DNA from: Streptococcus mitis
GTDB lineage: Bacteria; Bacillota; Bacilli; Lactobacillales; Streptococcaceae
Direction: 5' to 3'
Assembly: GCF_000722765.2 (NCBI RefSeq)
Contig: NZ_CP028415.1
Span: forward strand, 440,501-504,500
DNA length: 64,000 bases
This document shows positions 1 to 64,000 of this stretch, in pieces. The translations under genes were made by a program, and so were the position numbers. Each line of letters begins with the position of its first letter. Position 1 is the stretch's first letter. The notes below the pieces were generated by a model. The model searched no databases. It had not been told where the DNA came from and worked only from the letters and a program-made list of their open reading frames with translations.

Positions 1-1047
1 ACTCCTCTTTACTATGCAAAAAATTTGACTCAGCATATTGGCGGAGCCAAGATTTATCTCAAACGTGAAGACCTTAACCATACAGGGGCCCACAAGATTA
101 ACAATGCCTTAGGACAAGTTTTGCTTGCCAAACGCATGGGTAAAAAGAAAATTATCGCAGAAACGGGTGCTGGCCAGCACGGTGTGGCAACTGCAACTGC
201 TGCAGCCCTCTTTAACATGGAATGTACTATCTATATGGGTGAGGAAGATGTCAAACGCCAAGCCCTCAATGTGTTCCGTATGGAGCTTTTGGGAGCTAAG
301 GTTGAGGCAGTGACAGATGGTTCACGCGTGCTCAAGGATGCGGTCAATGCAGCCCTTCGTTCATGGGTAGCAAATATCGATGATACCCACTATATCCTTG
401 GTTCTGCCTTGGGACCTCATCCATTCCCAGAAATTGTTCGTGATTTCCAAAGTGTCATTGGTCGAGAAGCTAAACAACAGTATCGCGATATGACAGGTCA
501 AGATCTGCCAGATGCCCTAGTAGCCTGTGTTGGTGGTGGTTCTAATGCTATAGGGCTCTTCCATCCCTTTGTAGAAGATGAGTCTGTAGCTATGTATGGG
601 GCTGAAGCAGCAGGACTTGGTGTGGATACAGAGCATCACGCAGCGACTTTGACTAAGGGTCGTCCGGGTGTCCTTCACGGTTCCCTCATGGATGTGCTCC
701 AAGATGCCCATGGTCAAATTCTTGAAGCCTTCTCTATCTCAGCAGGTTTGGACTATCCTGGTATCGGTCCAGAACATTCTCACTATCACGATATCAAACG
801 TGCCAGCTATGTTCCTGTGACAGACGAGGAAGCCTTGGAAGGATTCCAACTCTTGTCTCGTGTGGAAGGGATTATCCCAGCCTTGGAATCTAGCCATGCT
901 ATCGCCTTTGCGGTGAAATTGGCCAAAGAACTTGGACCAGACAAAGCCATGATAGTCTGTCTATCAGGTCGTGGGGACAAGGATGTGGTTCAAGTCAAAG
1001 ACCGCTTGGAAGCAGATGCAGCAAAGAAGGGAGAAGCTCATGCCTAA
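1..1047 (+). CDS. trpB: tryptophan synthase beta chain (5' end outside window)
   Basis: The reading frame is open from base 1, so the start lies upstream of the window and roughly the first 50 codons are missing. The PLP-dependent beta subunit condenses indole with serine to make tryptophan, and works in a complex with TrpA. The visible part has the PLP-lysine region ([15 protein letters not shown], Schiff-base Lys within HK), the GAGQHG loop and the glycine-rich phosphate loop CVGGGSNA. The stop overlaps the trpA start by 8 bases, which indicates translational coupling at the end of a trp operon. The TTG at 25 is an internal Leu codon, not a start. Confidence 0.97.
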
Positions 1048-1816
1048 GACACTAACAGAAAAATTAAATGCTATTAAAGCAGCTGGAAAAGGAATTTTCG
1101 TTCCCTATATCATGGCTGGTGACCACGAGAAAGGTTTGGATGGTCTAGCTGAAACAATCCATTTTTTAGAAGATTTGGGTGTTTCAGCTATTGAATTGGG
1201 CATTCCCTTTTCAGATCCTGTCGCAGATGGACCTGTTATCGAAGAAGCTGGCTTGCGCAGTTTAGCCCACGGGACCTCTACCCAGTCTTTGGTTGAAACC
1301 TTGAAAACTATTCAAACAGAGGTTCCGCTGGTCATCATGACCTACTTCAACCCCCTCTTTCAGTACGGTGTGGAGAACTTTGTCAAAGATTTGGCTGATA
1401 CAGCGGTTAAGGGTTTGATTATTCCTGACCTGCCTCATGAGCATGCCAACTTTGTAGAACCATTTTTGGCAGATACAGACATTGCTTTGATTCCTCTAGT
1501 TAGTTTGACGACAGGAATTGAGCGTCAGAAAGAGTTGATTGATGGGGCGGAGGGATTCGTCTATGCCGTTGCCATCAATGGGGTGACAGGAAAATCAGGC
1601 AATTACCGTGCAGACTTGGACAAGCACTTGGCACAATTGCATCAAGTGGCTGATATCCCAGTCTTGACAGGTTTTGGCGTATCTAGTCAAGCCGATGTAG
1701 AACGCTTTAATGCGGTATCAGATGGTGTTATCGTTGGTTCAAAAATCGTAAAAGCTCTCCATGAAGGAGAGCCGATTGAGGACTTTATCAAACAAGCAGT
1801 AGCTTACCAAAAATAA
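1040..1816 (+). CDS. trpA: tryptophan synthase alpha chain
   Basis: 258 residues, the usual TrpA length. It cleaves indole-3-glycerol phosphate to indole, which channels to TrpB. A TIM barrel is indicated by the catalytic Glu in [16 protein letters not shown], the Asp in PDLPHE, and the phosphate-binding GFGVSS and [11 protein letters not shown] chose the ATG at 1040 (MPKTLTEKL) because it follows GAAGGGAGAAGC and overlaps the end of trpB by 8 bases. A longer in-frame extension to 971 lies inside trpB and is not needed. The 3' end overlaps the convergent cilC gene by 29 bases, leaving no room for a separate terminator. Confidence 0.97.
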
Positions 1817-2446
1817 TCACACAAGCAGCGAGTAAGAGGAAAGGCACGAAAGGAAGTCTTTCCTTTTTCTTTTGCAGGAGAAAGGCTAGAATTCCTGTTG
1901 CAGAAGCAAACTGAATCAAGATCAACAACTCTGTCGCACTAAAGATAAGAGAACAAGAAGCTAAAAAGAGAAAATCCCCTGCGCCCATGCGGATATCAAT
2001 AAAATGAGCCAAAATTCCAAGGACAAGGAAGAAGACCATGACTAGATTCCAACCGGAGCCGGCCATTAGGATTAGGTGGAAAGTCATCCAGACCAGTAAG
2101 GGATATTCCTGATGGCGAAAGTCGTAGATGCCCAAGGTCAAACCAGCAGTGATTAGGATGACTTGACTCAAGGAAAGTAATTCCCAAAAGTAAAGCAGAA
2201 ATATGAGTCCTAAGCTTAGTTCAAAAAGGGCATACCAGACAGGATAAGGAGCCTTGCAGTAGCGACAGCGAAAGCGATTGAGCACCTGTGAGAGAATCGG
2301 AATCAAATCTAAGGGACGCAAGGGAGTCTGACAGGAATCGCAGTGACTAGCTGGACTGATAATGGATTGCTCTGGAAAACGGTCAATGACCAAACCAAGA
2401 AAGGAAGCGAGAATGCTCCCGACAAGAAAAAATAAAAATCAATCAT
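1788..2446 (-). pseudogene. cilC: prepilin peptidase CilC (CclA/PilD family), frameshifted near the start
   Basis: Type IV leader peptidase that processes the competence pseudopilins (ComGC and relatives) at the membrane. The open frame shows the CDSC...CRYC zinc-type pairs, several membrane helices, and the two catalytic aspartates (GIYDFRHQEYP and GAGDFLFLAS). The natural ATG at 2446 with MIDFYFF lies in another frame: the T tract (six A on the + strand, 2427-2432) is one base short of what would join MIDFYFFLVGS to ILASFLGLVIDRF. As written, translation from the ATG ends after about 45 codons. The long frame has only a TTG (2393), which would lose the first membrane helix. A slippage-prone tract, a real null allele and a sequencing error are all possible. 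It overlaps trpA at the 3' end. Confidence 0.8.
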
Positions 2447-2516
2447 ACTTATCTATTCGTAAAAAATAGGAGAAGTAGTATAATGGAGAAACATAGATAA
2501 GATGGTGAGGAAATAG

Positions 2517-2972
2517 ATGACAATTCATTTTGAAGAAAATGTGAGCGCAGAAAATGCTCAGCTCGTATGCCAATGGTCCAACTCCCTTGGCAAATCATTT
2601 CAAGAACAATGGATGGGAACAATGATTCCTTTTCCCTTGACAATTCAAGTCTTGCAAGAGTTGGAAGGAATCTCTTCAATCTTTGAAGGACAAGAGTTTG
2701 TCGGGCTTATCCAGAAAATCAGGCTAGAAGACAGTAATCTTCATATTGGAAGATTTTTTATCAACCCCCAGAAACAGGGGCAAGGCTTAGGTAGCCAGGC
2801 TTTAAGGAAATTTGTTAGTTTGACCTTTGAAAATGAAGACATAGATACTATTTCTCTAAATGTCTACGAGGCAAATCAAAGAGCTCAGAATCTTTACCAA
2901 AAAGAAGGATTTGAAATCGTTCAAATGGTTGAAGCACCTGAAAGGAAATATATTATGAAAAAGAGGAGATAG
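2517..2972 (+). CDS. GNAT family N-acetyltransferase
   Basis: 151 residues. The GNAT fold is shown by the acetyl-CoA motif A (GRFFINPQKQGQGLGSQAL, with the Q/RxxGxG/A-type loop QGQGLG) and a motif B-like end (NVYEANQRAQNLYQKEGF, the typical N..A..LY...GF signature). It transfers an acetyl group from acetyl-CoA to an unknown amine. The start ATG follows GGTGAGGAAATAG. It is divergent from cilC, stands alone, and is followed by an IS remnant, so context gives no substrate. Confidence 0.85.
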   Translation: MTIHFEENVSAENAQLVCQWSNSLGKSFQEQWMGTMIPFPLTIQVLQELEGISSIFEGQEFVGLIQKIRLEDSNLHIGRFFINPQKQGQGLGSQALRKFVSLTFENEDIDTISLNVYEANQRAQNLYQKEGFEIVQMVEAPERKYIMKKRR

Positions 2973-3044
2973 AAAGTAAAAATACTTGAAATCAATCTTG
3001 ACTGCGATGATGAACCTGAATCAGCCCCTCAAAAGGGACTGTAT

Positions 3045-3284
3045 ATGAATGAACGTTACCAGTGTTTAAAAACTAAAGAATATCAGGCACTTTTATCTTC
3101 CAAGGGTAGACAAATTTTCGCTAAACGTAAGATTGATATGAAATCTGTCTTTGGGCAGATAAAGGTTTGTTTGGGTTATAAGAGATGTCATCTGAGAGGT
3201 AAGTGTAAAGTAAGAATTGACATGGGATTCGTACTCACGGTCAACAACCTGCTGAAATATAATAAGAGAAAGAGGCGAAATTAA
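3045..3284 (+). pseudogene. transposase C-terminal remnant (IS1182-like)
   Basis: A 79-codon open stretch resembling the C-terminal end of IS1182-group DDE transposases, which typically finish with a segment like FGQIK..LGYKRC.LRGK and NNLLKYNKRK. The catalytic N-terminal part is absent, so this is a dead fragment. The weakly preserved MNERYQCLKTKEYQ stretch fits the region just before the last catalytic Glu. A 12-bp inverted repeat follows immediately and may include the old element end. Confidence 0.7.
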
Positions 3285-3325
3285 AAAGCTAGAGTTCCGC
3301 AATTGGAAATCTCTAGCTTTTTGTT
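3283..3325. terminator. hairpin after IS remnant, likely bidirectional terminator
   Basis: AAAAAGCTAGAG (3283-3294) pairs perfectly with CTCTAGCTTTTT (3311-3322), giving a 12-bp stem with a 16-base loop and T/A runs on both sides. It sits between the IS fragment and the convergent csbD end, so it can terminate either strand. Confidence 0.7.
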
Positions 3326-3378
3326 TTCTGAGAATCATCTTGACTAATGTTACTAAAAAGATAAAGTAACTTTTAGCC

Positions 3379-3582
3379 TTATTTATTGTCGCCACTCAAC
3401 ATGTTTTTAACACCTTCGATAGCGCCTTCTACAGCGTCTTTGGCATCTTCAGCAACTTCTTTTACTTTAGAAACAACTTTTTCTGCTGTTCCTTCTTTTT
3501 CTAATTTTTCATCACCGATGGCTTTCCCAACACCTTCTTTAATAGAACCTTTAGCTTGATTTAATTTTTCTTCTACTGACAT
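3379..3582 (-). CDS. CsbD-like stress protein
   Basis: 67 residues, highly charged. It matches the CsbD family pattern: [31 protein letters not shown], i.e. the K..G..KE..GK..GD..L..EG core at residues 5-31, followed by an amphipathic K/E/A-rich helix. CsbD proteins are general stress proteins of unknown biochemistry. It is the last gene of the gls operon, 30 bases after asp23, with its own RBS (AGGAGAAATTATC before ATG). In pneumococcus the corresponding operon is activated by MgaSpn. Confidence 0.85.
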
Positions 3583-3612
3583 GATAATTTCTCCTGTTAT
3601 ATTTATTTTATC

Positions 3613-4221
3613 TTAGTTTACACGAGTGTTTTCGTGAGATACTACACCAGTTGCTGCACCTTTAACAGCTTCTACACCTTCGCTAACTTTTTCTTGAACA
3701 GTTGAGAAACCAGATCCAAGACTAGATTTAGCTTTTTCGAATTGTTCTGAAGCGAATTCTCCTGTTGATTCAGCAACGTCAGATACGCGATCTTGAAGGC
3801 TTACTGAATCTGCTTTATGTTGTTCTTTAGTTTTGATGTCGACAACGTTTACGTTGATTTCAACAACTTCCAAGTCAGTCATTTTAGCAACTTCTGAAGA
3901 TACGATTTCTCTGATTTCTGAATATAAAGCTGGAACATTTTTTTGGTACTCAACAATAACGTTTAAGTCAACTGCAACTTGTGTTTTACCAACTTCTACG
4001 TTAACACCACTTGTTACGTCATCACTGTTAACGATTTTTTCTTTAAGATTTGAGAAGAAACCACCGTCGATTCCCAAAAGACCTGAAACGTTTTCTAGTG
4101 ACAGACCAATGATTTTTTGGATAACTTTATCTTCGTAAGTAAGTTCCCCTTTGATTTCGTGAGCTACAACAGTAGCATCTTTCTTTTCTACGTTAGTGTT
4201 TGTGTTTTTTTCGTTTGACAT
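3613..4221 (-). CDS. Asp23/Gls24 family envelope stress protein
   Basis: 202 residues. The Asp23 domain spans about residues 20-140: GELTYEDKVIQKIIG, then the GLLGIDGG loop and the V.V..G...VA.DL.V.V.Y alternating strands. After it comes a K/E/S-rich C-terminal tail like the following CsbD protein. Asp23 proteins are abundant, form a cytoplasmic layer at the membrane and are anchored by AmaP, which is encoded two genes upstream. RBS AAAGGAGTTTCAT precedes the ATG. The operon order glsB-amaP-DUF2273-asp23-csbD is the classical alkaline shock/gls cluster. Confidence 0.93.
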   Translation of the reverse strand: MSNEKNTNTNVEKKDATVVAHEIKGELTYEDKVIQKIIGLSLENVSGLLGIDGGFFSNLKEKIVNSDDVTSGVNVEVGKTQVAVDLNVIVEYQKNVPALYSEIREIVSSEVAKMTDLEVVEINVNVVDIKTKEQHKADSVSLQDRVSDVAESTGEFASEQFEKAKSSLGSGFSTVQEKVSEGVEAVKGAATGVVSHENTRVN

Positions 4222-4259
4222 ATGAAACTCCTTTAATTAAATTAGTAATTTTTATTTTT

Positions 4260-4430
4260 TTATTTATCTATATAGTTTTTTTCGATATAGAATCCAGCTG
4301 CAACTCCCAGTGCTCCTAAAATCAATACAAATATTGTTTTGAAGAAGCCAAAGGAGACAATCAAACAAGCGAGAAATACGCCTATGAGACCAGCGATAAT
4401 TGGATATCGATATTGTTTAAGCCATTCCAT
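4260..4430 (-). CDS. DUF2273 small membrane protein
   Basis: A 56-codon gene. It starts MEWLKQYRYPIIAG and contains two hydrophobic helices (about residues 10-27 and 30-48, GFFKTIFVLILGALGVAAGFY) ending in a charged tail. DUF2273 proteins are constant members of gls/asp23 operons, between amaP and asp23. Its start follows the amaP stop by 11 bases, with GGAAGTAAAAA as RBS. Function is unknown; it is probably part of the Asp23-AmaP membrane assembly. Confidence 0.85.
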   Translation of the reverse strand: MEWLKQYRYPIIAGLIGVFLACLIVSFGFFKTIFVLILGALGVAAGFYIEKNYIDK

Positions 4431-4441
4431 TTTTTACTTCC

Positions 4442-5014
4442 TTACTTCACACGACTAACAGTCTTTTTGTTTTGGGGTTTTGGTTTAGGCTGGTAGTCTT
4501 TTACTAGAACTTCTAGTTTAACCTGACGCTCAATACCAAAAAACTGCTTCAATCCATTAGTTATTTCACTTTGAATTATTTGGCATCTGTCAGCGATGTT
4601 GTCCGAAGGAAGAATTTTACCTTCTACATGAACGAAACATTTATTTTTTCGTAAATTTACATGAACAGTTGGGTTCTTGATCAATCCATGATCACTCACC
4701 AAACTTCTAACAAAACCTTCAATTGCCGAATTCTTTAATTTTAATGTATCGTTTTTAGTTTCAAGTTGAATTTCCAAATAACGTTTAGGATAAAACAACA
4801 CAACTAACATCGATAACAAAACTAAAGTTGATAGAGCCACTATCCCCCAGAATATATATCTAGAGAGATAAAATTCAACGAAATGATTCTGTCTCCAGCT
4901 AAATAGCTGAATGCCTAGATCACTAACTTGATGATAATCTATCAAAACAGGAAGGAAAATTGTCAAGATTAAAATACAGAAAATAATGAAACATATTTTC
5001 TTTGCTTTTGACAT
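4442..5014 (-). CDS. amaP: alkaline shock response membrane anchor protein AmaP
   Basis: 190 residues from the ATG at 5014 (MSKAKKICF). Two N-terminal membrane helices (about residues 7-28 and 50-77) are followed by a soluble domain that includes LKNSAIEGFVRSLV and a basic tail (KPKPQNKKTVSRVK). It anchors Asp23 to the membrane. I preferred 5014 over the TTG two codons upstream because AAAGGA lies 6 bases before this ATG. Confidence 0.88.
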   Translation of the reverse strand: MSKAKKICFIIFCILILTIFLPVLIDYHQVSDLGIQLFSWRQNHFVEFYLSRYIFWGIVALSTLVLLSMLVVLFYPKRYLEIQLETKNDTLKLKNSAIEGFVRSLVSDHGLIKNPTVHVNLRKNKCFVHVEGKILPSDNIADRCQIIQSEITNGLKQFFGIERQVKLEVLVKDYQPKPKPQNKKTVSRVK

Positions 5015-5092
5015 ATACAATCCTTTCGATTTAACATTTAAACTATTTTTTACCCGTCTAATCTATTTAAAAATAGTTTATTCTACAAGTAA

Positions 5093-5329
5093 TTATTTTT
5101 TACCTGTAAAGAATGATACTACAGTAACAACAATTGCTGCTCCTGCAATAGATGGGATCAAAGCCATTCCAGCGATGGATGGGCCCCAACTACCTAAAAG
5201 GGATTGTCCTACAGATGACCCGATTAAACCAGCGAATACATTTGCGACGATTCCCATAGAACTACCTTTTTTAGTGATTCTACCTGCTACAAGTCCAATC
5301 AGACCTCCAGCAATGATTGACCACAACAT
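5093..5329 (-). CDS. GlsB/YeaQ/YmgE family stress membrane protein
   Basis: 78 residues. The family is clear from MLWSIIAGGLIGLVAGRITKKG and the glycine-rich helices IVANVFAGLIGSSVGQSLLG and IAGAAIVVTVVSFF: three membrane segments with G-rich faces (transglycosylase-associated protein family by sequence, function not enzymatic as far as known). RBS GGAGGGTAAGCA precedes the ATG. It is the first gene of the operon, nearest the promoter repeats at 5348-5482. Confidence 0.9.
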   Translation of the reverse strand: MLWSIIAGGLIGLVAGRITKKGSSMGIVANVFAGLIGSSVGQSLLGSWGPSIAGMALIPSIAGAAIVVTVVSFFTGKK

Positions 5330-5347
5330 TGCTTACCCTCCTTTTTT

Positions 5348-5482
5348 ATTTTAATATCAAAAAATAAATCAATTTCTTTGATTATTTCTATTATATAATT
5401 TTAATACAAAAAATCAATTATTTTGATTGTTATATAATTTTAATATCAAAAAATCAAATTCTTTGATTGTTGCTATTATATA
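5348..5482 (-). promoter_or_regulatory. three tandem promoter-like AT-rich repeats upstream of the gls operon
   Basis: Units 5348-5397, 5398-5436 and 5437-5482 each contain ATTTTAATA(T)CAAAAAATCAA, then TTTGATTGTT or a close form, then TTATATA. Read on the minus strand, the units provide TTGATT, a 16-17 base spacer and TATAAT/TATAAC, i.e. plausible -35 and -10 boxes in series. The AAAATCAA/TTGATTTT arms also form small palindromes. In pneumococcus MgaSpn activates a promoter in the equivalent intergenic region (P1623B), and prefers bent AT-rich DNA. That is known from the family; binding here is inferred. Confidence 0.6.
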
Positions 5483-5642
5483 ATTTTTAAAATTAAAAAT
5501 ATACTCTTTCGACTTGAATTTGATTCTGTATTCACGCCCTCAATAGACGGTAAAATAAGAAAATTGTTTATATATTGCTCCCGTAGTGTTATTATACGAA
5601 ATAAAGGATCTTAGTAAAAGTCGTTACAGCATGTTCTACCTA

Positions 5643-5658
5643 TTCTTTGTGGTATAAT
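5643..5658 (+). promoter_or_regulatory. extended -10 promoter of the Mga-type regulator
   Basis: TGGTATAAT ends at 5658: a perfect -10 hexamer (5653-5658) with the TGn extension, without an obvious -35 box. It would give a leader of about 40 bases before the ATG at 5704. Confidence 0.55.
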
Positions 5659-5703
5659 TGCAAGAGGTTTAATCCGATAATTTATAAAGAGAGAAAGACA
5701 TTC

Positions 5704-7185
5704 ATGAGAGATTTATTATCTAAAAAAAGTCATAGGCAATTAGAATTATTAGAATTATTATTTGAACATAAACGTTGGTTTCATCGTTCTGAACTAGCAG
5801 AGTTACTAAATTGTACAGAACGTGCAGTCAAAGATGATCTATCCCATGTTAAATCTGCTTTTCCTGACTTGATTTTTCATTCTTCTACTAATGGTATACG
5901 CATTATTAATACCGATGATAGTGATATTGAAATGGTTTACCATCATTTCTTTAAGCGTTCAACTCATTTTTCGATTTTAGAATTTATCTTCTTTAATGAA
6001 GGTTGTCAAGCTGAGAGTATTTGTAAAGAATTTTATATCAGTTTCTCCTCTCTTTACCGTATCATCAGTCATATTAATAAAATTATTAAGAAACAATATC
6101 GTTTTGAAATCAGCCTTAATCCAGTTCGAATCACAGGAAATGAGATTGATATCCGTTATTTTTTTGCTCAGTATTTTTCAGAGAAATATTATTTCCTTGA
6201 ATGGCCTTTTGAAGATTTTTCAGTAGAACCTTTGTGTAAGCTGTTAGCACTAGTCTATAAAGAAACAGCATTTCCTGTCAATTTCGCAACTCAAAGAATG
6301 CTAAAGTTGCTCCTCGTTACGAATTTATATCGAATAAAGTTTAGTCATTTCTTGGAAGTTGAGAAAAATTCTTTTAACAATCAATTGTTAGAATCTTTCA
6401 TGCAGGCAGAAGGAATCGAAGACATTGTAGCGAGCTTTGATTCTGAATATCACATCTTTCTGAATAAAGAAGTGATAGGTCAACTGTTTGTATCCTATTT
6501 TCAAAAAATGTTTTTCATAGACGAAGAAGTATTTCTGAACTATGCCAAAACAGACAGTTATGTAAAAAAATCATATCGATTATTGGGAGAGTTAGTTGAT
6601 CAGGTATCAAGAGAGTATAATCTTCAAATAGACAATAAGGACAATCTAATCTGGCATCTACATAATACGGCACATCTGCATCGTCAGGAATTATCTACAG
6701 AGTTTATCCTTTTTGATCAAAAAGGCAATACAATCAAGAACTTTCAAAATATTTTTCCTCGATTTGTTTCGGAGGTGAAGGAAGGAATTGAACATTATCT
6801 AGAGGCTTTGGATATGGATTGTAATTCGATGAAAGTCAATCATTTATCCTATACTTTTATCACCCATAGCAAACACTTAGTTCTAAATCTTTTACAAAAT
6901 CAACCCAAATTAAAGGTTTTAGTCATGAGCAATTTTGATCAGTATCATGCAAAATCAGTAGCAGAAACACTTTCTTATTATTGCAGCAACAATTTTGAAC
7001 TGGAAGTTTGGAGTGAATTAGAGTTATCACTTGAGTCTCTAAAAGATTCACCTTACGATATCATTATTTCTAATTTTATTATTCCTCCTATTGAAAATAA
7101 GAGACTGATCTATTCCAATAATGTCAATACAGTCGCTCTCATCTCTTTGCTTAACGCAATGATGTTTATTCGATTAGATGAGTAA
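5704..7185 (+). CDS. mgaSpn: Mga-family transcriptional regulator MgaSpn/MgrA
   Basis: 493 residues from the ATG at 5704 (MRDLLSKKSHRQLELLELL), the length of pneumococcal MgaSpn, which it closely resembles from memory. It has an N-terminal winged HTH (about residues 10-60, HRSELAELLNCTERAVKDDLSHV), a second HTH_Mga/M-trans-like domain (about 70-130, CKEFYISFSSLYRIISHINKIIK), PRD-like helical regions and a PTS EIIB-like C-terminus. A GAGAGAAAGA stretch serves as RBS. It faces the gls operon, which in pneumococcus is its known activation target. Mga proteins often respond to sugar phosphotransfer through PRD histidines; I did not map these. Confidence 0.92.
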   Translation: MRDLLSKKSHRQLELLELLFEHKRWFHRSELAELLNCTERAVKDDLSHVKSAFPDLIFHSSTNGIRIINTDDSDIEMVYHHFFKRSTHFSILEFIFFNEGCQAESICKEFYISFSSLYRIISHINKIIKKQYRFEISLNPVRITGNEIDIRYFFAQYFSEKYYFLEWPFEDFSVEPLCKLLALVYKETAFPVNFATQRMLKLLLVTNLYRIKFSHFLEVEKNSFNNQLLESFMQAEGIEDIVASFDSEYHIFLNKEVIGQLFVSYFQKMFFIDEEVFLNYAKTDSYVKKSYRLLGELVDQVSREYNLQIDNKDNLIWHLHNTAHLHRQELSTEFILFDQKGNTIKNFQNIFPRFVSEVKEGIEHYLEALDMDCNSMKVNHLSYTFITHSKHLVLNLLQNQPKLKVLVMSNFDQYHAKSVAETLSYYCSNNFELEVWSELELSLESLKDSPYDIIISNFIIPPIENKRLIYSNNVNTVALISLLNAMMFIRLDE

Positions 7186-7354
7186 CCTAAAATAAAAATG
7201 CTATTTCTCGTTTTGAACTGTACCTCAAAAGTTAGATAGAAAAAATCTAATTTTTGGGGTGTTTTTGTTAAGAAAAGACCTTCAATCATTTAAGCAAAAT
7301 GTACATCTAGATTCATAGTCCTCTAAAACTCTTGCTTTTTTTGTAGAAGATACG

Positions 7355-7407
7355 AAAAAAGCCTTGTAACCAAGGCTTTTCCTGTTGTATTTAGATGCCC
7401 CTTACAG
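7355..7407 (+). repeat. left flanking direct repeat (attL-like) of the tRNA-Lys island
   Basis: Nearly identical to 11347-11398: an AAGCCTT...AAGGCTT hairpin, TTTTCCTGTTGTAT, then TAGATGCCCCTTACAG. The last part corresponds to the 3' end of the tRNA-Lys gene. Differences are an extra T, the hairpin loop, and one C/T in the tRNA part. Such duplication of a tRNA 3' end is what tyrosine-integrase insertion leaves. Confidence 0.75.
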
Positions 7408-7498
7408 TCGATTTGGAGTTAAAATAAGTAAAAATGAGTAACAAAAATATTGATAAATCAAGGTTTTGCCACTCTCTAAATCGTATGTAAAAATAAAA

Positions 7499-7518
7499 GG
7501 TAGAACAAAAGTAGAACA
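7499..7518 (+). repeat. 20-base duplicate of the integrase 3' end
   Basis: A 20-base string beginning GGTAGAACAAAAG is identical to 11320-11339, which spans the stop codon of the integrase remnant. It lies inside the island near its left edge, so a second integrase end was once there or a rearrangement copied it. Confidence 0.65.
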
Positions 7519-7544
7519 GATTATTATTTTTCTTCTTTATCACA

Positions 7545-7575
7545 AAATCTCCCTACGTTAGTAAGGAGATTTATT
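7545..7575 (-). terminator. rho-independent terminator of the LPXTG gene
   Basis: AAATCTCC (7545-7552) pairs with GGAGATTT (7564-7571), 11-base loop, immediately downstream of the minus-strand stop codon; reading minus, the stem is followed by TGTG and A/T-rich sequence. Confidence 0.65.
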
Positions 7576-7577
7576 TT

Positions 7578-10292
7578 TTATTGTGATTTTTTGCGTTTAC
7601 GGTATACAAGACCGATAGAAGATAAAGCTGTGATAATCGCAAGAGTAGCAGTATTAGTATGCTTTTCTCCTGTATTTGGAAGTTGTTTCTTAGGTTCTGC
7701 TTTAACATTTGTAGCTTTTGCAGGCGCTTGATATGTTTTATCTCCTTTAGTTCCTACTGTTGCAACTACAGCCTTATTTTGAGCCTTGGCATCTACAACA
7801 TCAACCACTTTACCGTCAGCATCAAGGACAGGTTTAACCTCTCCACCTGACTGCACAATAGCATCCTTCTTGTCTTTCAAAGCTTGCAAGCGTTGTTGTT
7901 CAGCAAGGTATGCGTCATGGTCAGCTTTGAGTTGCTTAAAGTTCTCATACCCACGAGCCTTAGCTTCAGCGATACCCTCAAGACGAGCCAACTCGTCCTT
8001 AGCAGTCTTCAACTCAGCACGAAGTACACCAAGTTTAGCATTAGCATCAGTAAGCTCTTTGTCCAAAGCCTTAAGGACTTCATCACGCTTAGTAAGGGCA
8101 AGTTCAAGAACTGTGTAGATGTCACTAGCCTCTTTAGACGCTTCACGTTTGCGAGCAAGGTCTTGACCAGCTGACTTACGAGCCAAGACTGCTACATCGT
8201 GGGCTTTAGTAAGGACTTCCAATTCACCTTTGGCAGTTGCAAGGGATTGGTTGGCAGTTGATTGTTCAGCCTTAGCAGTTTCAAGAGCTGACTTAGCATC
8301 AGCAAGAGCCTTAGCTTTGTCAGTAGCGTTTGATTTAGCTAGAGCAAGCGATTCCTTAGCAGTTTGTAATGCTTTAGTGTCTTGTGCTAGTTTATCTTTA
8401 GCATCAGCAAGAGCCTTTTCAAGAGCTGGAACATCAATCTTGTTACCTACTACGTTAGATAAGTTAGTACGAGCATTAGCAAGAGCTGTTTCTGCATTAG
8501 TGTAGGTAGTTTGTGCTGATTTGACGGCTGTTTTAGATTCTTGAGAGGCTTTGACTGCTTCGTTGTAGGCTTTTTGAGCAGATTTAACTGCTTTTTCATC
8601 TACTTTCTTAGTAGTTGCAGTAGTTGATTGAGGGGCTGACAATGTGATAGATGCTTCATAGCCTTTATTAAGTTGGCTAATCATAGCACCGATACCCACT
8701 CCAAGGATAGTCTTATCAGCATCACGCAATCCAAGAAGAGAAAGTGCACCACTGAAACGGTCTTCACTACCTGTATTAGACTCCCCACCCATCAAGGTAT
8801 TAACGATACCTGAGTATAATACTTGCTTGATGCGAGCCATAGTTGTAAGGTTCTCACCAAGACCAAGGAAATGAGGGATACTTGAAGTACGAACTGCTAA
8901 AGCAGAACCAGTCGTATTTGCAGTTTTCTTAGCCATGTTTAGCTTATCAGACAAGCTAAGGGTTTGGTTGTTTAGTGGATTGTATTCACCACTATTACCT
9001 GCAACATAGCCATTTGCGTTGTTGTTAAAGGCTTCAGCCAATTTAAGAGAACTATCACCTACTGTAACAGGTTTAGTACCAAACTTAGCACGCAATTCGT
9101 TGACAATTGACGCTGCATAGGTAGTCAATCGGATTTGTTGGTCTTTAGTTAAGTGTTGGAAGTCAGCAATTTCTGTTGCATCTGTGTCTTCTGCACCGTA
9201 AGGGATGTACTGACCTTTGTAATAACGTGTACCTGTAGAGTTGAAATCGTTAAGAGAGTCGGCAGTTGCACCGTATTTAGGGTCAGCATAAGGAACTTCA
9301 TAAACTGCAGTGTCTACTGCATCTGTAGTACCTGCACCGTTGGCAAGAGCCTTGATTGCATCAATATACCCTTGTGAAAGAGCTGGAGAGTAAGTTGCCT
9401 TAGGAATATCGTACATTGTTTCAGAAGATGTAGTTGTTTCAGTAACACCCTGTTTAGCTACTTCTAGGGCTGATTTAGCTGTAGTGACTGCCTTATCTTT
9501 GTTAGACTGGTCAGCTTTAGCATTAGCAAGGGCTGTAGTAGCTTGAGATAGCTGGGCTTCAGCGCTAGATACCCTAGTTTGGGAGTCTTTGACAGCTTGT
9601 TCTTTGTTAGATTGAGCCTTTTTAGCATTGTCAAGGTTAGTCTGAGCAGTCGATACGGCTTGAGTGTCAGTCTTGACTTTGTTAGTAAGCGTAGCTACCT
9701 TTTTTTCAAGGGGAGCAACATCAGTAGTAGATGAAAGAGAATCTACTTTCTTCTGAGCGTCAGCTACCTTATTAGCTGTAGCAGTGGCAGTTTTCTCAGC
9801 ATTTGATACTACCTTAGTTTGGTCAGCAACCTTCTCAGCCGTAGTAGAAACAGACTTATCAGCGTCAGCTACAGTTTTTTCAGCCGTAGCAAGCTCATTA
9901 GCTTTCTTTTCAGCATCTGCCTTAGCCTCAGCTACCTTTTCAGGTGTAACAGACTTAGCTTCTTCTGTTTTCTTAGTAGTATCAGCGATAGTCTTTTCTA
10001 CATTGGCAATGTTTGCTTCAGTAGTTGAAACAACTTCTTTTTGCTTAGCTACATCCTGACTAGCCTTATCAGATTCAGCCTTAGCCTTGTCAACGTCTTG
10101 TTGGGTAGAAACTTTAGGTTTAACATCGTCCTTAGCAACTACCCTAGTTGCAGGTTCGTTAACGGCTACTTCAGTTTCGTTAGCTGATACCCCAGTAGAT
10201 ACCCCAAAAGCTGTAAGTGCTAAAGTAGAAACGACTGCACCAGTACGCAATTTCTTGATGGTTCCGTGACCTTGTGTGTTTGATTCTATCAT
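7578..10292 (-). CDS. LPXTG-anchored surface protein with SEC10/PgrA-type domain and two coiled coils
   Basis: 904 residues. N-terminal signal peptide about 1-37 (KKLRTGAVVSTLALTAFG, cleavage near VSA/NE). There follow an Ala/Lys/Thr-rich heptad coiled coil (about 50-290), a folded middle domain (about 295-560, starting near YDIPKATYSPALSQGY and including GLGENL), and a second coiled coil (about 570-845, repeated ALADAKSALETAKAEQ patterns). The sorting signal is LPNTG (871-875), a hydrophobic helix and RKRKK. The layout matches SEC10/PgrA surface-exclusion proteins known from conjugative elements. Sortase A would link it to peptidoglycan. RBS AAAGGAGTTTAT precedes the ATG. It lies in the tRNA-Lys island, divergent from an HTH regulator whose candidate operators cover its promoter. 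Roles in mating exclusion or adhesion are both possible. Confidence 0.88.
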   Translation of the reverse strand: MIESNTQGHGTIKKLRTGAVVSTLALTAFGVSTGVSANETEVAVNEPATRVVAKDDVKPKVSTQQDVDKAKAESDKASQDVAKQKEVVSTTEANIANVEKTIADTTKKTEEAKSVTPEKVAEAKADAEKKANELATAEKTVADADKSVSTTAEKVADQTKVVSNAEKTATATANKVADAQKKVDSLSSTTDVAPLEKKVATLTNKVKTDTQAVSTAQTNLDNAKKAQSNKEQAVKDSQTRVSSAEAQLSQATTALANAKADQSNKDKAVTTAKSALEVAKQGVTETTTSSETMYDIPKATYSPALSQGYIDAIKALANGAGTTDAVDTAVYEVPYADPKYGATADSLNDFNSTGTRYYKGQYIPYGAEDTDATEIADFQHLTKDQQIRLTTYAASIVNELRAKFGTKPVTVGDSSLKLAEAFNNNANGYVAGNSGEYNPLNNQTLSLSDKLNMAKKTANTTGSALAVRTSSIPHFLGLGENLTTMARIKQVLYSGIVNTLMGGESNTGSEDRFSGALSLLGLRDADKTILGVGIGAMISQLNKGYEASITLSAPQSTTATTKKVDEKAVKSAQKAYNEAVKASQESKTAVKSAQTTYTNAETALANARTNLSNVVGNKIDVPALEKALADAKDKLAQDTKALQTAKESLALAKSNATDKAKALADAKSALETAKAEQSTANQSLATAKGELEVLTKAHDVAVLARKSAGQDLARKREASKEASDIYTVLELALTKRDEVLKALDKELTDANAKLGVLRAELKTAKDELARLEGIAEAKARGYENFKQLKADHDAYLAEQQRLQALKDKKDAIVQSGGEVKPVLDADGKVVDVVDAKAQNKAVVATVGTKGDKTYQAPAKATNVKAEPKKQLPNTGEKHTNTATLAIITALSSIGLVYRKRKKSQ

Positions 10293-10309
10293 ATAAACTC
10301 CTTTATGTC

Positions 10310-10391
10310 TTAAAAGACTGTTTTATAAATAATATTATACCACACTTTACAGTCTTTTAAATATTATTTTTGTAACTATTTCAGTCTTTTG
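10310..10391. promoter_or_regulatory. divergent promoter region with three TAAAAGACTG/CAGTCTTTTA operators
   Basis: TTAAAAGACTGT (10310-10321) and ACAGTCTTTTAA (10349-10360) are exact inverted copies, and CAGTCTTTTG (10382-10391) is a third site. The minus-strand -10 TATAAT of the LPXTG gene (10334-10339) lies between the first two, and the second covers its -35 region. The arrangement suggests repression of the surface protein, and perhaps autoregulation, by the adjacent HTH protein; this is inferred. Confidence 0.65.
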
Positions 10392-10443
10392 ATAATGATT
10401 TATTCAATGGGATAAACTTGTATGATAGTTATGAGGTACTATC

Positions 10444-10779
10444 ATGACTGAAAAAATAAATTTAAGAGAATTTGTTGCAAAACAAATCAGACTTCTAAGA
10501 CTGAAAAGCGGAATGACACAAGAATATCTAGCAGAAAAAGCTGATTTGGGTTTTAACTATATATATAGGTTAGAGAATAAACAGTTAAACGTTAAGCTTG
10601 AGACTATTGAAAAAATCATACAAGCGCTTGAAGTTGATATGAATACTTTTTTTGATATTGAAAATCAAAATCAAAGCGGAGAATTTTCACAACTCATTGA
10701 AGATATTAGAAATCTACCAACAGAAAAAAGAGAACCTACTATAAAAGCTCTCCGAGATATATTAAAACAAATAAATTAA
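10444..10779 (+). CDS. Cro/CI-type HTH regulator
   Basis: 111 residues. The N-terminal XRE-type HTH occupies about residues 8-65 (IRLLRLKSGMTQEYLAEKADLGFNYIYRLENKQ, with recognition helix FNYIYRLE). The C-terminal part (IEDIRNLPTEKREPTIKALRDILKQIN) is a short helical dimerisation-like tail. It is transcribed divergently from the LPXTG gene across three operator-like repeats and is followed at once by a strong terminator, so it is monocistronic. Probably the local regulator of the island. Confidence 0.88.
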   Translation: MTEKINLREFVAKQIRLLRLKSGMTQEYLAEKADLGFNYIYRLENKQLNVKLETIEKIIQALEVDMNTFFDIENQNQSGEFSQLIEDIRNLPTEKREPTIKALRDILKQIN

Positions 10780-10807
10780 GCCAAGTATTTTTGAACTTGG
10801 CTTTTTT
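10778..10807 (+). terminator. terminator after HTH gene
   Basis: AAGCCAAGT (10778-10786) pairs with ACTTGGCTT (10795-10803) and runs into TTTTTT; the stem starts inside the stop codon of the HTH gene. Confidence 0.85.
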
Positions 10808-10819
10808 AAATTTGCTAAT

Positions 10820-11086
10820 TTAGTTTTTAGTTTCTTTCTTTATACCATGCCCTGTTTTAGTCTGACTATAAATAAATTCAGATATATCTTCACCATTCAA
10901 TTCTTTCTTAGCGTTATTGAATAACCAATCTAGTAAAACAAATTTATCATAAGTTTTTCCAAATTTAATGTTAAATTCATTCATACTAGCTAGTCCATTA
11001 GTTGCTTTTTCAATGCAATCTAATAAGAAAATTTCCTTTTCTATGATGTTGTGTATGGAGTTCCTAGTAATAATGCAGTAAATCAA
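10820..11086 (-). CDS. hypothetical protein, probably truncated at its 5' end
   Basis: 88 codons, not recognised. Residues after MNEFNIKFGKTYDKFVLLDWLF look like real coding sequence, but the first about 15 codons lie on the strand opposite the integrase remnant. The original 5' end was therefore probably replaced when the island was rearranged near 11027-11050, and an internal Met (MNEF) may be the only usable start. It may be a dead fragment. Confidence 0.4.
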   Translation of the reverse strand: MIYCIITRNSIHNIIEKEIFLLDCIEKATNGLASMNEFNIKFGKTYDKFVLLDWLFNNAKKELNGEDISEFIYSQTKTGHGIKKETKN

Positions 11087-11335
11087 AGTTTACAATCGCT
11101 ACTAAAAAAATTAGATATTTCTCCATATAATTTAACAGCTACGGGTATTAGACATACTTATGCTAGTATGTTGCTTGCAAAAGGAATTGATATCTGGGTA
11201 GTTGCTCATGTGATGGGCCATAAAAATATAAAACAGGTAACAGAAACGTATGGTCATCTTTTGAAAGAGAAGAAAGAAGAACATCAGATTATTCGAAACC
11301 TTTTAAGTGAGTATTCGTTGGTAGAACAAAAGTAG
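11027..11335 (+). pseudogene. tyrosine recombinase (phage/ICE integrase), C-terminal fragment
   Basis: About 100 codons of the catalytic domain are left, starting just after a stop at 11024. The fragment keeps the RHTYASML motif (Arg and His), a GHKNI box (second His) and the nucleophile in VTETYGHL. The N-terminal DNA-binding half and first catalytic Arg are missing, so it cannot recombine. It ends 51 bases before the tRNA-Lys gene, the normal position of an integrase beside its attachment site. Confidence 0.85.
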
Positions 11336-11346
11336 AACAAATAAGC

Positions 11347-11398
11347 AAAAAAGCCTTTATTCCAAGGCTTTTCCTGTTGTATTAGATGCCCCCTACAG
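11347..11398 (+). repeat. right flanking direct repeat (attR-like) overlapping tRNA-Lys 3' end
   Basis: Counterpart of 7355-7407. It comprises the transcription terminator hairpin AAGCC...GGCTT that serves tRNA-Lys on the minus strand plus the last 12 bases of the tRNA. About 4.0 kb separate the two copies. Confidence 0.75.
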
Positions 11399-11459
11399 GG
11401 ATCGAACCTGTGACCCACGGATTAAGAGTCCGCTGCTCTGCCAGCTGAGCTAAGGAGGC
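11387..11459 (-). tRNA. tRNA-Lys (CTT)
   Basis: Read on the minus strand: acceptor GCCTCCT/AGGGGGC, D arm GCTC..GAGC, anticodon stem GCGGA/TCCGT with loop CTCTTAA (anticodon CTT), T arm ACAGG TTCGATC CCTGT, discriminator A, no encoded CCA. It lies just downstream of the 6S RNA gene on the same strand, and its 3' end is the integration site of the island. Confidence 0.96.
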
Positions 11460-11462
11460 AAA

Positions 11463-11660
11463 GAAAAAAGCTGTATTGGTGCCGAAACTTCACGGTTTGT
11501 ATTGAACCCGCGCAATTAAGCAGGTGGGCAACTCGCTCTAACTGAAGCTGTTTCCGTGTGAGACGGCCTACATGCTGTTAGAAGACTTTTGTTTCCCTAA
11601 TAATACAAAAAATAGTCGGTCAACACTTAAGTGTGAAGTCGTACACCACAGCGTTTCTAT
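11463..11660 (-). ncRNA. ssrS: probable 6S RNA
   Basis: A roughly 200-base non-coding gene between rarA and tRNA-Lys. On the minus strand its two ends can form a long interrupted closing stem: GCTGT/ACAGC, GGTG/CACC and CGACTTCAC/GTGAAGTTTCG. The middle is rod-like with an open centre, as in 6S RNA, the RNA polymerase-binding regulator that mimics an open promoter. It ends in CTTTTTTC. 6S genes of Firmicutes lie near rarA/yrvN, which supports the call. It is not tmRNA or RNase P, whose conserved cores are absent. Confidence 0.75.
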
Positions 11661-11666
11661 GTTTAT

Positions 11667-11694
11667 ATGATACCACTTTTTCAAAAAAAATCAA
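11667..11694 (-). promoter_or_regulatory. promoter of the 6S RNA
   Basis: TTGATT (11689-11694) and TATCAT (11667-11672) on the minus strand, 16 bases apart, place the start near 11660, at the base of the closing stem. Confidence 0.6.
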
Positions 11695-11723
11695 GAGGAA
11701 AGTGCAATTTTTTGAAAAGGATT

Positions 11724-12995
11724 TCAGATTTTTCGCAAACGGTCGATAGCTTCCTTTCTTTGAGCCAAAGCCCGTTCATATTTACCAGTGTCTTCTGCTT
11801 GAAAATAGTGATGACTGCGAATTTTTTCTGGCAGATAGTCTTGCTTGACCCAATTTCCAGGATAGTTGTGTGGATAGAGGTAGTCTTGGGCATTCCCCAG
11901 TTCCTTGCTTCCGCTGTAGTGGCCATCACGCAGGTGTCTCGGAATGGGCAAGTGCCCTGATGTTTTGAGGTCGGCAAGTGCCTTATCCATAGCTACATAG
12001 GCTGAGTTGGATTTTGGAGAAAGGGCCAAATCAATCACGACATTGGCAATGAGAATGCGAGCTTCGGGGAAGCCAATCTTTTGGGCAGCATCCAGAGCAG
12101 TCACAGTATGAATCTGAGCTTCAGGATTGGCCAAGCCGATATCTTCATAGGCGATAACGGTCAAGCGACGCGCGAGACTAGGCAGGTCCCCAGCCTCAAT
12201 CAAGCGGGCAGCATAGTGAAGACTAGCATCAACATCTGAGCCACGGATAGACTTTTGTAGGGCAGATAGAACGTCATAGTGACCGTCTCCATCCTTGTCC
12301 ATGGTAATGTAGCTCCGCTGCAGGCTATTTTCCATGATGTCGAGGGTGATATAGCGGATGCCCTTGTCATTCTCAGGGGTAGAGAGAACAGCCAAATCCA
12401 GTGAGTTGAAGGCAGAACGTAGGTCTCCGTTTGTAGAAGTTGAGATGAAATCCAGCGCATCCTCATCTAGTTCTACTGGAAAATCAAAACCACGCTCAGG
12501 GTTACTTAGAGCTATCTGAAGAGCCTCTTTGACGTCTTGGTTAGACAGAGGTTCCAACTCAAAAATCTGAACACGGCTACGAATGGCAGGAGTGACAGAA
12601 AAGAAAGGATTTTCAGTCGTAGCGCCAATCATGATGATCAGACCACTTTCCAAGAGAGGCAAGAGGAAGTCTTGCTTGGTTTTATCTAGTCTATGAATCT
12701 CGTCTAGCAATAGGACGAGACCACCAGAGAATTTAGCCTCTTCCGCGATTTCTTGCAGTCGCTTTTTACTATCAACTGTCGCATTGAAGGTTCGAAAGGC
12801 ATACTTTGTAGTCCCAGCGATGGCAGAGGCAATACTGGTCTTGCCGATTCCTGGAGGTCCGTAGAGAATCATGGAGGACAAGCGATTGGCTTCCACCATG
12901 CGACGGATGATTTTTCCAGGTCCGACCAGATGCTCCTGACCAATGACCTGGTCGATGGTTTTAGGGCGCATACGAAGCGCGAGATTGTCTGGCAT
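11724..12995 (-). CDS. rarA: replication-associated recombination protein RarA (MgsA)
   Basis: 423 residues, the family length. An AAA+ ATPase related to clamp-loader and RuvB subunits that acts at stalled replication forks. Walker A is GPPGIGKTS (about 47-55), Walker B is LLLDEIHRLD (about 94-103), sensor 1 is GATTENP, and the Arg-finger region is AIRSRVQIFEL. The C-terminal helical tetramerisation region includes RHLRDGHYSGSKELG and YPHNYPG. Monocistronic on the minus strand, upstream of the 6S RNA. Confidence 0.95.
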   Translation of the reverse strand: MPDNLALRMRPKTIDQVIGQEHLVGPGKIIRRMVEANRLSSMILYGPPGIGKTSIASAIAGTTKYAFRTFNATVDSKKRLQEIAEEAKFSGGLVLLLDEIHRLDKTKQDFLLPLLESGLIIMIGATTENPFFSVTPAIRSRVQIFELEPLSNQDVKEALQIALSNPERGFDFPVELDEDALDFISTSTNGDLRSAFNSLDLAVLSTPENDKGIRYITLDIMENSLQRSYITMDKDGDGHYDVLSALQKSIRGSDVDASLHYAARLIEAGDLPSLARRLTVIAYEDIGLANPEAQIHTVTALDAAQKIGFPEARILIANVVIDLALSPKSNSAYVAMDKALADLKTSGHLPIPRHLRDGHYSGSKELGNAQDYLYPHNYPGNWVKQDYLPEKIRSHHYFQAEDTGKYERALAQRKEAIDRLRKI

Positions 12996-13110
12996 AGCAG
13001 TCCTTTCTAACGTAGATTTTCTGATGTATATGTGGTAAGATGGTAGTATCTATTTTAGCATATTTCCGAGCAATCGGGGCGATTAAAGAGTCGCATAGAA
13101 AGAGGACAAA

Positions 13111-13581
13111 ATGGCAACATACGGATTTTTAGATGTTTTAGAGGAAGAGTTGGAGAAGAACTTTCCCTTTGACTTTGAGATTAGTTGGGACAAGCGTAAC
13201 CACGCAGTTGAAGTGAGTTTTTTGTTAGAAGCGCAAAACGCTGCAGGCGTGGAGATGGTGGATGAAGACGGAGAGGTTTCGTCAGATGACATTCTCTTTG
13301 AAGAAGCAGTTCTTTTCTACAATCCTGCTAAATCAACAGTCAATGCAGAAGACTATTTGACTGTCATCCCTTACCTGCCTAAAAAAGGATTTTCTCGTGA
13401 ATTCTTAGCTTATTTTGCGCTATTTCTCAAAGATACTGCAGAGGTTGGACTAGATGCCCTCATGAACTTTTTGGAAGACCCAGAAGCAGAAGAATTTGTC
13501 ATGGAATGGAACCAAGAAGTCTTTGAAGAAGGAAAAGCAGGCTTGGAAGAGGGAGAATTTTACCCTTATCCGAGGTATTAG
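13111..13581 (+). CDS. DUF3013 family protein
   Basis: 156 residues, strongly acidic (many D/E, ending EEGEFYPYPRY). Matches the streptococcal/lactobacillal DUF3013 family from memory; no enzymatic motif visible and function unknown. RBS GAAAGAGGAC precedes the ATG. The NUDIX gene follows 9 bases later, so the two are co-transcribed. Confidence 0.8.
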   Translation: MATYGFLDVLEEELEKNFPFDFEISWDKRNHAVEVSFLLEAQNAAGVEMVDEDGEVSSDDILFEEAVLFYNPAKSTVNAEDYLTVIPYLPKKGFSREFLAYFALFLKDTAEVGLDALMNFLEDPEAEEFVMEWNQEVFEEGKAGLEEGEFYPYPRY

Positions 13582-13590
13582 GAGTCTAGC

Positions 13591-14019
13591 ATGGAAATAG
13601 AACTTACTGATTTCCAAGGTTGCAAGATTGCCTTATTTTGTGGTGATAAGCTACTGGTCATCTTGCGTGATGATAAGGCAAGCATTCCCTGGCCTAATAT
13701 GTGGGAACTGCCCGGTGGTGGGCGAGAGGGGGATGAAAGTCCTTTTGAATGTGTGGCGCGTGAAGTTTATGAAGAACTGGGAATTCATTTGACTGAGGAT
13801 TGTCTACTTTGGGCGAAGGTTTATCCAAGTATGCTTTTTGCGGATAAACAATCTGTATTTCTAATCGGTCTGTTGACACAGGCCCAGTTTGACAGTATCG
13901 TCTTTGGAGATGAGGGACAGGGTTATCAGTTAATGAATGTTGAGGAGTTTCTTAGTTCCAGTCAAGTTGTACCTCAGTTGCAAGAGAGAGTAAAAGATTA
14001 TTTAAAAGTAAGTGATTAG
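13591..14019 (+). CDS. NUDIX hydrolase
   Basis: 142 residues. The Nudix box is intact: GGGREGDESPFE followed by REVYEELGI, fitting GX5EX7REUXEEXGU (about residues 47-69). The domain hydrolyses nucleoside diphosphate derivatives; the substrate cannot be told. Weak RBS (GGAGTCTAGC) in the 9-base gap after DUF3013. A long nested hairpin lies downstream. Confidence 0.88.
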   Translation: MEIELTDFQGCKIALFCGDKLLVILRDDKASIPWPNMWELPGGGREGDESPFECVAREVYEELGIHLTEDCLLWAKVYPSMLFADKQSVFLIGLLTQAQFDSIVFGDEGQGYQLMNVEEFLSSSQVVPQLQERVKDYLKVSD

Positions 14020-14048
14020 AAAGGATGGTTCGGTTAGATTTCTAAACT

Positions 14049-14142
14049 GAACCCGCCCTAAGCACTGTGCCAAAAAGATAAACTTCTCTTAGACACAAGC
14101 GTCTTCAGAGAAGTTCCTATTTTGGCTTTGTGTTTTACGGGC
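14049..14142. other. long nested inverted repeat between NUDIX gene and prmA
   Basis: Nested arms: GCCC (14054-14057) with GGGC (14139-14142), GCCAAAA (14069-14075) with TTTTGGC (14120-14126), and AACTTCTCT (14081-14089) with AGAGAAGTT (14107-14115). The innermost loop is 17 bases. It could be a terminator-like element, a MITE, or a leader structure of prmA, whose start lies 15 bases beyond the outer arm. I could not place it in a known RNA family. Confidence 0.5.
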
Positions 14143-14156
14143 TTGGTATCTTAATT

Positions 14157-15107
14157 ATGGAAACATGGCAAGAGTTAAAAGTTACAGTCAAGCGTGAGGG
14201 AGAGGAGTTGGTTTCCAATCTCCTGATTGAGCTGGGAGCGCAAGGTGTTGCGATTGAAGACAGCATGGACTATGTGGGAAATGTTGACCGCTTTGGCGAG
14301 ATTTTCCCAGAGGTCGAGCAGCAAGAAGAAATAGTTGTGACAGCCTATTATCCTGATACGGTGGATGTGGCAGTGGTTGAGGCAGACTTACAGGCTCGTT
14401 TAGCAGAATTGATAGATTTTATGGATTTGGGTGAGGTCAAGATGGGGACGACTGCCTTGGCTGAGGAAGACTGGGCAGACAACTGGAAGAAATACTATGA
14501 GCCAGCTCGAATTACTCATGACTTGACTATCGTGCCGTCTTGGACAGACTATGAGGCGACTGCGGGAGAAAAGATTATCAATCTGGATCCAGGTATGGCT
14601 TTTGGTACGGGGACCCATCCAACGACTAAGATGAGCCTCTTTGCCTTGGAGCAGGTCCTTCGTGGTGGCGAAACGGTGCTGGATGTGGGGACTGGTTCAG
14701 GGGTTCTCTCTATTGCAAGCTCGCTTCTGGGTGCTAAGGAAATTTTCGCCTACGACCTAGATGATGTGGCAGTTCGTGTTGCTCAGGAAAATATTGAGCT
14801 CAACCCTGGCATGGAAAATATCCATGTAGCGGCTGGAGATTTGCTTACAGGCGTGGAGATTGAAGCAGATGTGATTGTGGCTAATATTTTGGCGGATATC
14901 CTCATTCATCTGACAGAGGATGCTTATCGCTTGGTCAAGGATGAAGGCTACCTCATCATGAGTGGCATTATCAAGGACAAGTGGGACATGGTGCGCGAGT
15001 CGGCTGAGTCAGCTGGATTTTTCCTCGAAACTCACATGATTCAAGGGGAATGGAATGCCTGTGTCTTTAAGAAAACCAAGGATATTTCCGGTGTGATTGG
15101 AGGCTAG
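14157..15107 (+). CDS. prmA: ribosomal protein L11 methyltransferase
   Basis: 316 residues from the ATG at 14157 (METWQELKV), the usual PrmA length. SAM-dependent methylation of ribosomal protein L11. The substrate-recognition N-domain is about residues 1-60. The Rossmann domain has [17 protein letters not shown] (about 146-162), SAM motif [13 protein letters not shown] and the catalytic VANILADIL. The upstream in-frame extension to 14130 lies in the hairpin and is not supported. The RBS is poor. The stop is one base before rsmE, forming a two-gene operon. Confidence 0.95.
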
Positions 15108-15108
15108 C

Positions 15109-15852
15109 ATGCAACAGTATTTTGTCAAAGGCAGTGCTATCTCTCCTGTCACCATCGAGGACAAGGAAACCAGCAAGCATATGTTTCAGGTTATGCGCTT
15201 GAAAGAAGATGATGAGGTTACTTTGGTCTTTGATGATGGCATTAAACGTTTGGCGCGCGTCTTGGATGTTGAAAATCGTCAGTTTGAGTTGGTTGAAGAG
15301 TTAGCTGACAATGTGGAACTACCAGTCCAAGTGACCATCGCATCCGGCTTTCCTAAGGGAGACAAGCTGGAGTTTATCGCTCAAAAAGTAACCGAACTGG
15401 GTGCCAGCCAGATTTGGGCCTTTCCTGCTGATTGGTCGGTAGCCAAGTGGGATGGCAAGAAATTGGGTAAAAAGGTTGAAAAACTAGAAAAAATTGCCCT
15501 TGGAGCAGCAGAACAAAGCAAGCGTAATATCGTTCCAAGTATTCAGCTTTTTGAAAGGAAAGCAGACTTTCTAGCCCAACTTGACCAGTTTGACCGTATC
15601 GTAGTGGCCTATGAAGAGTCGGCCAAAGAAGGTGAAGCCGCTGCACTTTTACAAGTAGTTAGTGGCATTGAAAAAGGAGCTAAATTGCTCTTTATCTTTG
15701 GCCCAGAAGGTGGCCTGTCACCTACAGAAATTGAAAGTTTCGAAGCTAAGGGAGCAGTCTTAGCAGGACTTGGTCCTCGCATTTTGCGAGCAGAAACAGC
15801 GCCACTTTACGCCTTATCAGCCCTTAGTGTTTTATTAGAATTAGAGAAATAA
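15109..15852 (+). CDS. rsmE: 16S rRNA (uracil-1498-N3)-methyltransferase
   Basis: 247 residues from the ATG at 15109 (MQQYFVKGSA). The RBS GGAGG sits in the last prmA codons. SPOUT-class enzyme: N-terminal PUA-like domain (about 1-70) and the knotted C-terminal SAM site GPEGGLSPTEIE (about 192-203) plus LGPRILRAETAPLYAL. Methylates U1498 of 16S rRNA. Coupled to prmA, another ribosome-modifying enzyme. Confidence 0.95.
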   Translation: MQQYFVKGSAISPVTIEDKETSKHMFQVMRLKEDDEVTLVFDDGIKRLARVLDVENRQFELVEELADNVELPVQVTIASGFPKGDKLEFIAQKVTELGASQIWAFPADWSVAKWDGKKLGKKVEKLEKIALGAAEQSKRNIVPSIQLFERKADFLAQLDQFDRIVVAYEESAKEGEAAALLQVVSGIEKGAKLLFIFGPEGGLSPTEIESFEAKGAVLAGLGPRILRAETAPLYALSALSVLLELEK

Positions 15853-15862
15853 GAGGAAGAAA

Positions 15863-17659
15863 ATGGAACAAAAACACCGTTCAGAATTTCCAGAGAAGGA
15901 ACTTTGGGATTTAACAGCCCTATATCAAGACCGTGAGGATTTCTTGCGTGCAATCGAGAAGGCTCGCGAAGACATCAATCAATTTAGCCGTGATTACAAG
16001 GGAAATCTTCATACTTTTGAAGATTTTGAGAAGGCCTTTGCGGAATTGGAACAAATCTACATTCAGATGAGCCATATTGGTAACTATGGCTTTATGCCTC
16101 AGACGACAGACTATAGCAATGACGAATTTGCCAATATTGCCCAAGCTGGTATGGAATTTGAAACAGATGCCAGTGTAGCCTTGACCTTTTTTGACGATGC
16201 TTTGGTGGAAGCTGATGAGAAAGTCTTGGACCGTTTGGGGGAACTTCCCCACTTGACGGCAGCTATTCGTCAGGCCAAAATCAAAAAAGCCCACTACCTT
16301 GGAGCAGATGTGGAGAAGGCCTTGACCAATCTCGGTGAAGTTTTCTACAGTCCACAGGATATTTACACTAAGATGCGAGCTGGTGACTTTGAAATGGCTG
16401 ACTTTGAAGCTCATGGCAAGACCTACAAAAACAGTTTTGTTACCTATGAGAATTTCTACCAAAACCACGAGGACGCAGAGGTTCGTGAGAAATCCTTCCG
16501 TTCCTTCTCAGAGGGACTTCGTAAGCACCAAAATACGGCTGCCGCAGCCTATTTAGCCCAAGTCAAGTCTGAAAAACTCTTGGCGGATATGAAGGGCTAT
16601 GACTCAGTTTTTGATTATCTTTTAGCTGAGCAGGAAGTAGACCGTACCATGTTTGACCGTCAGATTGACCTCATCATGAAGGATTTTGCGCCAGTTGCTC
16701 AGAGATACCTCAAGCATGTTGCCAAGGTAAATGGTCTTGAAAAGATGACCTTTGCAGACTGGAAATTGGACTTGGATAGTGCACTCAATCCTGAAGTGAC
16801 TATTGATGATGCCTATGATTTGGTCATGAAGTCGGTAGAACCTTTGGGGCAGGAATATTGTCAGGAAGTTGCTCGTTACCAAGAAGAACGCTGGGTGGAC
16901 TTTGCTGCTAATAGTGGCAAAGATTCTGGTGGTTATGCGGCGGATCCATATCGCGTGCACCCATATGTCCTTATGAGTTGGACAGGCCGTTTGAGTGATG
17001 TCTATACCTTGATTCATGAGATTGGGCATTCTGGTCAATTCATCTTTTCGGACAATCACCAGAGCTACTTCAATGCCCACATGTCTACCTACTATGTCGA
17101 AGCACCGTCAACCTTCAATGAGTTACTTTTAAGTGATTACTTGGAGCACCAGTCTGACGACCCTCGTCAAAAACGCTTTGCTCTGGCTCACCGCTTGACA
17201 GACACCTACTTCCATAACTTTATTACTCACCTCTTGGAAGCAGCCTTCCAGCGTAAGGTGTATACATTGATTGAAGAAGGGGAGACCTTCGGAGCAAGCA
17301 AACTCAATAGTATTATGAAGGAAGTCTTGACGGATTTCTGGGGAGATGCCATTGAAATCGACGATGATGCAGCTTTGACTTGGATGCGCCAAGCTCACTA
17401 CTACATGGGCTTGTATAGCTACACCTACTCAGCAGGACTAGTCATCTCGACAGCTGGTTACCTCCATCTTAAAAACTCAGAAACTGGAGCTGAAGACTGG
17501 CTCAATCTCCTCAAATCAGGTGGTAGCAAGACACCACTTGAGTCAGCCATGATTATCGGTGCTGATATTTCAACAGACAAACCACTCCGTGATACCATTC
17601 AATTCTTGTCAGACACGGTTGACCAGATTATCACCTACAGTGCCCAGTTGGGAGAGTAG
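15863..17659 (+). CDS. pepF: oligoendopeptidase F
   Basis: 598 residues. M3-family zinc metallopeptidase of the cytoplasm that cuts oligopeptides. The zinc motif HEIGHSGQF (HEXXH) is at about residue 385, with the downstream Glu in EAPSTFNELLLSDY. The N-terminal M3 helical lobe is present (LYQDREDFLRAIEKA). It follows rsmE by 10 bases with RBS AAGAGGAAGAA, so it probably shares the prmA-rsmE transcript. Confidence 0.95.
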   Translation: MEQKHRSEFPEKELWDLTALYQDREDFLRAIEKAREDINQFSRDYKGNLHTFEDFEKAFAELEQIYIQMSHIGNYGFMPQTTDYSNDEFANIAQAGMEFETDASVALTFFDDALVEADEKVLDRLGELPHLTAAIRQAKIKKAHYLGADVEKALTNLGEVFYSPQDIYTKMRAGDFEMADFEAHGKTYKNSFVTYENFYQNHEDAEVREKSFRSFSEGLRKHQNTAAAAYLAQVKSEKLLADMKGYDSVFDYLLAEQEVDRTMFDRQIDLIMKDFAPVAQRYLKHVAKVNGLEKMTFADWKLDLDSALNPEVTIDDAYDLVMKSVEPLGQEYCQEVARYQEERWVDFAANSGKDSGGYAADPYRVHPYVLMSWTGRLSDVYTLIHEIGHSGQFIFSDNHQSYFNAHMSTYYVEAPSTFNELLLSDYLEHQSDDPRQKRFALAHRLTDTYFHNFITHLLEAAFQRKVYTLIEEGETFGASKLNSIMKEVLTDFWGDAIEIDDDAALTWMRQAHYYMGLYSYTYSAGLVISTAGYLHLKNSETGAEDWLNLLKSGGSKTPLESAMIIGADISTDKPLRDTIQFLSDTVDQIITYSAQLGE

Positions 17660-17682
17660 GGGAATAGAGAGCTTGTTCTAGA

Positions 17683-17838
17683 ATGATGTTTATGAGCTTG
17701 TTAAGCGTCATTCTATTTGTTTTAGCTGTAGCTATTTTCAAACACGCCGTTGAAGGTCGTGATGTTAAATTTAAACTTGCTGTAGAGTTGATATTGATAG
17801 TTATTTACTTCATTGTATATCAGATTGTGTTTAATTGA
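17683..17838 (+). CDS. small two-helix membrane protein, 51 aa
   Basis: ATG ATG TTT ATG start; 51 codons. Two hydrophobic stretches (SLLSVILFVLAVAIF and LAVELILIVIYFIVYQIVF) are separated by a charged loop KHAVEGRDVKFK. The loop and codon pattern look like a genuine gene, but the RBS is weak and no family is recognised. It sits in the 246-base gap between pepF and the DUF2785 gene. Confidence 0.5.
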   Translation: MMFMSLLSVILFVLAVAIFKHAVEGRDVKFKLAVELILIVIYFIVYQIVFN

Positions 17839-17905
17839 GAATTCAATATTAAGTCATTTAAGGCTGGTTTTTTGAACAGCTGCTAGAAATGTAGAGGTAT
17901 TGACC

Positions 17906-18697
17906 ATGTATCAAAAGTTACGTAGAAAAATAGCAGAAGAAAAACCAAGTTATAACCAGGAAGAAATCCAGTGGTTGCTTGATCATTTGGGAGATTCTTC
18001 TCCAGAAATTCGCGATGACCTTGTTTTTACAAGCTTTGCTAGAGGGATTCAGAAAGAGCTATTTACACAGGAACAATTTCATTTCATTGCTGAGGAAATT
18101 TCATCTGATGGAGGGTTAGATAAAGAGATTGATAAGGTAGGCCTGTCAACCCTTGAACGTTCTTTTAGAGCACTTGTTTATGCAAATCTCTTGTCTGCAG
18201 ATGCCAACCAGCAATCGATTTTTTATCAGGGATTAAATGCAGGAATTCGTAATGTCCTTTTAAATCAAGGTTTGTATTATCTTTCAAAAGAAAAGGATAC
18301 AAGGGGTTTTTCAAGTCGATATGGTTGGGTTCATGCTTTTGCACATGGAGCCGATTTACTGACAGAGGTGGTTTGTCATCCAAACTTTCCTAAAAACAGA
18401 GTTCATGAAGTATTTGATATACTTGGCCAACTATTTAAAAGAATTTCGATTCGCTTTACAGATGATGAGGATTGGCGTTTAGCAAGAGTGATCTATGAAC
18501 CTATTTTACAAGGGAAGTTGGAGCAAGAGCAAGTAGCTTCTTGGATAAAAGCTGTTGACTTTCCGATAGAAGAAAGGGAAGATTTTTATAAATTTTCCAA
18601 CTTCAGATCCTGTCTGTTGGAAGTCTATGTCCAACTTGACCAGAGAAATAGTTTACAAGATGACTTGAAAGAAGCTATCCAGTCTTTTCAATACTAG
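17906..18697 (+). CDS. DUF2785 domain protein
   Basis: 263 residues from the ATG at 17906 (MYQKLRRKIAEE), chosen because GAGG lies 8 bases before it; the TTG two codons earlier is less well placed. All-helical protein with the DUF2785 core: ERSFRALVYANLLSAD, then YGWVHAFAHGADLLTEVVCHP, then RLARVIYEPIL. The conserved HAFAHGADL suggests a structural or active site, but function is unknown. Ends in a bidirectional terminator shared with butA. Confidence 0.8.
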   Translation: MYQKLRRKIAEEKPSYNQEEIQWLLDHLGDSSPEIRDDLVFTSFARGIQKELFTQEQFHFIAEEISSDGGLDKEIDKVGLSTLERSFRALVYANLLSADANQQSIFYQGLNAGIRNVLLNQGLYYLSKEKDTRGFSSRYGWVHAFAHGADLLTEVVCHPNFPKNRVHEVFDILGQLFKRISIRFTDDEDWRLARVIYEPILQGKLEQEQVASWIKAVDFPIEEREDFYKFSNFRSCLLEVYVQLDQRNSLQDDLKEAIQSFQY

Positions 18698-18764
18698 GGA
18701 TAAGCTAATATTACTTATTGAAAGAGTTTCTATTGTATCCTCCTAACTAATAATGAAAACTAAT

Positions 18765-18797
18765 AAAAGAGGTTGAATCATTTTCCAACCTCTTTTT
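18765..18797. terminator. bidirectional terminator between DUF2785 gene and butA
   Basis: AAAAGAGGTTG (18765-18775) and CAACCTCTTTT (18786-18796) form an 11-bp stem with A and T runs on the two sides. Confidence 0.85.
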
Positions 18798-18804
18798 GTG
18801 TATT

Positions 18805-19569
18805 TTAATGGAATTGCATACCACCATCAACGATAATGGTTTGTCCTGTAATGTAGTTTGAATCTGGTCCTGCAAGGAAGCTGACAGCAGCAGCCACATC
18901 TTCTGGTTCAGATAGACGTTTTAGGGTAATATCTTTTGCAAATGTCTGCATACCCCATTCGTCATCTTTTCCTGCATTTTTACCAACTTCATGAGCGATG
19001 TCGTACATCATTGGTGTTTTCACAATACCTGGTGCGTAGGCGTTAACAGTGATGCCTGAGTCTGCTAAATCACGTGCTAATGTTTGCGTAATTCCACGAA
19101 CAGCAAATTTGGTTCCACCATAAACAGTTAGATTTGGATTACCGACTACCCCGGCTTGAGAGGTTGCGTTGATAATTTTACCTCCGTGGCCAAGTGCTTT
19201 AAATTGCGCTTGTGCAGCTTGTGAACCCCAAATGACACCACCAACATTGATTCCGAAAGTACGTGTAAATTGTTCCTCAGTAATTGTATCAAGAGGAGTA
19301 GTTGGAGCAACACCAGCGTTATTTATGACAACATTCAAATCACCAAAATGGTCAACAACCTTTTGAAATGCTTGTGCAACTTCTGCCTGTTTCGAAACAT
19401 CAGCCACGACAGCAAAGGCATTTTCAGCTGATAATTCGGCAACAGCTTTTTCAGCTGTTTCGGGATTGTAGTCTAAGACTCCCACCTTAAAGCCATCTTG
19501 AACCAATCGTTTTGCGATTGCAAAACCGATTCCTTGACCTGCACCTGTGACAATAGCAACTTTAGACAT
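18805..19569 (-). CDS. butA: diacetyl/acetoin reductase, short-chain dehydrogenase
   Basis: 254 residues from the ATG at 19569 (MSKVAIVTG), preceded by AAGGAGGAATCAT. SDR fold: [11 protein letters not shown]-binding loop (about 8-15), NNAGV (about 86-90), the Ser of NATSQAG, catalytic YGGTK (about 152-156) and the C-terminal VDGGM. Length and sequence resemble lactic-acid-bacterial ButA, which reduces diacetyl to (S)-acetoin and acetoin to 2,3-butanediol with NADH. A related sugar or alcohol SDR cannot be excluded. Monocistronic. Confidence 0.82.
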
Positions 19570-19824
19570 ATGATTCCTCCTTGGTATCCACGATACCATT
19601 CAAACGTTCATAAAAGAACAGCAAAGTTGTAAAAATTAGTTCAAATGAGGGAATAAATAATTTATTAGAACTATATTGACATTATATACCTTTAGAAAAA
19701 ATGTTTCAACTAAACACTACCGTTTTTAGAGAATTTTATCCTGAAAATTTCCAAACAATTTTCTTGAAACCCTTTCCCTCTTTTGATAGACTAGTACCTA
19801 GTTTTTGAAAAAAGGAGAAAGAAA

Positions 19825-20493
19825 ATGAAAAAATTTGTTGCTGAATTAATCGGTACTTTTATGCTTGTGTTCGTCGGAACAGGAGCTGTTGTTTTTGGAA
19901 ATGGTCTTGAAGGTCTTGGTCATCTTGGAATTGCTTTTGCCTTTGGTCTGGCAATCGTGGTTGCAGCCTACTCAATCGGAACTATTTCAGGTGCTCACTT
20001 GAACCCAGCGGTTTCGATCGCTATGTTTGTAAACAAACGTTTATCATCTTCAGAGCTTGTAAACTACATCCTTGGACAAGTAGTTGGAGCTTTCCTTGCG
20101 TCAGCTGCGGTATTCTTCCTCTTGTCTAACTCAGGCATGTCTACTGCTAGTCTTGGTGAAAATGCCTTGGCAAACGGTGTCACTGTCTTGGGTGGTTTCT
20201 TGTTTGAAGTCATCGCAACCTTCTTGTTTGTCTTGGTTATCATGACTGTGACATCAGTAAGCAAGGGCAATGGCGCGATTGCTGGTTTGGTAATTGGTTT
20301 GTCCTTGATGGCGATGATTCTTGTCGGATTGAACATTACTGGACTTTCAGTAAACCCAGCTCGTAGCTTGGCACCAGCTGTTTTGGTAGGTGGCGCAGCT
20401 CTTCAACAAGTTTGGATTTTCATCCTTGCGCCAATCGTTGGTGGGGTTCTTGCAGCCCTCGTTGCAAAAAACTTCCTTGGAACAGAAGAATAA
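19825..20493 (+). CDS. aquaporin (MIP family)
   Basis: 222 residues, six membrane helices. The two half-helix NPA motifs are present: HLNPAVS (about 62-68) and SVNPARS (about 176-182). The short loops and small size point to a water/small-solute channel of AqpZ/AqpC type rather than a large glycerol facilitator. The pneumococcal equivalent at this locus is Pn-AqpC, reported to affect oxidative stress. RBS AAAGGAGAAAG precedes the ATG. Followed directly by a terminator. Confidence 0.9.
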   Translation: MKKFVAELIGTFMLVFVGTGAVVFGNGLEGLGHLGIAFAFGLAIVVAAYSIGTISGAHLNPAVSIAMFVNKRLSSSELVNYILGQVVGAFLASAAVFFLLSNSGMSTASLGENALANGVTVLGGFLFEVIATFLFVLVIMTVTSVSKGNGAIAGLVIGLSLMAMILVGLNITGLSVNPARSLAPAVLVGGAALQQVWIFILAPIVGGVLAALVAKNFLGTEE

Positions 20494-20502
20494 TTGAAAC
20501 TC

Positions 20503-20542
20503 AAAAAGCCTTGCTCCTCATTTTGAAGAACAGGGCTTTTTC
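20503..20542 (+). terminator. terminator of the aquaporin gene
   Basis: AAAAAGCC (20503-20510) pairs with GGCTTTTT (20534-20541), with partial inner pairing TTG/CAG; the T run follows the stem. Confidence 0.8.
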
Positions 20543-20547
20543 GTATG

Positions 20548-20731
20548 ATACTCTTCGAAAATCTCTTCAAATCACGTCAGCTTAACCTTGCCGTATGTAT
20601 GTTACTGACTTCGTGCAACCTCAAAACAGTGTTTTGAGCTGACTTCGTCAGTATTATCTATAACCTCAAAGCAGTGCTTTAAGCAACCTGCGGCTAGCTT
20701 CCTAGTTTGCTTTTTAATTTTCATTGAGTAT
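20548..20731 (-). repeat. MITE-like dispersed repeat, copy A (about 184 bp)
   Basis: Begins ATACTCTTCGAAAAT and ends ATTTTCATTGAGTAT; it is the reverse complement of copies B (37783), C (43550) and D (46390). The inside has the CTGACTTCGTCAG and AACCTCAAA(A/G)CAGTG(T/C)TTT sub-repeats seen in copy D. Non-coding. It separates the aquaporin terminator from queF. Confidence 0.85.
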
Positions 20732-20735
20732 GAGT

Positions 20736-21227
20736 TTAACGGTTGTCAATTTTCTCTGGATAAAGGTCGTGTTGGAAGAGGCGTTGTTCTGCCAAGCCTT
20801 CATACTTAGTTCCTGGCTTACCGTAGTTGTAGTAGGGGTCAATTGAGATGCCACCGCGCGGAGTGAATTTTCCCCAGACTTCTAAATAGCGAGGATCTAG
20901 CAAGTTGACCAAGTCTTTCCCGATGGTGTTGATACAGTTTTCGTGGAAATCTCCGTGATTTCGGTAGCTAAAGAGGTAGAGTTTGAGAGATTTTGACTCA
21001 ACACAGAGCTTGTCAGGGATGTAGGAAATATAGATAGTTGCAAAGTCTGGCTGAGCGGTAATAGGGCAAAGTGAGGTAAATTCAGGACAGTTAAATTTGA
21101 TGAAATAGTCATTTTCCACATGACGATTGTCAAAGGATTCCAGGACTTCTGGTTGATACTCGAAAATGTAGTTGGTTTCTTTGTTGCCGAGGAGGCTTAG
21201 GTTTTTCATTTCTTCTTGTTGTGACAT
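20736..21227 (-). CDS. queF: NADPH-dependent preQ0 reductase
   Basis: 163 residues, the type I (short, YkvM-like) QueF. Reduces the nitrile of preQ0 to preQ1. Catalytic Cys in [13 protein letters not shown] (about residue 54) and the Asp of QPDF; QueF motif [16 protein letters not shown] (substrate Glu and NADPH site), then FHE. Last gene of queC-D-E-F. RBS AAGAAAAAATC is weak. Confidence 0.95.
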
Positions 21228-21245
21228 GATTTTTTCTTTCTAATA

Positions 21246-21962
21246 TTAAACACCACGTTTGTTATCGTAGAGGAGGGTATGCAGTTGAGGAAGGACGCGG
21301 ACATTGCCCCAGCTATCGTCGGCAGCGATGCGTTCCCAGAGTTCTTTGAGACGGTCCAGTTGGTCTTGGACAATATTACCCGTAGCCTTGGGCTCAGGAT
21401 TTCCTGCAGATAAGAAGAGAACATCTGGTTGGTAGCGTTCTTGAATGTCTTTGGCAAAGGCTAAATCCGCATCATCAAAGATAGGGATTTTAAAGGTGAC
21501 CTTGTCTGGATCCAGTTGGGAAACGATAAAGTCCAAGGTCTCAAAGTTGACTTCCATTTTGGATGAAGGAGGTTTGGGACTCAGAGTGACCTGGTCGATG
21601 TCTTTCAACCAATTTTGCCAGCGAGAGCCTTGAGTTTCAACAGCCAGAGTGACACCACGTTCCTTGAGTTTAGTGACGAGTTCAGCCATGTTGGCTGCTA
21701 GGATAGCAGGATTCCCCCCAGACAGGGTGACATAGTCGTAGCTCCCTAATTTATCCAAGGCAGCAATGACTTCGTCAGCTGTCATACGAGTTGGCTTTTC
21801 AGAGCCATCCCAGGTAAAGGCAGAATCGCACCAGTCGCAGTGGTAGTCGCAACCAGCAGTGCGGACAAACATGGTTTTCTGCCCGATAGCACGGCCTTCG
21901 CCTTGAAAGGTTGGACCAAAAATTTCCAAAACTGGTAGTTTGAGGACACGTTCCCTAGTCAT
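21246..21962 (-). CDS. queE: 7-carboxy-7-deazaguanine synthase
   Basis: 238 residues. Radical SAM enzyme converting carboxytetrahydropterin to 7-carboxy-7-deazaguanine. The N-terminal EIFGPTFQGEG substrate segment and the iron-sulfur motif CDYHCDWC (CX3CX2C, residues about 34-41) are intact, as is TLSGGNPA. The start overlaps the end of queD by 8 bases, so the two are translationally coupled. Confidence 0.95.
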   Translation of the reverse strand: MTRERVLKLPVLEIFGPTFQGEGRAIGQKTMFVRTAGCDYHCDWCDSAFTWDGSEKPTRMTADEVIAALDKLGSYDYVTLSGGNPAILAANMAELVTKLKERGVTLAVETQGSRWQNWLKDIDQVTLSPKPPSSKMEVNFETLDFIVSQLDPDKVTFKIPIFDDADLAFAKDIQERYQPDVLFLSAGNPEPKATGNIVQDQLDRLKELWERIAADDSWGNVRVLPQLHTLLYDNKRGV

Positions 21963-22398
21963 CTAACCACTCCCGTCTAAACTCCGCAAAGGAAGTCGGA
22001 GTTTCATAGAGGCGAACGTATTCCAAACGGAGACCACGTTCGTCTGGCAACTCTTGACTCATAGTTTGGAAAATCCAGTAAACCATATTTTCGGCAGTCG
22101 TGTTCATATAAGGTAGGGTTTCATTGAGATAGCGATGATCCAAGTGAGGTTCTAAGTAGTTCTTGTAGATCGCTTTGATGTCTCCAAAATCGTAGGTCAT
22201 GCCCCGTTCATCTAAAAAACCACTGACAGCAATCTGCAGATGATAAGTGTGGCCGTGCAGGGATTTGCATTTTCCCTCATAGTGAAAGAGGTGGTGGGCA
22301 GCATCGAAGGTAAACTCTTTTGATACCAAGGTTCTGTGAGGATTGTAGACAAGAGACTCCCCGGTTTCCTGTTTGATTTCTTTGGGTGCAAAAAACAT
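21955..22398 (-). CDS. queD: 6-carboxytetrahydropterin synthase
   Basis: 147 residues from the ATG at 22398 ([10 protein letters not shown]), whose A is also the last base of the queC stop (TAATG). Zinc-binding histidines are in FDAAHHLFHYEGKC and LHGHTYHL; the catalytic Cys lies in GKCKSLHGH and a Glu in TAENMVYW. Converts dihydroneopterin triphosphate to 6-carboxytetrahydropterin. The longer upstream extension lies within queC. Confidence 0.95.
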   Translation of the reverse strand: MFFAPKEIKQETGESLVYNPHRTLVSKEFTFDAAHHLFHYEGKCKSLHGHTYHLQIAVSGFLDERGMTYDFGDIKAIYKNYLEPHLDHRYLNETLPYMNTTAENMVYWIFQTMSQELPDERGLRLEYVRLYETPTSFAEFRREWLDD

Positions 22399-23051
22399 TA
22401 GGCCTCTCCTTTCTGTGAGAGATAAACATCTAGACCATGTTGACGTAGGTGGCAGGCTGGGCAATCTCCACAGCCACTTCCGATAATCCCGTTGTAGCAG
22501 GTTAAGGTCTTTTCACGAACATAGTCAAAGGCACCGAGTTGGTCGGCTAATTCCCAAGTTTCAGCCTTGTCTAGCCACATGAGAGGTGTTTGGATAACAA
22601 AGTCGTAATCCATGGCAAGGTTGAGGGTAACATTAAGGGATTTGACAAAGACATCCCGACAATCGGGGTAGCCTGAGAAGTCTGTCTCGCAGACACCTGT
22701 CACGATATCTGTAATGCCCCGTTGCTTAGCAAGAACTGCCGCAAAGGATAGAAAGAGGTGGTTGCGACCGTCAACGAAGGTATTGGGAACCTCTCCCTCT
22801 TTTTGCTCAATCTCCATATCAGAGGTCAAGGCATTTTCAGTGATTTGTCCCAGCAGAGACATATCTAGGATATGATGACGAATCCCCTGTTCCTTGGCGA
22901 TTTCTCTAGCAACTTGAATTTCGAGATGATGACGTTGGCCGTAGGCAAAGGTAACGGCTTCGACCGTTTTATAGTGTTCTTTAGCCCAAAAGAGGCAGGT
23001 TGTAGAATCTTGACCGCCGCTAAAGACGACCAAGGCAGATTGACGTTTCAT
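22398..23051 (-). CDS. queC: 7-cyano-7-deazaguanine (preQ0) synthase
   Basis: 217 residues from the ATG at 23051 ([13 protein letters not shown]), RBS AAGGAGTACT. ATP-dependent ligase with the PP-loop SGGQDSTT (about 10-17) and the C-terminal zinc cysteines [16 protein letters not shown]. First gene of the queuosine-precursor operon, behind a riboswitch leader; the N-terminal extension to 23090 falls in the leader. Confidence 0.96.
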
Positions 23052-23086
23052 AGTACTCCTTCCAAAATGGGGAATGTTCAGAGCAC

Positions 23087-23112
23087 GCAAAAAGCTCCCT
23101 TGAGGGAGCTAA
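23087..23112 (-). terminator. riboswitch expression platform: intrinsic terminator before queC
   Basis: Reading minus, AGCTCCCT (23103-23110) pairs with AGGGAGCT (23093-23100) with a 2-base gap, followed by TTTTTGCG. Six bases of the stem (TCAAGG) can instead pair with CCTTGA of the aptamer tail, giving an antiterminator. Confidence 0.8.
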
Positions 23113-23121
23113 AAAATACCA

Positions 23122-23163
23122 AGTCAAGGTTTTTTTTAGCGATGGCATGTCCCAAACATCGTA
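23122..23163 (-). promoter_or_regulatory. preQ1-I-like riboswitch aptamer
   Basis: On the minus strand, P1 is CGATG (23157-23161) with CATCG (23140-23144), enclosing a 12-base loop TTTGGGACATGC, the same loop length as the B. subtilis queC aptamer, with a C just before the 3' P1 strand. An A-rich tail CTAAAAAAAACCTT follows and can form the H-type pseudoknot GG/CC. It lies in front of preQ1 biosynthetic genes. Recognition is by eye; no covariance search was possible. Confidence 0.8.
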
Positions 23164-23176
23164 GTATTCTACCTAT

Positions 23177-23205
23177 AGTCTAGCATATTTTTTGAAAAAT
23201 GGCAA
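23177..23205 (-). promoter_or_regulatory. promoter of the que operon
   Basis: TTGCCA (23200-23205), 17-base spacer, TAGACT (23177-23182) preceded by TGC, i.e. an extended -10, on the minus strand just upstream of the aptamer. Confidence 0.6.
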
Positions 23206-23215
23206 AGGGCAAGAA

Positions 23216-23246
23216 AAAAGAGACCAAAGCAAGTACTTGGTCTCTA
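23216..23246 (-). terminator. terminator of trxA
   Basis: Minus strand GAGACCAAG... pairs with ...TTGGTCTC, followed by TTTTTTC; lies just after the trxA stop codon. Confidence 0.8.
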
Positions 23247-23252
23247 GTATGA

Positions 23253-23567
23253 TTAGCTCAATTCAGCAACGATGGCCTTGATTTGTTCTGCAGTATGAAC
23301 ACCTGCAACTTGTTTGACAACTTGGCCGTCTTTTTTGAAGAGAAGGGTTGGGATAGACATGATACCAAAAGCACGAGCTGTGTTTGGATTTTCATCAACG
23401 TCCATTTTAACGATTTTCAAAACATCTTCTGAAAGTTCTTCAGACAATTTGTCCAAGATTGGACCTTGCATACGACATGGACCACACCAAGTTGCCCAGA
23501 AGTCTACCAAGACCAAACCGTCTTTAGTTTCTTGTTCGAATGTTGCGTCTGTAATTGCTTTTGCCAT
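23253..23567 (-). CDS. trxA: thioredoxin
   Basis: 104 residues. Active site WATWCGPCR (about 28-36) and cis-Pro SIPTLL (about 73-78), a canonical thioredoxin that reduces protein disulfides in the cytoplasm. RBS AAGGAGAAATAC. The DUF4649 gene lies 15 bases upstream on the same strand, so the two are probably co-transcribed. Confidence 0.97.
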   Translation of the reverse strand: MAKAITDATFEQETKDGLVLVDFWATWCGPCRMQGPILDKLSEELSEDVLKIVKMDVDENPNTARAFGIMSIPTLLFKKDGQVVKQVAGVHTAEQIKAIVAELS

Positions 23568-23582
23568 TGTATTTCTCCTTTT

Positions 23583-23804
23583 TTAGTTATATTGGCTTAA
23601 ATCTTGTTTCTTGAGATAGAAGAAGATATCTCCATAAGTCCCATGGTAGTCCAAATCATGACCCTTGTAAGTTAATTTTTGGACAGGGTAGTAGTCTGCG
23701 ACGCCGATAAGGCAAGCTTGTTGTGAACGATCAAAGTCTTCATAAGATTCGAAAGTTACAGTTCTTTCGTTCTTGCTGGCATCTAGATAGGTAATTTCAA
23801 TCAT
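23583..23804 (-). CDS. DUF4649 family small protein
   Basis: 73 residues from the ATG at 23804 (MIEITYLDASKNE), preceded by AAAGGAGTTTTTAAA. Matches the streptococcal DUF4649 family from memory (ITYLD...R.VTF.SYEDF..SQQACLIGVADYYPV); function unknown. A TTGCGCACGCAA palindrome lies about 70 bases upstream, a second copy of the motif in front of the neighbouring marR gene. Confidence 0.78.
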   Translation of the reverse strand: MIEITYLDASKNERTVTFESYEDFDRSQQACLIGVADYYPVQKLTYKGHDLDYHGTYGDIFFYLKKQDLSQYN

Positions 23805-23873
23805 TTTAAAAACTCCTTTGTTTAATGATGACTTTATTTTACTCCTTGTAAAAGAGAATGTCAAGAAAAATGA

Positions 23874-23885
23874 TTGCGCACGCAA
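23874..23885. promoter_or_regulatory. palindrome TTGCGCACGCAA, candidate MarR operator 1
   Basis: Preceded by TGA as in the second copy (24358-24369); only one base differs. Lies between marR and the DUF4649-trxA unit. Confidence 0.5.
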
Positions 23886-23903
23886 CTTTTTTCTAAAATC
23901 ATC

Positions 23904-24284
23904 TTAAATCAAGAAATCCAAACCAGTTTCCAAGCTTTCTTCGACAGCCTTCTGTAGAGCGGCCAGTGTCTTTTGCCCATCACTTGTCAGGCAGATAAAG
24001 CTAGAACGTCTATCTTGATCACAACACATGCGACTAAGTAGACCGCAATTTTTGGCTTCCAAGCGAGCCACCATCCGAGAAACAGCGCTCGGACTCAGAT
24101 GAAGTTTATCTGGCAGGTCAATCTGGCGTAGAGATTTTTCTTGTGCCAAGTCCAGATAGTAGAGCAGATAGAACTCTTTCAAGGTCAGACTTTGCTCGCT
24201 GTGCTGGGCAATAGTCTCTTCCAAGAGACTTTCAATTTCTTTCTGACGCCGATTGAAGTCAAACCATTTTTCCAAATAGGTCAT
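23904..24284 (-). CDS. MarR family transcriptional regulator
   Basis: 126 residues from the ATG at 24284 (MTYLEKWFDFNRRQ), RBS AAAGGAGATACT. Winged HTH: LTLKEFYLLYYLDLAQ, recognition helix LHLSPSAVSRMVARLEAKN (about 62-80), wing DQDRRSSFICLT. Cys residues (NCGLL, RMCCDQD) next to the wing could sense redox or metal, which would fit the trxA neighbourhood; this is speculative. The palindrome at 24358-24369 overlaps its own promoter. Confidence 0.88.
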   Translation of the reverse strand: MTYLEKWFDFNRRQKEIESLLEETIAQHSEQSLTLKEFYLLYYLDLAQEKSLRQIDLPDKLHLSPSAVSRMVARLEAKNCGLLSRMCCDQDRRSSFICLTSDGQKTLAALQKAVEESLETGLDFLI

Positions 24285-24357
24285 AGTATCTCCTTTCTTT
24301 TTAGAGTTATAAATAGAAGAAAGTCCATTCACGGACAGTCTTTGTATCACAAGATGA

Positions 24358-24383
24358 TTGCGCATGCAATAATTATACTACTT
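24358..24383 (-). promoter_or_regulatory. marR promoter with palindromic operator TTGCGCATGCAA
   Basis: Perfect palindrome core at 24358-24369 directly downstream of a minus-strand TATAAT (about 24373-24378), where a repressor would block initiation. The extended form is ATTATTGCATGCGCAATCAT. Confidence 0.6.
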
Positions 24384-24567
24384 TTCAAGAAAGCTGGCAA
24401 GAAAGACACTGGAAGATTTTATCCTAAATCATACCTGTTTTTACTAGTCTTTAATTGTCTGTATCCCCTTTCTTCTCTAATTTTCATTATCTCTTGTGCA
24501 TTTCCTTGAAATTTTCTGAAAAAAGAGTAAACTGGTATGCAAGAAGTCTATTTCGTGGAGTTTTAGG

Positions 24568-24942
24568 ATGAAATTATATGTTCAATTAATGATTCTCTTT
24601 GTGATTTCTCTAATCGGAGAGGGGATTTCCAGTTTCTTTCATTTGCCCATCCCAGGCAGTATTATCGGTTTGATTATTCTCTTTCTCGCCCTGCAATTCA
24701 AGTGGCTGAGAACTAGGCATGTCAATATGGTGGGGAATTTCTTGCTGGCCAATATGACCATTCTCTTTTTGCCGCCAGCAGTGGGAATCATGGAAAAGTT
24801 TGATGTGATTGCTCCCTATCTTTTTCCAATTGTTTTGATTGTCTTTTTTGCAGCAGTCATCAATATTATCCTCATAGCCTTGGTGGTTCAGTTTATCAAA
24901 CGACGGTTTGAGGGAGATTATGAGAAAGGAGATGCCAAATGA
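24568..24942 (+). CDS. lrgA: LrgA/CidA family holin-like protein
   Basis: 124 residues, four membrane helices. LrgA family signature: FFHLPIPGSIIGLIILFLALQ and FLLANMTILFLPPAVGIM. Forms a two-gene unit with lrgB (4-base ATGA overlap). LrgAB proteins modulate murein hydrolase activity and overflow-metabolite (pyruvate) transport in related bacteria. Basic C-terminal tail KRRFEGDYEKGDAK. Confidence 0.92.
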   Translation: MKLYVQLMILFVISLIGEGISSFFHLPIPGSIIGLIILFLALQFKWLRTRHVNMVGNFLLANMTILFLPPAVGIMEKFDVIAPYLFPIVLIVFFAAVINIILIALVVQFIKRRFEGDYEKGDAK

Positions 24943-25634
24943 GTGAATTTGTTTCCAATCCCCTGTTTGGGCTTGCCCTGTCTATCCTAGCTTATCTAGT
25001 AGGAATGCTGATTTACAGACGGTTTCCCCATCCTTTGACAACGCCCTTGCTTTTGTCAGCTGTTTTCATTATCATCTTTCTAAAAGTGACGGGTATTTCT
25101 TACCAAGATTACTACCAAGGTGGGGTTTATCTGAACAATTTGATTGTCCCATCGACTGTTGCTCTAGGGATTCCGCTTTACAAGAGTTTTCACCTGATGA
25201 AGCACCATGCACGGAGTATTCTCTTTGGTAGTCTGTTAGCAGTAGTTGTCAATACCTCTTTCACAGCCTTGGTGGCGAAAATATTTGGCATGGACTTTTT
25301 CCTAGCCATTTCTCTCTTTCCCAAGTCAGTAACAACCGCCATGGCAGTGGGAATCACAGAAAAATTGCAAGGTTTGACGACTGTGACCTTGGTGGTTGTA
25401 GTGGCGACTGGGATTTTAACCAGTGTGATCGGCCCAACCCTTTTGAAGTGGTTGAGAATTGACGACCCAGTAGCTGTTGGTCTTTCCCTTGGAGGAACAG
25501 GCCATGCAGTTGGAACGGGAACAGCCTTCCGATACGGCTCTGTAGCAGGAGCTATGGGTGGTTTGGCTATCGGTGTTACCGGTATTCTCTATGTCTTTGT
25601 CAGCCCTATTGTGGCCAGTTTGATATTGAGTTAA
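24939..25634 (+). CDS. lrgB: LrgB/CidB family membrane protein
   Basis: 231 residues with multiple hydrophobic helices. Family motifs: FPKSVTTAMAVGI (about 124-136) and GGTGHAVGTGTAFRYGSVAGAMGGLAIGVTG split over the C-terminal third. Partner of LrgA. Translationally coupled through the ATGA overlap; terminated by a perfect hairpin 2 bases after the stop. Confidence 0.94.
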   Translation: MSEFVSNPLFGLALSILAYLVGMLIYRRFPHPLTTPLLLSAVFIIIFLKVTGISYQDYYQGGVYLNNLIVPSTVALGIPLYKSFHLMKHHARSILFGSLLAVVVNTSFTALVAKIFGMDFFLAISLFPKSVTTAMAVGITEKLQGLTTVTLVVVVATGILTSVIGPTLLKWLRIDDPVAVGLSLGGTGHAVGTGTAFRYGSVAGAMGGLAIGVTGILYVFVSPIVASLILS

Positions 25635-25668
25635 AAAGCAAGGAATTCGGATTCCTTGCTTTTTAAAA
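25633..25668 (+). terminator. terminator of lrgAB
   Basis: AAAAAGCAAGGAAT / ATTCCTTGCTTTTT, 14-bp stem with a 4-base CGG-type loop, then AAAAT; works on both strands and also serves the convergent ABC gene. Confidence 0.88.
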
Positions 25669-25685
25669 TCGTATGTTATAGACTA

Positions 25686-27233
25686 TTACTTTTCTATGCT
25701 TAAATGAATGACTTGGTCATAGTGTTTTAAGTCTTCTTCTGTGTAGTGGTGAATGACTTCAATGACTGTTTGAGGTAGGGAGAAGAGCAAGTCGCTAATT
25801 TTTCTGCTATTTTCCGAGTCAAGATTGGCCTTAATTTCATCTGCTAAGATGAGTTGGCTATCATGGTAGAGGGCGCGAGCGATTTCTAGGCGTTGTTTCT
25901 CGCCACCAGATAGACTATCATTGCTGAGCGTTCTATTTTCCAAATGTTCTAATCCTGTTTTTTTGAGGATGTGAGTTAAAGTTTCTTCTTTTTTATCCAG
26001 TCCTAGAAGGATATTGTCTTCCAGAGATAGTGTGTCAAAGTAATGGCTATCTTGGAGGATATAGGAACTAATGCCCGTGATTTCTTGACGTGATAGCTTT
26101 TGACCAGCAAAGCTAATCTGTCCACTTGTCGGTGTCTCTTCTCCATGAATGATATTGAGCAGGGTTGTCTTACCAGAGCCACTTTCCCCGATAATGGCAA
26201 TTTTTTCTCCTTGCTTGATGTGTATGGAAATCGGAGATAAGAGGATATTCCCATCTTTTTCTAGGGAGATGCTGTTAAGTTGGATAGGAAAAATGTTCTC
26301 TATGCTTCTAGGCGAGATGGAGTCAGACTGACCCAAAAGTTTTTGGTATTTGTTGAGAAGAGTTCGAGTCGCTTTTCGGGTGTTGGTAAAGTAAGCCAAC
26401 TCTTGGAATTGATAGCCGATATTATGTGAAACTAGATAGATGGCCACAAAACTCGCCGCATCTAAATAATTATAGTAGGTCATAAAGCCACCGATGACGA
26501 TTGGTGTGACAGAACAAAAGGCATCGATGCTATTGATCAAGAGACTGTTTAAAGTTCGTTGTTTTTCATAGTTGATTTCGGCATCTAGACTGGTTTGTAA
26601 TTGTTTTTGATAGCGAGCAAAAAAGTAGTCTTGCCCCTGATAATGGCGAATTTGTTGGCTACCACCAATAAAATTTGTCAAGCTTGCTAAGTAGCTTTGG
26701 TTAACAGTTGACCGCTTTTCAGAAAGTGAGTCCAAACGCTTTGATCCGATAGCACTGCAGAGGACAGGAAAGGAGTAGAAGAGGATGAAAATCAAGCCCA
26801 GGTAAAAATTGGTCCATAGGGCATAGAGAATGGACACAGTTGTGAAGCCAAGGGAAGAAATGATGATGACCGTTGGTTCAATATAGCTTTCTTCTAGTTG
26901 CTTGACGTCGTTTTCTAGGTCAGACAAAATATCCTTTTCATCAATCTCATAACTGTTTAAAAATCGCTTGAAAATAGCACTCTTGATTCCATATTTGAAG
27001 TCAGTAATCAAACGAGCGTAGTAATAGCGTTTTCCAGCCAAGCCTAGTAAGAGGATAAGATTACCAAGGATTCCTAGAATCAATACTTTCCAAAGAAGGC
27101 CTAGCTCTTGATTGCTAAAACTAGCAACAATATTTTGAACAAGGACTGGTGTGATAATTGCTTCCAGCCAAGTAATGGCAATAGAAAAGAAGTAAAGTAC
27201 AAGGTGCTTTTTAGTAACAAATCTTCTCAGCAT
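25686..27233 (-). CDS. ABC exporter, fused membrane and ATPase domains
   Basis: 515 residues. Six-helix ABC_membrane domain (about 1-300) and an ATPase domain (about 315-510): Walker A GESGSGKTT, Q-loop YILQDSH, signature SLSGGEKQRLEIARAL and Walker B LILADEIKANLDSE. The usual DEPTSALD is here DEIKANLD, so the D-loop Asp is kept but the Pro is not. Half-transporter that would dimerise; substrate unknown, possibly a peptide or drug. Monocistronic and convergent with lrgAB. Confidence 0.88.
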   Translation of the reverse strand: MLRRFVTKKHLVLYFFSIAITWLEAIITPVLVQNIVASFSNQELGLLWKVLILGILGNLILLLGLAGKRYYYARLITDFKYGIKSAIFKRFLNSYEIDEKDILSDLENDVKQLEESYIEPTVIIISSLGFTTVSILYALWTNFYLGLIFILFYSFPVLCSAIGSKRLDSLSEKRSTVNQSYLASLTNFIGGSQQIRHYQGQDYFFARYQKQLQTSLDAEINYEKQRTLNSLLINSIDAFCSVTPIVIGGFMTYYNYLDAASFVAIYLVSHNIGYQFQELAYFTNTRKATRTLLNKYQKLLGQSDSISPRSIENIFPIQLNSISLEKDGNILLSPISIHIKQGEKIAIIGESGSGKTTLLNIIHGEETPTSGQISFAGQKLSRQEITGISSYILQDSHYFDTLSLEDNILLGLDKKEETLTHILKKTGLEHLENRTLSNDSLSGGEKQRLEIARALYHDSQLILADEIKANLDSENSRKISDLLFSLPQTVIEVIHHYTEEDLKHYDQVIHLSIEK

Positions 27234-27333
27234 AAAGAGTTGCCCTCCTTATCGATATACATGTAATTAGTTTTAAAGTCATTATACTCCTTTATCTCAA
27301 ATACTTCATATAAAAATGTAAATCCTGAGAACG

Positions 27334-27370
27334 AAAAAAGTCTAGCGAGTTATTGTCGCTAGACTCTAAG
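27334..27370 (-). terminator. terminator of the ABC-2 permease operon
   Basis: GTCTAGCGA (27340-27348) and TCGCTAGAC (27356-27364), 7-base loop, followed on the minus strand by TTTTTTCG. Confidence 0.85.
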
Positions 27371-27371
27371 A

Positions 27372-28136
27372 TTATTGCAAATTAACCTTGTTTTTCAAAA
27401 TGTGATAAGTTCCTAGATAGTAGATGGCTATAAGAATAACTTCTTCCAGAATAGTCATGATAATGCCCATCTGGAACTGATCAGCCCCTCCTGTGGTTGA
27501 TGGGAAGTAGAAACCAGGGTTAGAACGATAGAAGAGTTCAATGAAGCCAACGACAATTTGGATACCAATGTAGGCTACAATTGACAGTGCAGTACGGTAT
27601 TCATTGAAAAGCTGTCCAATGGAAATAGCCAAGTAGATGCAGAGGATTCCAGAAATGGTATTTAGTAGGAAAGATACCCCCATAAGAGAGAGTTGAGGAA
27701 GGTGTGTTCCTATAAATGGAATCAAGTCAGAAGTTGCAAACCAATCTGGAGCCGTTAGAGTCAGAACAATAAAAGCACTTAGAGCTAGTACAGCGGTGCT
27801 GACAATAGACCAAATAAAGGCACCGACTAATTTAGCAGTGATGATATGGTGTTCAGAAACTGGCAAGGTTAAAGTCAGATAGCCTTGTCGGTCATAGACA
27901 CTTCCTTTGAATCGTTTAATAATCAAGAAGATAGTTGAAATCACAAGTGTAACCATTAAACCACCAAAGACAGTAGCTAGAAAAACAAGTAGAACAGATA
28001 GATTTTTTTCAGGTAGTTTGATTAAGGATTGTGCCTGTATTCCGATAAGGGCAGAAAGGATGAGCACGGCAGCGTAAAGGGCTAAATACCACTTGTTAAC
28101 ATTTTTAAATTCGTAGCGAACTAAATTCCAAAACAT
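27372..28136 (-). CDS. ABC-2 type transporter permease
   Basis: 254 residues, about six membrane helices, starting MFWNLVRYEFKNVNKWY, a typical ABC-2 permease start. Lies 15 bases after the ATPase gene, third in the operon with a YtrA-type regulator. The RLTL..PVSEHHI motif (LTLTLPVSEHHIITAKL) is common in bacteriocin- or antibiotic-responsive ABC-2 permeases. Substrate unknown. Confidence 0.85.
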   Translation of the reverse strand: MFWNLVRYEFKNVNKWYLALYAAVLILSALIGIQAQSLIKLPEKNLSVLLVFLATVFGGLMVTLVISTIFLIIKRFKGSVYDRQGYLTLTLPVSEHHIITAKLVGAFIWSIVSTAVLALSAFIVLTLTAPDWFATSDLIPFIGTHLPQLSLMGVSFLLNTISGILCIYLAISIGQLFNEYRTALSIVAYIGIQIVVGFIELFYRSNPGFYFPSTTGGADQFQMGIIMTILEEVILIAIYYLGTYHILKNKVNLQ

Positions 28137-28151
28137 AATAATCTCCTTTGC

Positions 28152-28847
28152 TTAGGCCTTAAATTCCTGACGGAAGAGCTGGTCAATGGATTCACCAGAC
28201 TCATAGCGAATATCATCTACATTACCCTGACGGACGACTTTTCCGTCTTTGAGGAAGACAATTTCATCCAAGATTGGCTCGATATCAGAAATCAAGTGGG
28301 TAGAAATCAAAACGGTAGAAGTTGGGGAGTAGTTGTTGATAATGGTATTGAGGATATACTCACGGGCTGCTGGGTCCACCCCACCAATGGGTTCGTCTAA
28401 AACGTAGAGACGAGCATCACGGCTCATAACCAAAATCAGTTGTACCTTTTCCTTGTTCCCTTTTGATAATTTCTTGAGACGACTATTTTCATCAATACCC
28501 AGGTCTGCAAGTAGATGATGGGCGCGTTCCAGATTGAAATCTTTATAGAAGGTCTTGAAGTAGGTTAGGGCCTCTTTGACCTTCATTTGCTCATTGAGAT
28601 AGGTCGTATCCGGCAAATAAGCCACGATGGCCTTGGTTGCTGGGCTTGGGTCCATATCGTTGATCAAGACACGTCCCTGATCTGGTTGTAAGAGGCCGTT
28701 GATTAGTTTAATCAGGGTTGTTTTCCCTGAGCCGTTTGGCCCAAGAAGACCGACAATTTTTCCAGCTGGGATATCAAGAGAAACATTTTCAAGGACTGGG
28801 GTTGCTCCATATGATTTGGATACATTTTCAAATGCTAGTAATGACAT
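28152..28847 (-). CDS. ABC transporter ATP-binding protein
   Basis: 231 residues. Walker A GPNGSGKTT (about 36-44), signature LSKGNKEKVQL (degenerate: LSKGN instead of LSGGQ, typical of YtrB/BcrA-like ATPases), Walker B LYVLDEPIGGVDP, switch His STHL. Energises the ABC-2 permease encoded next. Only 4 bases separate it from the GntR gene. Confidence 0.92.
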   Translation of the reverse strand: MSLLAFENVSKSYGATPVLENVSLDIPAGKIVGLLGPNGSGKTTLIKLINGLLQPDQGRVLINDMDPSPATKAIVAYLPDTTYLNEQMKVKEALTYFKTFYKDFNLERAHHLLADLGIDENSRLKKLSKGNKEKVQLILVMSRDARLYVLDEPIGGVDPAAREYILNTIINNYSPTSTVLISTHLISDIEPILDEIVFLKDGKVVRQGNVDDIRYESGESIDQLFRQEFKA

Positions 28848-28851
28848 AGGC

Positions 28852-29217
28852 TTAAACTCCTTTAATATAATCTCCGACTACGCTTGGTAGTTCTTCTTTT
28901 TCATAGCCAAAATGGGTCATGGAGGAAACGAAGTGTCCCAATTCTTCTTCTGATAATTGTTTGCGTGATTGGGCGATTAGCTTCTTATCCTCAGTCACAA
29001 ATCGTCCAGTTGTGCGCTTGCTGTAGACAAATCCTTCTCGTTCAAGGTCTGACAAGGCTCTTTGGATGGTGTTTGGATTGACCCCTGCCTCGCTAGCTAA
29101 CTCTCTTACTGTTGGAAGTTGTTGATTGGGTTCCAGTGTATGGGAAACAATCTGAAGCTTGATTTTCTCCATAATCTGTAAATAAATGGGTTTTTTGTTG
29201 TCAAATGTCCAGGACAT
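28852..29217 (-). CDS. GntR family regulator, YtrA subfamily
   Basis: 121 residues: N-terminal winged HTH (PIYLQIMEKIKLQIVSHTLEPNQ, LPTVRELASEAGVNPNTIQRALSDLE, wing EGFVYSKRTTGRFV) and a short helical tail, the YtrA layout. YtrA repressors control the ABC genes they are encoded with, usually opened by cell-wall antibiotics. First gene of the operon, RBS AAAGGAGACCAAG. Confidence 0.92.
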   Translation of the reverse strand: MSWTFDNKKPIYLQIMEKIKLQIVSHTLEPNQQLPTVRELASEAGVNPNTIQRALSDLEREGFVYSKRTTGRFVTEDKKLIAQSRKQLSEEELGHFVSSMTHFGYEKEELPSVVGDYIKGV

Positions 29218-29254
29218 CTTGGTCTCCTTTCTTTTATCCTTTTGTCTTAATTAA

Positions 29255-29283
29255 ATAATACAACAAAACAAAAAACTTGTCAA
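29255..29283 (-). promoter_or_regulatory. consensus sigma-A promoter of the gntR-ABC operon
   Basis: TTGACA (29278-29283), 17-base spacer, TATTAT (29255-29260) on the minus strand. An unusually strong promoter, as expected for a repressor-controlled operon. The TTAATTAAG stretch just downstream could be an operator half. Confidence 0.75.
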
Positions 29284-29356
29284 GCAAAAAGAAGAATTGT
29301 TTTGGGAATCGCTTAAAAAATGGTATAATGAAAAGAAAACGATAAGGAGGGAAAGG

Positions 29357-29830
29357 ATGCGTTGTCCAAAATGTGGGGCTACCAAGTCAAGTGTTATCGA
29401 TAGTCGCCAAGCAGAAGAAGGGAACACCATTCGTAGAAGACGTGAGTGCGATGAATGCCAACACCGTTTTACAACCTACGAACGGGTAGAAGAAAGAACC
29501 TTAGTGGTTGTTAAAAAAGATGGCACACGGGAACAATTCTCTAGAGATAAAATCTTTAATGGAATTATCCGCTCAGCCCAGAAACGTCCTGTGTCAAGTG
29601 ATGAAATCAACATGGTAGTCAATCGTATCGAACAGAAACTCCGTGGTCGAAATGAAAATGAAATTCAAAGTGAGGACATTGGTTCACTCGTCATGGAGGA
29701 GTTGGCTGAATTGGACGAGATTACCTATGTACGTTTTGCCAGTGTCTATCGTAGCTTTAAGGATGTGAGTGAGTTAGAGAGTTTGCTCCAACAAATCACC
29801 CAGTCCTCTAAAAAGAAAAAGGAAAGATAA
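29357..29830 (+). CDS. nrdR: transcriptional repressor NrdR
   Basis: 157 residues from the ATG at 29357 ([11 protein letters not shown]), RBS AAGGAGGGAAAGG. Zinc ribbon CPKC...CDEC (residues 3-6, 31-34), then an ATP-cone ([17 protein letters not shown], about 50-66). NrdR senses dATP/ATP and represses ribonucleotide reductase genes. The upstream extension to 29297 lies in the promoter. First gene of the nrdR-dnaB-dnaI unit. Confidence 0.96.
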
Positions 29831-31000
29831 ATGAAGCCAATTGACCGTTTTTCTTATCTAAAGAATAATCGGGTGTCGCAAGATACCTCATCTCTGGTAC
29901 AGTGCTACCTCCCGATTATCGGTCAGGAGGCACTGAGCCTTTATCTTTATACGATTAGTTTTTGGGATAATGGTAGAAAAGAATATCTTTTTTCAAGTAT
30001 CCTCAATCATCTCAACTTTGGGATGGATAGACTGATAAAATCCCTGAAAATCCTATCTGCTTTTAATCTCTTAACCCTCTATCAAAAGGGGGATGTTTAT
30101 CAGCTAGCCCTCCATGCTCCTCTTTCAAGTCAGGATTTCTTGGAACATCCTGTTTATCGCAGACTTTTGGAGAAGAAGATTGGTGATGCAGCTGTGGAGG
30201 ATTTGAAAGTTGAGAATGCTGAGGGAGAAGAAAGACCTGTTTCACTCAATCAAGTCTTTCCGGACTTGGCAGAGCTGGGAAGTCAAGAAGACCTTGGTCT
30301 CAAGAAGAAAGTGGCCAACGATTTTGACTTGGATCATTTTCGTCAGCTTATGGCTAGAGATGGGCTTCGCTTTGCGGATGAGCAGTCCGATGTCTTAAAC
30401 CTCTTTGCCATCGCCGAGGAGAAGAAATGGACTTGGTTTGAAACCTATCAATTGGCCAAGTCAACAGCTGTTTCCCAGGTTATTTCAACCAAACGCATGC
30501 GGGAAAAAATCGCTCAAAAACCGACTTCCTCTGACTTTAGTCCTAAGGAAGCGACCATAATTAAAGAAGCTAAAAGTAAAGCTGCCCTGCAGTTCTTGGC
30601 AGAAATCAAGCAAACACGCAAGGGAACCATTACCCAAACAGAAAGAGACCTCTTGCAACAGATGGCTGGCTTGGGCTTGCTGGACGAAGTCATCAATATC
30701 ATTCTCTTGTTAACCTTTAATAAGGTGGATTCAGCAAACATCAATGAGAAATATGCCATGAAGGTAGCCAATGACTATGCCTATCAAAAGATTCATTCGG
30801 CAGAAGAAGCAGTCCTGCGAATCCGTGAGCGTGGGCAGAAGAGCCAGGCTCAAAAGACTAGTAAACCGAGTCCTACCAAGTCCAATGTACCCAAGTGGAG
30901 CAATCCAGATTATAAAAATGAAACCAGCGAGGAAACTCGTCTGGAACTAGAACGTAAGAAACAAGAACTATTAGCTCGATTAGAAAAAGGAGGAGATTAG
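29831..31000 (+). CDS. dnaB: replication initiation/membrane attachment protein DnaB
   Basis: 389 residues. Firmicute DnaB (not the helicase): N-terminal winged-helix DnaB/DnaD region, two YxxxIxxxW/DnaD2-type helical domains, with WTWFETYQLAKS and NKVDSANINEKYAMKVANDYAYQKI typical of the C-terminal DnaD-like domain. Helps load the replicative helicase with DnaD and DnaI at oriC. It starts directly after the nrdR stop and abuts dnaI. Confidence 0.9.
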   Translation: MKPIDRFSYLKNNRVSQDTSSLVQCYLPIIGQEALSLYLYTISFWDNGRKEYLFSSILNHLNFGMDRLIKSLKILSAFNLLTLYQKGDVYQLALHAPLSSQDFLEHPVYRRLLEKKIGDAAVEDLKVENAEGEERPVSLNQVFPDLAELGSQEDLGLKKKVANDFDLDHFRQLMARDGLRFADEQSDVLNLFAIAEEKKWTWFETYQLAKSTAVSQVISTKRMREKIAQKPTSSDFSPKEATIIKEAKSKAALQFLAEIKQTRKGTITQTERDLLQQMAGLGLLDEVINIILLLTFNKVDSANINEKYAMKVANDYAYQKIHSAEEAVLRIRERGQKSQAQKTSKPSPTKSNVPKWSNPDYKNETSEETRLELERKKQELLARLEKGGD

Positions 31001-31897
31001 ATGGAAAGTGTCGGAGACGTACTCAAACGTCAACCTAGCCGTTTTCATTATCAAGATTTGGCCCAGAAAATCATGAAGGACCCTGATGTTGCGGCCTTTA
31101 TCCAGCAAGAATCCCTTACTCCAGAGGAATTGAATCGCAGTATCTCCAAGTTTAATCAATACATCACTGAGAGAGACAAGTTTCTTCGTGGTGATATGGA
31201 TTATATTGCCAAAGGCTACAAGCCAATTTTGGTTATGAATCATGGCTATGCAGACGTTTCTTATGAAGAAACTCCTGAACTAATCGCGGCTGAAAAAGAA
31301 GCGGCGATTAAGAATCGTCTCAAGTTAATCAATCTGCCAGCCAGTCTCAGGAAAGCTAGTTTAGCTCAAGTAGACTTGGATGATTTGGGGCGCTTGCCAG
31401 TTTTTGAAAAGCTATTAGCCTTCGTGGAGCAATATCCAGCTATTCGAAAAGGTCTTTACCTATATGGAGACTTTGGTGTGGGTAAAAGTTTCATGGTGGC
31501 TGCCTTAGCCCATGATTTATCAGAAAAACGTGGTGTTTCATCCACTCTCCTCCACTATCCTAGTTTTGTCATCGATGTCAAAAATGCTATCAGTGATGGC
31601 AATGTCAAGACCTTGGTGGATGAGATTAAGCTGTCTGAAGTCCTGATTTTAGATGATATTGGTGCCGAGCAATCAACAGCTTGGGTGCGGGATGAAATCC
31701 TGCAGGTCATTCTCCAATATCGGATGCAGGAAAATTTACCGACCTTTTTCACATCCAACTTCGACTTTGAAGATTTGGAGAAGCATTTTGCTAAAGTGAA
31801 ACAAGGACCTGACGAAATCTGGGAAGCCAGACGGGTCATGGAACGCATCCGTTATTTGGCTGAGGAGACTCGTTTAGAAGGAGTAAACCGTCGATGA
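31001..31897 (+). CDS. dnaI: primosomal protein DnaI (helicase loader)
   Basis: 298 residues. N-terminal helicase-binding domain (1-120) and an AAA+ domain: Walker A GDFGVGKSFM (about 159-168), Walker B LILDDIGAE (about 220-228), sensor/Arg region TFFTSNFDFEDL, C-terminal RVMERIRYLA. Loads the replicative DNA helicase. ATG follows the dnaB TAG with no gap; RBS AAAGGAGGAG lies inside dnaB. Confidence 0.95.
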   Translation: MESVGDVLKRQPSRFHYQDLAQKIMKDPDVAAFIQQESLTPEELNRSISKFNQYITERDKFLRGDMDYIAKGYKPILVMNHGYADVSYEETPELIAAEKEAAIKNRLKLINLPASLRKASLAQVDLDDLGRLPVFEKLLAFVEQYPAIRKGLYLYGDFGVGKSFMVAALAHDLSEKRGVSSTLLHYPSFVIDVKNAISDGNVKTLVDEIKLSEVLILDDIGAEQSTAWVRDEILQVILQYRMQENLPTFFTSNFDFEDLEKHFAKVKQGPDEIWEARRVMERIRYLAEETRLEGVNRR

Positions 31898-32607
31898 CAG
31901 AAACAATCAAATTAATGAAGGCTCATACTTCAGTGCGCAGGTTTAAAGAGCAAGCCCTTCCTCAGGAAGACTTGACTGAAATCCTGACAGCAGCCCAGAT
32001 GGCCTCGTCTTGGAAGAATTTCCAATCCTACTCTGTGATTGTGGTACGAAGTCAAGAAAAGAAAGATGCCTTGTATGAATTGGTGTCTCAAGAAGCCATT
32101 CGCCAGTCAGCTGTTTTCCTTCTCTTTGTCGGAGACTTGAACCGAGCAGAAAAGGGAGCCCAACTTCATACCGACACCTTCCAACCCCAAGGTGTAGAAG
32201 GTCTCTTGATCAGTTCAGTCGATGCAGCTCTTGCTGGTCAAAATGCCCTGCTGGCAGCTGAAAGCTTGGGCTATGGTGGTGTGATTATCGGTTTAGTTCG
32301 ATACAAGTCAGAAGAAGTGGCAGAGCTTTTTAACCTGCCTGACTACACTTATCCTGTCTTTGGGATGGCACTAGGAATACCAAATGAAGAACATGAAGTC
32401 AAACCTCGCTTGCCATTGAATCAAGTAGTGTTTGAGGAAGAATACCAAGAGCAACCAACTGAGGCAATCCAAGCTTATGACCGTGTGCAGGCTGACTATG
32501 CTGGAGCGCGTGCGACCACAAGCTGGAGTCAGCGCCTAGCAGAACAGTTTGGTCAAGCTGAACCAAGCTCAACTAGAAAAAATCTTGAACAGAAGAAGTT
32601 ATTGTAG
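31894..32607 (+). CDS. NADPH-dependent nitroreductase/FMN reductase (NfrA-like)
   Basis: 237 residues. The nitroreductase family is shown by HTSVRRFKEQALP (FMN-binding Arg cluster), AAQMASSWKNFQSYSV and LGYGGVIIGLVRY. Resembles NfrA/NfsA oxygen-insensitive enzymes; physiological substrate unclear. The start overlaps dnaI by 4 bases (ATGA), which places a metabolic gene at the end of a replication operon. Confidence 0.87.
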   Translation: MTETIKLMKAHTSVRRFKEQALPQEDLTEILTAAQMASSWKNFQSYSVIVVRSQEKKDALYELVSQEAIRQSAVFLLFVGDLNRAEKGAQLHTDTFQPQGVEGLLISSVDAALAGQNALLAAESLGYGGVIIGLVRYKSEEVAELFNLPDYTYPVFGMALGIPNEEHEVKPRLPLNQVVFEEEYQEQPTEAIQAYDRVQADYAGARATTSWSQRLAEQFGQAEPSSTRKNLEQKKLL

Positions 32608-32620
32608 AAAGTGAGAAATT

Positions 32621-33931
32621 ATGGCCCTACCAACTATTGCCATTGTAGGACGTCCCAATGTTGGGAAATCAACCCTATTTAATCGGATCGCTGGTGAGCG
32701 AATCTCCATTGTAGAAGATGTCGAAGGAGTGACACGTGACCGTATCTATGCAACGGGTGAGTGGCTCAATCGTTCCTTTAGCATGATTGATACAGGAGGA
32801 ATCGATGATGTCGATGCTCCTTTCATGGAACAAATCAAGCACCAGGCAGAAATTGCCATGGAAGAAGCTGATGTGATCGTCTTTGTCGTGTCTGGTAAGG
32901 AAGGAATTACCGATGCGGACGAATACGTAGCCCGTAAGCTTTATAAGACCCACAAACCAGTTATCCTCGCAGTCAACAAGGTGGACAACCCTGAAATGCG
33001 AAATGATATCTATGATTTCTATGCCCTCGGTTTGGGTGAACCACTGCCAATCTCCTCTGTCCATGGTATCGGTACAGGGGATGTGCTAGACGCTATTGTA
33101 GAAAATCTTCCAAATGAATATGAAGAAGAAAACCCGGATGTCATTAAGTTTAGCTTGATTGGTCGTCCCAACGTTGGAAAATCAAGCTTGATTAACGCTA
33201 TCTTGGGAGAAGACCGTGTCATTGCTAGTCCTGTTGCTGGAACAACGCGTGACGCCATTGATACCCACTTTACAGATACAGATGGCCAAGAGTTTACCAT
33301 GATTGATACGGCTGGTATGCGTAAGTCTGGTAAGGTTTATGAAAATACCGAGAAATACTCTGTCATGCGTGCCATGCGTGCTATTGACCGTTCAGATGTG
33401 GTCTTGATGGTCATCAATGCGGAAGAAGGCATTCGTGAATACGATAAACGTATCGCAGGATTTGCCCATGAAGCTGGTAAAGGGATGATTATCGTGGTCA
33501 ACAAGTGGGATACGCTTGAAAAAGATAACCACACTATGAAAAACTGGGAAGAAGATATCCGTGAGCAGTTCCAATATCTACCTTACGCACCGATTATCTT
33601 TGTATCCGCTTTGACCAAGCAACGTCTCCACAAACTTCCTGAGATGATTAAGCAAATCAGCGAAAGTCAAAACACACGTATTCCATCAGCTGTCTTGAAC
33701 GATGTGATTATGGATGCTATTGCCATTAACCCAACACCGACAGACAAAGGAAAACGCCTCAAGATTTTCTATGCGACCCAAGTGGCAACCAAACCACCAA
33801 CCTTTGTTATCTTTGTCAACGAAGAAGAACTCATGCACTTTTCTTACCTGCGTTTCTTGGAAAATCAAATCCGCAAGGCCTTTGTTTTTGAGGGTACTCC
33901 AATCCATCTCATAGCAAGAAAACGTAAATAA
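32621..33931 (+). CDS. der: ribosome biogenesis GTPase Der (EngA)
   Basis: 436 residues with two tandem GTPase domains: GRPNVGKST (about 10-18) with DTGG, NKVD; and GRPNVGKSS (about 182-190) with DTAGM and NKWD; then a KH-like C-terminal domain ([15 protein letters not shown]). Acts in late 50S subunit assembly. Weak RBS AAAGTGAGAAATT. Followed by a strong terminator that closes the replication-der block. Confidence 0.97.
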
Positions 33932-33939
33932 AAAAGTAG

Positions 33940-33968
33940 AATCTGGAATGACATTTCCAGATTTTTTT
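33940..33968 (+). terminator. terminator after der
   Basis: AATCTGGAA (33940-33948) with TTCCAGATT (33955-33963), 6-base loop, then TTTTTT. Confidence 0.88.
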
Positions 33969-34016
33969 GATAGAATGAAAGTGAAGAAAACGCTATCAAA
34001 TAGAGGGGGGCTGGTG

Positions 34017-34352
34017 ATGAAACATTTGTTTAAATTGATAATCCTATTTCCCTGGTTTTACTTTTTCAGCTGGATTGAAAAGGATAATAGAGATAGTAAA
34101 TTTTTCCCATTTTTTTACTATTTTTACTGGATTTACATCCCCCTCTATGCTCTTTTTAGCCTTGCTTGGACAGTTATTTCAGTTCTGTTTTTCAATATCG
34201 TCTTGAGAAATGTGACAGATATCAAGTTATGGGGCATTTGGTTTCTTTTTATTCTGCTAGCTATTGGTCTGAATAGGTTAACTTATTTCTGTTTCAAAAA
34301 AATGCTTCGTTTGAGACGGGAGCTAGGGAAGTCTAAAGGTGGAAGGCATTGA
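34017..34352 (+). CDS. membrane protein, tandem paralogue 1
   Basis: 111 residues from the ATG at 34017 (MKHLFKLIILFPWFYFF), RBS AGAGGGGGG about 7 bases upstream. Three hydrophobic segments (about 4-20, 33-65, 70-95) rich in aromatic residues, then a basic tail LRRELGKSKGGRH. A homologous protein follows at 34418. Both share FPWFYFF/FPCLYFF, YYFYWIYI, and the identical last 13 residues. Family not recognised. The invariant tail suggests a conserved cytoplasmic contact. Confidence 0.72.
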   Translation: MKHLFKLIILFPWFYFFSWIEKDNRDSKFFPFFYYFYWIYIPLYALFSLAWTVISVLFFNIVLRNVTDIKLWGIWFLFILLAIGLNRLTYFCFKKMLRLRRELGKSKGGRH

Positions 34353-34417
34353 TTTATATTGGTAAGAACATTTAATAGAACGAAACTAAAGAAAACAATT
34401 TCAAAGAGGAGGTGTCG

Positions 34418-34765
34418 ATGATGAAACTGTCCTTTAATTGGTTTCATTTGATACTCTTATTTCCTTGTTTATATTTTTTCTATTGGATAGACAATGCTGA
34501 CAGAAACAGTAAAATTTTCCCCATCTTATACTATTTTTACTGGATTTATATTTCCCTTTTAGCTCTGTTTAGCATGGATATGACAATTTTTTCATTCTTA
34601 TTTTTCACTTTTGTTCTAGATTATGTATCAGATGATAGTGATTGGGGTGTTTGGTTGCTTTTGATAGTCTTATCTCTAGGCAGTGACTGGTTAACCTATA
34701 TCTTTTTCAAAAACATGTTTCGCTTGAGACGAGAACTAGGGAAGTCAAAAGGTGGAAGGCATTGA
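34418..34765 (+). CDS. membrane protein, tandem paralogue 2
   Basis: 115 residues from the ATG at 34418 (GTG two codons earlier is possible; RBS GAGGAGG at 34407-34412 favours the ATG). Same layout as the gene at 34017: LILLFPCLYFFYWIDNADRNSK, YYFYWIYISL, C-terminal LRRELGKSKGGRH. Intergenic sequence after the two stops (ATTGATTTATAT) is also nearly the same, so the whole unit including its leader was duplicated in tandem. Confidence 0.72.
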   Translation: MMKLSFNWFHLILLFPCLYFFYWIDNADRNSKIFPILYYFYWIYISLLALFSMDMTIFSFLFFTFVLDYVSDDSDWGVWLLLIVLSLGSDWLTYIFFKNMFRLRRELGKSKGGRH

Positions 34766-34797
34766 TTTATATGGTTTTTATTGATAGGAGGTAGCTT

Positions 34798-35085
34798 ATG
34801 ACACGTCTAAAATCATTTATTACACGCTATTCCAAGGTTTATATTGGTTTAGTTCTGCTAATCTGGCTTGCGTTCTTCTTTCTTCCTTGGGGCAGTCCGA
34901 TTCTGGGGGGAAAGATTGACCTCTTCAGCATACAGAAAGTCTTGCTAGTTTTTGGTATTCTGTCTATTTTGATGGCCTTGCTGTCCAAGAAAGTCAGTCT
35001 CTTTGTTTTTGGATTGATCTGCTGTTTTTCTCTTTGGATTAATCTATTTATCCTATTTGCGATTTTGCCGATTTTTGGCAATTAA
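34798..35085 (+). CDS. small hydrophobic membrane protein
   Basis: 95 residues, three predicted helices (about 14-32, 46-62, 66-90), RBS GATAGGAGGTAGCTT. Not recognised. Third of a run of small membrane-protein genes between der and secA, with a terminator shortly after its stop. Confidence 0.68.
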   Translation: MTRLKSFITRYSKVYIGLVLLIWLAFFFLPWGSPILGGKIDLFSIQKVLLVFGILSILMALLSKKVSLFVFGLICCFSLWINLFILFAILPIFGN

Positions 35086-35103
35086 AGTATCATAAAAGTC
35101 TGA

Positions 35104-35133
35104 GAGGTTAGCTTGGAAACTAGCCTCTTTTTC
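35104..35133 (+). terminator. terminator before secA
   Basis: GAGGTTAG (35104-35111) with CTAGCCTC (35120-35127), 8-base loop, then TTTTTCC. Confidence 0.8.
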
Positions 35134-35156
35134 CTTTTCAAAATGGGGATTCTTCC

Positions 35157-35185
35157 TTGAAAATAATCAGTAATTGTGCTAAAAT
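35157..35185 (+). promoter_or_regulatory. secA promoter
   Basis: TTGAAA (35157-35162), 17-base spacer, TAAAAT (35180-35185). Confidence 0.6.
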
Positions 35186-35230
35186 TAAAAGAACATTCTA
35201 AAATATTCGGAATTTAAAGTAAGGAAAAAC

Positions 35231-37744
35231 ATGGCTAATATTTTAAAAACAATTATCGAAAATGATAAAGGAGAAATCCGTCGTCTGGAAAAGATGGCTG
35301 ACAAGGTTTTCAAATACGAAGACCAAATGGCTGCTTTGACTGATGACCAACTAAAAGCAAAAACAGTCGAATTTAAAGAACGTTATCAAAATGGAGAATC
35401 ACTGGATTCATTGCTTTATGAAGCATTTGCGGTTGTCCGTGAAGGTGCCAAACGTGTCCTAGGACTCTTCCCATATAAGGTTCAGGTCATGGGAGGAATC
35501 GTTCTTCACCATGGTGACGTGCCAGAGATGCGTACAGGGGAAGGGAAAACCTTGACTGCGACCATGCCCGTATACCTCAATGCCCTTTCAGGTAAAGGGG
35601 TTCACGTAGTTACGGTTAACGAATACCTGTCCGAACGTGACGCGACTGAGATGGGTGAATTGTACTCATGGCTTGGCTTGTCAGTAGGGATTAACTTGGC
35701 TGCCAAATCTCCAATGGAGAAAAAAGAAGCCTATGAGTGTGATATTACTTACTCAACCAACTCAGAAATCGGATTTGACTACCTTCGTGATAACATGGTC
35801 GTTCGTGCTGAAAACATGGTACAACGTCCGCTTAACTATGCCTTGGTCGATGAGGTTGACTCAATCTTGATTGATGAGGCCCGTACACCTTTGATCGTAT
35901 CAGGTGCTAACGCAGTTGAAACCAGTCAGCTCTACCACATGGCAGACCACTATGTAAAATCTTTGGACAAAGACGACTACATCATCGATGTGCAGTCTAA
36001 GACTATTGGTTTGTCTGATTCAGGGATTGACAAGGCTGAAAGCTACTTCAAACTTGAAAACCTCTATGACATCGAAAACGTAGCTCTGACTCACTTTATC
36101 GATAACGCCCTTCGTGCTAACTACATCATGCTTCTCGATATTGACTATGTGGTGAGCGAAGAACAAGAAATTTTGATTGTTGACCAATTTACAGGTCGTA
36201 CTATGGAAGGTCGTCGTTATTCTGATGGATTGCACCAAGCCATTGAAGCTAAAGAAGGTGTGCCAATTCAGGATGAAACCAAGACATCTGCCTCAATCAC
36301 TTACCAAAATCTCTTCCGTATGTACAAGAAATTGTCTGGTATGACGGGTACAGGTAAGACTGAGGAAGAAGAATTCCGTGAAATTTACAACATTCGTGTT
36401 ATTCCAATCCCAACAAACCGTCCTGTTCAACGTATTGACCACTCAGACCTTCTTTATGCAAGTATTGAGGCTAAGTTTAAGGCGGTTGTCGAAGACGTTA
36501 AGACTCGTTACCAAAAAGGTCAACCTGTCTTGGTTGGTACAGTTGCAGTTGAAACCAGTGACTACATTTCTAAAAAATTGGTCGCAGCTGGTGTTCCTCA
36601 CGAAGTCTTGAATGCCAAAAACCACTATAAAGAAGCCCAAATCATCATGAATGCTGGTCAACGTGGTGCTGTTACCATCGCAACCAACATGGCTGGTCGT
36701 GGTACCGACATCAAGCTTGGGGAAGGGGTTCGCGAATTAGGTGGACTTTGTGTGATTGGTACAGAACGACATGAAAGCCGTCGTATCGATAATCAGCTTC
36801 GTGGACGTTCAGGTCGTCAAGGAGACCCAGGTGAGTCACAATTCTACCTATCTCTTGAAGATGACTTGATGAAACGTTTTGGTTCTGAACGCTTGAAGGG
36901 AATCTTTGAACGCTTGAATATGTCTGAAGAGGCCATTGAGTCTCGTATGTTGACACGTCAGGTTGAAGCAGCGCAAAAACGTGTCGAAGGAAATAACTAC
37001 GATACCCGTAAACAAGTCCTTCAATACGATGACGTCATGCGTGAACAACGTGAAATTATCTACGCTCAACGTTACGACGTCATCACTGCAGATCGTGATT
37101 TGGCACCTGAAATTCAGGCTATGATCAAACGCACGATTGGTCGTGTCGTTGATGGTCATGCGCGTGCAAAACAAGATGAAAAACTCGAAGCAATTTTGAA
37201 TTTTGCTAAGTATAACTTGCTTCCAGAAGATTCTATTACGATGGAAGACTTGTCAGGCTTGTCTGATAAGGCCATCAAGGAAGAGCTCTTCCAACGTGCC
37301 TTGCAGGTTTACGATAGTCAGGTTTCAAAACTACGCGATGAAGACGCAGTTAAAGAATTCCAAAAAGTTTTGATTCTACGAGTGGTAGATAACAAGTGGA
37401 CAGATCATATCGATGCCCTTGATCAATTGCGTAACGCGGTTGGACTTCGTGGCTATGCTCAGAACAACCCTGTTGTTGAGTATCAGGCAGAAGGTTTCCG
37501 TATGTTTAATGACATGATTGGTTCGATTGAGTTTGATGTGACACGCTTGATGATGAAAGCCCAAATTCATGAACAAGAAAGACCACAAGCAGAACACCAT
37601 ATCAGTACAACAGCGACTCGTAATATCGCTGCCCACCAAGCAAATATACCTGAAAATCTGGATTTGAGCCAGATTGGACGGAATGAACTTTGCCCATGTG
37701 GTTCTGGTAAGAAGTTTAAAAACTGTCACGGCAAAAGACAATAA
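35231..37744 (+). CDS. secA: preprotein translocase ATPase SecA
   Basis: 837 residues, full-length SecA1. Motor for Sec export. Walker [11 protein letters not shown] (about 101-110), [13 protein letters not shown] box, cross-linking and scaffold regions, helicase motifs GRGTDIKLG and [11 protein letters not shown], and the C-terminal zinc/SecB-binding motif [25 protein letters not shown]. The nearest accessory SecA2 locus is not in this window. Confidence 0.98.
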
Positions 37745-37782
37745 AATGAGATAGTTTAGAGGCGGATACCTTGTGAAAAGTA

Positions 37783-37887
37783 ATACTCAATGAAAATCAA
37801 AGAGCAAACTAGGAAGCGACCCGAAGCCTGTACTTGAGTACGGCAAGGGGAAGCTGACGTGGTTTGAATTTGATTTTCGAAGAGTAT
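37783..37887 (+). repeat. MITE-like dispersed repeat, copy B (105 bp)
   Basis: Starts ATACTCAATGAAAATCAAAG and ends GATTTTCGAAGAGTAT. Internally shortened compared with copies A and D. It is flanked by GGATACC (37764-37770) and GGTATCC (37900-37906), so it seems inserted into the loop of an older hairpin between secA and the DAHP synthase gene. Confidence 0.85.
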
Positions 37888-37930
37888 AAATTTTTACTTG
37901 GTATCCGTTTGCCTTATAAGGAGATGAGTT

Positions 37931-38962
37931 ATGGTATTTACAGCAAAAAGTCCTAAAATTAATATTGAAGAAGTTCGTGCCTTATCAAAATTAGAAGGCC
38001 AAGCTTTAGAGAGAAAATCACAGCGCGATCAAGAGCTAGAAGCCATTATACGTGGAGAAGACCAGCGGATTCTCTTGGTAATCGGGCCATGCTCATCTGA
38101 CAATGAAGAAGCTGTCCTTGAGTACGCTAAACGTTTGGCAGCTTTGCAAGAAGAAGTGGCAGACCGTATCTTTATGGTTATGCGCGTTTACACTGCCAAA
38201 CCTCGTACCAACGGAGATGGCTATAAGGGCTTGATTCACCAACCTAACGCGACAGAAGCGCCTAGTCTTATAAATGGAATCAAAGCCGTTCGCCATCTTC
38301 ATTATCGTGTCATCACGGAAACAGGTATGACTACTGCTGATGAAATGCTTTATCCTGAAAATCTTCCGCTTGTGGATGATTTGATTTCTTACATGGCAGT
38401 TGGTGCTCGTTCGGTTGAAGATCAGCAACACCGCTTTGTGGCCAGTGGGGCAGATTTCGCGACTGGTTTTAAAAATCCAACCTCTGGAAATCTCAATGTT
38501 ATGTTTAATGGGATTTATGCTGCTCAAAACAAACAAAGTTTCCTTTTCCTAGGAAAAGAAGTGGAAACAACTGGGAACCCGCTTTCGCATGCCATTCTTC
38601 GTGGAGCAATTAATGAGTATGGTAAGAATATTCCTAACTACTACTATGATAATTTGATGGATACCATTGCTCAGTATGAGAAAATGGGCTTGGAAAATCC
38701 ATTTATCATTGTGGACACCAATCATGACAATTCTGGCAAGCAATATATGGACCAGATTCGAATTGTCCGCCAGACCTTGATTAACCGTGATTGGAATGAA
38801 AAAATCAAGCAGTACGTTCGTGGTTTTATGATTGAGTCTTATCTAGAAGACGGCCGTCAAAACGAACCAGAAGTATTTGGCAAGTCTATCACAGACCCTT
38901 GTCTTGGCTGGGAAAATACGGAAGTCCTCGTCAGAGAAATCTACCAAACGCTAGGAGAATAA
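37931..38962 (+). CDS. aroF: 3-deoxy-7-phosphoheptulonate (DAHP) synthase, copy 1
   Basis: 343 residues, type I-alpha (AroFGH-type) enzyme: first step of the shikimate pathway from PEP and erythrose 4-phosphate. Motifs [52 protein letters not shown] and [11 protein letters not shown] (metal ligands Cys, His, Glu, Asp). RBS AAGGAGATGAGTT. It is one base away from a second, about 75-80% similar paralogue, probably a different feedback isozyme. Confidence 0.95.
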   Translation: MVFTAKSPKINIEEVRALSKLEGQALERKSQRDQELEAIIRGEDQRILLVIGPCSSDNEEAVLEYAKRLAALQEEVADRIFMVMRVYTAKPRTNGDGYKGLIHQPNATEAPSLINGIKAVRHLHYRVITETGMTTADEMLYPENLPLVDDLISYMAVGARSVEDQQHRFVASGADFATGFKNPTSGNLNVMFNGIYAAQNKQSFLFLGKEVETTGNPLSHAILRGAINEYGKNIPNYYYDNLMDTIAQYEKMGLENPFIIVDTNHDNSGKQYMDQIRIVRQTLINRDWNEKIKQYVRGFMIESYLEDGRQNEPEVFGKSITDPCLGWENTEVLVREIYQTLGE

Positions 38963-38963
38963 G

Positions 38964-39995
38964 ATGGCATTTATTGAAAAAGGTCAAGAAATCGATATTG
39001 AAGCAATCAAGGCAGAAACCCAATTGTCTGCGGAAGCCTTGCGACTAAAGGAGCGCCGTGATAGAGAATTGGCAGACATCATTTCAGGGGAAGATGACCG
39101 TATCCTCTTGGTGATTGGTCCTTGCTCTTCTGATAATGAAGAGGCTGTCTTGGAATATGCCCGCCGTTTATCAGCCTTGCAAAAGAAGGTGGCGGACAAG
39201 ATTTTCATGGTTATGCGTGTTTATACAGCTAAACCTCGCACCAACGGAGACGGTTATAAGGGCTTGGTTCACCAACCTGATACGTCTAAGGCTCCAAGTC
39301 TGATTAACGGCTTGCAGGCTGTGCGCCAGTTGCACTACCGCGTGATTACAGAGACTGGTTTGACAACGGCAGATGAGATGCTTTATCCGTCAAATCTGGT
39401 CTTGGTGGATGACTTGGTCAGCTACCATGCTGTTGGGGCTCGTTCTGTGGAAGACCAAGAGCACCGCTTTGTGGCTTCAGGAATTGATGCACCAGTAGGG
39501 ATGAAAAATCCAACCTCAGGAAATCTTGGAGTCATGTTTAACGGTATCTATGCTGCTCAAAACAAACAAACCTTCCTCTTTCATGGCCAAGAAGTTGAGA
39601 CTTCAGGAAATCCCTTGGCCCATGTCATCCTTCGTGGCGCAGTTAATGAATATGGGAAAAATGAGCCTAACTTTTACTATGAAACCCTGCTAAATGCCAT
39701 TGAACGCTATGAAGCCATGGGACTTGAAAATCCCTTTATCCTCATCGATACCAACCATGATAACTCGGGCAAGCAATATATGGAGCAGATTCGAATTGTT
39801 CGCCAGACCTTGCAAAATCGTGATTGGAATGAGAAAATCAAAAAGACGGTTCGAGGATTTATGATTGAATCTTACCTAGCAGATGGTCGTCAAAATCAAC
39901 CAGAGGTCTTTGGTTGCTCCATTACCGACCCTTGCCTAGGTTGGGAAAATACAGAGGCCTTGGTAGAAGAAATCTATGCTACCTTGACAAAATAA
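38964..39995 (+). CDS. aroF: 3-deoxy-7-phosphoheptulonate (DAHP) synthase, copy 2
   Basis: 343 residues, tandem paralogue of the preceding gene, same motifs ([35 protein letters not shown]). The N-terminal 35 residues, where allosteric sites of this class lie, differ most ([21 protein letters not shown] versus IEEVRALSKLEGQALERKSQR), which suggests separate aromatic amino acid inhibition. Paralogue numbering unknown. RBS AGGAGAATAAG. Confidence 0.95.
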
Positions 39996-40003
39996 GTGAA
40001 AAG

Positions 40004-40034
40004 GATGGAGTTGGGAGATCTCAACTCCTTTTGA
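40004..40034 (+). terminator. hairpin between DAHP synthase and acpS
   Basis: GGAGTTG with CAACTCC around the palindromic GGAGATCT, then TTTTG. Looks like an intrinsic terminator, but acpS starts within its T tract, so it may attenuate acpS or occlude its start. Confidence 0.6.
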
Positions 40035-40039
40035 TGAGA

Positions 40040-40402
40040 ATGATAGTTGGACACGGAATTGACATCGAAGAATTAGCTTCGATAGAAAGCGCAGTTACAC
40101 GACATGAAGGCTTTGCTAAGCGCGTGCTGACCGCTAAGGAAATGGAGCGCTTCACTAGTCTTAAAGGGCGCAGGCAAATCGAATATTTGGCTGGTCGCTG
40201 GTCGGCTAAGGAGGCCTTTTCCAAGGCTATAGGAACGGGTATTGGCAAGCTCGGTTTTCAGGATTTGGAAGTCTTGAACAATGAACGTGGGGCGCCTTAT
40301 TTTAGTCAGTCACCATTTTCAGGAAAGATTTGGCTGTCTATCAGCCATACCGATCAGTTTGTGACAGCCAGTGTCATTTTGGAGGAAAATCATGAAAGCT
40401 AG
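40040..40402 (+). CDS. acpS: holo-[acyl-carrier-protein] synthase
   Basis: 120 residues from the ATG at 40040 ([15 protein letters not shown]); an ATG two codons upstream is also in frame. Transfers 4'-phosphopantetheine from CoA to ACP. Mg-binding GIDIEE (Asp about 8) and [14 protein letters not shown] (Glu) motifs, and SISHTDQF. Overlaps alr by 11 bases: acpS and alr are coupled, as in other Firmicutes. Confidence 0.96.
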
Positions 40403-41495
40403 TCCACATAGACCAACCAAGGCTCTGATTCATCTGGGAGCTATTCGACACAATATTCAGCAAATGGGGGCTCATATCCCTCAAGGAACGCTCAAATTTG
40501 CCGTAGTCAAGGCTAATGCCTATGGGCATGGGGCTGTTGCTGTTGCGACGGCGATTCAAGATGATGTTGATGGCTTTTGTGTTTCCAATATCGATGAAGC
40601 TATTGAACTCAGACAAGCTGGACTCAGCAAGAAAATCCTCATTTTAGGAGTTTCTGAAATCGAAGCTGTTTCTCTTGCTAAAGAATACGACATCACCTTG
40701 ACAGTGGCTGGACTGGAGTGGATTCAAGAGCTCTTAGATAGGGAAGCGGACCTAACTGGATTGACAGTCCATCTCAAGATTGATTCAGGAATGGGACGGA
40801 TTGGTTTTCGAGAGGCTCGTGAGGCTGAGCAGGCTCAAGATTTGCTCCAACAACATGGTGCTCGTGTTGAAGGGATTTTTACCCACTTTGCTACTGCAGA
40901 CGAGGAATCAGATGACTACTTTAATGCCCAGTTAGAACGGTTTAAAACTATTTTGGCCAGTATGAAAGGTCTTCCAGACTTGGTTCATGCTAGCAATTCT
41001 GCAACAACTCTTTGGCATGCAGAGACTATTTTTAATGCGATCCGTATGGGAGATGCTATGTATGGTCTCAATCCAAGTGGAGAGGTTTTGGACTTACCCT
41101 ATGACTTGAAACCAGCTTTGACCTTGGAGTCTGCTCTGGTTCATGTTAAGACAGTTTCAACTGGAGCTTGTATGGGCTACGGAGCTACCTATCAGGCAGA
41201 TAGCGAGCAAGTCATCGCGACGGTACCAATTGGCTATGCGGATGGTTGGACACGAGACATGCAGAATTTCTCCGTCTTGGTAGATGGGCAAGCTTGCCCA
41301 ATCGTTGGGCGAGTTTCTATGGACCAAATTACCATTCGTCTGCCTAAGCTTTATCCGCTGGGAACAAAAGTCACCCTCATTGGTTCTAACGGGTGCAAGG
41401 AAATCACTGCTACTCAGGTAGCGACCTACCGTGGAACCATTAACTATGAAGTGGTTTGTCTTCTCAGCGACCGCATTCCGAGAGAATATGATTAA
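40392..41495 (+). CDS. alr: alanine racemase
   Basis: 367 residues from the ATG at 40392 ([10 protein letters not shown]), RBS TTGGAGGAAAATC. PLP lysine in [13 protein letters not shown] (about residue 40), catalytic Tyr in the MGYGATY region, PLP phosphate-binding and RMGDAMYGL motifs. Provides D-alanine for cell wall; functionally linked to ddl and murF at the far end of this window. The extension upstream to 40371 lies in acpS. Confidence 0.97.
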
Positions 41496-41513
41496 AAAAG
41501 AAAGGAGTGGAGC

Positions 41514-43529
41514 ATGAATCTACATCAACCCTTGCATGTCTTACCTGGTGTGGGACCAAAGTCAGCAGAGAAATACGCCAAACTAGGAATTGAAAACTTG
41601 CAAGATCTCTTGCTCTACTTTCCTTTCCGTTACGAAGATTTCAAGACTAAGCAGGTGCTGGAGCTAGAAGACGGTGAGAAGGCGGTTCTTTCTGGTCAAG
41701 TCGTGACTCCTGCCAGTGTCCAGTATTATGGTTTCAAGCGCAATCGCCTGCGCTTTAGTCTTAAGCAGGGAGAAGTCGTTTTTGCGGTGAATTTCTTTAA
41801 CCAGCCTTATCTAGCTGATAAGATAGAGTTGGGAGCAACTCTTGCTGTCTTTGGGAAATGGGACCGTGCTAAGGCCAGTTTGACTGGGATGAAGGTCCTA
41901 GCTCAGGTGGAAGATGACCTCCAACCTGTCTATCGATTGGCTCAGGGAATTAGTCAGGCCAGTCTGGTTAAGGTTATCAAGACAGCCTTTGATCAAGGGT
42001 TGGACCTTTTGATTGAGGAAAATCTTCCCCAGTCTTTACTAGACAAATACAAACTTATGTCCCGTTGTCAGGCGGTTCGAGCTATGCATTTTCCTAAGGA
42101 TCTGGCAGAATACAAGCAGGCCCTTCGCCGTATCAAGTTTGAAGAACTCTTTTATTTCCAAATGCAATTGCAGATGCTTAAGTCTGAAAATAGAGTTCAG
42201 GGCAGCGGTCTGGTTTTGAACTGGTCTCAGGAAAAAGTGACAGCAGTCAAGGAAAGCTTGCCTTTTGCCCTGACCCCAGCTCAGGAAAAGAGTTTGCAGG
42301 AAATTTTGACCGACATGAAGTCCGACCACCACATGAATCGTCTTTTGCAAGGGGATGTGGGGAGCGGGAAAACGGTAGTCGCTGGCTTGGCTATGTATGC
42401 GGCAGTGACGGCTGGCTACCAAGCAGCCCTCATGGTACCGACAGAAATTCTTGCAGAGCAACATTTTGAGAGTTTACAGGACCTCTTTCCAGACTTGCAA
42501 CTGGCTCTTTTGACAGGATCCTTGAAAGCTGCAGAAAAGAGAGAAGTCTTGGAGACTATTGCCAAGGGTGAGGCTGATTTGATTATCGGAACCCACGCTC
42601 TGATTCAGGATGGGGTGGATTATAATCGCCTTGGTTTGATTATCATCGATGAGCAGCACCGTTTTGGTGTAGGGCAAAGGCGTGTTCTGAGAGAAAAAGG
42701 CGACAATCCTGACGTTCTCATGATGACGGCGACTCCCATTCCACGGACCTTGGCGATCACAGCCTTTGGCGATATGGATGTTTCCATTATTGACCAGATG
42801 CCAGCAGGACGTAAGCCTATTGTGACACGTTGGATCAAGCATGAGCAACTACCTCAGGTCTTGACTTGGTTAGAGGGGGAAATTCAAAAAGGTTCTCAAG
42901 CCTATGTCATCTCTCCCTTGATTGAAGAATCAGAAGCTCTGGATCTGAAAAATGCTATTGCTTTATCAGAGGAGTTGACGGCTCATTTTGCAGGTAAGGC
43001 AGAGGTGGCTCTTTTACATGGTAAGATGAAGAGTGATGAAAAAGACCAGATTATGCAGGAGTTCAAAGAGAGAAAAACGGATATTCTGGTTTCGACGACG
43101 GTTATCGAGGTCGGGGTCAATGTTCCCAATGCGACCGTCATGATTATCATGGATGCCGATCGCTTCGGTCTCAGCCAGCTTCACCAGCTCAGAGGTCGTG
43201 TCGGTCGGGGAGACAAGCAGTCTTATGCAGTTCTCGTTGCCAATCCTAAGACGGATTCTGGGAAAGACCGCATGCGCATCATGACAGAAACGACCAATGG
43301 ATTTGTCCTTGCGGAGGAAGATTTGAAAATGAGGGGTTCTGGTGAGATTTTTGGAACCAGACAGTCAGGTCTTCCAGAGTTCCAAGTAGCTGATATTATC
43401 GAAGATTTTCCGATTTTAGAAGAAGCAAGAAAGGTTGCTAGCTACATTAGTTCGATAGAAGGATGGCAAGAGGATCCAGAGTGGCGGATGATTGCCCTTC
43501 ATCTGGAAAAGAAAGAACATCTAGATTAA
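41514..43529 (+). CDS. recG: ATP-dependent DNA helicase RecG
   Basis: 671 residues. Wedge/OB domain (about 50-150), then SF2 helicase motifs: Walker A GDVGSGKT (about 281-288), DEQH box IIIDEQHRFG, TATPIPRT, and motif VI QLRGRVGRG. Rescues stalled forks and resolves branched DNA. RBS AAAGGAGTGGAGC; 18 bases after alr, same operon. Confidence 0.97.
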   Translation: MNLHQPLHVLPGVGPKSAEKYAKLGIENLQDLLLYFPFRYEDFKTKQVLELEDGEKAVLSGQVVTPASVQYYGFKRNRLRFSLKQGEVVFAVNFFNQPYLADKIELGATLAVFGKWDRAKASLTGMKVLAQVEDDLQPVYRLAQGISQASLVKVIKTAFDQGLDLLIEENLPQSLLDKYKLMSRCQAVRAMHFPKDLAEYKQALRRIKFEELFYFQMQLQMLKSENRVQGSGLVLNWSQEKVTAVKESLPFALTPAQEKSLQEILTDMKSDHHMNRLLQGDVGSGKTVVAGLAMYAAVTAGYQAALMVPTEILAEQHFESLQDLFPDLQLALLTGSLKAAEKREVLETIAKGEADLIIGTHALIQDGVDYNRLGLIIIDEQHRFGVGQRRVLREKGDNPDVLMMTATPIPRTLAITAFGDMDVSIIDQMPAGRKPIVTRWIKHEQLPQVLTWLEGEIQKGSQAYVISPLIEESEALDLKNAIALSEELTAHFAGKAEVALLHGKMKSDEKDQIMQEFKERKTDILVSTTVIEVGVNVPNATVMIIMDADRFGLSQLHQLRGRVGRGDKQSYAVLVANPKTDSGKDRMRIMTETTNGFVLAEEDLKMRGSGEIFGTRQSGLPEFQVADIIEDFPILEEARKVASYISSIEGWQEDPEWRMIALHLEKKEHLD

Positions 43530-43549
43530 GCTTTCTCTAAGGAAATCTT

Positions 43550-43654
43550 ATACTCAATGAAAATCAAAGAGCAAACTAGGAAGCTAGCCGCAAGCTGTAC
43601 TTGAGTACGGTAAGGCGACGTTGACGTGGTTTGAATTTGATTTTCGAAGAGTAT
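43550..43654 (+). repeat. MITE-like dispersed repeat, copy C (105 bp)
   Basis: Same 105-bp deleted form as copy B (about 93% alike), ends ATACTC/GAGTAT. Lies 20 bases after recG. Confidence 0.87.
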
Positions 43655-43716
43655 TAAGCTAGCTTTCAGGTTTGCCCTTTATACTAGAGTCATCAAAAAG
43701 AAACGAGGACTCTCAT

Positions 43717-43779
43717 ATGACAGTAACGATTAAAGTAAATTACCAAACCACTTTCCAAAAGAAAGAAGCAAAAAACTAA
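43717..43779 (+). CDS. 20-codon ORF with good RBS and terminator
   Basis: MTVTIKVNYQTTFQKKEAKN, basic and not hydrophobic. GAGGA lies 8 bases upstream of the ATG, TATACT (43680-43685) may be its -10, and a terminator follows 17 bases after the stop, so it has the parts of a very small monocistronic gene. No known peptide family is recognised; it has no Gly-Gly leader and no signal peptide. Confidence 0.45.
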   Translation: MTVTIKVNYQTTFQKKEAKN

Positions 43780-43795
43780 TAGAAATAGAAGGAAG

Positions 43796-43818
43796 AAAGA
43801 GCAAAATGCTCTTTTTTT
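43796..43818 (+). terminator. terminator after the 20-codon ORF
   Basis: AAAGAGCA (43796-43803) with TGCTCTTT (43807-43814), 3-base loop, then TTTTTG. Confidence 0.8.
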
Positions 43819-44052
43819 GTTTCTAAAACTACAATTTATTGAATCTGAAATAGTAAACCGTGGATTCTAAAACATTTCTAGAAATTAATTTGACTTTCCT
43901 AATTTATTTGTGCACATCTTATTTCAATACACTATATCTTACTGTTTCAGAGCTCACATCTACCATAACTAAAAAACAGATTCTTCCATCTATCACGGAA
44001 AAATCTGTCATTGATTTAATGATTTACAAAAACTCCTTCTCAAAGCATCCCA

Positions 44053-44201
44053 TTAGTCCAGCAGTTGGTCTGCCTGGCTGATGGCTCGCTCGGGTTGCTG
44101 GGTAAAGGGTTTATTCCAGAAAAACTCCAACCACGGTTTACGAACCTTGTCTTTGCTGGTTTCTCTGTATTTTTTAAGTTCCAAGAACGCCATCTTGACT
44201 A
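44053..44201 (-). pseudogene. Rpn nuclease 3'-segment duplicate, copy 3
   Basis: About 149 bases on the minus strand match the rpn segment coding VKMAFLELKKYRETSK through PERAISQADQLLD, then run into unrelated sequence with a stop. It has no start and a FFWNK variation, so it is a silent fragment. It lies head-to-tail after copy 2. Confidence 0.75.
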
Positions 44202-44213
44202 TTAGTGCTGGTC

Positions 44214-44583
44214 TTACAACAATGCCTCAAACTCAGCGACGGTCATACCCAATTGTTCACTCGCAAATTCGGAAGTTAGAACATGTTGGCGTACTAAATC
44301 TAGAAAGGTAAAGATTTTTCCACGTTCTAAACCTTGTTCAATACCTTGTTCCAGCCCCTCTGCCCTAGCAGTTTCCAAGGCATAGTCCTGTGCTAACAAG
44401 GCTTGTTCTTCTCTCATACGTAGTTGACTAAACATTTTCCTGTCCTCCTCGGACCAGCTCTTGTAGTCCAGCAGTTGGTCTGCTTGACTGATGACTCGCT
44501 CGGGTTGTTGGGTAAAGGGTTTATTCCCAAAAAACTCCAACCAGGGCTTGCGAACCTCGTCTTTGCTGGTTTCTCTGTATTTG
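44214..44583 (-). pseudogene. Rpn nuclease 3'-segment duplicate, copy 2
   Basis: Matches the C-terminal third of the adjacent rpn gene: KYRETSKDEVRKPWLEFFGNK, then SQADQLLDYKSW and REEQALLAQDYALE. It then diverges in the Q/E/G coiled tail (EGLEQGIEQGLERGKIFTFLDLVRQ) and ends VAEFEALL. The frame is open for 109 codons but is shifted relative to the intact gene and lacks a proper start, so it is an unexpressed cassette. Confidence 0.78.
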
Positions 44584-44590
44584 TTAGGTC

Positions 44591-45493
44591 TTATTTATAA
44601 TGGTTCTTCAATAGCGCTTCAAACTCTGCTACTGACATACCCAGTTGCTGACTCGCAACCTCCGAAGTCAGAAGACCTTGACGAACCATATCTAGGAAAG
44701 CAAAGACTCTTCCTTCAACTTTCCCACGCTCCAATCCTTTTTCTTCGGCTCGTTCCAAGGCATAGTCCTGTGCTAACAAGGCTTGTTCTTCTCTCATACG
44801 TAGTTGACTAAACATTTTCCTGTCCTCCTCGGACCAGCTCTTGTAGTCCAGCAGTTGGTCTGCTTGGCTGATGGCTCGCTCGGGTTGTTGGGTAAAGGGT
44901 TTATTCCCGAAAAACTCCAACCATGGTTTACGAACTTTGTCTTTGCTGGTTTCTCTATATTTTTTTAATTCCAAGAATGCCATCTTGACCAGATGGTTTT
45001 CCTGACCGTTGTTTGTAATTGTTAAGACCTCACCTGTCGTATCCTCTCGCATGCTAAAACTATGAAAAGCCAAGTCATCTGAGAAATAATTGCTATCCAC
45101 AATAGCTATCGCATAAACAGGTGCAATGTGTTTGTAACTCTGGTGAGTGTTTCCTTCTTGCTGGCGAATTTGTTCTAGATTTTGATTGACCTGACTACAC
45201 AAGTAAGCCCACAGGCGATTAATGAAAAAATTCTGATGATGCACCTGAATCTCAATGATAACCTGTGTCCCATTATCTAGTTCAGCTAAAACATCTATAC
45301 TGGTATAGAAATCCTGCGCTGAGTACGGCAGGGAAGGCAAGACATGAATATTACTTCCCTCTAAAATGGTCACATTTTTGGCTGGTAAGTCCAGCATATC
45401 GCGAATAAATTGACAAGTGATTTCTGGATTGCTAAAAATCTTCTTAGCAACCAAATCATTGGTCGGGCTGATGCCCGGATGACGTACAGTCAT
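44591..45493 (-). CDS. Rpn family PD-(D/E)XK nuclease/putative transposase
   Basis: 300 residues. N-terminal nuclease domain: SPTNDLVAKKIFSN, then SIDVLAELDNGTQVIIEIQVHHQ, which supplies the D-X(n)-E-X-Q/K active site. RLWAYLCSQVNQN, a conserved helix, follows. The C-terminal third holds an E/R/G-rich coil (AEEKGLERGKVEG) and a small helical end (LTSEVASQQLGMSVAEFEALL). Rpn/YhgA proteins are DNA endonucleases first noted as recombination-promoting and more recently linked to phage defence. RBS AAAGGAGAAGAAAT, with TATAAT only about 9 bases earlier, implying a very short leader. Two partial copies of its 3' end follow. Confidence 0.85.
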   Translation of the reverse strand: MTVRHPGISPTNDLVAKKIFSNPEITCQFIRDMLDLPAKNVTILEGSNIHVLPSLPYSAQDFYTSIDVLAELDNGTQVIIEIQVHHQNFFINRLWAYLCSQVNQNLEQIRQQEGNTHQSYKHIAPVYAIAIVDSNYFSDDLAFHSFSMREDTTGEVLTITNNGQENHLVKMAFLELKKYRETSKDKVRKPWLEFFGNKPFTQQPERAISQADQLLDYKSWSEEDRKMFSQLRMREEQALLAQDYALERAEEKGLERGKVEGRVFAFLDMVRQGLLTSEVASQQLGMSVAEFEALLKNHYK

Positions 45494-45629
45494 ATTTCTT
45501 CTCCTTTCATTATACCATAGTTTTAAATCTAGGTTTACTAGATTCTCTGTTACTATCTATTTATTCGGAAAGGAGAGGATAAATGAAATAGTAAATAAAA
45601 AAACAGCGGATAAGTAATAAATTTTAAGC

Positions 45630-46180
45630 TTATCTGTCTTCCCCGTTTATCTGATAACAAATGACATCCGTAATATAGACTTTTCTCTCCACCCTATTTG
45701 AAACAGTCTTTAGATAGGACATTCCAGCCTTTTCCATCACATGACCTGAAGCTGGGTTGAGACTGGCATATCGAGCCCTAACCTTTTGAAAGCCTACTTG
45801 AGTAAAACAAAAGTCAAAACAGCTTTTAAGGCCTCTGTCATAAGACCACGACCCCAATAGTTTTTTCCTAAAACATAGCCAATTTCACAACTCGAATTGG
45901 TCTCATCTATCTTAACGATGCTGATATCCCCTATCACTTGCTCTGGGTTTTCTTTGAGACAAATGGCCTATTTGTAATAGCTGGGATTGGTATAGGAGCC
46001 AACCCAATTACAAATCGAGTTTCGAATCACCTCAAGATTCGTATGGGGATCCCGAATGAAATAGGTCAAATTCTCAGCAGATAAAGCCCAATTCTGAAAC
46101 ATGGCTTCCGCATCACTCTCCACAAATCTTCTCAAAATCAAACGTTCTGTCTGTAACATTTGCGTATTGATAGATTTCAT
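45630..46180 (-). pseudogene. GNAT (RimJ/RimL-like) acetyltransferase, broken by a stop and a frameshift
   Basis: N-terminal part MKSINTQMLQTERLILRRF (start 46180, RBS GTGAGGCAACATC) runs to SYTNPSYYK, then a TAG (about 45968-45970) replaces the expected Trp codon. The frame continues through the acetyl-CoA loop (KNYWGRGLMTEALK) until a T tract in TTGACTTTTGTTT, which is one base short. The C-terminal part resumes in another frame (FCFTQVGFQKVRARYASLNPASG). Two independent lesions mean a dead gene. Confidence 0.85.
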
Positions 46181-46614
46181 GATGTTGCCTCACTTTCTGA
46201 TAGATGATTCTCAATTCAATCCCCATTGAAACTATAGTATATCGAGATAAGCTGTAGACGAATCAACTGGACCATTCACATTAATTTCTAAAAATACTTT
46301 AGAAGGTAATTCGGACTATTCTAGATTCAATTTATTAGACTTTCAGACGATAGGTTTGAGGGAGGAGAATCAAAAATTTCTATCTATTTATACTCAATGA
46401 AAATCAAAGAGCAAACTAGGAAACTAGCCGCAGGCTGCTCAAAACACTGCTTTGAGGTTGTAGATAAGACTGACGAAGTCAGTTACATATATAATCCAAG
46501 GCGACGTTGACGTGGTTTGAAGAGATTTTCGAAGAGTATTACCCTTCTTTCTTGCATTGCTTTTCTAGATATGCTACAGTTGTGGTAGCGATTATAAAAT
46601 AAAGGGAGCATGCT
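46181..46614. other. gene-free region containing repeat D and the axe leader
   Basis: No coding sequence is visible. The MITE-like copy D occupies 46390-46539. The remainder is AT-rich, with the axe RBS AAGGGAGCATGCT at the end. No clear promoter hexamers stand out. Confidence 0.6.
46390..46539 (+). repeat. MITE-like dispersed repeat, copy D (150 bp)
   Basis: Near full-length version: ATACTCAATGAAAATCAAAG, AAAACACTGCTTTGAGGTTG, GACTGACGAAGTCAG palindrome, GACGTGGTTTGAAGAG, end TTTTCGAAGAGTAT. Confidence 0.87.
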
Positions 46615-47595
46615 ATGAAAAATCCAGCTTTGTTAGAAGAAATCAAGACCTATAAAGGAAGGGATGAGGTTCCAGAAGACTTTGATGCTTTCTGGGATGA
46701 GGAAGTGAAAAAAGTTTCCACTCTTCCAGTCTACCAGTTGGAGGAAAGAAATTTCCACATTCCTCAGGTCAAGTGCTATGAGTTAACCTTTGAAGGAACC
46801 AATGAAGGCAAGGTTTATGCACGCGTCGTTCTTCCAAAGAGTGAGGAGAAGGTTCCGCTAATCTTCCATTTCCATGGTTATAAGGGACGTGGCTGGGACT
46901 GGGCTGATATGCTGGCCTATACTGTGGCTGGTTACGGTGTTGTTTCCATGGATGTGCGGGGGCAGTCAGGTTATTCGCAAGACGGTTTGCGTTCTCCTTT
47001 AGGAAATACAGTTAAGGGGCATATCATCCGTGGTGCTGTGGAAGGTCGGGATCATCTCTTTTATAAGGATGTTTATCTGGATATTTACCAGTTGATTGAG
47101 ATTATGGCCAGTCTGCCTCAGGTAGATGAGGAAAGACTTTCTAGCTATGGTGCTTCTCAAGGTGGTGCTCTAGCCTTGGTTGCGGCAGCACTCAATCCAC
47201 GGATTCAGAAAACAGTTACCATCTATCCCTTCTTGTCAGACTTCAGACGAGTGCTTGAGATTGGGAATACTAGCGAGGCTTACGACGAACTCTTCCGTTA
47301 TTTCAAGTTTCATGATCCTTTCCATGAAACTGAGGAAGATATCATGGCGACCCTGGCCTATATCGATGTGAAAAATCTTGCCCATCGTATCAAGGGTGAG
47401 GTTAAGATGATTACGGGCTTGGACGACGATGTTTGCTACCCTATTACCCAGTTTGCGATTTACAACCGTCTCACCTGTGATAAGGCCTATCGCATCATGC
47501 CTGAGTATTCTCACGAAGCCATGAATGTCTTTGTTAATGACCAAGTCTACAACTGGCTCTGCGGCAGTGAGATTCCTTTTAAATATGTGAAGTGA
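46615..47595 (+). CDS. axe: acetyl xylan esterase/cephalosporin-C deacetylase family hydrolase
   Basis: 326 residues. Alpha/beta-hydrolase of carbohydrate esterase family 7: oxyanion region HFHGYKGRGWDW, RGQSGYSQDG, nucleophile SYGASQGGALAL (Ser about 181), Asp in TGLDDDVCYP and His in YSHEAM. Deacetylates sugars. Next to the sialic acid genes it may remove O-acetyl groups from sialic acids or glycans before uptake or catabolism; this is inference from position. Confidence 0.92.
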   Translation: MKNPALLEEIKTYKGRDEVPEDFDAFWDEEVKKVSTLPVYQLEERNFHIPQVKCYELTFEGTNEGKVYARVVLPKSEEKVPLIFHFHGYKGRGWDWADMLAYTVAGYGVVSMDVRGQSGYSQDGLRSPLGNTVKGHIIRGAVEGRDHLFYKDVYLDIYQLIEIMASLPQVDEERLSSYGASQGGALALVAAALNPRIQKTVTIYPFLSDFRRVLEIGNTSEAYDELFRYFKFHDPFHETEEDIMATLAYIDVKNLAHRIKGEVKMITGLDDDVCYPITQFAIYNRLTCDKAYRIMPEYSHEAMNVFVNDQVYNWLCGSEIPFKYVK

Positions 47596-47660
47596 TGAAT
47601 GAGAGAGCCTAGTAGCTCTCTTTTTATAGTTCAGTAAAAATGATTTAATATAGATGACTC

Positions 47661-47761
47661 TCTGAAACTACTTTCAGAAACGGCTGTTCTATAAAATACT
47701 TTTGAAACTGAAATCTATTCTACCACAAAGTATTGAAAGCGCTTTAAAAATAATATATAAT
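47661..47761 (+). promoter_or_regulatory. nanE operon control region: NanR-like palindrome, cre and promoter
   Basis: TCTGAAACTACTTTCAGA (47661-47678) is a perfect palindrome of the TGAAA-N4-TTTCA type used by RpiR regulators. TTGAAA (-35, 47733-47738), 17-base spacer, TATAAT (-10, 47756-47761). The cre-like TGAAAGCGCTTTAA (47734-47747) overlaps the -35 box. The same order recurs at 53117-53215, so NanR and CcpA probably control both units; this is inferred. Confidence 0.75.
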
Positions 47762-47795
47762 GAACCCATAAGAACAAAGAAAAGGAGGAAAGAGG

Positions 47796-48494
47796 ATGCC
47801 ACAGATTAGTAAAGAAGCCTTGATTGAACAAATCAAAGATGGAATCATCGTTTCTTGTCAGGCCCTTCCTCACGAACCGCTTTATACAGAAGCGGGAGGA
47901 GTGATTCCCTTGCTGGTCAAAGCGGCTGAGCAAGGTGGAGCAGTCGGTATCCGAGCAAACAGTGTTCGCGATATCAAGGAAATCAAGGAGGTCACAAAAC
48001 TTCCAATCATTGGGATAATAAAACGAGATTATCCACCGCAAGAACCCTTCATCACGGCTACTATGAAAGAAGTTGATGAATTGGCAGAACTCGACATCGA
48101 GGTGATTGCTCTGGATTGTACCAAGCGTGAACGCTACGATGGTTTGGAGATTCAAGAGTTCATTCGTCAGGTTAAGGAAAAATATCCTAACCAGCTCTTG
48201 ATGGCTGATACTAGTACTTTCGAAGAAGGCATAGCAGCTGTTGAAGCAGGAATTGACTTTGTCGGAACAACCTTATCAGGATATACATCTTACAGTCCTA
48301 AAGTGGATGGTCCCGATTTTGAATTAATCAAAAAACTCTGTGATGCTGGCGTGGATGTCATTGCAGAAGGAAAAATTCATACACCAGAACAAGCCAAACA
48401 AATCCTAGGATATGGAGTAAGAGGCATTGTTGTTGGTGGCGCTATTACTAGACCAAAAGAGATCACAGAACGCTTCGTTGCTGGTCTTAAATAA
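47796..48494 (+). CDS. nanE: N-acetylmannosamine-6-phosphate 2-epimerase
   Basis: 232 residues, TIM barrel. Converts ManNAc-6-P to GlcNAc-6-P. Motifs [13 protein letters not shown] (start of barrel), [23 protein letters not shown] (catalytic Lys), [25 protein letters not shown] and [28 protein letters not shown]. First gene of the transporter unit behind the NanR/cre promoter. Confidence 0.96.
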
Positions 48495-48536
48495 CACAAT
48501 CTCAAAACAGAGGAGAGTGGTGGATGCGTCGGATAA

Positions 48537-49937
<1,401 letters not shown>

Positions 49938-49955
49938 ACCCTAAACAGATTTTGT

Positions 49956-50000
49956 AGCCCCTTTTCCCTTTGCACACTTGTGTAAGAAAAGGGGGCTTTT
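49956..50000 (+). terminator. intercistronic hairpin after the binding-protein gene
   Basis: AGCCCCTTTT (49956-49965) pairs with AAAAGGGGGCT (49987-49997), then TTT. Probably lets more binding protein than permease be made. Confidence 0.78.
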
Positions 50001-50071
50001 ATTTAAAAGGTAAATCATCATTCTCTTAGGAGATTATCAATAAAAAAGAAAAGGAAAGAGAGGTGCCTACA

Positions 50072-50959
50072 GTGAAAGTTAATAAAATTCGTATGAGAGA
50101 AACTATTATTTCTTATGCTTTCCTAGCGCCAGTTTTATTCTTCTTCATTGTCTTCGTTTTAGTACCAATGATTATGGGATTCATCACAAGTTTCTTTAAC
50201 TACTCTATGACTAGTTTTGAATTTGTGGGCTTAGATAACTATATCCGTATGTTTAAAGATCCTGTCTTTACAAAATCTCTGATTAACACAGTTATTTTGG
50301 TTGTTGGATCTGTACCGATTGTTGTTCTCTTTTCGCTCTTTGTGGCGTCGCAAACCTACCATCAAAATGCTATTGCCAGATCCTTCTACCGTTTTGTCTT
50401 TTTCCTTCCTGTCGTAACAGGTAGTGTTGCCGTAACGGTTGTATGGAAATGGATTTATGACCCACTATCAGGTATCTTGAACTTTGTGCTTAAATCAAGT
50501 CATATTATTACTCAAAATATTTCATGGCTGGGAGACAAACACTGGGCATTGCTGGCAATTATGATTATCCTCTTGACAACTTCAGTTGGTCAACCAATCA
50601 TCCTTTATATAGCTGCTATGGGGAATATTGACAATTCACTGGTTGAAGCGGCTCGTGTAGACGGTGCAACTGAATTTCAAGTTTTCTGGAAGATTAAATG
50701 GCCAAGCCTTCTTCCAACAACTCTTTATATCGCAATCATCACAACAATCAACTCATTCCAAGTTTTCGCCTTGATTCAGCTTTTGACATCTGGTGGGCCA
50801 AACTACTCAACAAGTACCTTGATGTACTACCTGTACGAAAAAGCCTTCCAATTGACAGAATATGGTTATGCCAACACAATTGGTGTCTTCTTGGCAGTCA
50901 TGATTGCTATCGTAAGCTTTGTTCAATTTAAAGCACTCGGAAACGACGTAGAATACTAA
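50072..50959 (+). CDS. sugar ABC transporter permease 1
   Basis: 295 residues from the GTG at 50072 (MKVNKIRMRETI), preceded by AAGGAAAGAGAGG; a GTG three codons earlier would sit too close to that RBS. Six helices, EAA loop EAARVDGATEFQVFWKIKWPSL (about 203-225). MalF/UgpA-type partner of the following permease. Confidence 0.92.
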   Translation: MKVNKIRMRETIISYAFLAPVLFFFIVFVLVPMIMGFITSFFNYSMTSFEFVGLDNYIRMFKDPVFTKSLINTVILVVGSVPIVVLFSLFVASQTYHQNAIARSFYRFVFFLPVVTGSVAVTVVWKWIYDPLSGILNFVLKSSHIITQNISWLGDKHWALLAIMIILLTTSVGQPIILYIAAMGNIDNSLVEAARVDGATEFQVFWKIKWPSLLPTTLYIAIITTINSFQVFALIQLLTSGGPNYSTSTLMYYLYEKAFQLTEYGYANTIGVFLAVMIAIVSFVQFKALGNDVEY

Positions 50960-50974
50960 AGAAAGGAGACAGCT

Positions 50975-51814
50975 ATGCAATCTACAGAAAAAAAACCATT
51001 AACAGCCTTTACTGTTATTTCAACAATCATTTTGCTCTTGTTGACTGTGCTGTTCATCTTTCCATTCTACTGGATTTTGACAGGGGCATTCAAATCACAA
51101 CCTGATACAATCGTTATTCCTCCTCAGTGGTTCCCTAAAATGCCAACCATGGAAAACTTCCAACAGCTCATGGTACAAAACCCTGCTATGCAATGGATGT
51201 GGAACTCAGTATTTATCTCATTGGTAACTATGTTCTTAGTCTGTGCGACTTCATCTCTAGCAGGTTATGTATTGGCTAAAAAACGTTTCTATGGTCAACG
51301 CATTCTATTTGCTATCTTTATCGCTGCTATGGCGCTTCCAAAACAAGTTGTCCTTGTACCATTGGTACGTATCGTCAACTTCATGGGAATTCATGACACT
51401 CTTTGGGCAGTTATCTTGCCTTTGATTGGATGGCCGTTTGGTGTCTTCCTCATGAAACAATTCAGTGAAAATATCCCTACAGAGTTGCTTGAATCAGCTA
51501 AAATTGATGGTTGTGGTGAGATTCGTACCTTCTGGAGCGTAGCCTTCCCGATTGTGAAACCAGGATTTGCAGCCCTTGCAATCTTCACCTTCATCAATAC
51601 CTGGAACGACTACTTCATGCAGTTGGTTATGTTGACTTCACGTCAAAACTTGACCATCTCACTTGGGGTTGCGACCATGCAGGCCGAAATGGCAACCAAC
51701 TATGGTTTGATTATGGCAGGTGCAGCTCTTGCAGCCGTGCCAATCGTAACAGTCTTCTTAGTCTTCCAAAAATCCTTCACACAAGGTATTACTATGGGAG
51801 CGGTCAAAGGTTAA
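50975..51814 (+). CDS. sugar ABC transporter permease 2
   Basis: 279 residues, MalG/UgpE-type: six helices, EAA loop ESAKIDGCGEIRTFWSVAFPIV (about 172-193). RBS AAAGGAGACAGCT. No ATPase gene lies in the cluster, so the transporter must use a shared ATPase such as MsmK elsewhere, as known for pneumococcal sialic acid transporters. Confidence 0.93.
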   Translation: MQSTEKKPLTAFTVISTIILLLLTVLFIFPFYWILTGAFKSQPDTIVIPPQWFPKMPTMENFQQLMVQNPAMQWMWNSVFISLVTMFLVCATSSLAGYVLAKKRFYGQRILFAIFIAAMALPKQVVLVPLVRIVNFMGIHDTLWAVILPLIGWPFGVFLMKQFSENIPTELLESAKIDGCGEIRTFWSVAFPIVKPGFAALAIFTFINTWNDYFMQLVMLTSRQNLTISLGVATMQAEMATNYGLIMAGAALAAVPIVTVFLVFQKSFTQGITMGAVKG

Positions 51815-51827
51815 GAAAAGTAAACTA

Positions 51828-51959
51828 GTGTGTCAAGATTGCGGAAGTGGTCTTGGCATGCTATGGAAATATAGATGTTATAAGTGTCTACAAAATGTTG
51901 GGTATTTGCTTACCTTAGAGATTTTGTCAGACACTTATAAACTTAATTTACGATTTTAG
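51828..51959 (+). CDS. possible 43-aa zinc-ribbon peptide (uncertain)
   Basis: GTG start, 43 codons; CQDC and CYKC pairs 11 residues apart give a zinc-ribbon-like C-X2-C-X11-C-X2-C pattern. A weak AAGAAAAG sequence precedes it. The last third lies in a long hairpin (51878-51940), so either the RNA structure or the peptide, not necessarily both, is the selected feature. Confidence 0.3.
   Translation: MCQDCGSGLGMLWKYRCYKCLQNVGYLLTLEILSDTYKLNLRF
51878..51940. other. long inverted repeat between permease and YhcH-like gene
   Basis: TTATAAGTGTCT (51878-51889) with AGACACTTATAA (51929-51940), continued after a bulge by CAAAAT/ATTTTG; 24-base loop. No T run follows, so it is not a standard terminator; it may be an RNA-processing site or a small mobile-element remnant. 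Confidence 0.6.
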
Positions 51960-51986
51960 TTAACTATCAGAAACGAAGGAAACAGT

Positions 51987-52439
51987 ATGATTTTTGACGA
52001 TTTGAAAAATATTACCTTTTACAAAGGGATTCATCCCAATCTAGACAAGGCCATTGACTATCTCTACCAACACCGTAAAGATTCATTTGAACTAGGAAAG
52101 TATGAGATTGATGGAGATAAAGTCTTTCTAGTTGTTCAAGAAAATGTCCTCAATCAAGCTGAAAATGACCAGTTTGAACATCATAAGAACTATGCAGACT
52201 TGCATTTGCTGGTAGAAGGACATGAATATTCGAGTCACGGTTCACGTATCAAAGATGAAGCAGTAGCATTCGACGAAGCGAGTGACATTGGCTTTGTGCA
52301 TTGTCATGAACACTACCCACTCTTGTTGGGTTATCACAATTTTGCGATTTTCTTCCCAGGAGAACCACATCAGCCAAATGGCTACGCAGGGATGGAAAAG
52401 AAGGTTCGCAAATATCTCTTTAAAATTTTGATTGATTAA
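51987..52439 (+). CDS. YhcH/YjgK/YiaL family protein
   Basis: 150 residues. Cupin-like family with conserved Glu/His cluster: FELGKYEIDGDKVFLVVQE, FEHHKNYADLHLLVEGHE, and FFPGEPHQPNGY. Commonly encoded in sialic acid clusters, where it is thought to be a sugar anomerase. RBS GAAGGAAACAGT. Distance from the permease is 172 bases, containing the inverted repeat. Confidence 0.9.
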   Translation: MIFDDLKNITFYKGIHPNLDKAIDYLYQHRKDSFELGKYEIDGDKVFLVVQENVLNQAENDQFEHHKNYADLHLLVEGHEYSSHGSRIKDEAVAFDEASDIGFVHCHEHYPLLLGYHNFAIFFPGEPHQPNGYAGMEKKVRKYLFKILID

Positions 52440-52458
52440 AAAATCAGGAGGAGCAAAC

Positions 52459-53103
52459 ATGGCACAAAAAGGAGTAAGCCTTATCAAGGCAGCATTTGAT
52501 ACAGATAACTTTCTCATGCGTTTTAGTGAGAAGGTCTTGGATATCGTGACAGCCAATCTTCTTTTTGTCGTCTCTTGTTTGCCCATCGTGACGATTGGAG
52601 TGGCTAAAATTAGTCTCTACGAGACTATGTTTGAGATTAAGAAGAGCAGACGTGTGCCTGTCTTTAAAATCTATCTAAGAGCTTTCAAGCAAAATCTGAA
52701 GCTGGGTCTTCAGTTAGGTCTGCTTGAGTTGGGTATCATCTTATTAAGCCTTCTAGACCTCTATCTCTTCTGGGGGCAGACAGCTATGCCTTTCCAAATG
52801 GTAAAAGCTATTTGTCTAGGCGTTCTTATCTTCCTCACTATCGTGATGTTGGCTAGCTATCCCATAGCTGCGCGATATGATTTGACTTGGAAAGAAGTGC
52901 TACAAAAAGGACTTATCTTGGCAAGTTTTAACTTTCCTTGGTTCTTCCTCATGTTAGTTATTCTCTTTCTCATTGTGATGGTTCTTTATCTGTCCGCCTT
53001 CAGTTTACTTTTAGGTGGCTCAGCCTTCCTGCTTTTTGGGTTTGGGCTCTTGGTATTTCTCCAGACTGGATTGATGGAGAAAATTTTCGCAAAATACCAA
53101 TAG
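52459..53103 (+). CDS. DUF624 (YesL-like) membrane protein
   Basis: 214 residues from the ATG at 52459 (MAQKGVSLIKAAFD), RBS AGGAGGAGCAAAC; the frame upstream overlaps the YhcH-like gene. Five or so helices; YesL family start (FMRFSEKVLDIVTANLLFVVSCLPIVTIG). YesL-like proteins accompany sugar ABC transporters of this class, role unknown. Confidence 0.88.
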   Translation: MAQKGVSLIKAAFDTDNFLMRFSEKVLDIVTANLLFVVSCLPIVTIGVAKISLYETMFEIKKSRRVPVFKIYLRAFKQNLKLGLQLGLLELGIILLSLLDLYLFWGQTAMPFQMVKAICLGVLIFLTIVMLASYPIAARYDLTWKEVLQKGLILASFNFPWFFLMLVILFLIVMVLYLSAFSLLLGGSAFLLFGFGLLVFLQTGLMEKIFAKYQ

Positions 53104-53116
53104 GATGGCTTGTTTC

Positions 53117-53215
53117 TGAAACTACTTTCAAGCCATAAACATTTCAAAATTCATATCGAAACTAAAATCTAAGTATACACAAGATGTTGAAAGCGTTTTT
53201 TACAAGGTGTATACT
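53117..53215 (+). promoter_or_regulatory. lyase operon control region: NanR-like palindrome, cre and promoter
   Basis: TGAAACTACTTTCA (53117-53130), then TTGAAA (-35, 53187-53192), 17-base spacer, TATACT (-10, 53210-53215), with cre-like TGAAAGCGTTTTTT over the -35. Shares long stretches with 47661-47761, including GAAACTRAAATCTA. Confidence 0.75.
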
Positions 53216-53275
53216 AAACACGTAAAGAATAAATCCTGCTTTTAGCAGAAAAAAAGAAATCTTAGGAGAAAATCT

Positions 53276-54193
53276 ATGTCAGATTTAAAAAAATACGAAG
53301 GTGTCATTCCAGCCTTCTACGCATGTTATGATGATCAAGGAGAAGTAAGTCCAGAGCGTACGCGTGCCTTGGTTCAATACTTCATTGATAAAGGTGTTCA
53401 AGGTCTTTATGTCAATGGTTCTTCTGGTGAATGTATCTACCAAAGTGTTGAAGACCGCAAGTTAATCTTGGAAGAAGTCATGGCAGTTGCCAAAGGTAAG
53501 TTGACTATTATTGCCCATGTTGCTTGCAACAATACCAAGGATAGTATGGAACTGGCTCGCCACGCAGAAAGCTTGGGTGTAGATGCCATTGCAACAATTC
53601 CACCAATTTACTTCCGCTTGCCAGAATACTCAGTTGCCAAATACTGGAACGATATTAGTTCTGCAGCTCCAAATACAGACTACGTGATTTATAACATTCC
53701 TCAACTGGCAGGTGTTGCTTTGACTCCAAGCCTTTACACAGAAATGTTGAAAAATCCTCGTGTTATCGGTGTTAAGAACTCTTCTATGCCAGTCCAAGAT
53801 ATCCAAACCTTTGTCAGCCTTGGTGGGGAAGACCATATCGTCTTTAACGGTCCAGATGAACAGTTCCTAGGTGGCCGCCTTATGGGAGCAAAAGCTGGTA
53901 TCGGTGGTACTTATGGTGCGATGCCAGAACTCTTCTTGAAACTCAATCAGTTGATTGCGGGTAAAGACTTGGAAACAGCGCGTGAATTGCAATATGCTAT
54001 CAATGCAATCATTGGTAAATTGACTGCTGCACATGGAAATATGTACGGTGTGATTAAGGAAGTCTTGAAGATCAATGAAGGCTTGAACATTGGTTCTGTT
54101 CGTTCACCATTGACACCCGTGACTGAAGAAGATCGCCCAGTTGTAGAAGCAGCTGCAGCCTTGATTCGCGAAACTAAGGAGCGCTTCCTCTAA
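53276..54193 (+). CDS. npl: N-acetylneuraminate lyase (DapA/NanA family)
   Basis: 305 residues. TIM-barrel aldolase: GSSGECIYQS (sugar-binding GSSGE), YVIYNIPQLAG (catalytic Tyr in YNIP) and VIGVKNSS (Schiff-base Lys). Splits sialic acid to pyruvate and ManNAc. First gene of the lyase-kinase unit behind a NanR/cre-type promoter. RBS TTAGGAGAAAATCT. Confidence 0.95.
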   Translation: MSDLKKYEGVIPAFYACYDDQGEVSPERTRALVQYFIDKGVQGLYVNGSSGECIYQSVEDRKLILEEVMAVAKGKLTIIAHVACNNTKDSMELARHAESLGVDAIATIPPIYFRLPEYSVAKYWNDISSAAPNTDYVIYNIPQLAGVALTPSLYTEMLKNPRVIGVKNSSMPVQDIQTFVSLGGEDHIVFNGPDEQFLGGRLMGAKAGIGGTYGAMPELFLKLNQLIAGKDLETARELQYAINAIIGKLTAAHGNMYGVIKEVLKINEGLNIGSVRSPLTPVTEEDRPVVEAAAALIRETKERFL

Positions 54194-54210
54194 TCTATAA
54201 GGAGGTATTT

Positions 54211-55095
54211 ATGACACACTACGTTGCAATTGATATCGGTGGAACCAATATCAAATATGGTTTGATTGACCAAGAAGGCCAACTTGTTGAATCGCATGAA
54301 ATGCCAACAGAGGCGCATAAAGGTGGACCTCATATCTTACAAAAGACCAAAGATATCGTAGCCAGCTATTTAGAAAAAGGTCCAGTAGCAGGTGTTGCTA
54401 TTTCTTCTGCAGGGATGGTAGATCCTGACAAGGGTGAAATTTTCTATGCTGGGCCTCAGATTCCTAATTATGCAGGCACCCAATTCAAGAAGGAAATCGA
54501 GACTAGCTTTGCGATTCCTTGTGAAATTGAAAATGATGTCAACTGTGCAGGTCTTGCTGAAGCGGTATCTGGTTCAGGTAAGGGAGCGAGTGTCACCCTT
54601 TGCCTGACTATTGGAACCGGTATCGGTGGTTGTTTGATTATGGATGGGAAAGTCTTCCATGGATTTAGCAATTCAGCCTGTGAAGTGGGTTATATGCATA
54701 TGCAGGATGGAGCGTTCCAAGATTTGGCTTCTACAACAGCTTTAGTGAAATATGTAGCTGAAGCACATGGAGAAGATGTTGATCAGTGGAATGGCCGACG
54801 CATCTTTAAGGAAGCCACTGAAGGAAACAAAATCTGTATGGCTGGTATTGACCGCATGGTAGATTACCTTGGGAAAGGTCTGGCTAATATTTGCTATGTG
54901 GTCAATCCAGAAGTAGTCATTCTCGGTGGCGGTATCATGGGACAAGAGGCTATCCTCAAACCCAAGATCCGTACAGCTTTGAAAGATGCCTTGGTGCCAA
55001 GCCTAGCTGAAAAAACACGATTAGAATTCGCCCATCATCAAAATACAGCAGGTATGTTGGGTGCTTATTATCATTTTAAAACAAAACAATCCTAG
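54211..55095 (+). CDS. nanK: ROK family kinase, N-acetylmannosamine kinase
   Basis: 294 residues. ROK signature: DIGGTNIKYGLID (phosphate 1) and EIENDVNCAGLAEAVSG, GTGIGGCLIMDGKVFHG; the zinc site region SACEVGYMHM lacks the usual CXCGXXGC Cys cluster. Phosphorylates ManNAc before NanE. RBS AAGGAGGTATTT, 17 bases after the lyase. Its TAG stop lies in the arm of the terminator at 55088-55122. Confidence 0.92.
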   Translation: MTHYVAIDIGGTNIKYGLIDQEGQLVESHEMPTEAHKGGPHILQKTKDIVASYLEKGPVAGVAISSAGMVDPDKGEIFYAGPQIPNYAGTQFKKEIETSFAIPCEIENDVNCAGLAEAVSGSGKGASVTLCLTIGTGIGGCLIMDGKVFHGFSNSACEVGYMHMQDGAFQDLASTTALVKYVAEAHGEDVDQWNGRRIFKEATEGNKICMAGIDRMVDYLGKGLANICYVVNPEVVILGGGIMGQEAILKPKIRTALKDALVPSLAEKTRLEFAHHQNTAGMLGAYYHFKTKQS

Positions 55096-55122
55096 TTTGG
55101 TTTAACCAAACTAGGATTTTCT
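55088..55122 (+). repeat. terminator/direct repeat copy 1 flanking the TA module
   Basis: ATCCTAGTTTGG and CCAAACTAGGAT form the hairpin (CCTAGTTTGG stem, loop TTTAA). Almost identical to 55858-55892; both start at a TCCTAG stop codon context. Confidence 0.88.
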
Positions 55123-55134
55123 AATCAAGTTCCC

Positions 55135-55162
55135 TTGACTTTCTTTATAATTATGATACAAT
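55135..55162 (+). promoter_or_regulatory. promoter of the toxin-antitoxin pair
   Basis: TTGACT (55135-55140), 16-base spacer, TACAAT (55157-55162). Confidence 0.65.
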
Positions 55163-55191
55163 AAATAAAATACATAAAGGAATTATATAAA

Positions 55192-55479
55192 ATGGCTATA
55201 GCAAATTCAAGTAAAGTTGTGACCTTCCAAGCTAATAGAGAATTAGTAAATGATGCCATGGAAGTGTTAAAAGAAAAAAATCTCTCTCTTTCATCGGCAC
55301 TTAGATTATTTTTAAAGAATGTTGCCGTAACAAATGAAGTAGATTTACTTAGTGAAGAGGAATTGGAGAAGGAGTATTTATTTAGACAATTACAAGCAGA
55401 AGTTCAAGAAAGTTATGCTAAGATTGAGGCTGGGAATTACTTGACAGATGAGGATGTTGTGACACGCTATGGATTATAA
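55192..55479 (+). CDS. relB: RelB/DinJ-family antitoxin
   Basis: 95 residues. N-terminal ribbon-helix-helix (VVTFQANRELVNDAMEVLKEKNLSLSSALRLFLKNV, about residues 8-43) for dimerisation and autorepression, acidic C-terminus (LLSEEELEKEYLF, residues 51-63) that would bind and block the toxin. RBS AAAGGAATTATAT. Overlaps the toxin gene by 11 bases. Confidence 0.9.
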   Translation: MAIANSSKVVTFQANRELVNDAMEVLKEKNLSLSSALRLFLKNVAVTNEVDLLSEEELEKEYLFRQLQAEVQESYAKIEAGNYLTDEDVVTRYGL

Positions 55480-55819
55480 AAAATATAGGATTTTGTATTC
55501 TCCTAGAGTGATTGATAGTTTGGATAAAATATATCAGTATATAGCAGAGGAAATCGGTTCTGTAGAGTCTGCGAGACGAAAAGTGGCGAGTATCAGAAAA
55601 GATATTAATCGTCTAGAAATTTTCCCCCAAGCTGGATTTGATGCCGATGAAAAATTTGGTAAGAAATTAGACCCTCGCTACCAAACGCGAGGATTGGCCT
55701 TGAGTAAGGATTATATTGTATTATATACAATTGTTGAGGATACCGTCAGACTTGCTTATTTACTTCCTTCAAAAAGTGATTACATGAAATTATTCAAGAC
55801 TAAGTCGAGATATGACTAA
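55469..55819 (+). CDS. relE: RelE/ParE-family toxin
   Basis: 116 residues. ParE/RelE fold: YSPRVIDSLDKIYQYIAEEIGS N-terminal helices, FPQAGFDADEKFG, then the conserved strand region RGLALSKDYIVLYTIVEDTVRLAYLLPSKSDY. RelE types cleave mRNA at the ribosome; ParE types poison gyrase; sequence by eye does not decide. The pair is inserted between nanK and nanR inside a duplicated terminator. Confidence 0.9.
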   Translation: MDYKKYRILYSPRVIDSLDKIYQYIAEEIGSVESARRKVASIRKDINRLEIFPQAGFDADEKFGKKLDPRYQTRGLALSKDYIVLYTIVEDTVRLAYLLPSKSDYMKLFKTKSRYD

Positions 55820-55857
55820 TTCATAATCTAGAAGATGTATGTTTAGTGATGAATAAA

Positions 55858-55892
55858 AATCCTAGTTTGGCTCAGCCAAACTAGGATTTTCT
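55858..55892. repeat. terminator/direct repeat copy 2 flanking the TA module
   Basis: CCTAGTTTGG, loop CTCAG, CCAAACTAGG; 35-base repeat of 55088-55122 with three loop changes. On the minus strand the hairpin begins in the TAG stop of nanR; on the plus strand it ends the toxin transcript. Confidence 0.88.
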
Positions 55893-56732
55893 TACACGTT
55901 TTTGTCTACGATAGCCATTGAGTTTCTTATTTTCCCAATAGCTATTAAAGATTTTCTCCTTGCTTTCACGATTGATTTCCAAAAAATAGGCATAAATCAA
56001 ATCGATAAAGAAGAGCATAGGAAGTTGAGCAGATATACGTTGAATGTAGGAAGGCTGACTGTGGCTAGCAACAAGAACGGTTTCTGTATAGGTCTGACTA
56101 TCTTTATTGGGAACACTTGTAAAGAGTACAGTCTTTGCCCCCATCTCCTTAGCGTCTAATAGACTATCTAAAATAGAAGGTGTTGTGCCAGAAAGTGAGA
56201 AACCGAGTACGAGACAATTTTCATCCATAATACTGGTTGTCCAAGCAAAGCCGTCTTGATCAGTCAAGGCCTCGCAGACCACACCTAGACGCATAAAGCG
56301 CAATTTCATTTCACGAGCGACAAGGCCAGAACTACCTGTTCCAAAGAAGTAGACACGATCAGCATCTTCGATTAACTGGGCGATTCGTTCAAGTTGTTTT
56401 TCGTCAATCAAGTCCTGTGTTTGTTCCCGCATGTGATTGTAGCTTCTAAGAACTCGTTTTGTCAGGGGGCTGTGGTCGGGATGTTGGCTAGCTTGATTAT
56501 CTGCTTGGTGTTGGTATTGGAAAATAAATTCTCGATAACCTGTAAAACCACACTTTTTAGCAAAGCGGGTCAGTGCGGCTTGAGAGATATGTAATTTTTG
56601 AGTGACCTGCTGAGAAGATAAATCATCCTCGATTGTCTCAGTTTGCAAAAAATAGCGAGCAATTTCTTGCTCTAGGTCTGTCATTTCTTCGAAGTGGGAA
56701 TCAATGAGGGTTGTTATATCTGGTTTGTCCAT
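55881..56732 (-). CDS. nanR: RpiR/MurR family regulator of sialic acid genes
   Basis: 283 residues. N-terminal HTH_6 (about 1-75; QVTQKLHISQAALTRFAKKCGF) and SIS sugar-isomerase effector domain (about 120-240; VYFFGTGSSGLVAREM, GFSLSGTTPSILDSL). The pneumococcal homologue at this place is NanR, which responds to ManNAc-6-P and controls the nan promoters. Candidate sites TGAAA-N4-TTTCA lie at 47663 and 53117. Convergent with nanK apart from the TA insertion. RBS AAAGGAGCCTTCC. Confidence 0.93.
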   Translation of the reverse strand: MDKPDITTLIDSHFEEMTDLEQEIARYFLQTETIEDDLSSQQVTQKLHISQAALTRFAKKCGFTGYREFIFQYQHQADNQASQHPDHSPLTKRVLRSYNHMREQTQDLIDEKQLERIAQLIEDADRVYFFGTGSSGLVAREMKLRFMRLGVVCEALTDQDGFAWTTSIMDENCLVLGFSLSGTTPSILDSLLDAKEMGAKTVLFTSVPNKDSQTYTETVLVASHSQPSYIQRISAQLPMLFFIDLIYAYFLEINRESKEKIFNSYWENKKLNGYRRQKRVRKS

Positions 56733-56939
56733 AGGGAAGGCTCCTTTAAATGAGTCGTATTGGAAAAAGACCGGGTCATCGAACTTTTACATTCATTATA
56801 TCATATAATATAGAGATAGATAAATAAAATCGTATTTTCCCGTAAAAAGGGAAAAAAGCTTTTTCCTTTTCCATAATTTTCTTCTCAAATTGTGGTACAA
56901 TGAAGAGTAAGATTTTAAATAGAAATGAGACTGATTTGT

Positions 56940-58982
56940 ATGAGAAAATTTGATAGCCATTCGATTCCGATTCGGCTTAATTTATTGTTTTTAATTGTTA
57001 TTTTGCTTTTTATGGCTATTATTGGTCGCCTGCTTTATATGCAGGTTTTGAACAAGGATTTTTATGAGACAAAATTAGCATCGGCTAGTAAAACAAAGGT
57101 GACCACTAGTTCGGCTCGGGGAGAAATTTATGATGCCAGCGGCAAGCCCTTAGTTGAAAATACTGTGAAACAAGTTGTTTCCTTTACTCGAAACAACAAA
57201 ATGACGGCTGCAGATTTAAAAGAAACAGCTAAGAAGTTGTTGGCTTATGTGGGAGTTTCTTCTCCAACATTGACTGACCGACAGTTGGCGGACTATTATC
57301 TAGCAGATCAAGATGTTTATAAGAAAGCAGTGGAAAGTTTACCAAGTGATAAGCGCCTTGATTCTGATGGCAATCAATTATCTGAATCCGAACTTTACAA
57401 TAATACTGTTGAAAGTATCGATCCAAGTCAATTGTCCTACTCGGATGACGAAAAGAAAGAAATTTATCTTTTTAGCCAACTCAATGCAGTTGAAAATTTT
57501 GCGACAGGAACCATTGCGACAGATTCCTTGACAGATACACAGATTGCATTAATTGCTTCGGCTTCTAAGAATTTACCTGGTATCAGTATTTCAACTTCAT
57601 GGGATCGAAAGGTTCTAGATACCTCACTTTCTTCTATAGTAGGTAGTGTATCTAGTGAAAAAGCTGGTCTTCCAGCTGAAGAAGCAGAGGCTTATATCAA
57701 AAAAGGTTATTCTCTAAACGACCGTGTTGGAACCTCTTATCTAGAAAAACAATATGAAGAAACCTTGCAAGGGAAACGCTCGGTGAAAGAAATCCATCTA
57801 GATAAGTACGGCAACATGGAAAGTGTCGAAAATATCGAAGATGGTACCAAAGGAAACAATATTAAACTGACTATTGATTTGTCCTTCCAAGATAGCGTGG
57901 ACAATCTGCTTAAGAGTTACTTCAATTCCGAGCTAGGAAATGGAGGGGCCAAGTATTCGGAAGGTGTGTATGCAGTTGCTCTAAACCCAAAAACAGGTGC
58001 GGTTTTGTCTATGTCAGGACTCAAACATGACTTGAAAACGGGAGATTTAACACCTGATTCCTTGGGAACAGTAACCGATGTCTTTGTCCCGGGTTCTGTT
58101 GTCAAGGCAGCGACCATCAGCTCAGGTTGGGAAAATGGAGTCTTGTCAGGGAACCAGACCTTGACAGACCAACCGATTGTCTTCCAAGGTTCAGCTCCGA
58201 TTAATTCTTGGTACACTCAGGCCTACGGTTCATTCCCGATTACAGCGGTGGAAGCCTTGGAGTATTCTTCTAATACCTATATGGTTCAAACGGCTTTGGG
58301 CATTATGGGTCAGACCTATCAACCCAATATGTTTGTTTTAACTAACAATTTAGAATCCGCTATGGGGAAACTTCGTTCGACATTTGCGGAATATGGTCTT
58401 GGAGCCTCAACAGGCATTGACCTTCCAGATGAGTCAACTGGTTTTATACCAAAAGAGTATAATTTCGCTAATTACATTACCAATGCATTTGGTCAGTTTG
58501 ATAACTACACCCCACTGCAATTGGCCCAGTACGTTGGAACTATTGCCAACAACGGTGTTAGGATTGCACCTCACATTGTCGAGGGGATTTATGGAAACAA
58601 TGAACAAGGAGGCTTAGGGGACTTAATCCAATCTGTTGAAACCAAGGAAATGAATAAAATTAATATTTCTGAGTCTGATGTTTCCATCCTCCAACAAGGT
58701 TTTTATCAAGTTTCTCACGGAGGGAGTGCTTTGACAACCGGTCGTGCCTTTTCAAATGGAGCAGCAGTTTCCATTAGTGGTAAAACAGGTACTGCCGAAA
58801 GTTATGTTGAGGGTGGTCAAGAAGCTAACAATACCAATGCTGTGGCCTATGCACCATCAGATAATCCTCAAATCGCTGTAGCTGTTGTCTTCCCTCATAA
58901 CACCAACCTTACAAATGGTGTCGGACCTTCCATTGCGCGCGATATTATCAACCTCTATAACCAACATCATCCAATGAATTAG
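56940..58982 (+). CDS. pbp2b: penicillin-binding protein 2B
   Basis: 680 residues from the ATG at 56940 ([13 protein letters not shown]); the ATG 5 codons earlier (56925) is also possible, and neither has a good RBS. Class B transpeptidase of division and peripheral peptidoglycan synthesis. One membrane helix (about 15-38), dimerisation domain (about 50-300), transpeptidase motifs SVVK (active Ser), SSN in [10 protein letters not shown], and KTGT in [11 protein letters not shown]. The residue after SSN is Thr, the penicillin-susceptible form of pneumococcal position 446, so the commonest low-affinity change is absent. Promoter -10 TACAAT about 56896-56901. Confidence 0.96.
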
Positions 58983-58992
58983 AAAGGAACAT

Positions 58993-59589
58993 ATGCTTTA
59001 TCCAACACCTATTGCTAAGCTAATTGACAGTTATTCTAAGTTACCGGGTATCGGGATTAAGACGGCTACACGTCTGGCCTTTTATACGATTGGGATGTCT
59101 GATGACGATGTCAATGAATTTGCTAAAAATCTCCTTTCTGCTAAGAGAGAGCTGACCTACTGTTCCATCTGCGGTCGCCTGACTGATGACGATCCGTGCT
59201 CTATCTGTACCGATCCGACTCGTGACCAGACGACAATTTTGGTGTTAGAGGATAGTCGCGATGTGGCAGCCATGGAGAATATCCAAGAATACCATGGACT
59301 CTATCATGTTTTACATGGACTCATTTCTCCCATGAATGGTATCAGTCCAGATGATATCAATCTCAAGAGCCTCATGACTCGTCTGATGGATAGTGAAGTT
59401 TCAGAAGTGATTGTGGCGACCAATGCTACAGCAGATGGTGAAGCGACATCCATGTATCTTTCACGCTTGCTCAAGCCAGCTGGTATCAAGGTTACGCGTC
59501 TAGCACGAGGTCTAGCTGTGGGAGCGGACATTGAGTATGCGGATGAAGTTACACTCTTACGAGCCATTGAAAATCGGACAGAGTTGTAA
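58993..59589 (+). CDS. recR: recombination mediator RecR
   Basis: 198 residues. HhH motif ([15 protein letters not shown]), zinc finger [16 protein letters not shown] (about 57-72), Toprim domain ([16 protein letters not shown]), C-terminal [12 protein letters not shown]. Loads RecA with RecFO. RBS AGAAAGGAACAT; 10 bases after pbp2b, same operon. Confidence 0.97.
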
Positions 59590-59635
59590 GTGGAGACAAA
59601 TGAACACACTCCATTCATTTATTTAAAAAATCGAG

Positions 59636-59667
59636 GAGACCGACAGTTGTTTTATCGGTCTCTTTTT
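59636..59667 (+). terminator. terminator after recR
   Basis: GAGACCGA (59636-59643) with TCGGTCTC (59655-59662), then TTTTT. Confidence 0.88.
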
Positions 59668-59764
59668 AGATTTATTGAAGACCAGTATCAGGTTCAAGTT
59701 TCAAAAAAGAAGCAAATATGATATACTAAAGAATGAGTATTCTATTAGAATTGGAACAGATAAT

Positions 59765-60808
59765 ATGAAACAAACGATTATTCTTTTATACGGTGGACGT
59801 AGTGCAGAGCGTGAAGTCTCTGTCCTTTCAGCTGAAAGTGTCATGCGTGCGGTCAACTACGATCGTTTCACAGTCAAGACTTTCTTCATTAGCCAGTCAG
59901 GTGACTTTATCAAAACACAGGAATTTAGTCAGACCCCAGGTCAAGAAGACCGTCTCATGACAAATGAGACCATTGATTGGGATAAGCAAGTTGCACCAAG
60001 TGCTATCTACGAAGATGGTGCAGTAGTCTTCCCAGTCCTTCACGGTCCGATGGGAGAGGATGGCTCAGTTCAAGGATTCTTGGAAGTTTTGAAAATGCCT
60101 TACGTTGGTTGTAATATCTTGTCATCTAGTCTTGCTATGGATAAAATCACCACTAAGCGTGTCTTAGAATCTGTCGGGATTGCTCAAGTTCCTTATGTGG
60201 CCATTGTCGAAGGTGATGATGTGACTGCTAAAATTGCCGAAGTTGAAGAAAAATTGACTTATCCAGTCTTCACAAAACCATCAAACATGGGGTCAAGTGT
60301 CGGTATTTCTAAGTCTGAAAATCAAGAGGAACTTCGTCAAGCCTTGAAACTTGCCTTCCAATATGACAGCCGTGTCTTGGTAGAGCAAGGGGTAAATGCC
60401 CGTGAAATCGAGGTTGGTCTCTTGGGCAACTACGATGTCAAGAGCACGTTGCCAGGAGAAGTTGTCAAGGATGTTGCCTTCTATGACTACGATGCCAAGT
60501 ATATTGACAACAAGATTACCATGGATATCCCAGCTAAAATCAGTGATGATGTGGTAGCTGTCATGCGTCAGAATGCAGAAACAGCCTTCCGTGCCATTGG
60601 TGGCCTCGGTCTCTCTCGTTGCGATTTCTTCTATACAGACAAGGGAGAGATTTTCCTAAACGAGCTCAATACCATGCCAGGTTTCACCCAGTGGTCTATG
60701 TATCCACTACTTTGGGACAATATGGGAATCAGCTACCCAGACCTAATCGAGCATTTGGTTGATCTTGCTAAAGAAAGTTTTGACAAGCACGAAGCGCATT
60801 TGCTATAA
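59765..60808 (+). CDS. ddl: D-alanine--D-alanine ligase
   Basis: 347 residues from the ATG at 59765 ([15 protein letters not shown]); the extension to 59675 lies in the terminator and promoter. ATP-grasp enzyme: [11 protein letters not shown] (N-terminal), [26 protein letters not shown], the YDYDAKY loop with the Tyr typical of D-Ala ligases rather than D-Lac ones, and [10 protein letters not shown]. Makes D-Ala-D-Ala for MurF, encoded next. Weak RBS GGAACAG. Confidence 0.96.
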
Positions 60809-60818
60809 AATGAAAGAG

Positions 60819-60880
60819 AGGGTAGGAGCCAGAACCATCACTGCAAGGTGATTAGAGTTCTCGAGCTTCGACCCTTTTTA
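60819..60880 (+). terminator. long three-tier hairpin between ddl and murF
   Basis: AGGGT (60819-60823)/ACCCT (60871-60875) outer, GAGC.AGAAC / GTTCTCGAGC middle, ATCAC/GTGAT inner, then TTTTT. Its T run touches the murF RBS AAAGGAG, so it may attenuate rather than fully terminate. Confidence 0.7.
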
Positions 60881-60891
60881 AAGGAGTAGAA

Positions 60892-62265
60892 ATGAAATTA
60901 ACCATCCATGAAGTGGCCCAAGTTGTAGGAGCTAAAAATGATATCAGCATCTTTGAGGACGCCCAGTTAGAGAAAGCTGAGTTTGACAGTCGTTTGATTG
61001 CGGCAGGGGATTTATTTGTCCCCCTCAAAGGTGCGCGTGACGGTCATGACTTTATCGAAACAGCTTTTGAAAATGGCGCTGCTGTAACCCTGTCTGAGAA
61101 AGAGGTTGCAAATCATCCCTATATTCTAGTAGATAATGTCTTGACTGCCTTTCAAACCCTCGCAGCCTACTATATAGAAAAAACGGGAGTCGATGTCTTT
61201 GCTGTCACAGGTTCAAATGGCAAGACGACGACCAAGGATATGTTAGCTCACTTGCTATCAACAACCTACAAGACCTACAAAACACAAGGAAACTACAATA
61301 ACGAGATTGGCCTTCCCTACACAGTTCTCCACATGCCTGAAGGAACAGAAAAGTTGGTCTTGGAGATGGGACAGGATCACTTGGGAGATATTCATCTCTT
61401 GTCAGAATTGGCTCATCCAAAAACAGCCATCGTGACCTTGGTTGGAGAAGCCCATTTGGCCTTTTTCAAAGACCGTTCAGAAATTGCTAAAGGAAAAATG
61501 CAAATTGCAGATGGTATGGCATCGGGTTCTTTGCTTTTGGCACCGGCTGACTCTATTGTAGAGGACTACTTGCCAGCTGATAAAAAGGTGGTTCGTTTTG
61601 GGCAAGGAGCAGAGCTGGAAATCACAGACTTGATTGAGCGCAAGGACAGTCTGACCTTTAAGGCTAATTTCTTGGAACAAGCCCTTGATTTGCCAGTGAC
61701 TGGTAAGTACAATTCTACTAATGCCATGATTGCATCCTATGTTGCCCTGCAAGAAGGAGTTTCAGAGGAGCAAATTCGTCAGGCCTTCCAAAATCTTGAA
61801 TTGACGCGTAACCGTACTGAGTGGAAGAAAGCAGCCAATGGTGCAGATATTCTATCAGATGTTTACAATGCCAATCCAACTGCTATGAAGCTGATTTTAG
61901 AGACTTTTTCGGCTATTCCAGCCAACGAAGGTGGCAAAAAAATCGCTGTCTTAGCGGACATGAAGGAACTCGGTGACCAGTCTGTTCAGCTCCATAACCA
62001 GATGATTTTGAGCCTCTCGCCAGATGTGCTGGATACCGTTATTTTCTATGGAGAAGACATTGCTGAATTAGCCCAATTGGCTAGTCAAATGTTCCCAATC
62101 GGCCACGTTTACTACTTCAAGAAAACAGAAGACCAAGACCAATTTGAAGACCTAGTCAAGCAGGTCAAAGAAAGCCTTGGAGTCCATGATCAAATCCTGC
62201 TCAAAGGCTCCAACTCTATGAATCTAGCCAAGTTAGTAGAAAGTTTAGAAAATGAAGCTAAGTGA
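60892..62265 (+). CDS. murF: UDP-MurNAc-tripeptide--D-Ala-D-Ala ligase
   Basis: 457 residues. Mur ligase: N-domain about 1-90; ATP-loop TGSNGKTTTKDML (about 105-117); central NYNNEIGLPYTVL; EMGQDHLGDI; VGEAHL; SDVYNANPTAMKL in the C-domain. Adds D-Ala-D-Ala to the muropeptide precursor. RBS AAAGGAGTAGAA. Confidence 0.97.
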   Translation: MKLTIHEVAQVVGAKNDISIFEDAQLEKAEFDSRLIAAGDLFVPLKGARDGHDFIETAFENGAAVTLSEKEVANHPYILVDNVLTAFQTLAAYYIEKTGVDVFAVTGSNGKTTTKDMLAHLLSTTYKTYKTQGNYNNEIGLPYTVLHMPEGTEKLVLEMGQDHLGDIHLLSELAHPKTAIVTLVGEAHLAFFKDRSEIAKGKMQIADGMASGSLLLAPADSIVEDYLPADKKVVRFGQGAELEITDLIERKDSLTFKANFLEQALDLPVTGKYNSTNAMIASYVALQEGVSEEQIRQAFQNLELTRNRTEWKKAANGADILSDVYNANPTAMKLILETFSAIPANEGGKKIAVLADMKELGDQSVQLHNQMILSLSPDVLDTVIFYGEDIAELAQLASQMFPIGHVYYFKKTEDQDQFEDLVKQVKESLGVHDQILLKGSNSMNLAKLVESLENEAK

Positions 62266-62359
62266 TTTTGTCAAACATTTACGTATTTCTAAATCCATTT
62301 TTGACAAATAGCATGGTATAATAAAATGCAGGAAAATTTTGAATCATGAGGAAGACTAG

Positions 62360-63064
62360 ATGAATTTATGGGATATTTTCTTTACGACCCAAGCAACAGA
62401 GCCACCCAAATTTGACCTTTTTTGGTATGTCAGTATATTTACACTCTTGGCCTTGACCTTTTATACAGCCTATCGTTATCGTGAAAAGAAGGGTTACCAA
62501 CGATTTTTCCAAATCTTGCAGGCCGTTCAGTTAATCCTTCTTTATGGATGGTACGGGGTTAATCATATGCCATTGTCAGAAAGCTTACCCTTTTACCATT
62601 GCCGTATGGCTATGTTTGTGGTGCTTTTGCTTCCTGGTCAGTCCAAATATCGGCAGTATTTTGCATTACTAGGAACATTTGGGACATTAGCAGCCTTTGT
62701 TTATCCAGTGCCAGATCCTTATCCATTCCCACATATTGCCATTTTATCCTTTATCTTTGGCCACTTAGCTCTCTTGGGGAACTCTCTAGTTTATCTATTG
62801 AGACAGTATAACGCGCGATTGCTGGATGTGAAGGGAATTTTTCTCATGACTTTTGCACTAAATGCCTTGATTTTTGTGGTCAATTTAGTAACAGGCGGAG
62901 ATTACGGATTCTTGACAAAACCACCATTGGTTGGAGATCATGGCTTAGTAGCTAATTATTTAATCGTTTCCCTGGCCTTATCAGCAGCGATTACGTTAAC
63001 AAAGAAAATCTTGGAACTATTTTTAGAACAAGAAGCAGAAAAAATGATTGCAAAGAAAGCTTAG
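62360..63064 (+). CDS. TIGR02206 family (YwaF-like) membrane protein
   Basis: 234 residues, about six to seven helices. Family features: LPFYHCRMAMFVVLLL (conserved FHxC/HCR-type motif in helix 3), YPVPDPYPFPHIAILSFIFGHLALL. Function unknown. RBS GAGGAAGACTAG. A separate promoter (TGGTATAAT at about 62312-62320) is visible. Confidence 0.85.
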   Translation: MNLWDIFFTTQATEPPKFDLFWYVSIFTLLALTFYTAYRYREKKGYQRFFQILQAVQLILLYGWYGVNHMPLSESLPFYHCRMAMFVVLLLPGQSKYRQYFALLGTFGTLAAFVYPVPDPYPFPHIAILSFIFGHLALLGNSLVYLLRQYNARLLDVKGIFLMTFALNALIFVVNLVTGGDYGFLTKPPLVGDHGLVANYLIVSLALSAAITLTKKILELFLEQEAEKMIAKKA

Positions 63065-63082
63065 AAATGAGCTTTCTTTTTT
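63055..63082 (+). terminator. terminator after the YwaF-like gene
   Basis: AAAGCT/AGCTTT stem starting inside the stop region (GAAAGCTTAGAAATGAGCTTTC), then TTTTTTTTC. Confidence 0.8.
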
Positions 63083-63191
63083 TCATAAATCTGATTTTTT
63101 ATAACTTGTTTGGAAAATAAAAAAATTTGATGAGCGAATGTGAAAAAATGGTAAGTAAATTTAGGAAAAACTAAGCACGATTGGATTTTTT

Positions 63192-63201
63192 GTGTTATAA
63201 T
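63192..63201 (+). promoter_or_regulatory. extended -10 promoter of ftsA
   Basis: TGTTATAAT (-10 at 63196-63201 with TGn), no clear -35; leader about 70 bases. Confidence 0.55.
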
Positions 63202-63278
63202 ATTCTGTGAATAGCTATGCCCTATTTTAGCTATATTGAATAGAAGTTTGAAACTTGGAAGAGAGAGGATGCGATGTA

Positions 63279-64000
63279 ATGGCTAGAGATGGTTTTTTTA
63301 CAGGCTTAGATATCGGAACTAATTCGATTAAAGTATTGGTTGCCGAGCTTAGAAATGGTGAACTTAATGTAATTGGTGTAAGTAATGCCAAGAGTAAAGG
63401 TGTAAAGGATGGGATTATCGTTGATATTGAAGCAGCAGCAACTGCTATCAAGTCAGCTATTTCCCAAGCAGAAGAGAAAGCTGGCATTTCAATCAAATCA
63501 GTAAATGTTGGTTTGCCTGGAAATCTTTTGCAAGTAGAACCAACTCAAGGTATGATTCCAGTTACATCTGATACAAAAGAAATTACAGATCAAGATGTTG
63601 AAAATGTTGTTAAATCAGCCTTGACAAAGAGTATGACACCAGATCGTGAAGTCATTACTTTTATTCCAGAAGAATTTATCGTAGATGGTTTCCAAGGTAT
63701 TCGTGACCCACGTGGTATGATGGGGGTTCGTCTTGAAATGCGTGGTTTGCTTTACACAGGTCCCCGTACTATTCTTCACAATTTACGCAAGACAGTTGAG
63801 CGCTCAGGTGTTCAAGTTGAAAATATTATTATTTCACCATTGGCTTTGGTTCGTTCAGTCTTGAACGAAGGAGAGCGTGAATTTGGAGCTACTGTGATTG
63901 ATATGGGAGCAGGTCAAACAACTGTTGCTACAATCCGTAACCAAGAACTCCAGTTTACAAATATTCTTCAAGAAGGTGGAGATTATGTCACAAAAGATAT
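63279..64000 (+). CDS. ftsA: cell division protein FtsA (3' end outside window)
   Basis: First 240 codons only; the frame is open to the last base. Start ATG at 63279 (MARDGFFTGLDIGTNSIK) with GAGAGAGGATG upstream. Actin-like ATPase that tethers FtsZ to the membrane: phosphate 1 loop GLDIGTNSIKVLVAE, 1C subdomain (about 85-165, including EEFIVDGFQGIRDP), phosphate 2 VIDMGAGQTTVA (about 211-222). ftsZ should follow. Confidence 0.96.
   Translation, partial: MARDGFFTGLDIGTNSIKVLVAELRNGELNVIGVSNAKSKGVKDGIIVDIEAAATAIKSAISQAEEKAGISIKSVNVGLPGNLLQVEPTQGMIPVTSDTKEITDQDVENVVKSALTKSMTPDREVITFIPEEFIVDGFQGIRDPRGMMGVRLEMRGLLYTGPRTILHNLRKTVERSGVQVENIIISPLALVRSVLNEGEREFGATVIDMGAGQTTVATIRNQELQFTNILQEGGDYVTKD

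Follow-up and report, generated by a model that had tools for sequence, protein, structure and literature searches.

Among the intergenic toxin-antitoxin (TA) islets described in Escherichia coli, ccdAB/ccdO157 occupies the folA-apaH interval and parE-3/yiaG-2 the nadR-attA interval, and the relA-mazG site carries mazEF or, in Salmonella, parDE (PMC7232551, PMC7167474). The empty folA-apaH site measures 77 bp (PMC7232551), and a review states, in the passages available, that these loci take various elements and that their mode of movement is not known (PMC7167474). In Streptococcus pneumoniae the relBE2Spn module is flanked by transcriptional terminators and lies, in strain R6, between vicX and restriction genes (PMC8071376), with gyrA, ldh and restriction genes nearby (PMC2890582); it is said to be present in all pneumococcal genomes analysed. 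Convergent gene pairs in pneumococcus harbour more repeats (RUP, BOX and SPRITE) and IS elements than expected (PMC3049150).

The locus described here lies in a 64,000-nucleotide stretch of Streptococcus mitis DNA (the window), in which a type II TA pair sits between the convergent genes nanK and nanR, two genes of sialic-acid use (Table 1). Like the E. coli islets, it is a type II TA that is polymorphic between two conserved genes, at a site that is short when empty and takes other elements too. It differs from them in that the neighbours are convergent and that their shared terminator stands on both sides of the TA, a duplication that the excerpts consulted do not describe for the E. coli loci. 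With relBE2Spn it has in common the RelE/ParE superfamily, a streptococcal host and terminators on the flanks; yet it occupies another locus, and the source passages do not present the terminators of relBE2Spn as a repeat. Insertion between convergent genes is a property that it shares with RUP, BOX, SPRITE and IS elements. Unlike those dispersed elements, it is found at one site only and encodes no transposase. A limited literature search, covering listings and passages, returned no description of a TA between nanK and nanR. TA islets between conserved genes are already known, and what appears distinct here, within the literature sampled, is the shared terminator kept on both sides. We regard the TA pair as a movable extra, and its insertion as one of a known kind that is well resolved here.

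Table 1. Features of the nanK-nanR region, in window coordinates.
Feature	Position	Strand	Basis or remark
nanK-like ROK-family kinase	54211-55095	+	ORF; PF00480 ROK, E 1.1e-52; convergent neighbour
Left terminator copy	55085-55122 (hairpin 55088-55118)	both strands	repeat search and folding
770-bp insert unit	55123-55892 (equally 55088-55857, owing to the repeat)		missing from empty-site relatives
Predicted TA promoter, TTGACT-16-TACAAT, TG before second hexamer	55135-55162	+	consensus scan only
RelB/ParD-type antitoxin, 95 aa	55192-55479	+	NF050811, 102.7 bits (cut-off 60)
RelE/ParE superfamily toxin, 116 aa	55469-55819	+	PF05016, 37.9 bits; ParE-like predicted fold
38-nt spacer, toxin stop to right hairpin	55820-55857	+	
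Right terminator copy	55855-55892 (hairpin 55858-55888)	both strands	repeat search and folding
nanR-like RpiR/MurR-family regulator	55881-56732	-	ORF; PF01418 and PF01380; convergent neighbour

The nanK-like gene stands downstream of a nanA-like lyase of the DHDPS family (Pfam and NCBIfam matches). The names nanK and nanR are putative and follow from protein family and gene context; no NCBIfam equivalog cut-off was reached. The toxin gene overlaps the antitoxin gene by 11 nt, and the consensus scan that yielded the predicted promoter returned 16 sites in the region vs. 18.5 in shuffled sequences. The GC content of the insert is 0.324 vs. 0.433 in nanK, a value equally low in 69 of 1266 segments of that size. 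No integrase was found among the ORFs of the unit. Rfam gave no match at E<=1 across 54000-57000, and no tandem repeats were found in 50000-60000.

The module had earlier been termed RelBE-type. The toxin scored above the cut-off for both PF05016 (ParE_toxin, Pfam) and TIGR02385, and its NCBIfam label is RelE_StbE. An AlphaFold model of the toxin from 21 sequences reached a mean pLDDT of 84.3, and its best PDB matches were ParE toxins (8c24_B, TM by target 0.86; 6x0a_C, 0.84). Ranks 1-15 were taken by ParE-type or similarly titled TA complexes (ParDE, PaaA2-ParE2, PfiAT, PrpA-PrpT), and RelE, YoeB and YafQ toxins came lower than these, the archaeal RelE 1wmi at rank 21 (TM by target 0.62). By sequence, no PDB relative was detected for the toxin at 0.01 or for the antitoxin at 0.1. 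The fold together with the overlapping antitoxin gene places the pair among type II TA systems of the RelE/ParE superfamily, but in its predicted fold the toxin is ParE-like and not closer to RelE than to ParE, so that the RelE part of the name did not hold, the NCBIfam label notwithstanding. Judging from this model, the module would be better named a RelB/ParD antitoxin with a ParE-like toxin.

Both neighbouring genes end within the flanking hairpins. The 3′ end of nanK reads CAA TCC TAG and that of nanR AAA TCC TAG, and the stop codon of nanK falls within the left hairpin and that of nanR within the right one, which agrees with the earlier observation that both genes end in TCCTAG inside the same hairpin sequence. 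The near-identical direct repeats reported by the earlier note are likewise present, but they are 38 nt long rather than 35 bp (34/38 identical, 89%; spacing 770 bp). Each repeat is itself a palindrome, so the ends of the unit also form an inverted repeat. The four transcripts (both copies, both strands) fold at -19.0, -19.9, -22.6 and -24.2 kcal/mol with z between -5.4 and -8.2, and in each case none of 200 shuffles folded equally well. A simple terminator scan called the left hairpin on the minus strand and did not call the right one; on some strands both hairpins are without a long T run. Full pairing is kept in 20 of 24 left copies and 19 of 27 right copies (window counted), and 14 of 16 single-copy hairpins have 14/14 Watson-Crick pairs; some copies in relatives carry one or two stem mismatches. 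The loop-closing pair alternates between C-G and T-A among relatives, and in S. peroris (G154) two stem pairs are altered on both sides with pairing preserved. The stem therefore looks maintained, and both copies are, by their folding and conservation, consistent with working terminators. Homogenisation of the two hairpins within a genome was considered and rejected: left and right loops of the same genome differ by 30 mismatches vs. 30.3 in shuffles.

The exact hairpin pattern occurs in 69 of 284 Streptococcus genomes, in one or two copies each, and in 69/69 every copy in the genome lies at the nan locus; it is thus not a common terminator. All 16 genomes with two exact hairpins are TA carriers, 10 other carriers have one, and each of the 43 non-carriers with the pattern has a single copy (two copies in 16/26 vs. 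0/43, Fisher p 2.8e-9). In the 26 carriers, a hairpin always lies between the TA and nanR, and in 23 another stands directly before the TA. These counts support an association of the second terminator with the TA.

To compare the site among relatives, nanK and the following 97 bp were used as query against the 284 genomes, one per species. A match was obtained in 230, with named nanK-bearing records including S. mitis, S. oralis, S. pseudopneumoniae, S. peroris, S. infantis and S. sanguinis, and the junction was read in 86. The TA was present in 26 of these, 16 were strictly empty, and 26 held another cargo without the TA (type C). Four more had a RUP-like insert only, located in the nanK end, and four a long gene between nanK and nanR (with an alpha-L-fucosidase domain in the one scanned); in the remaining 10, nanR was not found within the stretch fetched. 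At the empty site, of which S. peroris (L154) and Streptococcus sp. M334 (L166) give examples, the stop codons are 15 bp apart and there is a single hairpin. Removal of the 770-bp unit from the window left 151 joined bases that aligned without gaps to 15 of the 16 empty sites (132-146 identical of 149-151 aligned); the S. peroris site aligned with 6 gap letters and 126 identities, and all 16 alignments had 149-152 columns. The single bidirectional terminator that the earlier note had predicted on removal of this segment is therefore what natural empty sites contain, and the strains with one terminator and no TA that it proposed to look for exist in 16 of the 86 genomes read. With occupied and empty versions side by side in relatives, the locus qualifies as an intergenic TA islet. 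No close TA copy was found in the 16 empty-site genomes, nor in the 26 TA-less type C genomes.

The other inserts at this site show features of their own. Type C occupies the same site in the 26 genomes without the TA and in two with it (L034, L040, L038, L087 and others), and has common ends with a single gene swapped between them: the same methyltransferase in 25 of 28, and otherwise two different GNAT acetyltransferases and one alpha/beta hydrolase. A 64-bp hairpin at its left end is also found at other places, directly upstream of a gene resembling those of large serine recombinases (L216, L217, L218 and L220; also L215 and L219). The recombinase-like gene at L216 encodes 612 aa, stays under the NCBIfam cut-offs and resembles XisF and CcrB, and at L219 the hairpin lies near a methyltransferase homologue. 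These similarities suggest that type C cassettes might be remnants of a recombinase-borne element. In eight loci (L015, L029, L090, L068, L032, L036, L089 and L213) a RUP-like repeat replaces the last nanK residues, with the terminator hairpin behind it; the RUP-like assignment of these inserts is tentative. Inserts in two carriers (L211 in G091 and L212 in G108) hold ABC transporter-like genes, a two-component system and transposase-like pieces, named by eye from ORFs. The two inserts open with almost identical short sequences (TCTAGGTACGACGGGCAT), which may be where an intron or some other element ends. At gathering thresholds Rfam had no matches in loci L211, L212, L034, L087 and L001, and one match in part of L211 (E 0.69) was not above chance.

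Close copies of the toxin (93-100% identity) were detected in 26 of 284 genomes, and in 26/26 nanR was the next gene downstream. The next best copies had at most 68% identity and lay at other places, and the four of them that were inspected had no near-identical terminators on both sides. Since all close copies are at one site, the TA is not an element visiting many terminators, and the idea of a general terminator-targeting element was not borne out. Nor does the unit behave as a transposon or MITE: it occupies one site and holds no ORF of at least 60 aa beside the TA pair. Carriage on plasmids or phages was rejected, as blastn of the TA against plasmid and phage collections gave no match at 1e-5. 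Among close toxin relatives, the two largest protein clusters comprise 1248 and 971 sequences, and a smaller one takes its name from S. pneumoniae records; judged from these clusters, the TA may be common in pneumococcus. One carrier (G101, L019) has an extra base near the relB/relE overlap; its toxin alignment begins at residue 4, the gap measures 786 rather than 785, and this toxin copy may have an altered start.

Divergence was compared over the 26 copies and the window (351 pairs, 8 of which gave no value for nanR). Median dS was 0.105 for relB and 0.108 for relE vs. 0.393 for nanK and 0.368 for nanR, about 3.5 times lower in the TA than in the neighbour genes, and dS of nanK was below that of relB in 1 of 351 pairs. 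Spearman correlations of TA distances were 0.09 (relB) and 0.24 with nanK, and 0.26 and 0.37 with nanR. In alignments of the window and the 16 of 26 carriers without extra inserts, third-position diversity is 0.20-0.29 in the 3′ half of nanK, drops to 0.04-0.11 within the TA genes and climbs back in nanR; the step is located at the hairpins and is sharper toward nanK. In 125 of 136 pairwise comparisons the TA unit showed greater likeness than either flank. Most of the TA tree lacks resolution, with 4 of 27 supports reaching 95.

An Fst-like comparison of carriers with empty or RUP-like genomes, with G154 and G201 excluded from the TA-less group, gave -0.02 to 0.04 for nanK and 0.03 to 0.14 for nanR. 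In the last 24 nanK codons diversity was 0.236 within carriers and 0.208 within TA-less genomes. Permutation of labels equalled the observed value in 28 and 42 of 2000 runs at the two 3′ ends (weak linkage), in 2/2000 at the nanR 5′ end and in 783/2000 at the nanK 5′ end (no linkage). On these alignments, nanK alleles appear nearly unlinked to TA presence. Diversity in nanR was lower within carriers than within TA-less genomes, and type C nanR differed strongly from carrier nanR (third-position values of 0.16 to 0.61). Across the TA, nanK and nanR distances were uncorrelated (-0.04) in a small sample of 22 genomes; in similarly small samples the correlation was 0.17 to 0.59 for TA-less genomes, depending on the outgroups kept, and 0.20 to 0.26 for type C. 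Individual pairs with close TA copies differ in how far the likeness extends. G160 and G227 are identical far into both flanking genes; G102 and G167 are identical for 60 bp on each side, followed by identities of 0.88 on the left and of 0.97 and 0.88 on the right; G238 and G101 have TA copies 0.981 identical and the next 60 bp of nanK 0.80 identical.

The history that we consider likely is a single TA insertion at the shared terminator, followed by spread through homologous recombination at a hot spot that accepts other cargo. The insertion at a single shared bidirectional terminator, as the earlier note had it, is supported by the empty sites and by a second hairpin tied to the TA. According to this history, a 770-bp chromosomal type II TA islet would have entered the terminator which, in mitis-group streptococci without it, serves nanK and nanR jointly; having arrived once, it would, we infer, have passed between species by homologous recombination through nanK and nanR, with natural transformation as the likely route. 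If flanks were exchanged with TA-less strains up to the edge of the TA and no further, the TA would end up as an island of low diversity among reshuffled backgrounds. The two terminators would insulate nanK, the TA operon and nanR from each other, making the insertion tolerable. In the passages available of a study of experimental pneumococcal transformation, tracts average 2.3 kb, most length differences beside tracts kept the recipient state, and short alleles are favoured over insertions (PMC3375284); for the insertion to spread, some advantage would therefore be needed. Several observations count against this history. Tracts of 2.3 kb predict a low-diversity trough in the flanks, and there is none on the nanK side. 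Some close TA pairs, such as G238/G101, have no common flank. Some linkage, though weak, is present at the 3′ ends and at the nanR 5′ end, nanR shows the lower diversity within carriers and the type C difference given above, and TA and nanR distances correlate somewhat. The poor resolution of the TA tree and the set of one genome per species weigh on it too.

The missing nanK-side trough would be better explained by a terminator-bounded cassette. In this alternative the hairpin repeats themselves are the exchange sites, and a terminator-TA-terminator unit moves without an integrase by RecA recombination inside the 38-nt repeats. The sharp diversity step at the nanK-side hairpin, the near-unlinked nanK alleles, the TA units that are closer than both of their flanks, the G238/G101 pair with like TA copies and unlike nanK ends, and the different cargoes at one site all fit it. 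The two closest TA pairs (G160/G227 and G102/G167), however, have common flank beyond the hairpins, loops are not homogenised within a genome, some hairpin copies carry stem mismatches, and no pair of a carrier and a TA-less genome has identical flanks on both sides, so that we hold this exchange to be unlikely. The last point also bears on the precise excision by repeat recombination put forward in the earlier note: in a set with one genome per species, no such pair with near-identical two-sided flanks shows it, and replacement by a TA-less allele explains TA loss equally well; excision is thus not supported. Generalised, the same alternative would make the terminator hairpins of convergent genes integrase-free docking sites, where two-terminator units are gained, lost and swapped with the neighbours always insulated, a reading to which we assign a low probability; if true, competent streptococci would pass small TA modules and cargoes of a single gene to one another in this way. 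In a further alternative, the TA and both terminators were ancestral in the mitis group and the empty sites are independent deletions between the repeats. Such a deletion would yield exactly the empty site seen, but S. peroris and M334 are empty, TA dS lies far below that of the neighbours, and the 26 TA-less type C genomes are also without a close copy, which makes this very improbable. That the two hairpins arose independently, or that the TA imported a common streptococcal terminator, deserves almost no credence: no point in its favour was found, the exact hairpin is confined to the nan locus in the genomes that have it, and the four distant TA homologues are without near-identical terminators on both sides.

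How the terminator came to be doubled is a related question. The insertion may have duplicated the nanK end and terminator, or recombination at the border may have added an incoming terminator. A version of the latter, to which we give a small chance, holds that the left terminator was joined secondarily: the TA came in a larger insert beside nanR, and the nanK end with its terminator was added from a TA-less donor, one side being joined by homology and the other by short microhomology. In G091, G108 and G092 the left edge of the TA lies in a different context, without an adjacent left terminator; their three different left sequences meet the TA at a common edge, TTTCAAATCAAA, as secondary joining would have it. 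About 6.7 kb (G091) and 7.5 kb (G108) separate the nanK terminator from the TA. In G092 nanK is followed by just half a hairpin, and this genome branches off first in the rooted TA tree (support 73). The reference list of PMC3784515 includes homology-facilitated illegitimate recombination in pneumococcus. Yet the TA of G091 nests with that of the window (support 96) and their nanR ends are identical, so the left context of G091 may be secondary, and most deeper branches of the TA tree are poorly supported.

The spacer between toxin and right hairpin was considered as a record of a larger duplication. In many carriers it contains 14 nt that nearly match the 3′ end of nanK; in the window this likeness is weak. 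In 14 of the 15 carriers tested 0-37 of 1000 shuffles were as good, in G198 987 of 1000, and for the window spacer 386, 780 and 126 of 5000 against the last 60 nt, the last 150 nt and all of nanK; with G198 and the window weak, a nanK remnant is suggestive at most and was rejected as proof. In G100 (L010) the TA is followed on its right by the 3′ end of nanK, carrying a RUP-like insert, and by a hairpin loop that G095 and G099 also have. Judging from these matches, G100 is a recombinant with its crossover near a 14-nt near match.

With a single insertion spread by homologous recombination as the likely history, the nan locus is testable: within one species group it can be occupied, empty or mixed, its edges are defined, and diversity differs between the TA and its neighbours. 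Insertion between convergent genes could be neutral for the neighbours if their shared terminator is retained on both sides.
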